A DNA stretch of 37,355 nucleotides from an uncultured Candidatus Saccharibacteria bacterium. Lineage in GTDB: Bacteria; Patescibacteriota; Saccharimonadia; Saccharimonadales; Saccharimonadaceae. The notes under the pieces were generated by a model. That model made no database searches. It saw nothing but the letters and a program-made list of their open reading frames with translations, and was not told where the DNA came from. Positions 1 to 37,355 of the stretch are shown here, piece by piece; within the stretch, counting starts at the first letter, position 1, and every line of letters starts with the position of its first letter. Location of the stretch: assembly GCA_946548715.1 (NCBI GenBank), contig CAMNPZ010000008.1, forward strand, positions 1 to 37,355, written 5' to 3'. Position numbers and translations under genes: made by a program.

Positions 1-74
1 AATCTAGAGGGTTATTTTGTTATGAGAAATTCTCATATGTATGTTTAACTAACAATACTCTGATTAAGTATGTA

Positions 75-1211
75 TTACACGTGCCGTATCTTCTTTCTTG
101 CTGTCTCAACTAGTTTAGTTTTCTGATAGGCGAAAGGTTTTAGAATCATGTCATGTGCCGGCGTGTAGCGCAATTCTTCGCATCCAAACGACCGCTTAAA
201 CTCTGATACGCCATAGAACCGATGTGACTTCTCGTTCGGTTCCACGATTCCCCATAGATTATAGCGGATGCAACCGCGCCGCCGCGCTTCTTCCATGGCT
301 TTCATATGTAGCAGTGGCGCTGCGGAATATCGCGTCCCTAGCTCAGACGATACACCGTAATGATAGCTCGCCTCCGGTCCATAGAAAATCATGAAATTCT
401 GCGCCAAAGTTTCACCGTCCTTCTTTGCGGTATAAATAATCACCTCATCATGTTTACGAAACGCTTCGAATTGCCGAGTCAAAAACGACGATGAAAATGC
501 CACGTATTTTTGCCGCTCGGCGTGTAGTTTCTCTAATCGACAAAACTCCTGAATCGCCTCGTCGCTCGTCTCTGCGGTAATTTCGATGTCGTTCTTGGCG
601 GCTTTGCGTAATTTACGACGAAAGCCCTGCGACGCGCCGGCCAGGATTTCCTCTTCGGACTTCTGCAAATCTAGCACCCCGGCGAACTCTACCGACAAAT
701 ACATCGGCGCCCGCTTCAGCCCTAATTCTGTCATCAATTTCAACGATGAATCCGACAACTCAAGTTGTGGTCTCACTCGTACAAAGACGCATCCAGTCTT
801 CTTCCCTTGTTCACGGATATCATTAAATGCGGCCTGAACCAATTTGCGATTCTTCCAATCCAAAATTGGACCACCCGCAATCGCCATATACCGCCCACGT
901 TTCGCGGTCTCCACCACTCCGGCATACGCCCCTACAATTTGCTCGCCATCGTAGGCTAATCTCCTCACGACCTTCTTCTCGCGACTAATATGAAATTCGT
1001 AAAAGTCCCATGACTGCAGAAAATTCGCTTCCATGTGAGACTTCACGAACCCATCCCAATCATCACGAGAGGCGGCGTTTATGATACTAAAACCAGAAAC
1101 AGTGTAATCCGAGACCGTCCGCGACAACGGGAGCGGGATGAGCGAGGAGCCCCGTAACGACGGGCGCGACGAAGCGAGTCGAGGATGCACTGTTTTGGTT
1201 TTAGTGTTCAT
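75..1211 (-). CDS. FemAB-like peptidoglycan bridge aminoacyltransferase (copy 1, N-terminal insertion)
   Basis: A 378-residue member of the FemAB/FemX family, which transfers amino acids from aminoacyl-tRNA to the lipid II stem peptide in the cytoplasm. Seen: the paired GNAT-like fold signatures, including AKRGRYMAIAGGPILDW (about residues 103-119), FVRVRP, a basic FRRKLRKA helix and the C-terminal NLWGI...F.GVSEFKRSFG block. It is a diverged paralogue of the next gene upstream, which carries the same blocks. Residues about 3-42 are not family sequence: they come from a GC-rich palindromic insertion (see repeat 1086-1205), and the native protein seems to resume near FSIINAASRDDW. The start follows a GAGGAGG site 5 nt upstream and overlaps the upstream stop as ATGA, so translation is coupled. 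Last gene of the murF-like operon. The exact amino acid transferred cannot be told. Confidence 0.85.
   Translation of the reverse strand: MNTKTKTVHPRLASSRPSLRGSSLIPLPLSRTVSDYTVSGFSIINAASRDDWDGFVKSHMEANFLQSWDFYEFHISREKKVVRRLAYDGEQIVGAYAGVVETAKRGRYMAIAGGPILDWKNRKLVQAAFNDIREQGKKTGCVFVRVRPQLELSDSSLKLMTELGLKRAPMYLSVEFAGVLDLQKSEEEILAGASQGFRRKLRKAAKNDIEITAETSDEAIQEFCRLEKLHAERQKYVAFSSSFLTRQFEAFRKHDEVIIYTAKKDGETLAQNFMIFYGPEASYHYGVSSELGTRYSAAPLLHMKAMEEARRRGCIRYNLWGIVEPNEKSHRFYGVSEFKRSFGCEELRYTPAHDMILKPFAYQKTKLVETARKKIRHV
1086..1205. repeat. In-frame palindromic insertion element, copy 1 (inside femAB-1)
   Basis: GC-rich insertion near the 5' end of femAB-1. Outer arms at 1086-1110 and 1183-1205 are imperfect inverted copies of each other (about 23-25 nt, few mismatches). 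The similarity continues outward through the start-codon region to about 37 nt. The core between them contains CCCGTAACGACGGG and CGCGACAACGGGAGCG. Reverse-complemented, this core matches the degT copy over about 70 nt with only scattered differences, so it sits in the opposite orientation. It adds roughly 35 extra residues to the protein. Confidence 0.8.
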
Positions 1212-2209
1212 AAATGCCTCCTCTTCTTCCGTGCCTTCTCAACGATGAGGTCCTTCAAGTATCCTACGCGCGAAATTACCAAATCATGTGCTGGCACATA
1301 CTCGACCACCTCCCCGCCAAATCCGGTCTTGAACGTTGTTACGCCAGCATAGCGATGATTGGGCTGGCCTGGTGGCGCAATTCCCCATAGGTTGAATCGT
1401 TCGAAGCCTTCCGATTTTAAATCGCGCATTACTTGCCAGAGCAAAGCATACGCTCCAGGCAGTTTACGGTTGAGCTCGGTCGAGGCGGCTTCGTAATAAT
1501 CCCCTTCTAGTCCGTCGCAGATAATTAATCCATAGGCAATCTTTTCACCTTCCGCAGTTTCAGCTACATAGATTTGCGCACTGTCGCCAAAAGCTTCTTT
1601 TTCCGCCATCAAAGTCTTCAAGCTCGGTGGCACGAAACCTTGACGCTTTGCCGTCTCGGCTTGAACTGCGTGAAACTCTCTAAACAATTCTTCAGAATTG
1701 CCGTGTGTTACCTTGATTCCGAGTTTGTCGGCTCGTCGCACTTCGTATCTTGTTTGACGACGCATATTGGCAAGGAGTTCTTCTTCACTAGCGGTCAATC
1801 CAATTATTATGGTGTGTTCTGCAGCAAGATGCATTGGTGATTTCGTGAGCCCAAGTTCGGATAACAGCTTCAGATTTGCAGGTGTCGCATTAAGTTGTGG
1901 CCTAATACGTACGAAAATGCATTTTTCTTTCTTGGCGGTTTCTTCGATGACTCGAAAGACTTGTTTTACGAGTTCGAGCCTAGACCAGTCCATTAATGGC
2001 CCACAGGGTATTTCCAAATAGCGTCCGCGCTTCGCATCGCGTACCACCATCTGTGCATAGCCGTTGCCGCCAAAATCCTCTGTAATAACTTTAGCATCTA
2101 ACAATTCATTCATCCGTCCATAACTCGGCGACTGCAAAAAGTTCGCCTCCGGATACTTTTTGACGATTTTGCTCCATTTTGCAGAATCGGCTACTTTAGT
2201 TTGCCCCAT
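1208..2209 (-). CDS. FemAB-like peptidoglycan bridge aminoacyltransferase (copy 2)
   Basis: A 333-residue FemAB-family protein, expected to add amino acids to lipid II for the interpeptide bridge. It starts directly with the family N-terminus (WSKIVKKYPEANFLQS), unlike copy 1. Visible blocks are AKRGRYLEIPCGPLMDW, FVRIRPQL, a basic MRRQTRYEVRRA helix and FNLWGIAPP...Y.GVTTFKTGFGG. A strong GGAGGAGG site lies 6 nt before the ATG. The first 14 nt overlap the degT-like gene upstream and the stop overlaps the start of copy 1. Two tandem copies, as with FemA/FemB, suggest sequential addition of two residues; the specificity is unknown. Confidence 0.87.
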   Translation of the reverse strand: MGQTKVADSAKWSKIVKKYPEANFLQSPSYGRMNELLDAKVITEDFGGNGYAQMVVRDAKRGRYLEIPCGPLMDWSRLELVKQVFRVIEETAKKEKCIFVRIRPQLNATPANLKLLSELGLTKSPMHLAAEHTIIIGLTASEEELLANMRRQTRYEVRRADKLGIKVTHGNSEELFREFHAVQAETAKRQGFVPPSLKTLMAEKEAFGDSAQIYVAETAEGEKIAYGLIICDGLEGDYYEAASTELNRKLPGAYALLWQVMRDLKSEGFERFNLWGIAPPGQPNHRYAGVTTFKTGFGGEVVEYVPAHDLVISRVGYLKDLIVEKARKKRRHL

Positions 2210-3419
2210 CTTTTCCCTCCTCCAAGTGGTTTTTTATGATTTGACGTGCCCGTAATAAATCTCGTCTTGTGTAATAATTCGGCAAATTTACAATATGTTC
2301 GGCCGCATATACTGCATTTGGGCATTCCGACTCCGGAAAATGAACTTTTCGATAGTAACGCGAAGGCGATACGGGCTTTTCATACCAAAATCCACCAAAA
2401 TAGTATCCTTCCTTCTGTAATTCCTTCAAAACTTTATCTCTGTTATGCACGTAATAGAATTCGCGTAGGGCCGGCTCGCCGTTTTTACGTAATTCCTGCA
2501 ATTGCTTTAAAGCTAATCTTGCCTCAAACTTACTTGGACGCCGTTTCAAGTCCAGTCGGTTATCGGCGGATTTTTCTACCCAGTGAATTTGCACCAGACA
2601 TCGCATCAACGCTCCACCTAGCCCGATATAAGTCAAGCTACGACTCATTGCACCAAACATCGGATAAAAACGCGCCCGTAAATGGTCTGAAAGTTTCGGG
2701 CGAAGACTAGGCGCCTTAATCTCATGCTTACAGGGGTCACGTAGAATTAATGCACCGCCAGATACTGTGTCTATCGACTTATCTTTGCCGAATGACAACA
2801 CTGTGGCAGCCCCCACGGTGCCAACCTCGCGCCTGTCTGGATACCGTACTCCGGCACAATGCGCCAAGTCCTCAATAATCGTTAAATCATGCTCCCGGGC
2901 AAAAGCCTCGATGGCTTTGATATCGACAGGGTTACCCAAAGTGTTCTGTATAATTATACCTCGGATGCGAGACCGGTCGTCTCTCGGTCCGCTTCGCTCG
3001 CGCCCGTCGTTACGGGGCTCGCTCGCTATCTCGCTCCCGTTGTCGCGAACGACCTCGAGTCGACCAGTCATCGCATCCGCCGCTAGTTCTGCAGTAAAGT
3101 TTAGGCTTTCCCTGTCGATATCTACGAATACTGGCTTTAGCCCGGCAGCTTTGACAGCCTCGTAGACCGCGTAGCAAGTAAAGCCGTTAACTAAAACTTC
3201 GTCACCAGGCTCGAAGTAAGCCTTTAGTGCCAAGGTTAACGCCGAACGACCATTTTTACATAGCATCGCTTTACCTTTGTACTTCCGACTTAAGAACCTC
3301 GTCAAAGCATTGCAATCTTTGCGCCGTCCAACAGTGCATAGATGTCGAAGCCATCCACCACTGGAGTAATTTACTGCCATGCCGAGAAAATAATGTTTCC
3401 GCACCTTAGGTAAACTCAT
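2196..3419 (-). CDS. DegT/DnrJ/EryC1/StrS-family PLP aminotransferase (with in-frame insertion)
   Basis: A 407-residue fold-type I PLP enzyme of the DegT/DnrJ family. Seen: CKNGRSALTLALKAY near residues 55-69, the cofactor-binding IIEDLAHCAG, and the Schiff-base lysine in SFGKDKSIDTVSGGAL. Family members aminate nucleotide-sugar or cyclitol ketones. Here the neighbours are a MurF-like ligase and two FemAB enzymes, so a role in making or modifying a wall precursor is inferred. Residues about 114-153 are an insertion (palindromic element at 2962-3079) between the strand ending in VFVDIDRESLNF and RGIIIQNTLGNP. These segments are nearly adjacent in ordinary family members. The start overlaps the hydrolase stop as ATGA, with AAGGA 7 nt upstream. 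The catalytic blocks are intact, so the enzyme is probably functional. Confidence 0.85.
   Translation of the reverse strand: MSLPKVRKHYFLGMAVNYSSGGWLRHLCTVGRRKDCNALTRFLSRKYKGKAMLCKNGRSALTLALKAYFEPGDEVLVNGFTCYAVYEAVKAAGLKPVFVDIDRESLNFTAELAADAMTGRLEVVRDNGSEIASEPRNDGRERSGPRDDRSRIRGIIIQNTLGNPVDIKAIEAFAREHDLTIIEDLAHCAGVRYPDRREVGTVGAATVLSFGKDKSIDTVSGGALILRDPCKHEIKAPSLRPKLSDHLRARFYPMFGAMSRSLTYIGLGGALMRCLVQIHWVEKSADNRLDLKRRPSKFEARLALKQLQELRKNGEPALREFYYVHNRDKVLKELQKEGYYFGGFWYEKPVSPSRYYRKVHFPESECPNAVYAAEHIVNLPNYYTRRDLLRARQIIKNHLEEGKDGAN
2962..3079. repeat. In-frame palindromic insertion element, copy 2 (inside degT-like gene)
   Basis: Outer arms CGGATGCGAGACCGGTCG (2962-2979) and CGACCAGTCATCGCATCCG (3061-3079) are inverted copies differing by one gap and one mismatch. 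The core holds the hairpin CCCGT-CGTT-ACGGG (3003-3016) and CGCTCCCGTTGTCGCG (3032-3047), both shared with the femAB-1 copy. Removing the element plus one 19-nt arm deletes 99 nt, a multiple of three, consistent with a frame-preserving insertion. Confidence 0.82.
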
Positions 3420-4093
3420 TGTTGCATCCTTGTTAGTAAAGTAATCAAGGCACGCGCTAGCCCTTCTGGATCTGAAATGTACGGTGCATGTGTCCAGTTG
3501 GCGTAGAACTTCAATTCCGCGTTGGGTAGTTTTTCATACATAGTCGTCGCTTGGCGTGGCGGTGTAATGGTATCTTTCTTCCCCCAAAGGATAAAGGTTT
3601 TTGTAGTAATTTTCGCAAAATCCAAATCTTTGTCCGACGCTAACATATTGGCCAAAGTTACTTTCATGTTTTCCGGTGCCTTCGAATAGTCAGTCGAACC
3701 AGTTACTCGGTGAAAAGCCTTGTCCACTACAGGAATCTTTTTCAAAGGTTTGCCAATCTTAGCTAGCCGTTCCACTACGCGCTTGCGTATCGAAGGCTCA
3801 TATATACCAGCACTATCCAACAGAATCAAATATTTTAACTTTTCTGGTTTTTTAGCACATAGATTTAGTAAAATTCGTCCACCATTTGAATGTCCGAGTG
3901 CAATTGCACCGGCTGGAATTCTCTGATCAGCCCATTTTACGTAATCGTCAATTGTATAGATTTTTTTGGATGGCTCCGTTAAGCCGGGTACCGGCAACAT
4001 CTTCACGTTCACTCCTGCTTCGCGCAAAATCCCTATCGTTGTACGCCAAGGTTCTACCGTGTAAGTCCATCCATGAATAATATATAATTCCAT
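3416..4093 (-). CDS. Alpha/beta hydrolase
   Basis: A small (225 aa) alpha/beta hydrolase. Seen: oxyanion-hole HGW near the N-terminus, the nucleophile elbow GHSNGG, the acid in LWGKKDTITPP and the catalytic histidine in NWTHAPYI, so the full Ser-Asp-His triad is present. The substrate is unknown; its place between a MurF-like ligase and an aminotransferase suggests a wall-precursor or ester hydrolysis step. I chose the ATG at 4093 (MELYIIHGW), which puts the first strand at the N-terminus as the family expects and has AAAGGAG 11 nt upstream. An in-frame ATG at 4135 would add 14 residues but has no convincing ribosome site. The stop overlaps the next start (ATGA). Confidence 0.82.
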   Translation of the reverse strand: MELYIIHGWTYTVEPWRTTIGILREAGVNVKMLPVPGLTEPSKKIYTIDDYVKWADQRIPAGAIALGHSNGGRILLNLCAKKPEKLKYLILLDSAGIYEPSIRKRVVERLAKIGKPLKKIPVVDKAFHRVTGSTDYSKAPENMKVTLANMLASDKDLDFAKITTKTFILWGKKDTITPPRQATTMYEKLPNAELKFYANWTHAPYISDPEGLARALITLLTRMQQ

Positions 4094-4138
4094 CGTTTTC
4101 CCCGCTCCTTTCTCTTTTTGTATCGCACTAGTCATTTT

Positions 4139-5407
4139 TTATTCTAGCCCCCAACTCTTACGTCTCGCCACAGCGGCTTTTTCGCGTCGGCAGAGCTTCT
4201 TTGCGTCTTCCGGATGAGCCAGCAATTGTTCAATAATCCATTCTAGATACTGACTCCCCTTAAAAATCAAAGTTTCGTTGCCACGGATACGTTTTTCGAT
4301 ATATCCAAGTGCCTTGCGCGGATCTGTTGTTGCTACCGCGGAGATGCCCAACTTCTTCAATTCTGGCGCCGTCCACTGCTTTGTGCGGCGTCCTACCAAT
4401 ATGACTTTATCTGGCTGAACCGCCGCGATTAGCTTGGCTAGTTTAATATGTTCTTCTTCCTCAAGCGAGCCCTGATCAACAATGTCACCTATCACTAACC
4501 ATTTTTTTTCTGCATGCATCCGCTTCGCCATGTCAAGTACGGACGTCATGGAAATCATATGTGCATTGTAACTACTATCCACAATTGCAATCCCCTTCTT
4601 GCCTTCAAAATATGAACACCGCCCCGGCGCAATTGACATCCCGCTAAAGTCCGGATTGAACTTTAGCTTAAGATACTTCATTAAGTCCTGCACTACGAAC
4701 AGATTAAAGGCAATATCTTTCGGCTCCGGATGGTTAAAATGAAAAGTCGTATCACCATAGGTAAAATCTGTCGAATCCGGATAAACCACATACTTTTTAA
4801 TGTCACGCTTCTTGATGGGTATTACTTTGGCTTTGATTTTTGCAGTCGCTTCTGCCATGAGCTTCGAATCCGCATCGATGTAAACCCGCTTAGTAGTATT
4901 GGTCGGCAAATTCGCAAACTCCGCCACAATTGCCTCGCCCACGTCTTTGTACTTTCCGGCCGCCACTTCTTTCTCGAATTGTACGGCGTGCGATAACCCA
5001 ATCGACACCCATATTGTCACTTCGGGCTTTAGCCATTCAGCCAAAAACTCTGTTTCGTGTGGCCGTTCCCCATCGATTTCGACGACATAGAATTCCTTTC
5101 GTCTTCGGAAAAACAACCCCATGAATGGCGCAGCGATAATCAGCCAAATCCATTTTAATTTCGAACCACGCACTCCGGAAAGCCCTAGCATATCAAACGG
5201 TATTCCAAACGCCGAATTAGCATCGTGAGAATAATGCGCCTTATCTCCAATTTCATGCTCCAGCATCTTCATCATTGTGGTCTTGCCGGCTGAGCCAGTC
5301 ACCGCTATTACTCTAGGATGCCACCTCTTAAATGCTAGATTAGCGAAGAAGCGAAAATAAGCCGCTACCGTAAAATAAAACCGCTTTTTAAAACTAGCGA
5401 AACTCAT
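4139..5407 (-). CDS. murF: MurF-like Mur ligase (UDP-MurNAc-tripeptide:D-Ala-D-Ala ligase family)
   Basis: A 422-residue ATP-dependent Mur ligase. Seen in order: P-loop VTGSAGKTT (37-45), a hydrophobic stretch near residues 83-97, the central-domain IDGERPHE, the MurF-type DSSYNAHMISM (canonical DxYNANPxSM), GDIVDQGSLEEEEH and the C-terminal KGSQYLEWIIEQLL. These favour MurF over MurC/D/E. MurF joins the D-Ala-D-Ala dipeptide to the UDP-MurNAc peptide in the cytoplasm. The hydrophobic insertion and divergent N-terminus are unusual, so a different amino-acid or dipeptide substrate is possible. First gene of the wall operon. TATAAT lies 7 nt before the ATG with no Shine-Dalgarno site, which predicts a leaderless transcript. 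Confidence 0.82.
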   Translation of the reverse strand: MSFASFKKRFYFTVAAYFRFFANLAFKRWHPRVIAVTGSAGKTTMMKMLEHEIGDKAHYSHDANSAFGIPFDMLGLSGVRGSKLKWIWLIIAAPFMGLFFRRRKEFYVVEIDGERPHETEFLAEWLKPEVTIWVSIGLSHAVQFEKEVAAGKYKDVGEAIVAEFANLPTNTTKRVYIDADSKLMAEATAKIKAKVIPIKKRDIKKYVVYPDSTDFTYGDTTFHFNHPEPKDIAFNLFVVQDLMKYLKLKFNPDFSGMSIAPGRCSYFEGKKGIAIVDSSYNAHMISMTSVLDMAKRMHAEKKWLVIGDIVDQGSLEEEEHIKLAKLIAAVQPDKVILVGRRTKQWTAPELKKLGISAVATTDPRKALGYIEKRIRGNETLIFKGSQYLEWIIEQLLAHPEDAKKLCRREKAAVARRKSWGLE

Positions 5408-5414
5408 ATCAACT

Positions 5415-5420
5415 ATTATA
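5415..5420 (-). promoter_or_regulatory. -10 box of predicted leaderless promoter, murF operon
   Basis: On the minus strand, TATAAT is followed by AGTTGAT and then ATG. A weak -35 (TTGGAA) lies 17 nt upstream at 5438-5443. With standard spacing the transcript starts at or within 1-2 nt of the start codon. Confidence 0.65.
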
Positions 5421-5447
5421 CTCTACTTACCGTCTTTTTCCAAATCA

Positions 5448-5472
5448 AAAATCCGCCGAGGTGGCGGATTTT
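5448..5472 (-). terminator. Rho-independent terminator of rpsJ
   Basis: A 10-bp perfect stem (AAAATCCGCC / GGCGGATTTT) with a 5-nt loop. Read on the minus strand it is followed by a T-rich run and lies 11 nt after the rpsJ stop. It separates rpsJ from the murF operon. Confidence 0.85.
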
Positions 5473-5482
5473 AACAAGAATT

Positions 5483-5809
5483 TTACATCTTGATTTCGGC
5501 ATCAACGCCTGCTGGTAGTGAGAGGTTTTGCAAGCTCTCGATCGTCTTCGGAGTAGCGTTCGAGATATCAATCAAGCGCTTATGTACTTTCATCTCGAAA
5601 GCCTCACCGCCAGTTTTGTAAACATGTGGTGACTTCACTACGGTGAAGGTGCTTCTCTTGGTTGGTAGCGGAATTGGTCCAGACACGCTGGCACCAGTCC
5701 TAATGGCGGTGTCTACGATTTGCTTAGCGCTTAGATCAATCACGCGATGATCGTAAGCTTTGAGTCGAATACGAATCTTCAACCCTTCGTCTTTCTTGGA
5801 TTCTGTCAT
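5483..5809 (-). CDS. rpsJ: 30S ribosomal protein S10
   Basis: A 108-residue S10 of the 30S head, also known as NusE in antitermination. Seen: [14 protein letters not shown] near the N-terminus, [14 protein letters not shown], the signature [23 protein letters not shown], and the C-terminal [11 protein letters not shown]. Length is normal. AAAGGA lies 4 nt before the ATG. In most bacteria rpsJ directly follows tuf and leads the S10 operon. Here it stands alone, about 2.2 kb beyond tuf, with its own promoter and terminator. Confidence 0.97.
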
Positions 5810-5884
5810 TTTATCCTTTCTTATCCGATAACCTCACAAGACACGAGTTTTTCGGATTTGATAATTAATGTTTGATACGTATAT

Positions 5885-5890
5885 ATTATA
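5885..5890 (-). promoter_or_regulatory. Extended -10 promoter of rpsJ
   Basis: Minus strand TGGTATAAT (TGn-extended TATAAT) with TTTATT 17 nt upstream. The same TTTATT-17-(TGG)TAWAAT arrangement stands before fusA. Back to back with the plus-strand promoter of the surface protein. Confidence 0.65.
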
Positions 5891-5916
5891 CCATACTTTC
5901 CTGTAAAAATAAACTA

Positions 5917-5945
5917 TTGACTAAAACTGAGAACATAAGTATAAT
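5917..5945 (+). promoter_or_regulatory. Sigma70-type promoter of the surface protein gene
   Basis: TTGACT (5917-5922), a 17-nt spacer and a perfect TATAAT (5940-5945), about 36 nt before the ATG at 5982. Confidence 0.8.
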
Positions 5946-5981
5946 AGAACCAAATAGGTTAATACACAAAAGGAAACCAAT

Positions 5982-7316
5982 ATGAACACAAAAATTACAA
6001 AATCAATTATGGCACTAGGTGTGCTCGGTAGTACGCTCAGTGGCGCAAATGCTTTTGCCAGTAGTGCAGACTATGGCATCGTCTATTCTGGAGGACAAAA
6101 CCTTGGTAGCGGGAATGTTACCATTAATCAGTCATTGATTGACGGACTTAGCCCACTAATCAAAGTATCGTCGAAGAGCAACCAATCGACCAAGAATAAT
6201 TCAGCGAAATGGAACACGGCCTACATGAAGGATGGTGAAGTCTGTAGAACATATTATTATGCAAAAGTATCTCAAGACGCTCCCATAGTCGAAAGTGACA
6301 ACCTAGGCTTTACTGTAGTAAACGAACGATATCAAGCCGATGTCTCCATTAAAAGCGTAACTTCGGAAGATTTAGGCGCTAAAGTGACAGCCATTGGGTT
6401 CGTGCCTGAGCTTGGCTTTATTTATGGCGGTTGGCGTCCATACACAGACGCTGCGTGTACAACTCCAGTAGAAGGTGTTAAGGCTCTTACTTCAAGAGAT
6501 AGTGATGATCGAATTTTTGTTAATACCGTTATCAAGATGCATAAGAAAAACGAGACGACACCAGTAAAGTCCGATCAGCTGTATTTCGGTATTACCGATA
6601 TCGATGCTGCGCAATCGTTCAAGATTTTAAACGCCGACAACCAACTATCACCAACCAACATGTTCGCCAAAAACGCCGATGATTTACAACCAACCGAGAC
6701 AGCCCTAAGGAATAAATTCGTCGCAAGCGGCAACTACATTTATTCCGAATATGTCAAAAGCGGTGACTCATCATCACATATCGCTACCGACGGAATTAGC
6801 AACATCTATGTCAAACTCACTGAGGCTACTCAGGAGGAAGGCGTTAATATTGTCTACGGCTTCGTGCAGTCCGCCGGAAGTGGCTTAGAATACTTCGCTA
6901 AACAATACAAAGTCACCTATATCTCTGACGAAAACGGCAAAATTACTGGTATCGCAGACGAGCAGGTCATCGCCGGCGAGAATCCAACCGGCTCCAAACA
7001 GGAGCCGAATGAAGGCTATGAAGATAGCAACTGGGTAGCAAACGTAGATGTTAAGCTAGCAGACGGTAGCACAATCAAGGCTGGCGAACCGCTTACTTCA
7101 GCCCAAATCGCAACCGTCGTAGTTGACCAGGATATCACTTTTACGGCCATCCACGTTTTTGAAGAGACTCCTGTTGCTGCTCCGGATACCGGCTCAAACA
7201 CCCAGGGTATTGAGGGCGCACAGCTCGCTACCATCTCTATCGTCGCGGTCTTATTGTGTGGCCTCTCACTCCGTGCCTTGCCGCGCATTGTCCGTAAGAA
7301 AGTCGGTTTTAACTAA
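5982..7316 (+). CDS. Secreted, cell-wall-anchored surface protein with LPXTG-like sorting signal
   Basis: A 444-residue exported protein. The N-terminus is a signal peptide (hydrophobic MALGVLGSTLSGANAFA, likely cleavage near residue 27). The middle is rich in Ser/Thr/Asn/Asp and not recognised. About residues 315-395 look like an InlB-B/SHIRT-type beta-grasp module (VTYISDENG ... LADGSTIKAGEPLTSAQ ... DITFTAIH). The C-terminus is a sorting signal: APDTG, a hydrophobic helix (LATISIVAVLLCGLSL) and a basic tail (RIVRKK). The anchor motif departs from canonical LPXTG. It has its own promoter and an AAAGGA site, and lies alone on the plus strand between tuf and rpsJ. Probable adhesin or host-contact protein by architecture; no function is demonstrated. 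Confidence 0.85.
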   Translation: MNTKITKSIMALGVLGSTLSGANAFASSADYGIVYSGGQNLGSGNVTINQSLIDGLSPLIKVSSKSNQSTKNNSAKWNTAYMKDGEVCRTYYYAKVSQDAPIVESDNLGFTVVNERYQADVSIKSVTSEDLGAKVTAIGFVPELGFIYGGWRPYTDAACTTPVEGVKALTSRDSDDRIFVNTVIKMHKKNETTPVKSDQLYFGITDIDAAQSFKILNADNQLSPTNMFAKNADDLQPTETALRNKFVASGNYIYSEYVKSGDSSSHIATDGISNIYVKLTEATQEEGVNIVYGFVQSAGSGLEYFAKQYKVTYISDENGKITGIADEQVIAGENPTGSKQEPNEGYEDSNWVANVDVKLADGSTIKAGEPLTSAQIATVVVDQDITFTAIHVFEETPVAAPDTGSNTQGIEGAQLATISIVAVLLCGLSLRALPRIVRKKVGFN

Positions 7317-7334
7317 AACGATATATGAAAAAAT

Positions 7335-7355
7335 CCCCCGACACAAGGTCGGGGG
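7335..7355 (-). terminator. Rho-independent terminator of the 7377-7841 gene
   Basis: Stem CCCCCGAC / GTCGGGGG with loop ACAAG. Read on the minus strand it is followed by ATTTTTTC. No T-run follows on the plus strand, so it serves mainly the minus-strand gene, although it also lies just after the plus-strand surface gene. Confidence 0.8.
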
Positions 7356-7376
7356 CGGGGGTTCGGAGAAAGGGGG

Positions 7377-7841
7377 TTATTCAGCGTTTATTTCAGCTGT
7401 ATATTTCCCTCCTCCTCTATCCTGAGTGAGTACGAGCGGCGCTCCCTTTGCGGGCAACAGAGTTAACTCTGTCGCCTCTCTTTTCACTCTAATCCTGTAA
7501 CTGTACTCTTTCCCCAGACGTACAGTACAATTCTTTGTGATTGCTGTTGACCCAGCTTCGATCGTGACGATTCCTGACAGTTCTTCGCTGCCTTGTGATA
7601 TTCCTTTGAGGATCTCCTCCTCCGTAAAAGAGAAAACTGCTCTATGAATATCAGCAGCGACAATGCCGTCCTCGTCCAGCAATTCGCGAATTGCTAGTTC
7701 GATGACAAACTGTACTCTTTTGTCACCACGTCCGACAAGAGCCAGTACAACAGGATAATTTTTTTCATCGTGTCTCATTGCTAAGACACGAATATCTTCG
7801 GCGCATTTGCATGCGTCGAAGAAATCGACGGTAAGCCTCAT
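7377..7841 (-). CDS. Hypothetical protein, 154 aa
   Basis: Not recognised. It is clearly a gene: AAAGGAGG 7 nt before the ATG, a consensus promoter (TTGACT-17-TATAAT) 49 nt upstream and a terminator downstream. The N-terminal half appears alpha/beta and charged (FFDACKCAEDIRVLAMRHDEK, then LVGRGDKRVQFVIELAIRELL). The C-terminal half appears beta-rich (IVTIEAGSTAITKNCTVRLG, GGGKYTAEINAE). There is no signal peptide or membrane helix, so it is probably cytoplasmic. A perfect 16-bp palindrome (ACAGAGTTAACTCTGT) lies in its coding sequence around 7457-7472. It stands as a single-gene unit between tuf and rpsJ. Confidence 0.75.
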   Translation of the reverse strand: MRLTVDFFDACKCAEDIRVLAMRHDEKNYPVVLALVGRGDKRVQFVIELAIRELLDEDGIVAADIHRAVFSFTEEEILKGISQGSEELSGIVTIEAGSTAITKNCTVRLGKEYSYRIRVKREATELTLLPAKGAPLVLTQDRGGGKYTAEINAE

Positions 7842-7889
7842 ATGCTTACCTCCTTTCCCTTAAGGTGCTTGGTTTGCTCCAACATCTAA

Positions 7890-7918
7890 ATTATAGCACA
7901 TATGCTTAAAAAAGTCAA
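7890..7918 (-). promoter_or_regulatory. Sigma70-type promoter of the 7377-7841 gene
   Basis: Minus strand TTGACT (7913-7918), a 17-nt spacer and TATAAT (7890-7895). The transcript would have a leader of about 40 nt carrying the Shine-Dalgarno site. Confidence 0.82.
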
Positions 7919-7954
7919 TAGCTACGACATGAATTATTAATATCGCCATCAAAA

Positions 7955-7975
7955 AGCCCCCTTCTACAGGGGGCT
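7955..7975 (-). terminator. Rho-independent terminator of tuf
   Basis: Stem AGCCCCC / GGGGGCT with a 7-nt loop. On the minus strand it is followed by TTTTTGAT, about 20 nt after the tuf stop. Confidence 0.87.
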
Positions 7976-7996
7976 GATTGACTGAAATAGGAGCGA

Positions 7997-9181
7997 TTAC
8001 TTGATAACCTTAGTAATCACACCAGAACCAACTGTCTTGCCACCTTCACGGATAGCGAAACGATCCTGATCGTTCATAGCCACAGGCGCGAGTAACTTTA
8101 CCTTGAAGGTAACTTGGTCGCCAGGCATCACGATTTCCTTGTCAGCTGGAAGCTCAACTTCACCAGTCACATCGGTGGTGCGGAAGTAGAACTGTGGCTT
8201 GTAGCCCTTAGAGAATGGAGTGTGGCGTCCACCTTCCTCTTTCTTAAGGATATAAACCTGTGCCTCAAACTCAGTATGAGGAGTGATTGAACCAGGCTTT
8301 GCAATCACCTGACCACGCTCGATTTGATCACGCTCGATACCACGAAGTAGTAAACCAGCGTTATCGCCAGCTTGGCCCTGATCCAAAGTCTTGTGGAAGG
8401 CTTCGATACCAGTTACAACCGACTTCTGAGTGTCGCGCAGACCAACGATTTCAACTTCGTCGTTCAACTTAACAACACCTTGCTCGATACGACCAGTAGC
8501 AACAGTACCACGACCCTTAATCGAGAAGACGTCCTCGATTGGCATTAGGAATGGTTTGTCGAGATCGTGCTCTGGAATATCGAAATACTCATCCATCGCA
8601 GTAACGAGCTCCATGATAGCGTCTTCGGCTTCCTTGTCACCTTCGAGCGCCTTAGTAGCGGAACCCTTGATGATAGGAGCGTTGTCGCCATCGAAACCAT
8701 ATTTGTTCAACAACTCACGGACATCCATCTCAACTAGCTCAACGAGCTCAGGATCAGCGAGATCCATCTTGTTGAGGAAGACGATAATCTTGGGTACGTT
8801 CACCTGGTGAGCCAAGAGCACGTGCTCACGGGTCTGTGGCAAAGGACCATCATTCGCAGCAACTACGAGGATGGCGCCATCTACCTGGGCAGCACCGGTA
8901 ATCATGTTCTTGATGTAGTCTGCGTGGCCTGGCATATCTACGTGTGCGTAGTGGCGCTTCTCAGACTCATACTCCTGGTGGGAAGTAGCAATGGTGATAC
9001 CACGAGCCTTTTCCTCAGGGGCGTTATCGATTTGATCATATGCAACTGCCTTGTTGACATCCGACGGCAAGCGCTTCGCGAGCACGTTGGTAATCGCAGC
9101 AGTTAAAGTGGTTTTACCATGGTCGACGTGACCCATGGTGCCGACATTGATATGCGGCTTGGAACGGTCAAAATTTGCCAT
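7997..9181 (-). CDS. tuf: Elongation factor Tu
   Basis: A 394-residue EF-Tu, the GTPase that delivers aminoacyl-tRNA to the ribosome. Seen: G1 GHVDHGKT (17-24), the switch-[16 protein letters not shown]3 [14 protein letters not shown]4 NKMD, G5 GSATKALEG, then beta-barrel domains 2 and 3 ending [15 protein letters not shown]. The G3 region reads DMPGH where most bacteria have DCPGH; the DxxG core is kept. AAAGGAG lies 5 nt before the ATG. It is transcribed as a single-gene unit rather than together with fusA. Confidence 0.98.
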
Positions 9182-9207
9182 TCATTCTCCTTTATTTATT
9201 ATTACGG

Positions 9208-9278
9208 TTGGAGCGCTAATAAAAACCAGCTCCAAGACTCTACCCTACTATTTTAGACTATTTCGAGGTATTTGTAAA
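9208..9278 (-). promoter_or_regulatory. tuf promoter and leader hairpin
   Basis: Minus strand TTTACA (9273-9278), 17-nt spacer and TAAAAT (9250-9255). The roughly 60-nt leader contains a 7-bp inverted repeat TTGGAGC (9208-9214) / GCTCCAA (9229-9235) before the Shine-Dalgarno site, possibly a leader stem-loop. Confidence 0.65.
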
Positions 9279-9388
9279 GAGTTAAAACAAAAATTTACCA
9301 CATTCGAAGAACACTTACGAACAATATGCATAGCTAACTCTTGTATGGTCTAATGACGGACTTTTTCTGACGGCAAAAAGTTGTTTTC

Positions 9389-9417
9389 TGGACAAAAAAG
9401 CACTATTAGGATATAAT
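9389..9417 (+). promoter_or_regulatory. Promoter of the small membrane protein gene
   Basis: TGGACA (9389-9394), 17-nt spacer, TATAAT (9412-9417), about 37 nt before the ATG at 9455. Confidence 0.75.
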
Positions 9418-9454
9418 ATGTTAAGCAGGTGGCGTACTTTAAAGGAGGTGTGAT

Positions 9455-9718
9455 ATGGGGTTTGCAAATCTGGCTATTTTATTTATGTGCCTTTTGTTTT
9501 GGGGCTCAATCATCGCGTTAATAACTCGTTGTGCTATATTGATAGGAATTTTGTGCGTTGTGGTCGCTGTACCTATAGCCTTCATAATAATATCTATCAT
9601 CTTTGGTGCAATCCGTATAATGTTGGCTCGTGTCATCAGCGATGAAGAACAACCAGATGAAGCAGCGAATGCGACTAAACCACATGACTCGGAGACATGC
9701 TCTAACCAACACGAATAA
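9455..9718 (+). CDS. Small membrane protein, 87 aa
   Basis: Not recognised by family. It has two closely spaced strongly hydrophobic helices (about residues 3-24 and 27-52, isoleucine/valine-rich), then a polar acidic tail (ARVISDEEQPDEAANATKPHDSETCSNQHE). It is well supported as a gene: AAAGGAGG 6 nt before the ATG, a near-consensus promoter, and a stem-loop right after the stop. It is a plus-strand single-gene unit placed between the minus-strand fusA and tuf. Confidence 0.72.
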   Translation: MGFANLAILFMCLLFWGSIIALITRCAILIGILCVVVAVPIAFIIISIIFGAIRIMLARVISDEEQPDEAANATKPHDSETCSNQHE

Positions 9719-9724
9719 CCACCT

Positions 9725-9749
9725 ATACCAGGCTCACGGAGCCTGGTAT
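9725..9749 (+). terminator. Stem-loop terminator of the small membrane protein gene
   Basis: Perfect 10-bp stem ATACCAGGCT / AGCCTGGTAT with a 5-nt loop, 6 nt after the stop. Only a short T-run follows (TTTCAT). Confidence 0.7.
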
Positions 9750-9758
9750 TTCATATAA

Positions 9759-9788
9759 AAATACACCTCCATTGCTGGAGGTGTATTT
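9759..9788 (-). terminator. Rho-independent terminator of fusA
   Basis: Perfect 12-bp stem AAATACACCTCC / GGAGGTGTATTT, loop ATTGCT. On the minus strand it begins 4 nt after the fusA stop and runs into TTTTTATAT. It may act in both directions. Confidence 0.85.
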
Positions 9789-9791
9789 GGC

Positions 9792-11888
9792 TTATTTCGA
9801 ATTGCGCTTCTCGATAATCTCGGCAGCTACGTTCGGTGGTACTTCCTCGTAAGCATAGAGCTCCATCGAAGAAGCCGCGCGACCTTGGGTCATGCCACGC
9901 AAGTCGCCAGTGTAACCAAAGAGGTTAGCCAGCGGACAGAACGCCTTAATTAGCTTGGCGCCACCGTTCAAATCTTCCATCTCATCGATGCGGCCACGGC
10001 GCGAGTTGATATCACCAATCACGTCACCCATGAAATCTTCTGGGGTAGTAATTTCGAGCTTCATTACGGGCTCGAGTAGCACTGGGTTGGCTTTCTTGAT
10101 ACCTTCGCGGGTAGCAAGCGCACCGGCCAAGGTAAAGGCGAGCTCGGAGGAGTCGACATCGTGATACGAACCATCGTACAATGTTGCTTTCACGTCTACT
10201 ACTGGGTATCCCGCAATCACACCACCAGCCAAAGTGTCCTCGACACCCTTCTGTACTGGCTTACGGTATTCCTGAGGCACCACGCCACCTTTAATCTGGT
10301 CAATAAACTCAAAGCCCTTCCCCGGCTCATTCGGCTCAAACTTAATCCATACATCACCATACTGACCACGACCACCAGACTGCTTGATGTGTTTACCTTG
10401 CGCTTCTGCAGTGCCACGGATTGTTTCACGGTAAGCTACCTGTGGCGCACCAGTGTTGGCCTCGACACCATGCTCACGCTTCAAACGGTCAATAATAATT
10501 TCTAGGTGTAGCTCGCCCATACCAGAGATAATCGTCTGGCCGGTTTCTTCATCGGTGTGGACGCGGAAGGTTGGGTCTTCCTCAGCCATCTTGGATAGTC
10601 CAATGCCCATTTTTTCTTGGTCGGCCTTAGTCTTTGGCTCTACCGCAATTGATACTGGAGGATCTGGGAATTCAATCGACTCTAGAATAATCGGGTGAGC
10701 TGGTGAGCAGATAGTTGTACCAGTTGTACAGTTCTTTAACCCTACCACTGCGGCGATATCACCGGCACCAATTTCCGAAATATCCTTACGGTCATTTGCG
10801 TGCATCCGTACTAGACGTCCAATTCTTTCCTTGTCGCCAGTCGAGGCATTCAAAACTGTATCGCCAGATTTGAGCTTACCAGCATATACGCGGATAAAGA
10901 TTAACTTACCCACAAACGGATCAGTTGCAATCTTGAACGCAAGAGCAGTTAAAGGCTCAGAGTTGTCGGCCTTGCGAACAATCTGGTCGCCTGTCTTCGG
11001 GTCGGTACCGACAGTTTGTCCTTGATCGCGGTCGAGCGGGCTTGGCAAATAATCAGTCATCAAATCAAGTACTTTCTCTACAATCACGCCACGGCCATCG
11101 CCACCGGTTACTAAGAAGAAATCACCATCAAGTACACGCTTACGTAGTGCTGCTTTGAGTTCTGGAACCGTGATAGCATCTTCGCCCTCGCTGAAATACT
11201 TATCCATCAAAGCCTCGTCGGCTTGCACTGCCTCCTCAACTAGGATAGAACGGGCATTCTTGGCTTTTTCGACCATATCGGCTGGAATCTCACCCACGGT
11301 CAATTCGTGGTCGGCGTAATCCTTGTAAGTATAGGCCTTCATATCGATGAGATCGACCACGCCACAAATATCCTTCTCGAATCCGATTGGTAAATGAATC
11401 GCCACGGCGTTCTTGGACAAACGCTTGTGAATCGAATCGAGTGACTTATAAAAATCACCGCCAATTTGGTTAATCTTATTCACGAAACAAATCCGTGGTA
11501 CACCATACTTGGTCGCCTGGCGCCACACGGTCTCGGACTGTGCTTCAACGCCCATCTTGCCATCAAATACCACTACGGCGCCATCTAGTACGCGCAGTGA
11601 ACGCTCCACCTCGGCGGTAAAGTCGATGTGGCCCGGAGTATCGATAATGTTAATCTGGTGATTCTTCCAGTAGACTGTCACGGCAGCCGAAGTAATCGTA
11701 ATGCCACGTTCCTTCTCCTGCTCCATCCAGTCGGTATCGGCACCACCGGTGCCACCCTTCACTAGGTCAATTTTATGTTTAAGCCCCGTACGATATAGAA
11801 TCGCCTCGGAGGTTGTAGTTTTGCCGGCGTCAATATGAGCAATAATCCCGATATTGCGTAGCATGCTTAAGTCTTTTATTTCAGCCAT
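9792..11888 (-). CDS. fusA: Elongation factor G with Asn in the NKxD motif
   Basis: A 698-residue EF-G, the translocation GTPase. Seen: G1 AHIDAGKTT, KERGITITSAA switch I, G3 DTPGHIDF, domain II, domain III GMGELHLEIIIDRL, domain IV SGGRGQYGDVWIKFEP and domain V with SRRGRIDEMED. The base-recognition motif is odd: residues 137-140 read NKIN (codon AAC for residue 140) where almost all GTPases have NKxD. The rest of the protein is intact and essential, so this is likely a tolerated lineage feature rather than decay. AAAGGAG is very close to the ATG. Separate promoter and terminator; no rpsL/rpsG upstream. Confidence 0.97.
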   Translation of the reverse strand: MAEIKDLSMLRNIGIIAHIDAGKTTTSEAILYRTGLKHKIDLVKGGTGGADTDWMEQEKERGITITSAAVTVYWKNHQINIIDTPGHIDFTAEVERSLRVLDGAVVVFDGKMGVEAQSETVWRQATKYGVPRICFVNKINQIGGDFYKSLDSIHKRLSKNAVAIHLPIGFEKDICGVVDLIDMKAYTYKDYADHELTVGEIPADMVEKAKNARSILVEEAVQADEALMDKYFSEGEDAITVPELKAALRKRVLDGDFFLVTGGDGRGVIVEKVLDLMTDYLPSPLDRDQGQTVGTDPKTGDQIVRKADNSEPLTALAFKIATDPFVGKLIFIRVYAGKLKSGDTVLNASTGDKERIGRLVRMHANDRKDISEIGAGDIAAVVGLKNCTTGTTICSPAHPIILESIEFPDPPVSIAVEPKTKADQEKMGIGLSKMAEEDPTFRVHTDEETGQTIISGMGELHLEIIIDRLKREHGVEANTGAPQVAYRETIRGTAEAQGKHIKQSGGRGQYGDVWIKFEPNEPGKGFEFIDQIKGGVVPQEYRKPVQKGVEDTLAGGVIAGYPVVDVKATLYDGSYHDVDSSELAFTLAGALATREGIKKANPVLLEPVMKLEITTPEDFMGDVIGDINSRRGRIDEMEDLNGGAKLIKAFCPLANLFGYTGDLRGMTQGRAASSMELYAYEEVPPNVAAEIIEKRNSK

Positions 11889-11960
11889 ATGCTCCTTTAA
11901 TAATTATTATTCCGTCATATTCTTAAGCTCCACACTCAAAAACAAGACAATATTTTCCTC

Positions 11961-11989
11961 ATTTTACCACAATAGTAAACAAAAATAAA
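11961..11989 (-). promoter_or_regulatory. Extended -10 promoter of fusA
   Basis: Minus strand TTTATT (11984-11989), 17-nt spacer, TGGTAAAAT with the -10 TAAAAT at 11961-11966. The -35 lies in the T-tract of the gat terminator, so terminator and promoter are interleaved. Same architecture as the rpsJ promoter. Confidence 0.6.
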
Positions 11990-12006
11990 GTCCTTTTTCA
12001 AGGACT
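11989..12006 (-). terminator. Terminator of the gat operon
   Basis: Stem AGTCCTT / AAGGACT with a 4-nt loop. On the minus strand it is followed by TTATTTTTG, 28 nt after the gatB stop. Confidence 0.75.
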
Positions 12007-12033
12007 CTATCTCTTAATTATATCACTTTTGGG

Positions 12034-13464
12034 CTACTTTGTCAATTTTTGACGCAATATCTCTTGCACGGCAGACGGATTAGCTTTGCCGTGCGATTCT
12101 TTCATTACCTGACCCACCAAGAATCCAAGTACCTTTTCCTGTCCAGCCTTGAAATCCTCCTGAGCCTTAGCGGTTTCTGGCTTTGCCAGTACTGCATCAA
12201 CAATCTTCTCGAGCGCACCCAAATCATTCTCTTGGATTAAGCCTAATTCCTTCGCGATTTGTTTAGCACTTCTTCCCTTCATTTGTGGGTCAAATAGCCT
12301 GAGGAATACCTCCTTCGTGGCAGTCGACGACAACTCTTTCTTCTCGTTCATCTCGGCAAGCTCCGCCAAATCTCCCGCCGATGGCAAATCATTCAAATAC
12401 TCCGCCGACTTCTCCTCGGCCAGCAACACCGATGCGAACAGGTTTGAAATAAGTTTGATGGTATGAGCGGCTGGAATTACGGACAATTCTCCTAATTTTT
12501 TCATCAGAGTTGGATAATCGAGCAAAATTTCCAGGATGTCTTCTGTGATACTTTTGCCAAATTGAGCGCGATAATCCGCTGGCATCATCGGCAACTTAGC
12601 CGATTCTGTCTCAATAAACTCAGCCGACAAATGAATCGGTGGCAAATCCGGCTCTGGCATATAGCGATAATCTGCTGCTACCTCCTTGGACCGCTGTGGC
12701 GTAGTCTTACCTGTTGCATCACTCCAGCCAAGCGTCTGCTGTACTACCTTTTCGCCAGACTCCAACACCTTGGTTTGTCTCTTAATTTCATATTCTACGG
12801 CTCTCTCCACTGAACGGAACGAATTTAGGTTTTTCACTTCCGTTCGAGTGCCTAACTCCTTGGAGCCCTCCGGCGCCAAAGACGTATTGACGTCAAACCG
12901 CATATTGCCATTATACAAATCACCGTACGTTACCCCCGCATAACACATCAAACGCCACAATTCTTTGCAATAGTCATGAGCGTCTTTTGCCGAGTGAATA
13001 TCTGGCATCGACACAATTTCAATTAATGGTGTATCAACACGATTCAAATCTACCAACGAATACCCATCAAAATGCGTCAGCTTCCCTGCGTCACCCTCAA
13101 GGTGCGCGTGTTCGATTCGAATCTTCGTCCCCGATGGTAATTCTACATAGCCCTCGCCAATAATCGGCTGATAAAACTGTGTAATCTGATAACCCTTCGG
13201 TGAATCTGGATAGAAGTAGTGTTTGCGGTCAAATCGTGACACCGGATTAATCTTGCAATTCATCGCTCGCCCCGCCAGTATAGCAAACCGAATCGCTTCG
13301 CCATTCAATCTCGGTAACATTCCGGGCAGTGCGTAATCCACGGGCGATACGCAAGAATTCGGCTCCTTGCCACGCGCATCGTTATCCACCTCGGAAAACA
13401 ACTTTGTCTTTGTGCAGAGTTGCACGTGACACTCAATTCCAATAGTCGGTACATATTTACTCAT
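12034..13464 (-). CDS. gatB: Asp-tRNA(Asn)/Glu-tRNA(Gln) amidotransferase subunit B
   Basis: A 476-residue GatB, which binds and activates mischarged Glu-tRNA(Gln)/Asp-tRNA(Asn) within GatCAB. Seen: the N-terminal PTIGIECHVQLCTKTKLFS, RKHYFYPDSPKGYQITQF, the cradle-domain LVDLNRVDTPLIEIVSMPDI, ADYRYMPEPDLPP, and a C-terminal YqeY-like tail domain ending at MKESHGKANPSAVQEILRQKL. Length is normal. Its ATG overlaps the stop of the HEPN-like gene (ATGA), indicating coupling. GatCAB implies that Gln-tRNA and/or Asn-tRNA is made by the indirect route. Confidence 0.97.
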   Translation of the reverse strand: MSKYVPTIGIECHVQLCTKTKLFSEVDNDARGKEPNSCVSPVDYALPGMLPRLNGEAIRFAILAGRAMNCKINPVSRFDRKHYFYPDSPKGYQITQFYQPIIGEGYVELPSGTKIRIEHAHLEGDAGKLTHFDGYSLVDLNRVDTPLIEIVSMPDIHSAKDAHDYCKELWRLMCYAGVTYGDLYNGNMRFDVNTSLAPEGSKELGTRTEVKNLNSFRSVERAVEYEIKRQTKVLESGEKVVQQTLGWSDATGKTTPQRSKEVAADYRYMPEPDLPPIHLSAEFIETESAKLPMMPADYRAQFGKSITEDILEILLDYPTLMKKLGELSVIPAAHTIKLISNLFASVLLAEEKSAEYLNDLPSAGDLAELAEMNEKKELSSTATKEVFLRLFDPQMKGRSAKQIAKELGLIQENDLGALEKIVDAVLAKPETAKAQEDFKAGQEKVLGFLVGQVMKESHGKANPSAVQEILRQKLTK

Positions 13465-13880
13465 ATAGCTCCTAATTCCTTTAATGCTTGCTTATACACT
13501 TGTAAGGCATTATACGCTTGCTTGTAACTAATCTCAAAATCCGATTCGTGCGCAATCGCATTCCGTAATTTGTGTGCGCGCCACACGGCATTCAGATTTG
13601 TGAATCTATCACCAACACGCTTCAAGCGATCCCCCATCGTCTTGCCAGGCACACCCATCTCGATCAGCGCCTTGTCTAGCAACTTATCGCCATTAATAAT
13701 CGACATCGTATAACTGGCTGGATTGTCCTGTTTTAGATGGTTTTCTATTTCTAGGAATCTCGCCTGATAGTATTGCATATTGAAATGATGCCCGCGCTTG
13801 CCAGTTAATAGTATCGCTACAAACACTAGCACCGCTACAATCAAGATAGCCAACAAGAACGTAATCACACCACCATCCAT
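13461..13880 (-). CDS. Membrane-anchored HEPN-like protein in the gat operon
   Basis: A 139-residue protein of unknown function. One N-terminal transmembrane helix (about residues 6-26, FLLAILIVAVLVFVAILL) is followed by a basic GKRGHH and an all-helical cytoplasmic domain. Near the C-terminus, HKLRNAIAHESDFEISYKQA carries R-N-x3-H, the RX4-6H signature of HEPN domains, which in many families is a metal-independent RNase site. Resemblance to HEPN is inferred from motif and helical pattern only. It is locked into the operon: TAATG overlap with gatA and ATGA overlap with gatB. This position suggests a link to tRNA or translation, but function is unproven. Confidence 0.75.
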   Translation of the reverse strand: MDGGVITFLLAILIVAVLVFVAILLTGKRGHHFNMQYYQARFLEIENHLKQDNPASYTMSIINGDKLLDKALIEMGVPGKTMGDRLKRVGDRFTNLNAVWRAHKLRNAIAHESDFEISYKQAYNALQVYKQALKELGAI

Positions 13881-15439
13881 TATTGTAACTCCTTAGAAAA
13901 TTCAATCAACTGTTTATCGCTGCGTCTTGGGCCAACTAGCTGCAGGCCAATTGGTAATCCAGCCTTAGTCATGCCGGCCGGAATGGCGAGACCAGGTACG
14001 CCAGCCAAGTTTAAAGAAACACTCATCACATCCTCGAGATACATTGCAATCGGGTCATTTACCTTTTCGCCGAGTTTGAAGGCAGGGCTAGGTGATACCG
14101 GTGTCAAGATGTAATCAACTTTCTGAAAAGCCTCTTCGTACGCCTTTACGATCAAAGTCCGTGCCTTTGCTGCCTTCAGGAAATATGCATCATAAAACCC
14201 CGACGACAAAACAAAATTTCCAATCATAATTCTGCGTTTGTTTTCCGGCATAAATCCCTCATTACGAGTATTCTCATACAAACCGTCCAAATCGTCGGAC
14301 TTATCGGAACGGAATCCGTATCGTACGCCGTCATAACGCGACAAATTCGAAGCCACTTCGGCTGGCACTATAATATAATATGCCGCCAAAGCATACTTTA
14401 GTGCTGGCATCTCGAGCTCTACTATCTCGTATCCTTTCGATTCTAGTAACTCGCACTTAGCCTTAAGCGCCTTTCGAATTTCATTATCTACCGACTCATT
14501 GTCGAAATCTTTAATCACGCCAACCCTGATTTTCTCCATCTCAGCATCCAAATATGCTCCTCTCGGGGCGCGTCCAGCCGGCCCGTCGACTGAAGTCGCC
14601 GACCCATCGTCGTCTCGGAAGAACGAACCAGTTCGTTCTTCGCTCGTCTCCTCGGGTCGTCTGCCACGGGCGGCTGGCGCTACCTCTCGCGCTGCCGCGC
14701 TCCGAACCCCCTTCGATGAGCATATTTCGGCTGCTGAAATAGAATAGTAATCAGGCAACGTCGTCATATCTTTCGGATCTTGACCCGAGCTAATTGACAT
14801 CAATAAGTCCATATCCTCTGGCGTTTTGGTAAAGAAACCGATACAATCAGTCGACGAAGCCATTGCTACCACGCCATAGCGTGAGTTGCAACCATAAGTC
14901 GGTTTTAGCCCGTATACTCCATTAAACGATGCTGGTTGTCGAATTGAACCGCCTGTGTCTGTTCCGGTGGCAAATTCCACGATATCGAGTGCTACAGCTA
15001 CCGCCGAGCCTCCCGAAGAACCACCAGCTACTCTCTCCGTGTCGTAAGCATTCAAAGTCGGCCCGTAATATGAGTTCTCAGTCGATGAACCATGCGCAAA
15101 AGCGTCAAGATTGGTCCGCCCAATCATGATGGCACCCTCTGCCTCTAACCTTTCCACCACCGTGGCGGTTACGGGTGAGGTAAATCCTTCCAAGATATGT
15201 GCAGATGCTGTTGTTTCGCCCTCAGGGCTCAAGAAGTTATCCTTTAGTGCATATGGCACGCCCGCGAGTCGCCCCACCTTTTCGCCACGCGCAATGCGGG
15301 CATCAATCTCGCGCGCCTTCTGGATTGCACCAGTCTTATCCAAATACGTGAATATATTATACTCTCGAAAATGCTCGGCCTTTTCCAAAGCATCTCTTAC
15401 TAGCCTTTCGGCCGTGACGGTTTTGTTTGCAGTTTTCAT
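13880..15439 (-). CDS. gatA: Asp-tRNA(Asn)/Glu-tRNA(Gln) amidotransferase subunit A (with in-frame insertion)
   Basis: A 519-residue amidase-signature subunit that releases ammonia from glutamine for GatB. The catalytic triad is visible: Lys66 (ALKDNF), cis-Ser141 (GGSSGGS) and Ser165 (TGTDTGGSIRQP), with the family's 75/24-residue spacing. Residues about 235-300 ([15 protein letters not shown] ... [10 protein letters not shown]) are foreign to the family and come from the palindromic element at 14541-14737. They fall between PDYYSISAA and EKIRVGVIKDF, where normal GatA has a short surface linker. The reading frame is preserved and all catalytic residues are intact, so it is presumably active. 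Overlaps gatC (ATGA) and the HEPN-like gene (TAATG). Confidence 0.96.
   Translation of the reverse strand: MKTANKTVTAERLVRDALEKAEHFREYNIFTYLDKTGAIQKAREIDARIARGEKVGRLAGVPYALKDNFLSPEGETTASAHILEGFTSPVTATVVERLEAEGAIMIGRTNLDAFAHGSSTENSYYGPTLNAYDTERVAGGSSGGSAVAVALDIVEFATGTDTGGSIRQPASFNGVYGLKPTYGCNSRYGVVAMASSTDCIGFFTKTPEDMDLLMSISSGQDPKDMTTLPDYYSISAAEICSSKGVRSAAAREVAPAARGRRPEETSEERTGSFFRDDDGSATSVDGPAGRAPRGAYLDAEMEKIRVGVIKDFDNESVDNEIRKALKAKCELLESKGYEIVELEMPALKYALAAYYIIVPAEVASNLSRYDGVRYGFRSDKSDDLDGLYENTRNEGFMPENKRRIMIGNFVLSSGFYDAYFLKAAKARTLIVKAYEEAFQKVDYILTPVSPSPAFKLGEKVNDPIAMYLEDVMSVSLNLAGVPGLAIPAGMTKAGLPIGLQLVGPRRSDKQLIEFSKELQ
14541..14737. repeat. In-frame palindromic insertion element, copy 3 (inside gatA), with nested palindrome
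   Basis: Outer arms at 14541-14562 and 14715-14737 are inverted copies (inner part AAATATGCTCCTC against GATGAGCATATTT). The core matches the uvrB copy: CGGGGCGCGTCC at the left end, then CCGGCCCGTCG, then CCACGGGCGGC and CGCGCTGCCGCGCTCCG at the right end. Unlike uvrB, about 75 nt of extra sequence lies in the central loop. That sequence includes the perfect hairpin GAAGAACGAA-CCAG-TTCGTTCTTC (14619-14642). Element minus one 23-nt arm is 174 nt, or 58 codons. Confidence 0.83.
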
Positions 15440-15723
15440 AATACTTTTGGTACCTCTATTTGATTATCGCGACTTTTTTCACTTAGAGCCAACAACTCCT
15501 CGCGGCTCACTCCTTGGTCAACCACTTCGTCATCTCGCCATACATTTTCCATCTCAAACACTTGGTAAGTCGGCTCCACGTTTTCGGTATCCAACTCGTC
15601 GAGCTGCGAAATATATTTAATAATACCCTGTAAATCTTTGCCCAGCGATTCTACTTCGTCATCTGTTAAAGACAGATTTGATAAGCTCGCTAAATGCAAA
15701 ATATCCTCGCGTTTTATTTCCAT
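15436..15723 (-). CDS. gatC: Asp-tRNA(Asn)/Glu-tRNA(Gln) amidotransferase subunit C
   Basis: A 95-residue GatC that wraps the GatA-GatB interface. Seen: KREDILHLASLSNLSLTDDE at the N-terminus, the central LGKDLQGIIKYISQLDELDTENVEPTY and the C-terminal VWRDDEV. Normal length. First gene of the gat operon. No Shine-Dalgarno site: TATAAT lies 7 nt before the ATG, predicting a leaderless mRNA. Confidence 0.94.
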   Translation of the reverse strand: MEIKREDILHLASLSNLSLTDDEVESLGKDLQGIIKYISQLDELDTENVEPTYQVFEMENVWRDDEVVDQGVSREELLALSEKSRDNQIEVPKVL

Positions 15724-15730
15724 ATTCTCT

Positions 15731-15736
15731 ATTATA
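15731..15736 (-). promoter_or_regulatory. -10 box of predicted leaderless promoter, gat operon
   Basis: Minus strand TGCTATAAT (TGn-extended), then AGAGAAT, then ATG. No convincing -35. Near-identical in sequence and spacing to the murJ promoter. Confidence 0.7.
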
Positions 15737-15747
15737 GCACAGAACCG

Positions 15748-17388
15748 TTACTTTACGTTCTTAAACAGCTTTTTCTTGAAGTATCGAATAATCGGCAGGG
15801 CTTCCTTCAAATTCAAGAAATAGCTTGCAATCAAATAGGCAACCAAGGATATAGTCGTAATCACCAAGAACTTCGGTATCGTAATCACCAGTGAATTATC
15901 TGTCGCCATTAGAGGGATAAATTTCGTCATCGAAAACGCCACGCACCCAGCCACCGCAGTCGCAATCAGCATTCGCGATAACCCTCGCCAGAATTCGAGT
16001 GTCAGTATTCCTCCATGTGAACGTTTTTGTAAAATAGTAAGCAAGATAATCACTTCAAACATCGCACCGATAGATTGCGCCATGCCGAGCCCATCCACTC
16101 CAAATCCCATCGCCGAAAATAGCACCATCATCGCAATCGTAGCACCAATCGCTACAATCGAAACCCGAAACGGCGTCTTAGTGTCTTGATAGGCGTAAAA
16201 TCCTCTCGATGCGATGTGGAACACGGATTTAGCAAAAATCGCAAGGCACAGCATACCTAGAATGGACGAGATTGTGCCATTACTATCGTTGTTACCGATA
16301 TTGGAAATAAAACTTGTCACATACCCCCTCGTAAAGAACGCTATAACCGAAATCGGTAACGCAATCCAAATAATCATACGGAGAGCCTGTCGGAAAGTTT
16401 CGTTGAATTTGCTATTATCGCCGTCACCCAGCTCTTCGGTTAGTTTCGGGAAAAACGCCGTCGATATTGCCACCCCAATCAGGCTTACCGGTACCGTGTG
16501 TAACGTCGTCGCCTGATCGTATGAACGTACCGCCCCCGCCCCCATACGTGAAGACAAATTCATGCTTACCAGTGAATTGACGTAATCAATCCCCTGATCG
16601 AGTGAGCGTGGAGGCAATAGTCGTAAAATAGTGCGAAAGCCTTGATTCCGCCAATAAATTTTGAAATTGTAATCAAATCCCAGCCCAAATAATCCAATCA
16701 AAGCCACAATCAACTGCATGATGGCGCCCAGAATCACGCCTAGTGCTACACCCATAATGCCACCTTCGAACAGCTGTATTCCAAACAGATTAATCCCCCC
16801 CGTAAACCACGTGATGCCAATAATGATACCTATATTATATACGGCAGGTGCAAAGGCATAAAACACGAAGCGTCCCACCGCTTGTTGCATTGATGTTAGT
16901 ACTGTAGCAATCGAAAATAGGAACGGATTAATTGCAATCACGCGCGTCATATTAATGGCTAGCACCATGCCGGATTCGTCTAGTCCAGGCGAAACGATGT
17001 AGCGAATCAACGGGTCAGCAAAAATCATAATCAAAATCGACGTGATAAAAGTCAAAAACGCCAAAAGGTTAATCAGACTCGAAGACATTTCCCAAGCAGA
17101 TTTTTTATTGCCTGATGCTAGCCTTTGATTAAAGACCGGTATAAAGGACACCGCTAGCGCCCCAGAAGTCAAAATAAAGAACATGAAATCTGGAATTGTG
17201 AAGGCGGCCGTATAGGCATCAATCCCGGTCGGATAAGTCCCCAAATAATATGAATTTAGCAAACGGTCGCGAAATAAACCGAGCAAAGCTGAAACTAGTG
17301 TCGAAAAAGCTAGGACCATGGCAGCAGACTTAACAGACATCTTCATGTTTGCAAGCGCAACCACCGACTTAAATCTAAACTTCCGCAT
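15748..17388 (-). CDS. murJ: Lipid II flippase MurJ
   Basis: A 546-residue MOP-superfamily membrane protein with about 14 helices that flips lipid II across the membrane. Seen near the N-terminus: ALLGLFRDRLLNSYYLG, AFTIPDFMFFILTSGALAVSFIPVFNQ; later TLHTVPVSLIGVAISTAFFPKL and ASRGFYAYQDTKTPFRVS, typical of MurJ. The reading frame is open to 17547, but I start at the ATG at 17388 (MRKFRFK). It is preceded by TATAAT with a 7-nt gap, and the extra 53 residues upstream look non-native and would overlap the divergent gene. Ends 25 nt before gatC. Works with the class A PBP and FemAB enzymes of this window in wall assembly. Confidence 0.93.
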   Translation of the reverse strand: MRKFRFKSVVALANMKMSVKSAAMVLAFSTLVSALLGLFRDRLLNSYYLGTYPTGIDAYTAAFTIPDFMFFILTSGALAVSFIPVFNQRLASGNKKSAWEMSSSLINLLAFLTFITSILIMIFADPLIRYIVSPGLDESGMVLAINMTRVIAINPFLFSIATVLTSMQQAVGRFVFYAFAPAVYNIGIIIGITWFTGGINLFGIQLFEGGIMGVALGVILGAIMQLIVALIGLFGLGFDYNFKIYWRNQGFRTILRLLPPRSLDQGIDYVNSLVSMNLSSRMGAGAVRSYDQATTLHTVPVSLIGVAISTAFFPKLTEELGDGDNSKFNETFRQALRMIIWIALPISVIAFFTRGYVTSFISNIGNNDSNGTISSILGMLCLAIFAKSVFHIASRGFYAYQDTKTPFRVSIVAIGATIAMMVLFSAMGFGVDGLGMAQSIGAMFEVIILLTILQKRSHGGILTLEFWRGLSRMLIATAVAGCVAFSMTKFIPLMATDNSLVITIPKFLVITTISLVAYLIASYFLNLKEALPIIRYFKKKLFKNVK

Positions 17389-17395
17389 ATTATCT

Positions 17396-17401
17396 ATTAT
17401 A
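17396..17401 (-). promoter_or_regulatory. -10 box of predicted leaderless promoter, murJ
   Basis: Minus strand TGTTATAAT, AGATAAT, ATG: the same TATAATAGAnAATATG block as gatC. It is back to back with the promoter of femAB-3, about 41 bp away. Confidence 0.68.
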
Positions 17402-17442
17402 ACATGGCGTCTGGATGGGTTTGAAAAAAAATTCGTGCAGTG

Positions 17443-17448
17443 TATAAT
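17443..17448 (+). promoter_or_regulatory. -10 box of predicted leaderless promoter, femAB-3
   Basis: TATAAT, TATAGAT, ATG (17456). A possible -35 TTGAAA lies 16 nt upstream (17421-17426), in the same short region that would serve the divergent murJ promoter. Confidence 0.68.
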
Positions 17449-17455
17449 TATAGAT

Positions 17456-18526
17456 ATGGATTTTAAACAGATTTCGGTTGACGATTTTAGACAATTTGCA
17501 GATAGAAGTCCATACCGTTCATTTATGCAAACGCCAGAAATTGCCACATATCGTGAGCGAAATGGCTGGACGGTATACTACTTTGCAGTTGAGCAAAACC
17601 AAACAATTATCGCCGCCTCCATGGTGCTAGCCAAACCCTTGTTTTTAGGAAAATCGCTCTTTATTGCTCCGGGTGGACCGCTAATGGATTTAGAAAATAG
17701 CAAACTAGTTCAATTTTTCTTCACTAAACTCAAAAAATATGCAAAAACCCATAACGGGTTCGCTCTCCAGATTAGTCCATACTACGAGCTAATAGAACGC
17801 GATCGTGACGGTGGAATTATCCCAGATGGTTTTAATCGCCAAAAAGCAAGAAATAATCTTGAGCGATGCGGCTTCCATCTCTCATCTCATATAAGTCAAC
17901 CACGATACCTGTTTGCGCTGGATATTGAACATCAATCTCCGGACGAATTATTTGCTAATTTTAAACGAAACACTCGGAATCATATCCGTAAAGCCGAGAA
18001 AAAAGGAGTTGTTGTTCGCGAACTCGCAAAATCCGAATTAAGTGTTTTTAAAACAATCACAGAATCCACATCGGAGCGTCGGAACTTCTCGGATCGCACA
18101 CTGGACTACTACAAGCAAATGTATGATTTATTTCATCAACGTAATGAGATAAAATACGTTATAGCTGAGGCCGAAATCGATGGGAAAACCATTCCGCTTT
18201 CGGTTGCTATGTTTATGCTTTATGGCGATGAAATTGTCTATTTGTTTTCTGGGTCAGATCAAAAATACATGCGTGATTATAATGCTCAGTATCTTATTCA
18301 ATGGTATATGATTAAATACGCATCTGAACACGATTTTGCGCGCTATAACTTCTATGGAATTCAAGGGCTGCCCAACCGTAATTCTAAAGACTATGGTATT
18401 TATGATTTCAAAAAAGGCTTCGGTGGCCGCGTAATTGAACTTATAGGCACGTACGAAATGCCACTCGGATTAGCGTACCACGTACATGCATTTCTATCTC
18501 GAATTAAACATCACAGAATACGCTAG
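17456..18526 (+). CDS. FemAB-like peptidoglycan bridge aminoacyltransferase (copy 3)
   Basis: A 356-residue third FemAB-family member, more distant from the two tandem copies. Seen: FMQTPEIATYRERNGW at the N-terminus, SLFIAPGGPLMDL, a basic FKRNTRNHIRKAEKKG helix and YNFYGIQGLPN...YGIYDFKKGFGG. The start at 17456 (MDFKQIS) is chosen because TATAAT lies 7 nt before it and the family N-terminus begins there. The longer in-frame ATG at 17318 would add 46 residues antisense to murJ. It converges on the glycosyltransferase, the two stops sharing the palindrome CTAG (18523-18526). Acts with MurJ and the PBP in bridge synthesis by family; the amino acid is unknown. Confidence 0.87.
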   Translation: MDFKQISVDDFRQFADRSPYRSFMQTPEIATYRERNGWTVYYFAVEQNQTIIAASMVLAKPLFLGKSLFIAPGGPLMDLENSKLVQFFFTKLKKYAKTHNGFALQISPYYELIERDRDGGIIPDGFNRQKARNNLERCGFHLSSHISQPRYLFALDIEHQSPDELFANFKRNTRNHIRKAEKKGVVVRELAKSELSVFKTITESTSERRNFSDRTLDYYKQMYDLFHQRNEIKYVIAEAEIDGKTIPLSVAMFMLYGDEIVYLFSGSDQKYMRDYNAQYLIQWYMIKYASEHDFARYNFYGIQGLPNRNSKDYGIYDFKKGFGGRVIELIGTYEMPLGLAYHVHAFLSRIKHHRIR

Positions 18527-19458
18527 TATTTAACAGAGTTTAGAAAAACCCGCAAACGTAGTTTTAGCGGTTTTTGTCTCAAAAAACGATTTCTTCTCCA
18601 GTGCGGAAAGTATTTTTTTAATAAACTACGGCTCTTGCGGAAACCAACTCTTCCCTCCGCAAACTTGCTAAAATCTCGGGCAGAATCAATCAACAAATTC
18701 CAAATGAAAAACCATTCTAACTCATCATGGTATTTCGATACCGCTTTTTCTTTCTCGAATTTGGAATAAAGCGATTCCAACGCCGGAAAAATATCTAAAT
18801 AATGTGAATCCCAGTTGCATTTATGTAAAACAGAACCAGTGTTCTGGTAATAATTATAAAGAGGCTCATCAACACAGGCGTAATTATTTGTATGTAGTAT
18901 TAATGATGACATCAATTCCATATCCTCGTGTATAATTCCCTCATGAAATTTAAAACCGTTTTCTGTCCACCAGGTATTCTTAATTAATAATTGCACAGGA
19001 CCCAAGCCATAACGTACAAAACGACTTTTATAGTCAGGCTGACTCGGGCAAACAGCAGAGAGATAGTCTGTGTGTTTATCAGAGTAAATCCGCCGCATTC
19101 CTAGCATGACCATGTCGGCGTTTTCTTCATTAGCGCGCGTAAATAATTTTACAATAGCGTCGCTACGAATTGTATCGTCAGCATCTATAAACCAAATGTA
19201 TTCACCTACGGCCAACTTTGCTCCATAGTTTCTAGCTGCAGCGGCCCCTTGAGTTTTACAAAGCGTTATTTTAATTATATCCGGAGATTGTTTTTGTAAA
19301 TTTTTCGCCACTTCGACTGAGCAATCGGTAGAATTGTTATCTACTAGAATAATTTCACAATTATTGTCACTCTTTTTTATGGCTTTGAGAATTGATTCGA
19401 CGCAACGTTGTAATGTTTTCGCACTATTATATACTGGCACAATAATTGATAAATCCAT
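18523..19458 (-). CDS. Family 2 glycosyltransferase
   Basis: A 311-residue GT-A fold glycosyltransferase. Seen: the N-terminal MDLSIIVPVYNSAKTLQRCVESIL, EIILVDNNSTDCS, AAARNYGAKLAVGEYIWFIDADD (metal-binding DxD in DADD), and HEGIIHEDMELMSSL, typical of GT2 enzymes that decorate surface glycans. I start at 19458 (MDLSII) because this is the exact family N-terminus and TATAAT lies 7 nt before it; the frame is open further upstream but without family sequence. Basic C-terminal tail (KKYFPHWRRNRFLRQKPLKLRLR). Donor and acceptor are unknown. Confidence 0.88.
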   Translation of the reverse strand: MDLSIIVPVYNSAKTLQRCVESILKAIKKSDNNCEIILVDNNSTDCSVEVAKNLQKQSPDIIKITLCKTQGAAAARNYGAKLAVGEYIWFIDADDTIRSDAIVKLFTRANEENADMVMLGMRRIYSDKHTDYLSAVCPSQPDYKSRFVRYGLGPVQLLIKNTWWTENGFKFHEGIIHEDMELMSSLILHTNNYACVDEPLYNYYQNTGSVLHKCNWDSHYLDIFPALESLYSKFEKEKAVSKYHDELEWFFIWNLLIDSARDFSKFAEGRVGFRKSRSLLKKYFPHWRRNRFLRQKPLKLRLRVFLNSVKY

Positions 19459-19465
19459 GCCTTTC

Positions 19466-19471
19466 ATTATA
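19466..19471 (-). promoter_or_regulatory. -10 box of predicted leaderless promoter, GT2 glycosyltransferase
   Basis: Minus strand TGGTATAAT, GAAAGGC, ATG. The GAAAGG could also act as a Shine-Dalgarno site if transcription starts further upstream. Confidence 0.55.
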
Positions 19472-19522
19472 CCATTGTCGGTAAGTAACATATTATTGTT
19501 TTTGCAAAAACTCAAAATAGTG

Positions 19523-19528
19523 TATAAT
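19523..19528 (+). promoter_or_regulatory. -10 box of predicted leaderless promoter, class A PBP
   Basis: TATAAT, AAGTAT, ATG (19535), a 6-nt gap. Weak -35 (TTTGCA, 19501-19506). Divergent from the GT2 promoter. Confidence 0.62.
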
Positions 19529-19534
19529 AAGTAT

Positions 19535-22252
19535 ATGGTAAAGAAAAAATCTGAGGTAATTTTGCCACGCAATAAAAAACGTGCCAAAAAATCTTCCTCA
19601 AAAACTGCGAAAAGTAACATGAGCTTATACTCGAGCTTATCCTACAAGCATCGAGCTAAGAAAGAGTCCAGGTCTAGGCGACATGCTGAAGAACTAGCAA
19701 AACTTCCGAAGAATCCAGTCAAGCGGTTCTTTGCGAGATTGCATCCGAAGCGAGTATTCAAGTGGTGGTTTTCATGGCGTGGCCAGAAGGCTATTCTAAA
19801 ATTCTTTGCCGCATGTATTTTGATAGGCATTATTTTCGTGGGTGGACTTTTCTTGTATTATAAGAAAGACCTAGATGAGATTCGCTTGGACGAGATGTCA
19901 ATTTCTGAGACGGTTAATACGTATCTCGACCGCAATGGCGAAGTCTTATGGAAAGACACGGGTAACGATGATTATCGTTTGGTTGTAAGTGGTGAAGACA
20001 TTTCAGAATATATGTATCAAGCTACTGTGGCAATTGAGGATAAGAACTTCTACAACCATCACGGTGTCGATTTCGTAGCGCTAGGACGTGCTATATTATA
20101 TACCGTAACTGGTCAGGATGTTCAGGGCGGTTCTACCCTCACTCAACAGCTCATTAAACAGGTCTACTTTTCTGATGAAGCCGCCAGTGCTGATCGCGGC
20201 GGTCTCCAGCGTAAGATCAAAGAGCTAATCCTTGCAATCGAGCTTGAAAAAATGTATAGCAAAGAAGAAATTCTTACTATGTATCTTAATCAGTCGCCAT
20301 ACGGAGGCCGTCGTAATGGTGTAGAATCTGCTGCACAGACGTATTTTGGTAAATCCGCCAAAGAACTTTCCTTGCCTGAGGCAGCCCTCCTGGCGGCCAT
20401 TCCGAATAACCCAGCAGTATTGAATCCATACAATATCTATGGTAATGAATTATTGATTGAACGGCAGCACAAAGTTCTAGACGACATGGTGATTAAGGAA
20501 TATATTACACCAGAAGAGGCAGCTGCTGCCAAGGAAGTCGCTATTTTGGATACTATCAAACCAGAATCTAGCCAGTATGCCGATATGCTTGCGCCGCACT
20601 TTGTCCTCGAAGTTAAAAAACAGCTAGAAGATAAATATGGTATTTCTACTATGCGTGCTGGTGGCTGGACTATCAAAACAACCTTGGACTATCGTGCCCA
20701 AAAAATTGCCGAGGATTCGATTGCAGTTGGCGCCGAACAATTATATCGCAACGGTACGGATAACTTAGCTATGGTTTCGGTCGATGTCGAGACCTCGCAG
20801 GTAATTGCTATGGTCGGCTCTGTAGATTTCTTCAATCCAACCTATGGTGAGCTTAATGTAACAACCGATTCGCTTATCGAACCAGGCTCATCCATTAAAC
20901 CTATTTTAGACTACGCTCCGTTGTTTGTACAACGAGAAGGCATCAATTATGGGCCAGGCTCAATCTTGCGCGATGAAAACATTAACCGTATCTATTGCGC
21001 TGGATACTCAGGGGCTTGTTCGCTTACGAACGCTACGAATACTTTCTATGGTAATGTCACAATTCGGTTTTCGCTTGGACACTCACTTAATATCGCAGCC
21101 GTCAAAGCATTGTATATCAATGGAATAGATAATTCTCTCGAGGTTGCACGTGCTTTGGGTGATAAGACCTACTGCGAAGGACGTGAAGGGTATGGTTTGT
21201 CTATCGCTATCGGCTCTGGTTGTGGGGTCAAAATGGTTGAACATGCTAATGCTTATGCTTCACTAGCTCGTGGTGGTGCGTACAAGGACTTGGCATACGT
21301 GCTTGAAATCAAAAACTCATCTGGTGAAGTCATAGAATCATGGACTGATTCTGAGGCAAAGCGCGTTGTTGATGATCAGGTCGCTTATATGATATCTGAC
21401 ATCCTTAGTGATCGTTCGGCAAGATGGGCTAATAGCACGATTGGTTTTAATATTCCAGACGTGTGGACTGCTACAAAGACTGGTACGACGACGACCGCGA
21501 ATTCCGCGGAAGTCAAAGATTCTCTTATAGAAAGCTATTCCACTGCATTATCTACATTTGTTTGGAATGGTAATCATGATGGTCATGGTTTTGCAATTGG
21601 CTCTGGTGATCCAGTTCGCTATGTGGTGGGCACTTTTATGGATCGTGTCCATCACGAAGTTTACGGGCCTGATGGTAAATGGCATCCAGGTGATCAGCCA
21701 GCTCGTCCTGCTGGCATCCAGACGCTAGCCGTGAATGGTAGGACAGATATTTGGCCGAGCTGGTATAATGCCTCCAAGAACTCTGGTATCGCTAGAGAGA
21801 CAATGACTTTTAACAAGTTCAATCATTTACTGGCAGCTAACTGTACGCCAGAAAACCAAAAAATTGCCGTAGAAGTTACCAAAGTTACCGATCCGATGAC
21901 TGGCCAGAACGTCTATAATGTTCCTGAGCCATACAATCGCGATGCCAGTGATCCCTGTGATTACACGGAGCCACAACTAGCGCTTTCTACTAGTGGCAAT
22001 ACTATTATCGCTAATATTCGGCGCGGCACCTATGATATTACTGGCTACACACTTTATGTTGATGGCGTCGAGAAGACTGGCATTTCCTTAGGCAGTGGTG
22101 GTAAAATCAGTGGCTATACTCTAACTGGTAAAGAAAAGAATATTAAACTTACCATCACTGATTCTGCTGGCGGTACCGCCACTAGCGAAATGACGCTTAC
22201 GCCTACTACTACAGACGACGGTAAGCCTAAAGTCGACGACAACGGCTCGTAA
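19535..22252 (+). CDS. Class A penicillin-binding protein (glycosyltransferase GT51 + transpeptidase)
   Basis: A 905-residue bifunctional wall synthase. Layout: a very basic cytoplasmic tail (1-86), one membrane helix (about 87-109), GT51 domain with EDKNFYNHHGVD, GGSTLTQQLIKQ and RKIKELILAIELE, then the transpeptidase with the active-site SxxK in EPGSSIKPILD, SLN in GHSLNIAAVKA and KTGT. A C-terminal beta-rich extension follows (about 815-905, GTYDITGYTLYVDGVEK...). It polymerises lipid II and crosslinks stem peptides outside the membrane. The start at 19535 (MVKKKSE) is chosen over the upstream open frame because TATAAT lies 6 nt before it and the extra 67 residues would overlap the divergent glycosyltransferase. 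All catalytic motifs are present. Confidence 0.94.
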   Translation: MVKKKSEVILPRNKKRAKKSSSKTAKSNMSLYSSLSYKHRAKKESRSRRHAEELAKLPKNPVKRFFARLHPKRVFKWWFSWRGQKAILKFFAACILIGIIFVGGLFLYYKKDLDEIRLDEMSISETVNTYLDRNGEVLWKDTGNDDYRLVVSGEDISEYMYQATVAIEDKNFYNHHGVDFVALGRAILYTVTGQDVQGGSTLTQQLIKQVYFSDEAASADRGGLQRKIKELILAIELEKMYSKEEILTMYLNQSPYGGRRNGVESAAQTYFGKSAKELSLPEAALLAAIPNNPAVLNPYNIYGNELLIERQHKVLDDMVIKEYITPEEAAAAKEVAILDTIKPESSQYADMLAPHFVLEVKKQLEDKYGISTMRAGGWTIKTTLDYRAQKIAEDSIAVGAEQLYRNGTDNLAMVSVDVETSQVIAMVGSVDFFNPTYGELNVTTDSLIEPGSSIKPILDYAPLFVQREGINYGPGSILRDENINRIYCAGYSGACSLTNATNTFYGNVTIRFSLGHSLNIAAVKALYINGIDNSLEVARALGDKTYCEGREGYGLSIAIGSGCGVKMVEHANAYASLARGGAYKDLAYVLEIKNSSGEVIESWTDSEAKRVVDDQVAYMISDILSDRSARWANSTIGFNIPDVWTATKTGTTTTANSAEVKDSLIESYSTALSTFVWNGNHDGHGFAIGSGDPVRYVVGTFMDRVHHEVYGPDGKWHPGDQPARPAGIQTLAVNGRTDIWPSWYNASKNSGIARETMTFNKFNHLLAANCTPENQKIAVEVTKVTDPMTGQNVYNVPEPYNRDASDPCDYTEPQLALSTSGNTIIANIRRGTYDITGYTLYVDGVEKTGISLGSGGKISGYTLTGKEKNIKLTITDSAGGTATSEMTLTPTTTDDGKPKVDDNGS

Positions 22253-22263
22253 TGTATTACCGC

Positions 22264-22300
22264 ATTCCGCTTATGCTTAAACGTCAAGCATAAGCGGAAT
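22264..22300. terminator. Large stem-loop between convergent genes
   Basis: Perfect 15-bp inverted repeat ATTCCGCTTATGCTT / AAGCATAAGCGGAAT with a 7-nt loop, between the stops of the PBP and PIN-TRAM genes. No T-run on either side, so it is either an intrinsic terminator of weak form or an mRNA 3'-end stabiliser serving both strands. Confidence 0.7.
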
Positions 22301-22305
22301 CAAGA

Positions 22306-22995
22306 CTAGTGCTTACCTCGTGCTAATCTCGCAAAGATAATTCTTCCTGCGGAGGTTTCATGTAACCGCTCAAATTCTACTAAGACTTCTTTGCCGACCT
22401 TACGCGCGGCATTCTCAACTACCACCATAGCCCCATTTTCAAGATGTCCAACCCCCTGGCCCTTTCCGGAGCCTTTTTCAGTAATCTTAACCTTGGCCCG
22501 TTCGCCTGCCTTAAAATCAGTCTTAATTGACAGAGCTAAATCATTGAGATTCAGAGTGCTGAGCTTTTCCGCTTCGGCAACTTTGATTAGGTTATAGTCT
22601 AACGTCAACACCGTGCCATTATACTCTCTGGCGTATTTCAACAGCGCATCGTCCACCTTTTTATAGTCGTCGCCATCATCCATAATCTCCGTATTAACTT
22701 CGATGACACGCTCGAGCTCCGACACATTGTCGAGCCCAGCCCGTGCACGCAATCTTTTCTCGGCGTCCTTACCGTCAGCGAGTAGCTGTAACTCTCTCAG
22801 TACACTTTTTGGAATGATCAAATCTCCGTCTATAAACCCCGTTCGTGCCACATTTACAATCCGACCATCAATTAGCACCGAAGTATCAACAAAAATCTTG
22901 CGTTTCCCCGCTCGCATCGGTGCATGTTTTTTGAATACTAAAAAAGTCGTCTCTACTAAAATAATCCCACATATTATCAAAATCAAGTAATCCAT
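22306..22995 (-). CDS. PIN-TRAM domain membrane protein (YacL-like)
   Basis: A 229-residue protein with one N-terminal membrane helix (about 3-21), a PIN nuclease domain and a C-terminal TRAM domain. The PIN acidic residues are visible: D37 in IFVDTSVLIDGR, E in VLRELQLLAD, D in KVDDALLKYA, D in VLTLDYNL. The TRAM part begins near KAGERAKVKITEKGSGKGQGVGHLENG and would bind RNA. It resembles the C-terminal two-thirds of Bacillus YacL, which has more N-terminal helices. Likely a membrane-tethered RNase; target unknown. It starts just after the phosphoketolase C gene, with no Shine-Dalgarno site and a TACAAT 8 nt before the ATG. Confidence 0.88.
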   Translation of the reverse strand: MDYLILIICGIILVETTFLVFKKHAPMRAGKRKIFVDTSVLIDGRIVNVARTGFIDGDLIIPKSVLRELQLLADGKDAEKRLRARAGLDNVSELERVIEVNTEIMDDGDDYKKVDDALLKYAREYNGTVLTLDYNLIKVAEAEKLSTLNLNDLALSIKTDFKAGERAKVKITEKGSGKGQGVGHLENGAMVVVENAARKVGKEVLVEFERLHETSAGRIIFARLARGKH

Positions 22996-23001
22996 TAAGG
23001 A

Positions 23002-24174
23002 TTATTGTATCATATCCTCGCCATGGCTTAAAGCATGAGCATGGTTTTCTTCCATGATAGCCTGGTATTTTTCGACCAAGTCCGTTCGCCTAGCCAGTCT
23101 AGCCACGTCGATTGCGACGTCGTACCGCGAAGCCGCATTGCGTCTTAGCATCTCGAACGGCGTCGTTGTCGAGCCCTCTTCATTAAAGCCATGCACTCGT
23201 AACCTACCACGTGTAGTGTAATTCTCCAGGATAGTTTCAAGCGTTTCTGGGTAGCCGTGGAAATTCGCGATAATCGGTTTATTGCTGGTGAAAATCTCGG
23301 AAAACTCCTCTTGACTTAGCTTGTGTTCGCTCGTTCCAATTCCGCGATAAGATAGAGCATTAATATACACAAACCTGATTTTAAGGTCCGGCAAATCTTC
23401 CTTCACGATTTTGATCGCCTCGAGCATTTCGCGCCCTACGATATCTCCACAACCTACAAATACAACGTCAGGCTCATTGTCGGACCAATCCTTATAGACA
23501 GTTGCGCCGTTGTTGATGAACTCCTGCTTGGCTTTTTCTGGCGTCAAGCTCCTCACCCGCTCATTCTTGTCAAATGTTGTAAGATTTACAACATTAACAG
23601 AATTCATCATGAATCTATAGGCTTCCTCCGCCGCTAAATCGTCAATCGGAAAGAGGCAGTTGGCGAGATTAGAAGGCACCGTGAGCAGAGTAGAAATCAG
23701 CGCCGGCGACTGATGGGTGAAGCCATTATGATCTTGCCGCCAGCAGGTCGACGTCGATAGCAGATTTACCGCCGGCATCGGCTCGCGCCACTCCACTGCT
23801 TTGGATTGCTTAATAAATTTCATCTGCTGCAGTAATTGCGCCGTCACGATTGGGAAAAAGGCCTCATAACTGCCCATCATGGCCTTCTCACCATTCGCCA
23901 AGTGTCCAGTCATCACCGAGAACAATACGTTTTCGGACAGCATTTCTATAATTCTTCCATTCGCCGATTCCGGTAAATCCCAGTCTGCCTGCTTCAAAAG
24001 TCCCCAGGCACGTTTTTCGACTTCAAAGACCTGGTCAAACTTATTTGACGTAGTCTCATCTGGTGAGAAGAAATAAAAATGCGGGTCATTTTTCAATTCA
24101 TTAGTCAATAATTCGCCAATTTTTTTTGCTGTCGAATACTTTCTGATGTTTTGTTGAATAGTACCGTTATTCAT
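23002..24174 (-). CDS. Phosphoketolase C-terminal subunit (split Xfp)
   Basis: A 390-residue protein equivalent to the C-terminal half of xylulose-5-P/fructose-6-P phosphoketolase (Pyr and C-terminal domains). Seen: FFSPDETTSNK near residue 35 (GPDETASNR in full-length enzymes), VNLLSTSTCWRQDHNGFTHQSP, and EEGSTTTPFEMLRRN. The start at 24174 has its own GGAGG 5 nt upstream, and ATGAATAA overlaps the stop of the N-terminal gene by 8 nt. This shows designed re-initiation rather than a read error. An upstream in-frame ATG (24231) exists but lacks this site. The two chains together would cleave xylulose-5-P to glyceraldehyde-3-P and acetyl-P with ThDP. The total of 718 residues is shorter than the usual 790-825; much of the shortfall lies in the linker and ends. 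Confidence 0.9.
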   Translation of the reverse strand: MNNGTIQQNIRKYSTAKKIGELLTNELKNDPHFYFFSPDETTSNKFDQVFEVEKRAWGLLKQADWDLPESANGRIIEMLSENVLFSVMTGHLANGEKAMMGSYEAFFPIVTAQLLQQMKFIKQSKAVEWREPMPAVNLLSTSTCWRQDHNGFTHQSPALISTLLTVPSNLANCLFPIDDLAAEEAYRFMMNSVNVVNLTTFDKNERVRSLTPEKAKQEFINNGATVYKDWSDNEPDVVFVGCGDIVGREMLEAIKIVKEDLPDLKIRFVYINALSYRGIGTSEHKLSQEEFSEIFTSNKPIIANFHGYPETLETILENYTTRGRLRVHGFNEEGSTTTPFEMLRRNAASRYDVAIDVARLARRTDLVEKYQAIMEENHAHALSHGEDMIQ

Positions 24175-25153
24175 AGTTTCCTCCAGGTTGCGTTTCTGCC
24201 ATTGTCGTTTCACCATCTCGTCTAGAATCATTCCCGGCGAATAAGTTTTGCATCAATTCGTCTGCGCTATAACTCCGCAGCCATTCCTCTAGCTGATGCA
24301 ATTCCGACGCATCGTCTTTCGGTGCTTTGAGCGGTATTTGATGAGCTTGATGATATCTATTCGGTCCACCTTCGCCTTTTTCTGTTTGCAAGATATAAAA
24401 AGAATTATTTATCTCGTCACCCAAGGCCATTTGAAACTTCTCCACGTCTTCGCCCACCCACCGTGGCGTGAAACCAAATCCGCGTATCATTTCGTTCAAT
24501 TCCCGCTCGGACTTGCGCGCATAAATCGAAGGTGCCGAGATTTTATAGCCATTTAAGTGTAGAATCGGTAATACCTTTCCATTATTCGAACCGCTAAGTA
24601 GATTGTGTAGATTCAGGGAGTCAAGCGCCGTTGCTGTCTCTAATTCTCCGTCTCCAATCAAGACTGCAACGGTTTTCTCTGGGTGCCCGAGGCACATTCC
24701 ATACGCATTTGCCAAGGCGTATCCTAGCTCTCCGCCCTCCGTAATAACGCCTGGAGTCATCGGGCTGGCATGACTCGGAAATCCGTCAGGCCACGAGAAA
24801 TTGCGGCAGAAGTATTCCAGCCCTTCCAAATCAACCGTAGCCTTCGGGTCGACTTTGGCTAGTACCCCGTCAATCCATAGATTAGCCTGCAATGCCGGAA
24901 ATCCGTGTCCTGGCCCCAGGACGAAGCTATAATTTGGATTATCTCCATACGCAGCCTTCAGATTCGCATAGGCCACATTGATACCGTGGCAAGTCCCCCA
25001 GTGCCCCAGCAGTCGCGGTTTAATATCGTCAAACGTCAATTCTCTCTGTAATGTAAAATTATCCTGCAGATAGAGTTGCGCCACACATAAGTAATCGCAT
25101 AATCTGATGCGAGCTTGAATCTTCTCGATTTCAGCAATACCCACCGCGTTCAT
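24167..25153 (-). CDS. Phosphoketolase N-terminal subunit (split Xfp, ThDP-binding domain)
   Basis: A 328-residue protein equivalent to the N-terminal (PP, ThDP-binding) domain of phosphoketolase. Seen: LLGHWGTCHG with His51, VLGPGHGFPALQ with His83, the spaced pair of active-site histidines (His64/His97 in the Bifidobacterium enzyme), SHASPMTPG, EGGELGYALANAYG, the ThDP/Mg motif GDGELETATALDS, HLNGYKIS and YHQAHQIPL. It ends with a short polar linker just where the full-length enzyme passes into the Pyr domain. TATAAT lies 6 nt before the ATG, with no Shine-Dalgarno site. First gene of the xfpN-xfpC(-PIN-TRAM) unit. Phosphoketolase would give an organism with limited catabolism ATP from acetyl-P. 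Confidence 0.92.
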   Translation of the reverse strand: MNAVGIAEIEKIQARIRLCDYLCVAQLYLQDNFTLQRELTFDDIKPRLLGHWGTCHGINVAYANLKAAYGDNPNYSFVLGPGHGFPALQANLWIDGVLAKVDPKATVDLEGLEYFCRNFSWPDGFPSHASPMTPGVITEGGELGYALANAYGMCLGHPEKTVAVLIGDGELETATALDSLNLHNLLSGSNNGKVLPILHLNGYKISAPSIYARKSERELNEMIRGFGFTPRWVGEDVEKFQMALGDEINNSFYILQTEKGEGGPNRYHQAHQIPLKAPKDDASELHQLEEWLRSYSADELMQNLFAGNDSRRDGETTMAETQPGGNYE

Positions 25154-25159
25154 ACTACA

Positions 25160-25165
25160 ATTATA
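25160..25165 (-). promoter_or_regulatory. -10 box of predicted leaderless promoter, split phosphoketolase
   Basis: Minus strand GTGATATAAT (TGn-extended), TGTAGT, ATG; 6-nt gap. The GTGATATAAT block is identical to that of uvrB. Confidence 0.67.
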
Positions 25166-25188
25166 TCACAGGAAGCGCGTTTCAAACG

Positions 25189-27300
25189 TTAGCTTTTCTT
25201 CCCCTCCATAAACTCCTTAATCCGTCCGATTTCATCTCGCAAAGCCGCAGCTCTTTCAAACTCAAGATTAGCCGCCGCCAGTTGCATCTCAGATGATAGT
25301 TGTTTGATGAGTCCTGGTAGCTCGTCTTTCGGGACGCGCTTGATGTCGAACTTATTTTCCTTCTCCTTCTCCGGAATGATAGCGCGCAGCCCCTTCGAAA
25401 TCTCTTTCTGTACCGAATGTGGCGTAATCCCGTGTTTGTCATTGTATTCTTTCTGTATTTCGCGCCGCCGGTTAGTTTCAGAAATCGCCTTTTCCATACT
25501 CTCGGTAATGAAATTCGCATACATGATTACTTTACCTTCTTCGTGTCGCGCCGCGCGCCCAATCGTCTGAATCAACGCCGATTCGGAACGCAAGAACCCC
25601 TCCTTATCTGCATCCAGTATTGCCACGAGTGACACTTCTGGCAAATCCAACCCTTCGCGCAATAGATTAATACCTACCAACACGTCATATACCCCTTCGC
25701 GCAAATCTCTCAAAATGTCACCTCTTTCCAGCGTATCAATGTCGGAATGAATATAGGCCGTTTTGACGCCCCGCTCCTTCAAATGGTCCGTCAAATCCTC
25801 CGCCATCCGCTTAGTGAGCGTGGTAATCAAAGTTCTCTGCCCCTTGGCGATTCGTTTGTCGATTTCTTCCATCAAGTCATCAATCTGTCCGTCAGACGAA
25901 CGCACTTCGATTTCTGGATCAAGTAGCCCAGTCGGACGAATCACCTGCTCAGCCGGCTTCGGCGAAACTTCGAGCTCATACTCTCCCGGCGTTGCGGATA
26001 CGTATACAGCCTGGTTGATGCGATGCTGGAACTCGCCATAAGTTAGCGGCCGGTTATCCAACGCCGACGGCAAACGGAAACCATAATCCACCAAAGCCAA
26101 CTTGCGGGCATGATCACCATTATACATGCCACGCACCTGTGGCAAAGTCATGTGCGACTCGTCTACGATTAACAAGAAATCCTCTGGGAAGAAATCTAGC
26201 AGCGTTGCAGGTGGTTCTCCCGCCCTTCGTCCATCTAGATGCCGCGAGTAGTTCTCAATTCCCTTTACGAATCCAGTTTCTTTGAGCATCTCGAGGTCGT
26301 ATTTAGTACGCTGCGATAGTCTCTGGGCTTCTAGATATTTCTGGTGCTTTTCGAAATACTTCATGCGCTCCTCATACTCGGCCCGAATCGTCACTAGGGC
26401 CTTCTCAAGCTGATCCATTGGCGTAGCGTAATGCGTATTTGGGAAAATATGTATGTGGTCGGGCTTTTCTCTCACTTCGAAAGTTAGTGGGTCGACTATT
26501 TTTACATCTTCAAGTGTATCGAAGCCGAACTCGAATCGGTACGCATGTTCTCCATTTGCTGGATACAAGTCAATCGTATCACCCATCACGCGGAAATTAC
26601 CGCGTTCGAACGCTAAATCATTGCGATGATATTGCATTCCGACGAGGCGACGAATGAAATCAAGTTGTGTGATTGGGGCGTATGAAAATTCTTCTTCGGG
26701 GCGCGTCCGGCCGGCCCGTCGCCACGGGCGGCCGGCGCTACCCCTCGCGCTGCCGCGCTCCGGACCCCCTTCAGAAGAACCTTCATACGCCCCAATCACC
26801 CAGCCTTCTTTTTCTCGCCACATCGGCAACGACATCTCCTCATAATGCTTCGGCGAGCCAATACCGTAAATGCACGAAACAGATGAGACAACAATTACAT
26901 CACGCCTAGTCAGTAGCGCCTCGGTGGCACCGTGTCGCAGCCGGTCAATCTCGTCGTTAATCGCCGAATCCTTTTCGATATACGTATCAGTCGACGCAAT
27001 ATAGGCCTCTGGCTGATAATAGTCAAAGTATGATACAAAATAATGTACCTCATTATCTGGGAAAAATTCGCGAAACTCAGAATACAGTTGTGCCGCTAGG
27101 GTCTTATTATGTGCCAATATCAAAGTTGGTCGCTGTGTCTGCTCGATAATATTAGCCATCGTAAACGTCTTCCCAGACCCAGTCACGCCAAGTAGCGTCT
27201 GCTCGTGGATGCCAGAATTAATTCCGTCGACGAGCTGACGAATTGCCGCCGGCTGATCCCCAGTCGGTTGATATTTCGACACCAATTTGAATTTAGCCAT
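25189..27300 (-). CDS. uvrB: Excinuclease ABC subunit B (with in-frame insertion)
   Basis: A 703-residue UvrB, the helicase-like damage-verification subunit of nucleotide excision repair. Seen: Walker A GVTGSGKT (38-45), the beta-hairpin [65 protein letters not shown] and the C-terminal UVR motif ([19 protein letters not shown]). Residues about 168-211 are an alien Gly/Arg/Pro-rich stretch from the palindromic element at 26669-26799. It lies between EEMSLPMW and [19 protein letters not shown], which are about 12 residues apart in ordinary UvrB. The start at 27300 ([17 protein letters not shown]) is the family N-terminus; TATAAT lies 7 nt upstream and overlaps the cpsB stop codon. Confidence 0.97.
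26669..26799. repeat. In-frame palindromic insertion element, copy 4 (inside uvrB)
   Basis: Outer arms at 26669-26694 and 26774-26799 are inverted copies identical at 24 of 26 positions (GTGATTGGGGCGTATGAA and its complement form the perfect outer 18). The core has a strong hairpin, CCGGCCGGCCCGT-CGCC-ACGGGCGGCCGG (26708-26736), followed by GCGCTACCCCTCGCGCTGCC. It shares its left end, centre and right end with the gatA copy. Element minus one arm is 105 nt, exactly 35 codons. Confidence 0.88.
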
Positions 27301-27307
27301 ATCTAGT

Positions 27308-27313
27308 ATTATA
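27308..27313 (-). promoter_or_regulatory. -10 box of predicted leaderless promoter, uvrB
   Basis: Minus strand GTGATATAAT, ACTAGAT, ATG. The TATAAT contains the TAA stop of the upstream cpsB gene. Confidence 0.67.
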
Positions 27314-28019
27314 TCACACCAACAGCTTTGCTCGGATTCTTCACAGAGATGCATTCTAATCCTGCAGTGTCATAGTATTTGCGTAGCTTCTTCATGGCGC
27401 GCGTAATTCGTTTGTCCCCTCGCGCATGATGGATATCGCTACCAAGCGCAAAAATACGGTCTTCCTTTGCTAGTCGCACTGCGAGTTTCTCGGCAGCCTT
27501 GCCGTAATAACCAATGAAGCTACCGACGTTGCATTGTAGCAGTATACCCAAGTCGCAGAGCTCTTCCAAAACATCATAGTTTTGCTGTGTCAAAGTATAA
27601 CGCTCCGGATGTGCCAGTATAACTTTGTAGCCGTTCTCTGTTAAATTTCCCAAAATATCAACATAGTTCGGATACTCCTCATTTAAGGAAAACTCCACCA
27701 AAACATAGTTTCCGCCGGCACAACTTGCTACTATATTCCTGCGCAGTAATTCTACAATATCACGGTCAATAAAAATCTCATTACCAAGCCATACATCAAC
27801 TCTGATTCCCGCATCCGACAAAGCTTGCTTAAGTTTGGTTAGTAACATCTCGTTATCTCGTTTTGGCGAAGTATATGGAGTATCGGTAATATAATGTGGC
27901 GTCGCCACAATGCCAGTAACACCCTGGTTGATCAACTCTTGTACGATATCGATACTCTCGTCCAATGTTCTCGCACCATCATCAATCCCAGGTAATATGT
28001 GCGAGTGGAGGTCTATCAT
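27309..28019 (-). CDS. cpsB: CpsB/CapC-type tyrosine-protein phosphatase (PHP fold)
   Basis: A 236-residue manganese-dependent phosphotyrosine phosphatase that counteracts the BY-kinase encoded just upstream. Seen: the metal-binding [16 protein letters not shown] at the N-terminus, [22 protein letters not shown] and [12 protein letters not shown] near the C-terminus, which together give the PHP metal ligands. ATGA overlap with the kinase gene. It would control the tyrosine phosphorylation cycle of polysaccharide polymerisation and export. Confidence 0.93.
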
Positions 28020-29371
28020 TTCGATTCTTTGACCCCGTAGTAGCTGTAATATTTGGCGGACCGATGGTTAACGACGTTGAAAACGATACCGGCGATATTT
28101 GCATCTACTTTCCTTAGCGCATCTCGGGTCGCTATTAGGTCGTTCTTGGAGGTAGCTCCGTCTTTCGTAACAATCAGCACTTCGTCAACCAAGCTCGACA
28201 AGATAACAGAATCGGCCAACCCGCCAATCGGAGCACCATCTAGTATTATAATATCGTAGTGGTTATGCAACCCAGCCAAGACCTTCTTGTTGCGTTGTGA
28301 TGCCAAGAGTTCGCTTGGGTTGGGGGGATATGTACCGCAAGTGATTAAATCGAGATTCTCAACAGAGGTCTTACGAATGTATCGACCCATGTTTTTTGAG
28401 CTATCGGCCAATAAATCAGACAACCCAGCATTATTAAACATCTTGAATACTTTATGCAGACGCCCCTTGCGGAGGTCGCAGTCAATAATCAGTACTTTCT
28501 TACCAGCTTGTGCGAAAGAGATGGCTAGATTGGATGAAACGAAGCTCTTGCCCTCGCTTGCATTAGTACTAGTGACAAGTATCGTTTTTAGGTTCCTGTC
28601 GACGGCCGTAAATTGCAGATTAGTACGTAGACTCTTGATGTTTTCACTAACAATTGATTTAGGCGCACGCGCCACGATAAGCTCGTTGCCGTTTTTGAGT
28701 TTGGAATCGTTCCTCGAAATGCTGCCAGTTACTGGCAAACCAAGCATCTTCTCAATATCATCAGTATGTTTCACGGAATCATCTAGATAGAATCTTAGGA
28801 ATGCAAAGCCAGCTACGCCTAGCATGGCGATGACTGCTGCAAGCACGATGTCGCGTGTCATCGTATTATTGGAAGGGGCGGAAGGGGTTGTTGCCACGCT
28901 CAACTGACTTACGTTATCCAGTTTGTAAATTTTGGTAACTTCCTCTGCGAATACTTTAGCAATGCCATTTGCAATCGTTGCTGCACGTGTTGCGTTTTGG
29001 TCTTTCACTGCGATACTGATAATCGAAGTGTCCTCAAGTGGTTTAATCGCAATGCTACTACTGAGCTCTTTGCTCGACATATGTAAATCTAATTCCTCAA
29101 TCGTTCGATTGAGCACCAATTCGCTTTTGGCAATTTCGCTGTAGGTGTTGGCAAGTTTCTGGCTAGCGCTCAAATCACTAATCGTTGCAGCCAAACCTTC
29201 AGACTCGTTGGCCTTGGCAATCACAACGGTCGTGTTGGCTTGGTAAATTGGTTTTTTAATCATTGTATCGTAGGCTAGTATGCCGCCCACCATCAAAACT
29301 ACCGCTATGATAAAAGCGAAAACATAGTGTTTTAAATAATTGAAATATTCCTTAATGTCTATTTCTTCCAT
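28016..29371 (-). CDS. Wzz chain-length determinant fused to BY-type tyrosine kinase (CpsC-CpsD fusion)
   Basis: A 451-residue polysaccharide co-polymerase/kinase. Seen: Wzz N-terminus with a membrane helix (about 14-34), an extracytoplasmic coiled domain, a second helix (about 174-193), then a BY-kinase domain with Walker A in TSTNASEGKS, the A' motif LIIDCDLRKG and Walker B IIILDGAPI. A tyrosine cluster (KYYSYYG) at the C-terminus is the usual autophosphorylation site. In many Firmicutes these are two proteins (CpsC and CpsD); here it is the single-chain Wzc-like form but without an outer-membrane system. AAGGAG lies 4 nt before the ATG. Probably co-transcribed with the LCP gene upstream. 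Confidence 0.92.
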   Translation of the reverse strand: MEEIDIKEYFNYLKHYVFAFIIAVVLMVGGILAYDTMIKKPIYQANTTVVIAKANESEGLAATISDLSASQKLANTYSEIAKSELVLNRTIEELDLHMSSKELSSSIAIKPLEDTSIISIAVKDQNATRAATIANGIAKVFAEEVTKIYKLDNVSQLSVATTPSAPSNNTMTRDIVLAAVIAMLGVAGFAFLRFYLDDSVKHTDDIEKMLGLPVTGSISRNDSKLKNGNELIVARAPKSIVSENIKSLRTNLQFTAVDRNLKTILVTSTNASEGKSFVSSNLAISFAQAGKKVLIIDCDLRKGRLHKVFKMFNNAGLSDLLADSSKNMGRYIRKTSVENLDLITCGTYPPNPSELLASQRNKKVLAGLHNHYDIIILDGAPIGGLADSVILSSLVDEVLIVTKDGATSKNDLIATRDALRKVDANIAGIVFNVVNHRSAKYYSYYGVKESK

Positions 29372-29419
29372 ATTCTCCTTCCTGAATATAATATCATATT
29401 AAGCATAATTATTAAAGAC

Positions 29420-30934
29420 TTATTCTTGATTTTGTGCGTTATCTTTCGCTTTTTCGGTTTTTACGCCTAGATAAGTGTCAATCTGTTCTTTGGCGTCCGT
29501 GACGGTCGATTGATATGGTATCATCACATATAACGGTAAATTGGCTCCCATGCTATAGGTTGGCAGCATAGCGCCAGTCCCGTTGATGGCGATTGATTTG
29601 GTCTGCCATTTTGGTTGCTCTTGCAATTGCAGGCGAATAAAATCGGTAATCTCTTGACGAGTCAGGGATGTCTCGAACGAATCCGCTGCAATGTCCAAAA
29701 TTGTAGGCAACTTCAAAATGTAATCGCGCGAACTAGAAAGCTTATTAATGATAGCGGTAATCACTTCCTGCTGGTTCTCACCGCGGTGTCTGTCGCCGGT
29801 TTCGTAAGTTTTGCGTTCGCGAGCAAAGCGCAGGGCACAGTCGCCATCCACATGTTGCATCCCCACTACGAAATCGCATACTTTTCTATTCATTGTGTTT
29901 AGTCGCATAGCCGTATCAGAATTAATATCAATTCCATCCAACTCGTCTACGACCTTAATCACGGTGTCAAAGCTCACTTTCACCGTGTAATCAATATTGA
30001 TACCCAAGAAATCTTCAATCGTTGCTTTGCTCATTTCGATACCATAGACGCCAGCATGTGTCAATTTGTCCTTGATGCCGGTCGTATCATGTAGTTGCAC
30101 ATAGGTGTCGCGCGGAATTGACACCAATAGAATCTTAGCGTCCTTAGGATTCACAGCAACTACAATATTTACATCCGATCTAGCCGTTGCCTTAACCCCC
30201 TCTCTTGAATCACTACCAGAGATATATATTACGAACGGCTCTTCTGTTACTGTCTTCCTGCTAACTTCTAAGGCGTCATCCCCTAGCTCAACTTCGAAAT
30301 TATAAATAATCCTAGTTCCATCCATTAAACTTTCATCAGCCTCGTTCAAGGCATTGATTCTGTCTGTTTCCAGCACAATTGCATCGCTCAAATTGTTTTT
30401 TAGTACGTCGAGCAGTACGCTCAAGTCATCATAATAATCAGCCTTGAACTCCAGTTTTTCTTTCAAAAAGTTTTCGGCGCTACCGGCCTTGGTGTCGGTG
30501 GTCAGGAAACCGATATTCTTGTCTTGCAGATCGGTTATTTCGCGATAACTGCTCTCTTCTTCAACTGCTACGCTATAGGCCTTTGTTTCTGGCTTAGTCT
30601 CGGTTACCTTGTCGAGAAAGCCATTGAATGCACCAGTATACGACATCGCAAAACAGCTAGCCGCGATACATGCAACTGACAATATGGCGCAAATAATCTT
30701 CTCAATCCAGGATGCTCGTTGGCGAATGACGAGCTCTATGATGCTAATCGTTAGCAGTGCCACCATCGCACCAATTAGCAAAGCTAATATTGCGCCACCG
30801 AGAATATTGGTATTAATTAATGAGAATATCAGCATAACCGAGGTTATGGCTTGCACTATTGTCAATATAACCCCAAAACCGCTCATTATCCAGCGCGTGC
30901 TGTTGTCATCGGTTTTGTGCGTGCTTTCTTTCAT
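29420..30934 (-). CDS. LytR-CpsA-Psr (LCP) family glycopolymer ligase
   Basis: A 504-residue membrane protein. Three hydrophobic segments occupy the N-terminus (about 19-110), then an extracytoplasmic domain resembling a periplasmic-binding fold (DLQDKNIGFLTTDTKAG...), then the LCP catalytic domain. That domain shows SDVNIVVAVNP, LLVSIPRDTYV, DELDGIDIN, ALRFARERKTYETGDRHRGENQQEVI, with the conserved arginines and aspartates that bind the polyprenyl pyrophosphate. LCP enzymes attach capsule or secondary wall polymers to peptidoglycan. The start at 30934 is preceded by AAAAGGAGG; a GTG at 30952 would include this site in the coding region. Lies 10 nt after the UDP-glucose dehydrogenase stop. 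Confidence 0.9.
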   Translation of the reverse strand: MKESTHKTDDNSTRWIMSGFGVILTIVQAITSVMLIFSLINTNILGGAILALLIGAMVALLTISIIELVIRQRASWIEKIICAILSVACIAASCFAMSYTGAFNGFLDKVTETKPETKAYSVAVEEESSYREITDLQDKNIGFLTTDTKAGSAENFLKEKLEFKADYYDDLSVLLDVLKNNLSDAIVLETDRINALNEADESLMDGTRIIYNFEVELGDDALEVSRKTVTEEPFVIYISGSDSREGVKATARSDVNIVVAVNPKDAKILLVSIPRDTYVQLHDTTGIKDKLTHAGVYGIEMSKATIEDFLGINIDYTVKVSFDTVIKVVDELDGIDINSDTAMRLNTMNRKVCDFVVGMQHVDGDCALRFARERKTYETGDRHRGENQQEVITAIINKLSSSRDYILKLPTILDIAADSFETSLTRQEITDFIRLQLQEQPKWQTKSIAINGTGAMLPTYSMGANLPLYVMIPYQSTVTDAKEQIDTYLGVKTEKAKDNAQNQE

Positions 30935-30944
30935 CCACCTCCTT

Positions 30945-32129
30945 TTAATCACGCGAGAACAAATCCCTCGTGTAGACTTTGTCTCTTATATCTTCGAGCT
31001 CTGGTTCAATTCGGTTAGCCAGAATAATTGACGATTCCTCCTTGAGTTTTTTGAGACTTTTTGTTACTTCCGTACCGTTGTACTCATCGGTCTTCAATGT
31101 CGGTTCGTAAATTAGTACTTTTTTCCTATGCTCTTTGAAGATTTTGATAATATCATGAATTGCCGCATCGCGGAAATTGTCCGAATCTGACTTCATCGTC
31201 AAGCGATAAACACCAATCACTTTCGGACTAGTCGCCATGACTTCATCCGCAATAAACTGCTTACGTGTGATGTTGGCTTTTACGATAGCTCTAATTAGAT
31301 CTTGGGGTACGCCCTTATAATTAGCTAGTAACTGCTTGGTGTCCTTTGGTAAACAATAACCACCATAACCGAATGATGGGTTGTTGTAATGCGTGCCGAT
31401 TCGTGGATCTAGCGAGATGCCATTGATGATACTTCTGGGATCAATTCCCTTCACCTCGGCATAAGTATCCAATTCGTTGAAATACGCTACCCGTAGGGCC
31501 AAATAAGTATTTGCAAAAAGCTTGACCGCTTCGGCTTCTTTGCTGTCCATAGCTAGTATTTGGACATCATCCGCAAGTGCGGCATTGCGTAGCAATTCTG
31601 CAAATCTCTGAGCCTCTTCCGAATACGAACCAACAATAATACGCGACGGGTATAAATTATCATATAAAGCTCTACCCTCACGTAAGAATTCTGGTGAAAA
31701 GAAAATGTTGTCAATTTCGTATTTGCGACGCACCGTATTAACGTAGCCTACTGGAATCGTTGACTTAATAACTATGCTTGTCTTGGGATTGTTCAGCGAA
31801 ATCACTTTCTCTATGATATCTTCAACCGAACTCGTATTGAAGAAATCTTTATCGCTATCATAATCGGTCGGTGTAGCAATAATGACGTAATCCGCATCGC
31901 GAAAGGCTTCTTCCCAGTCTAAAGTTGCCTTGAGATGCAAAGTTCGTTCGCCCTTCGCGGCTTCTTCGAAATACTTTTCGATATATTCATCCTGAATCGG
32001 CGAAATAAAATCATTCACCATCTTGACTTTTTCGGGCACTATATCAAGCGCTACTACCTCATGATCCTGGGATAACAAAGTCGCAAGCGACAAACCAACA
32101 TAACCAGTACCAGCAACGGCAATTTTCAT
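30945..32129 (-). CDS. ugd: UDP-glucose 6-dehydrogenase
   Basis: A 394-residue NAD-dependent enzyme converting UDP-glucose to UDP-glucuronate. Seen: N-terminal Rossmann GTGYVGLSLATLL, VIKSTIPVGYVNTV, FSPEFLREGRALYDN, the substrate-binding lysine region AEAVKLFANTYLALRVAYFNEL and the catalytic cysteine in GYGGYCLPKDT. Compact C-terminal domain, as in the short Ugd of streptococcal capsule loci. GGAG lies 8 nt before the ATG. Feeds the epimerase upstream and together they would make UDP-galacturonate. Confidence 0.94.
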   Translation of the reverse strand: MKIAVAGTGYVGLSLATLLSQDHEVVALDIVPEKVKMVNDFISPIQDEYIEKYFEEAAKGERTLHLKATLDWEEAFRDADYVIIATPTDYDSDKDFFNTSSVEDIIEKVISLNNPKTSIVIKSTIPVGYVNTVRRKYEIDNIFFSPEFLREGRALYDNLYPSRIIVGSYSEEAQRFAELLRNAALADDVQILAMDSKEAEAVKLFANTYLALRVAYFNELDTYAEVKGIDPRSIINGISLDPRIGTHYNNPSFGYGGYCLPKDTKQLLANYKGVPQDLIRAIVKANITRKQFIADEVMATSPKVIGVYRLTMKSDSDNFRDAAIHDIIKIFKEHRKKVLIYEPTLKTDEYNGTEVTKSLKKLKEESSIILANRIEPELEDIRDKVYTRDLFSRD

Positions 32130-32171
32130 GAAAATAACTCCAATTAAAATTATTTACTATATATTATATAT

Positions 32172-32200
32172 ACTATACACTATAACCCCAATCCGGTCAA
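32172..32200 (-). promoter_or_regulatory. Sigma70-type promoter of ugd-LCP-cps unit
   Basis: Minus strand TTGACC (32195-32200), 17-nt spacer and TATAGT (32172-32177), with a leader of about 36-43 nt. Further AT-rich -10-like sequence (TATAAT) follows just downstream. Confidence 0.68.
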
Positions 32201-32236
32201 CTAAACATAACAAGTCCATCATTTGGCTCATCGTGC

Positions 32237-33286
32237 CTAGGCGTAGAATTCCTTGTACCATTCCGCAAACTTTCTGAGGCCCTCTCGGAGTGAGGTGTGT
32301 GGCTTGAAGCCAAAATCTCGCTCGAGTGCCGAAGTATCTGCATAGGTTACCGGTACATCGCCCGGTTGCATCGGTACGAGCTCTTTGTGCGATTCGAAAT
32401 CATAATCTTCTGGTAACACGCCAGCCCGGATCAACTCTTCCTGCAATATTTGTACAAAATCCAACAGATTCTCCGGATTTGAATTGCCAATGTTGTATAC
32501 AGCATATGGCGCCAGTGGCAATCCATCTTCGCCGTCTTTCTTCTCCGGTGCCTTCGCCATCACTCGCATCACGCCCTCTACAATATCATCGATATAGGTG
32601 AAATCTCGCTTACAATTTCCGAAATTGAAAATCTGAATCGTTTCACCCTTAATCAGTTTGTTCGTGAATCCGAAATATGCCATGTCTGGTCGCCCCGCTG
32701 GCCCGTATACCGTGAAGAATCTTAACCCCGTCGACGGGATGTTGTATAACTTTGAATACGCATGTGCCAAGAGTTCGTTTGATTTCTTCGTTGCGGCATA
32801 TAGACTTACTGGGTTGTCTACCTTATCGTCGGTTGAAAATGGCACTTTCTTGTTGCCGCCGTACACGGAAGACGACGAGGCGTATACTAAGTGTTCTACC
32901 GGGTAGTGTCGGCAAGCCTCCAGGATATTGTAGAACCCAATCAGATTCGACTCGATATAGGCATCCGGATGATCGATGGAATATCTCACACCGGCCTGCG
33001 CCGCTAGGTTTACTACGATTTCCGGATGGTATTTTTCAAACACCGCCGTCACGGCTTCTTTGTCCGCTAAGTTACCTTTGATAAATTCAAAATTAGCAAA
33101 TTGCTCCAAGTCTTTCAGACGGTATTCTTTTAGCGTCACATCATAGTAATCGTTGACCGAATCGAATCCAATCACCTTCGCCTGAGGATTCTCCTCGCAA
33201 ACTCGTTTCGCGAGATACCAACCAATAAACCCCGCCGCCCCAGTAATTAAAATAGTTTTTTCACCAAAATCAACAGTTTTTTCCAT
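32237..33286 (-). CDS. NAD-dependent epimerase, UDP-glucuronate 4-epimerase type
   Basis: A 349-residue extended SDR enzyme. Seen: the nucleotide motif TGAAGFIGWYLAKRV, NLAAQAGVRYSIDHPDAYIESNLIGF, SSSSVYGGNKKVPFS, the catalytic YAATKKSNE (YxxxK), and LRFFTVYGPAGRPDMAYFGFTNKLIKGE, which are hallmarks of the CapI/GAE group that interconverts UDP-glucuronate and UDP-galacturonate. Next to ugd this gives a coherent uronic-acid supply. TATAAT lies 7 nt before the ATG, with no Shine-Dalgarno site. A decayed copy of its 5' end is found about 0.9 kb away (34127-34190). Confidence 0.92.
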   Translation of the reverse strand: MEKTVDFGEKTILITGAAGFIGWYLAKRVCEENPQAKVIGFDSVNDYYDVTLKEYRLKDLEQFANFEFIKGNLADKEAVTAVFEKYHPEIVVNLAAQAGVRYSIDHPDAYIESNLIGFYNILEACRHYPVEHLVYASSSSVYGGNKKVPFSTDDKVDNPVSLYAATKKSNELLAHAYSKLYNIPSTGLRFFTVYGPAGRPDMAYFGFTNKLIKGETIQIFNFGNCKRDFTYIDDIVEGVMRVMAKAPEKKDGEDGLPLAPYAVYNIGNSNPENLLDFVQILQEELIRAGVLPEDYDFESHKELVPMQPGDVPVTYADTSALERDFGFKPHTSLREGLRKFAEWYKEFYA

Positions 33287-33293
33287 AAATCAT

Positions 33294-33299
33294 ATTATA
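33294..33299 (-). promoter_or_regulatory. -10 box of predicted leaderless promoter, epimerase
   Basis: Minus strand TGGTATAAT (TGn-extended), ATGATTT, ATG. Directly preceded by the terminator at 33304-33350. Confidence 0.66.
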
Positions 33300-33303
33300 C
33301 CAC

Positions 33304-33350
33304 AAAAAGAGGGCGGTATCCCGCATATATCCAATGCAGGTCCTGCCCTC
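33304..33350 (-). terminator. Minus-strand terminator upstream of the epimerase
   Basis: Branched hairpin with outer stem GAGGGC / GCCCTC (33309-33314, 33345-33350) and inner GCAT / ATGC. On the minus strand it is followed by TTTTTG. It would stop read-through from the right before the epimerase promoter; attenuation of a longer epimerase transcript is an alternative. Confidence 0.6.
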
Positions 33351-33376
33351 ATTAACTATCATTATAGTTCATTCTT

Positions 33377-33478
33377 TCACAAAGTCAGGTATTCTCCCAT
33401 TTTTGGAAATAATTATATTGTTTTATACTCATGTTTTTCCAAAACAACACCATTAGGGGTAATATTTCCTTTTCTCAT
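33377..33478 (-). pseudogene. Possible remnant of a CdiA-type tRNA-nuclease-like domain protein
   Basis: A short decayed reading frame: NITPNGVVLEKHEYKTI, stop, LFPKMGEYLTL, stop. The pattern GVVLxxHE...T...G resembles the N-terminus of small nuclease-fold proteins related to CdiA C-terminal tRNases, which continue with a 'PD..WE.K' active site. None of that remains here. Based on pattern memory over about 30 residues, so weak. Confidence 0.25.
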
Positions 33479-33556
33479 ACAAAACACCCCACCATACCTT
33501 TACCCATACTTCAACCCCCGCCAAGCACTTATGCTAATTCAAAAAAACGCGAAGAC

Positions 33557-33603
33557 AAAAAAAGAGAGCTTGGCCCCGTTCAATCAAGAACGAGGTCGCC
33601 CTC
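33557..33603 (-). terminator. Second minus-strand terminator
   Basis: Stem built of GAGGGC / GAGAGC-complement outer pairs and CCTCGTTC / GAACGGGG around loop TTGATT (minus-strand reading), followed by seven T. It would end a short minus-strand transcript or read-through from the polysaccharide genes. Confidence 0.6.
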
Positions 33604-33668
33604 AAAGGCCTATTGTATACAATGAAGTATCTTTAGTACCTTTATATCTAAAGAGTATCAGAGAAGCT
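33557..33668 (-). ncRNA. Candidate short minus-strand structured RNA
   Basis: Between a TTGACA at 33675-33680 (minus strand) and the terminator at 33557-33603 lie an imperfect hairpin (ATCTTTAG / CTAAAGAG, about 33627-33659) and the perfect palindrome ATTGTATACAAT (33612-33623), with no open frame. The -10 (TACTCT at 17-nt spacing) is poor, so this is only a candidate. Confidence 0.25.
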
Positions 33669-33754
33669 CAGATATGTCAACAACTTCCCCTCTCTTTGTG
33701 ATTATTTTTAACTAGCATTTTAATTACGAGATCGACTATCATGGCAAAGCATGC

Positions 33755-33760
33755 TATAAT
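33755..33760 (+). promoter_or_regulatory. Promoter of the Abi_2 pseudogene
   Basis: TGCTATAAT (TGn-extended -10, TATAAT at 33755-33760) with TCGACT 17 nt upstream. The predicted start is about 60 nt before the ATG, leaving room for the structured leader. Confidence 0.6.
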
Positions 33761-33766
33761 AAAGCC

Positions 33767-33828
33767 AACATCTCCTCCAGGCTTGGTTACGGCCAGCACA
33801 CCTGGAGGAGTTCTGTTTGTGAGGTAAA
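33767..33828 (+). ncRNA. Structured leader / candidate abiF-type RNA
   Basis: The leader of the Abi_2 pseudogene contains a perfect 10-bp stem CTCCTCCAGG (33772-33781) / CCTGGAGGAG (33801-33810) closing a 19-nt apical region with GGTTACGGCC. A GAGGT site follows 3 nt before the ATG. Conserved structured RNAs (the abiF motif) are known directly upstream of AbiF/Abi_2 genes and may be RNA antitoxins. Assignment to that class is inference from position and shape. Confidence 0.45.
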
Positions 33829-34152
33829 ATGCTTAAGGAATTCAAAACAATCGAAGGACAAATTGAATTACATTAATCCTGTGGTCTCAACATAGAAAAC
33901 GAGGATATTGCTAAAACGTTTCTATTAGAAAACAACTATTATCGCGTCAGCGGTTACTCATTAACACTTCGCACAAATGATGTTTTTCATGAAAGCGCAA
34001 CCTTTCAAAACATCATCGACATTTACAATTTCGATCACGAACTACGCAACATCTTAATGAAATATATCGAAACAATCGAAGTCAAATTAAAGTCTGTTTT
34101 CGCATACTCGCTTCACAAACACCCATCCAATAAACCCTACCGCCCCCCGTAA
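33829..34152 (+). pseudogene. Abi_2 (AbiD/AbiF) family abortive-infection protein, broken
   Basis: The frame from ATG 33829 reads MLKEFKTIEGQIELH, stop (TAA at 33874-33876), then resumes in frame as SCGLNIENEDIAKTFLLENN, YYRVSGYSLTL, ATFQNIIDIYNFDHELRNILMKYIETIEVKLKS. This is the classic Abi_2 pattern (EQI.LL..RGL, NYYRLSGY, F..I..LY.FD..LR, IE..E...R). The stop fits a single AAA-to-TAA change at a usual Lys position. The protein also ends at codon 107, whereas intact members have about 300 residues. The 3' end (from about 34127) is a fragment of an epimerase gene in antisense, so the original C-terminal half was lost by rearrangement. Abi_2 proteins are HEPN-fold RNases of phage defence or toxin-antitoxin type. 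Confidence 0.82.
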
Positions 34153-34190
34153 TCGATATTGGCTTCTTTCCAAAATCAATTTTTTTTATC
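34127..34190 (-). pseudogene. Fragment of a second UDP-glucuronate epimerase gene (5' end only)
   Basis: About 64 nt that align with the 5' end of the intact epimerase (33222-33286): both run CCAATAAACCC..CCGCCCC..GTAAT ... CCAAAATCAA. Minus-strand translation gives IDFGKKPISITGGG against VDFGEKTILITGAA of the intact gene, then a one-base shift before the shared GGGTTTATTGG. The rest of the gene is absent. It forms the junction with the truncated Abi_2 gene. Confidence 0.68.
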
Positions 34191-34278
34191 TATATATACC
34201 TATATCATAACGGAACAGAATGACACTAGATTCCGCCCGCCTATTACAATCTTCGATTTTTGATGACAGAATTAATCG

Positions 34279-35337
34279 CTAAAGTCCAAACATCCATCTA
34301 GTCATCCGCCATTTTTTCAAAATGAAGCTCATCGATACTGACACCACCATCGCAATCACAAATGATAGTAGTGCCTGGGCTATTGGATGTACCAACCCAT
34401 TTAGCAACGCAATTGTAAAATAAATATTCTGCTGATGGAACAAATAAATTCCAAAACTATTATCCTCTAATAATCGATAAAACCGATTCCGTACAATTCC
34501 GCCATTTTTTAAAACTAAACGGTTGCACAAGAAATAACTCACTGAAACAGCAAGTAGGCTTATTAGGGGTTCAATAAAACTAATCCCACATTTAATAATG
34601 TTCTTATCCGAATTCCCAAGACGAGCAACCAAAGCATACAACCCCACAGCCATAAGCGTCATCATGATCGTTTGTTTCCACGAGATTGCTTTCCGATTCT
34701 TGTAAATATACCCGCCAAGATAAAAGAACAAAATGTATCTCACAGAAATAGGTATTTGAAAATAATTAAGATGCGCCATAGACAATAAACTTCCGATAGT
34801 AGTAGTGACAATATACACTAGTACGAGATTTCTAAATGATAGCTTTATCTTCTTTCCAATTAACACAAAAAACACGAAAACGATGAATAGCATTATTAGA
34901 AACCACAATTGCGCCGGCCCGGTCATCAAAACATATTTGTTAATAATATCACCCCAAGAATAATTAAAAAACATCGCTCCAATCGGTATTGCCCAAAGAA
35001 CACTGGTGAATAAATATGGTACCAATAGTCTTTGTGCTCGTTTTTTTATGTCCTTCTTAGGGTTATCGTATCTTCCCTTCTTCAGTATTAAATAATAGAA
35101 TAAAAAGCCTGAAGCCATCGTGAAGGACTGAATATGGAAAAACCCCAGAAAATCTGAAAAAGAAGCTAAATAGCCAGCACTATAAACTGGAGTATATACA
35201 CTAAACCAGTTGCCAGTAAAAAATGCGGTCGCATGGCACAGAACGACACAAATCATCATATTGGTCTTAATAAAGGCAATGTCATTGAATCTTCCATTCT
35301 CAAGGTTCTTAGATTTTGGAAAACTTTTAGTAATCAT
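34279..35337 (-). CDS. Acyltransferase family 3 membrane protein
   Basis: A 352-residue integral membrane O-acyltransferase (AT3/OafA type) with about ten hydrophobic helices. Seen: FNDIAFIKTNMMICVVLCHATAF, with the conserved His of helix 1, and a basic loop KDIKKRAQRLLVPYLFTSVLW, typical of the family RxxR...P motif. Members transfer acetyl or other acyl groups to exported sugars. Starts by ATGA overlap with the DUF6625-type gene. Noticeably richer in A/T than the genes left of 33 kb. Confidence 0.87.
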   Translation of the reverse strand: MITKSFPKSKNLENGRFNDIAFIKTNMMICVVLCHATAFFTGNWFSVYTPVYSAGYLASFSDFLGFFHIQSFTMASGFLFYYLILKKGRYDNPKKDIKKRAQRLLVPYLFTSVLWAIPIGAMFFNYSWGDIINKYVLMTGPAQLWFLIMLFIVFVFFVLIGKKIKLSFRNLVLVYIVTTTIGSLLSMAHLNYFQIPISVRYILFFYLGGYIYKNRKAISWKQTIMMTLMAVGLYALVARLGNSDKNIIKCGISFIEPLISLLAVSVSYFLCNRLVLKNGGIVRNRFYRLLEDNSFGIYLFHQQNIYFTIALLNGLVHPIAQALLSFVIAMVVSVSMSFILKKWRMTRWMFGL

Positions 35338-36275
35338 TTAATAACTCGCTTTCTCACATTTTCCATCTTAATCTTTAACAGTGAGAATCTAGTCTCGATG
35401 AATTCGTAAAGGATCCCGCGGAACCTATTATATTTTTTAATATCAGTTTTCTTAGGCAAACCTTTTTCCTTGAAAATGAAACCCTTATCACATATATAAA
35501 ACCCATTTGAATCATCTTTAACATCTTTATTATCCAAATACTTTCTTTGTTTGAAATGTATATAGACGAATTCATCCTTCTTTACAGTACCACCTTCCAT
35601 GAAAGCCCTATAGACATGCCCATCCTCCCAATAAAACACCTGTTGATTGTAATTTTTATCGTCTAAAGCTAGAGTAAAACGTTTTCTCAGAATTGATATA
35701 TCAGCAAACAGCCTCTTGTCGTAAAAAGAAAAACCATTTTTATAGTATATGTCCATGATACCATTCCATTCATCAAAAGCATAGCTTTTTTCGTTAGAAA
35801 ACACTTCATCGTAGCTTCCGCAAGATGCCCCATCACCCATATATCTGCTATTAATCTCCGTGGTATTCCGATATAAACTCAAGTGTCCCAAAGGTAAAAT
35901 TTTATCATAATTATCCAGTATCTCTTCCGTAATAAACTTTCTTATATCTCCAAAAATCAAATCCAAATCAGAGTGACCCCAAAAATCATACTTTCTTATA
36001 TAGTCGCCAAATAGAACTCCGTAGGCAGGCTTAAAATCACAACACTTATAAGGTCTTTTTACCCCAAATTCATGCCCCAGTTTCTTCTTTATCCTCTTGT
36101 CTAAATCCTTTAAGCTAATATTAACATATTTCAAATTTTTCATATTGGAAGATGCTTTTTGATCCGTAAAGATTAGGAAATCGATTGTAGGATTCTTTTC
36201 TATCGATTTCAGAAGCAAATCAAAATGCCTAGGGAATTCTCCAAAGTAAACGGAAATAATAACAATCTTTTTCAT
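35334..36275 (-). CDS. DUF6625-type capsular polysaccharide synthesis protein
   Basis: A 313-residue protein of the DUF6625 type found in capsule and O-antigen loci, probably glycosyltransferase-like. Seen: N-terminal KKIVIISVYFGEFPRHFDLLLKSIEKN, FLIFTDQK, RPYKCCDFKPAYGVLFGDYI and YDFWGHSDLDLIFGDIRKFI, where SDLDLIFGD holds a DxD-like metal site. Late motif FVYIHFKQRKY. No membrane helix. ATGA overlap with the downstream acyltransferase; its ATG abuts the flippase stop. AT-rich. Substrate unknown. Confidence 0.8.
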   Translation of the reverse strand: MKKIVIISVYFGEFPRHFDLLLKSIEKNPTIDFLIFTDQKASSNMKNLKYVNISLKDLDKRIKKKLGHEFGVKRPYKCCDFKPAYGVLFGDYIRKYDFWGHSDLDLIFGDIRKFITEEILDNYDKILPLGHLSLYRNTTEINSRYMGDGASCGSYDEVFSNEKSYAFDEWNGIMDIYYKNGFSFYDKRLFADISILRKRFTLALDDKNYNQQVFYWEDGHVYRAFMEGGTVKKDEFVYIHFKQRKYLDNKDVKDDSNGFYICDKGFIFKEKGLPKKTDIKKYNRFRGILYEFIETRFSLLKIKMENVRKRVIK

Positions 36276-37355
36276 TATTGATTACCCCTTTCTTTCTTGG
36301 GACTCTCTCTTCTTTTGAATACCCTGCCGAACAGTGTCTTAAGTTGTCTAAAATCATTGCGATATAAAATAATATTTATCGGTAAGCATATTGCACAAGA
36401 TAGCACCAAAACCTCAAATGCGTTTATCGCCCAGTGGATATAATTATCATTGGCGCAGAATGGCAAAACATTGGACAGCAGAACTACAATTATCATTTCA
36501 AGAACTAAAACTACTATTTTTTTGATAGGTACCGTTATCTTCCTGTTCAAAACATACTTACCAGAATGGTAAATGAATTCACAAGTCCTAATAAACATAG
36601 CGACCATTGTTCCGATTGCAACACCAATTAGCCCAAATTGAGCTACCAAGATAACCGATATCACAATATTTGTCACGCATTCAACAATGGCGCCGTTTCG
36701 GGTCTGCTTATAATGACCAGAAGCTAGAGTTATCGAACTATACGGGAACCGCAGGGTACTAAACAGCTCAGCTATAACAATCAAATACCCAAATATAGGC
36801 TGAATATAATCCGTATCAGTTATCCCATTAGCATAAACACTTACGAATGGAGTAATAAGTAAAACAGTGCAGGAGAAAATAATAGCAATAAAAGTGAAAA
36901 AAACAGATTCAGCAATATTGAATATTTCACCTAGCTTCTTTACTTCCTTTCTTGCAATCATATCACCGAATCCAGAGCTAATGCTATCATAAAACATAGT
37001 GGTAATTTTTTTGATTCCATTAATCACGATAACATAAACGGAATATATGGATACCTCTGCAAGGCTTCTAAAAAGAGTTAATACGACCACATCGGTATTG
37101 CTATGTATTACAGAGGCAATATGTTGGGCTAATGCATCCCACTTTTGCTCGATAACGTACTTCTTATCGCCTTCCTTTAGATTAATTCTGTACTTTTTTC
37201 TCACATAGATATTCTGTAAAACTGGTCTAATCACAAATAGCAATGTGCTCACTAGTTTTAACATCTGAATCGAAATATTAAAATTGCTTAGTAAGACTAT
37301 TGTCACGATGTTAAGAGCATAACTGACAATCGAAAAGAACGAAACCACATATTTT
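36275..37355 (-). CDS. Polysaccharide flippase (Wzx-like, MOP superfamily), 5' end beyond window
   Basis: At least 357 residues of a multi-helix membrane protein. The frame stays open to the right edge with no start required there, and such flippases are usually 450-500 residues, so the N-terminal part lies outside the window. Seen: SNTDVVVLTLFRSLAEVSIYSVYVIV, FPYSSITLASGHYKQTRNGAIVECVTNIVISVILV, GLIGVAIGTMVAMFIRT, typical of Wzx/RfbX transporters; basic C-terminal tail. It would move an undecaprenyl-linked repeat unit across the membrane. First visible gene of the AT-rich operon. Confidence 0.85.
   Translation of the reverse strand, partial: KYVVSFFSIVSYALNIVTIVLLSNFNISIQMLKLVSTLLFVIRPVLQNIYVRKKYRINLKEGDKKYVIEQKWDALAQHIASVIHSNTDVVVLTLFRSLAEVSIYSVYVIVINGIKKITTMFYDSISSGFGDMIARKEVKKLGEIFNIAESVFFTFIAIIFSCTVLLITPFVSVYANGITDTDYIQPIFGYLIVIAELFSTLRFPYSSITLASGHYKQTRNGAIVECVTNIVISVILVAQFGLIGVAIGTMVAMFIRTCEFIYHSGKYVLNRKITVPIKKIVVLVLEMIIVVLLSNVLPFCANDNYIHWAINAFEVLVLSCAICLPINIILYRNDFRQLKTLFGRVFKRRESPKKERGNQ

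Follow-up and report, generated by a model that had tools for sequence, protein, structure and literature searches.

A phosphoketolase encoded by two overlapping genes in gut Saccharibacteria, probably a two-subunit enzyme derived by gene fission

Introduction

Does a phosphoketolase that is read as two overlapping genes represent a genuine two-subunit enzyme, or an ordinary single-chain enzyme whose gene was broken by error or decay? The question is raised by a stretch of 37,355 nucleotides from an uncultured Candidatus Saccharibacteria bacterium (hereafter the window). It constitutes contig C8 of a genome of 0.78 Mb, 96% complete, which was obtained as a MAG-type assembly of 26 contigs. Instead of the single chain of ~780-830 aa that is usual for phosphoketolase (Xfp), this genome encodes 328 + 390 aa in separate genes. 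The evidence assembled here makes it very probable that the two products form a two-subunit (alpha2beta2) phosphoketolase which arose by gene fission and feeds acetate kinase. It would be a variant form of a known enzyme; no split or two-polypeptide phosphoketolase is reported in the papers searched, including those on Saccharibacteria phosphoketolase. The features of the locus are the following:

24167..25153, minus strand: xfpN, 328 aa, PP-domain (ThDP diphosphate-binding) subunit of Xfp; Pfam XFP_N, 9cd3 match by sequence and fold
23002..24174, minus strand: xfpC, Pyr plus C-terminal domain subunit of 390 aa whose ATG lies at 24174; Pfam XFP and XFP_C, 9cd3 match by sequence and fold
24167..24174, minus strand: 8-nt overlap ATGAATAA, comprising the xfpN stop and the xfpC start
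24180..24184, minus strand: Shine-Dalgarno-like GGAGG of xfpC, 5 nt upstream of its ATG
22306..22995, minus strand: PIN-like gene, named from sequence alone, starting 6 nt past the xfpC stop in the same direction

The Two Genes and Their Junction

The 3′ end of the xfpN ORF, GGAGGAAACTATGAATAA, contains in this order the Shine-Dalgarno (SD) motif of xfpC, the xfpC ATG and the xfpN stop codon. The xfpN product carries the motifs GHWG, GPGHG, GDGELETAT and AHQIPL, and the xfpC product DETTSN, WRQDHNGFTHQ and GSTTTPFE. Re-reading of the window sequence confirmed these motifs, the ORF ends, the 8-nt overlap and the position of GGAGG to the base, as they had been given in a preliminary description of the locus. 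In the Pfam scan, XFP_N was assigned to the xfpN product (P0001, 272 bits, no other domain found there), while XFP (161 bits) and XFP_C (155 bits) were assigned to the xfpC product (P0002); all three domains are far above their curated cut-offs and are spread across two chains. A mechanical ORF finder places the xfpC start at 24231 (409 aa). This start was rejected in favor of the ATG at 24174, because the relatives begin near the latter position and show no conservation of the 19 additional residues.

A scan for sigma-70 consensus promoters around the xfp genes gave no more matches than shuffled sequences. A TATAAT motif, absent from the promoter list of that scan, lies just upstream of the xfpN ATG, only a few bases away (window 25154-25175, minus strand), a position that would fit a leaderless xfpN transcript.

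Catalytic Residues, Fold, and Loss of the Linker

The residues compared are those that are catalytic or substrate-binding in B. breve Xfp (BbXfp). Their equivalence was established by alignments to 3ahj/3ai7 together with invariance across 39 species. H64, H97, H142, H320, and Q321 of BbXfp correspond to H51, H83, H128, H271, and Q272 of xfpN, and S440, E479, Y501, N549, H553, and K605 to S62, E100, Y122, N169, H173, and K222 of xfpC (P0002 numbering); all are invariant in the 39 sequences. According to the titles of PDB entries, the H64A, H142A, H320A, and H553A mutants of BbXfp have been deposited. The AF2 models, which are single-chain predictions, have a pLDDT of 79 for the N half and 86 for the C half. 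For both halves the best PDB fold match is 9cd3 (TM 0.80 and 0.86, respectively), which is also the nearest solved chain by sequence. On these models, each half is predicted to fold as the matching part of Xfp, and the overall Xfp fold appears to be present.

The 9cd3 chain is the single-chain phosphoketolase of a Ca. Saccharibacterium (799 aa) and is homologous over both halves, with 37-44% identity in structural alignments. The N half aligns to its residues 19-345 and the C half to 399-757, so that residues 346-398, which make up the roughly 50-aa PP-Pyr linker, are absent. The break had been placed between the PP and Pyr domains in the preliminary description, and the alignments bear this out: it coincides with the linker of single-chain Xfp. 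The fused gene of a sister lineage (L093) retains the usual linker (...KRMGRTPYVNHFTKLELPELNLQNF...), which is gone from all split forms looked at. The split Xfps are also shorter than the fused ones, part of the region near 9cd3 residues 275-312 being missing; their Pfam XFP scores are about 161-190 bits, versus 215-300 for most fused chains, and they evolve faster. Since they evolve faster, are shorter and lack part of 275-312, their specificity or regulation could have shifted.

Comparison with Known Enzymes and Proposed Assembly

Like 9cd3 and the B. breve/longum Xfps (3ahc, 3ai7), the split Xfp has the same catalytic residues and Pfam domains; unlike them, it is made of two genes and chains, lacks the PP-Pyr linker and has the segment near 275-312 shortened. 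The single chain is the rule for the solved Xfps compared and for nearly every other Patescibacteria Xfp sampled. A precedent for the architecture is the split-gene transketolase of Carboxydothermus hydrogenoformans, with PP on one chain and Pyr + C on the other, in which ThDP binding needs both chains, the reconstituted alpha2beta2 form is active, and a linker of about 70 aa is missing (PMC7661550). The analogy with two-gene transketolases drawn in the preliminary description is therefore well founded, since the break falls at the same PP/Pyr border, the linker is lost and a PP chain is paired with a Pyr-C chain (6yak). However, 6yak belongs to another family, has no XFP domains, catalyzes another reaction and resembles the split Xfp only distantly in structure (TM 0.58, 20% identity). 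Transketolase_N was not found in the xfpN product, where XFP_N is the only domain, and PF00456 has no match genome-wide. The alpha2beta2 E1 component of pyruvate and branched-chain 2-oxoacid dehydrogenases is likewise built from an alpha chain with PP and a beta chain with Pyr + C, but it catalyzes another reaction and is a remote homolog only (1w85_A, TM 0.48).

We infer the production of both chains, as well as their assembly, stoichiometry, activity and substrate. Gene fission would have left the PP domain on chain alpha and the Pyr plus C-terminal domains on chain beta. Assembly of the two chains as alpha2beta2 is most likely, and would correspond to the ordinary Xfp dimer, with the ThDP sites at the PP/Pyr interface; in Xfp, ThDP sits at the dimer interface (PMC10365998). 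If the chains do assemble in this way, a split at the PP/Pyr border would keep every catalytic element in place. As the genes overlap and the SD of the second lies within the first, their translation should be coupled and the two chains should be made in near-equal amounts.

Distribution and Origin of the Split Form

Within the genus of the host (labeled g1, which includes the saccharibacterium Ca. Nanosyncoccus alces), the N half was found in 31 of 35 other genomes and the C half in 32, always as separate ORFs and never fused. These ORFs are about 300-395 aa (N) and 380-420 aa (C), save one at a contig end, and are adjacent and co-directional. Among 80 related loci taken from named GTDB genomes of Ca. 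Saccharibacteria, mostly of ruminant gut, 78 consist of two ORFs, one is truncated at a contig end and one is fused (L153). The search for adjacent halves in relatives proposed in the preliminary description has thus been answered affirmatively, and the arrangement is far beyond chance, because relatives have the same one. The two-gene phosphoketolase is a real inherited trait and not a sequencing error. In g1, the xfp genes lie between uvrB and the PIN-like gene, the latter kept in 58 of the 60 loci of the genus that span at least 7.5 kb; it is perhaps cotranscribed with xfp, and no functional link is claimed.

Beyond the genus, a survey of 393 genomes of the class found XFP in ~400-aa ORFs in g1, in g32 (same family), and in one g63 genome, while nearly all other XFP ORFs are ~780-880 aa and the shorter exceptions lie mostly at contig ends. 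In a phylum survey (380 genomes), each Xfp elsewhere is one long ORF. All 11 loci examined in g32 are split, mostly with overlaps of about 11-29 nt, and the third genus, g63, is probably split as well. Among the unusual matches, two apparent part genes (G383 and G403) seem to be cut by contig ends and were set aside, and G120 has a 512-aa C-part ORF, with no N half recognized. Two "fused" matches in G140 and G176 were discarded as a divergent protein without active-site motifs: these Xfp-like single chains of g38, L075 (G140:C9:516509-516919) and L076 (G176:C3:33423-33836), lack GHWG, GPGHG, GDGE, and QDHNG and are perhaps non-catalytic paralogues. No relative was found in viral contigs.

In the tree, g1 and g32 are united with full support, and the split g63 form has the fused g42 form as its sister group (support 100/95). 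A single clade for all split rows is not quite rejected (AU p = 0.062). Given these two results, either one fission followed by re-fusion in g42 or two separate fissions are both possible. A fusion is also seen in L153, from a yak rumen genome, in which the halves are joined in frame into one 725-codon ORF. The join is a GC-rich, visibly palindromic insert (L153:4901-5011) absent from the other loci, and its sequence indicates that L153 is a secondary fusion within g1, not one via the ancestral linker.

Metabolic Setting and the Absence of Transketolase

The proposed complex would convert X5P and/or F6P into acetyl phosphate, from which acetate kinase, encoded elsewhere in the genome, would produce ATP. 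The ackA gene of this genome is at C7:26351-27481; in g1 it does not adjoin xfp. It is found near the split xfp in 8 of 11 loci of g32 and in g63, near xfp also in g42, g52, and other fused forms, and has been reported near xfp in T. rhizospherense (PMC6031116).

Transketolase_N is absent from every split-Xfp genome tested, namely 24 plus 8 (32) in g1, eight in g32, and one in g63, and from the tested g42 and g52 genomes with fused Xfp too. On the other hand, it is present in 16/16 other families of the order, in which all but one copy is an ORF of ~285-330 aa and the transketolase is apparently itself encoded by split genes, and 17 of the 20 further genomes tested within the family also have it, the exceptions being g28, g53, and g62; the Xfps of g28 and g62 branch near the split clade in the tree. 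Because the domain is missing from the split group and some fused neighbors and present in most others, the loss of transketolase, with Xfp retained, preceded or roughly coincided with the split. This raises the alternative that the two-chain enzyme has a shifted chemistry and serves as the cell's principal ThDP enzyme for ketose cleavage: free of the linker, it would accept wider substrates or have separately regulated subunits, and so cover both phosphoketolase and transketolase work. Removal of the linker has indeed been suggested to widen the acceptor scope of the split transketolase (PMC7661550). Nevertheless, the phosphoketolase-specific residues are all retained, and transketolase is missing also in fused-Xfp relatives of the same clade (g42, g52, g62, and others), so the split and the loss of transketolase are not linked. 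The enzyme may have moved toward transketolase work, but the alternative as a whole is unlikely, and a two-subunit phosphoketolase is the preferred reading.

Decay, Frameshifting, and Sequencing Error

It could also be argued that the halves are functionless remnants of a decaying gene. These genomes are reduced, the split forms evolve faster than fused Xfp, and one 92%-complete genome of the genus has neither half. Yet dN/dS is 0.006-0.10 for both halves (pairs with measurable dS), well under 1; both halves are under strong purifying selection. As each tested catalytic residue is invariant in 39 species and the halves are nearly always retained together and adjacent, pseudogene fission is very improbable.

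A different possibility is that programmed ribosomal frameshifting joins the ORFs, at least partly, into one chain, as might be suggested by the C ORF in a shifted frame and the 4-nt ATGA overlap of most relatives. In the 80-locus set the overlap is 4 nt in 56 loci and otherwise 7, 8, 11 or 16 nt; the downstream frame relative to the first gene is +1 in 18 loci and +2 in 60, and the xfpN stop is TGA, TAA or TAG. In L141/145/146, which have the 16-nt overlap, the automatic xfpC start at +71 is wrong and the ATG inside the overlap is better. Neither a sequencing indel nor a conserved frameshift signal would produce such a spread of overlaps, frames and stops. Moreover, most relatives have a purine-rich SD-like motif ahead of the C start, in the g63 locus the first ATG comes only after a 37-nt gap, and no conserved slippery site stood out on a non-systematic inspection. 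Frameshifting into a single chain is thus hardly credible.

Finally, a sequencing or assembly frameshift in an ordinary single-chain xfp, conceivable in a MAG-type assembly of 26 contigs and given the fused genes of other Saccharibacteria, has a negligible probability, as had been argued from the junction, since the same break occurs in more than 100 independent assemblies, relatives have separate ORFs and not a fused gene plus an indel, the linker expected to remain is missing, and xfpC has its own SD and start.

Implications

A two-chain Xfp would carry the alpha2beta2 PP/Pyr plan of E1 enzymes and split transketolase to a third branch of the superfamily. The split form is the fixed state in well over 100 species sampled from a large group of tiny Saccharibacteria of animal guts, and Xfps that are split, fused or apparently re-joined (g1/g32/g63, g42, and L153) offer a natural set for testing the role of the linker. 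There is also a consequence for annotation, as software for gene finding and pathway prediction may label the halves as partial or frameshifted and so overlook the principal route to acetyl phosphate in these symbionts. From a biotechnological point of view, a naturally split Xfp would be a useful start for cell-free and non-oxidative-glycolysis engineering.

Additional Observations in the Window

A palindromic, GC-rich repeat some 80 nt long, with the core GGAGCGCGGCAGCGCGAG, occurs in frame inside conserved protein genes, and is found in the window at 26689-26772 (inside uvrB) and at 14658-14714 plus 14563-14588 (inside gatA). It resembles the Rickettsia palindromic elements; a literature search found no report of such elements in Saccharibacteria. 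The whole genome has 26 matches, some 20 of which are strong; of the best 20 copies, 19 fall inside long open frames. The uvrB insert is part of a 183-nt near-perfect hairpin (window 26643-26825, arms of 53 nt, MFE -112 kcal/mol), and therefore the flanks are inverted as well as the element. The palindrome inserted in L153 is different from this repeat. The host genes, recognized by eye, include uvrB, gatA, ligA, priA, topA, der, trmD, and those of a UvrD-like helicase and valyl-tRNA synthetase; these names were read from the sequence itself, as were those of three FemX/FemAB-like proteins (peptidoglycan bridge peptidyltransferase type), two of them in tandem, encoded at 75-2209 and 17318-18526 of the window.
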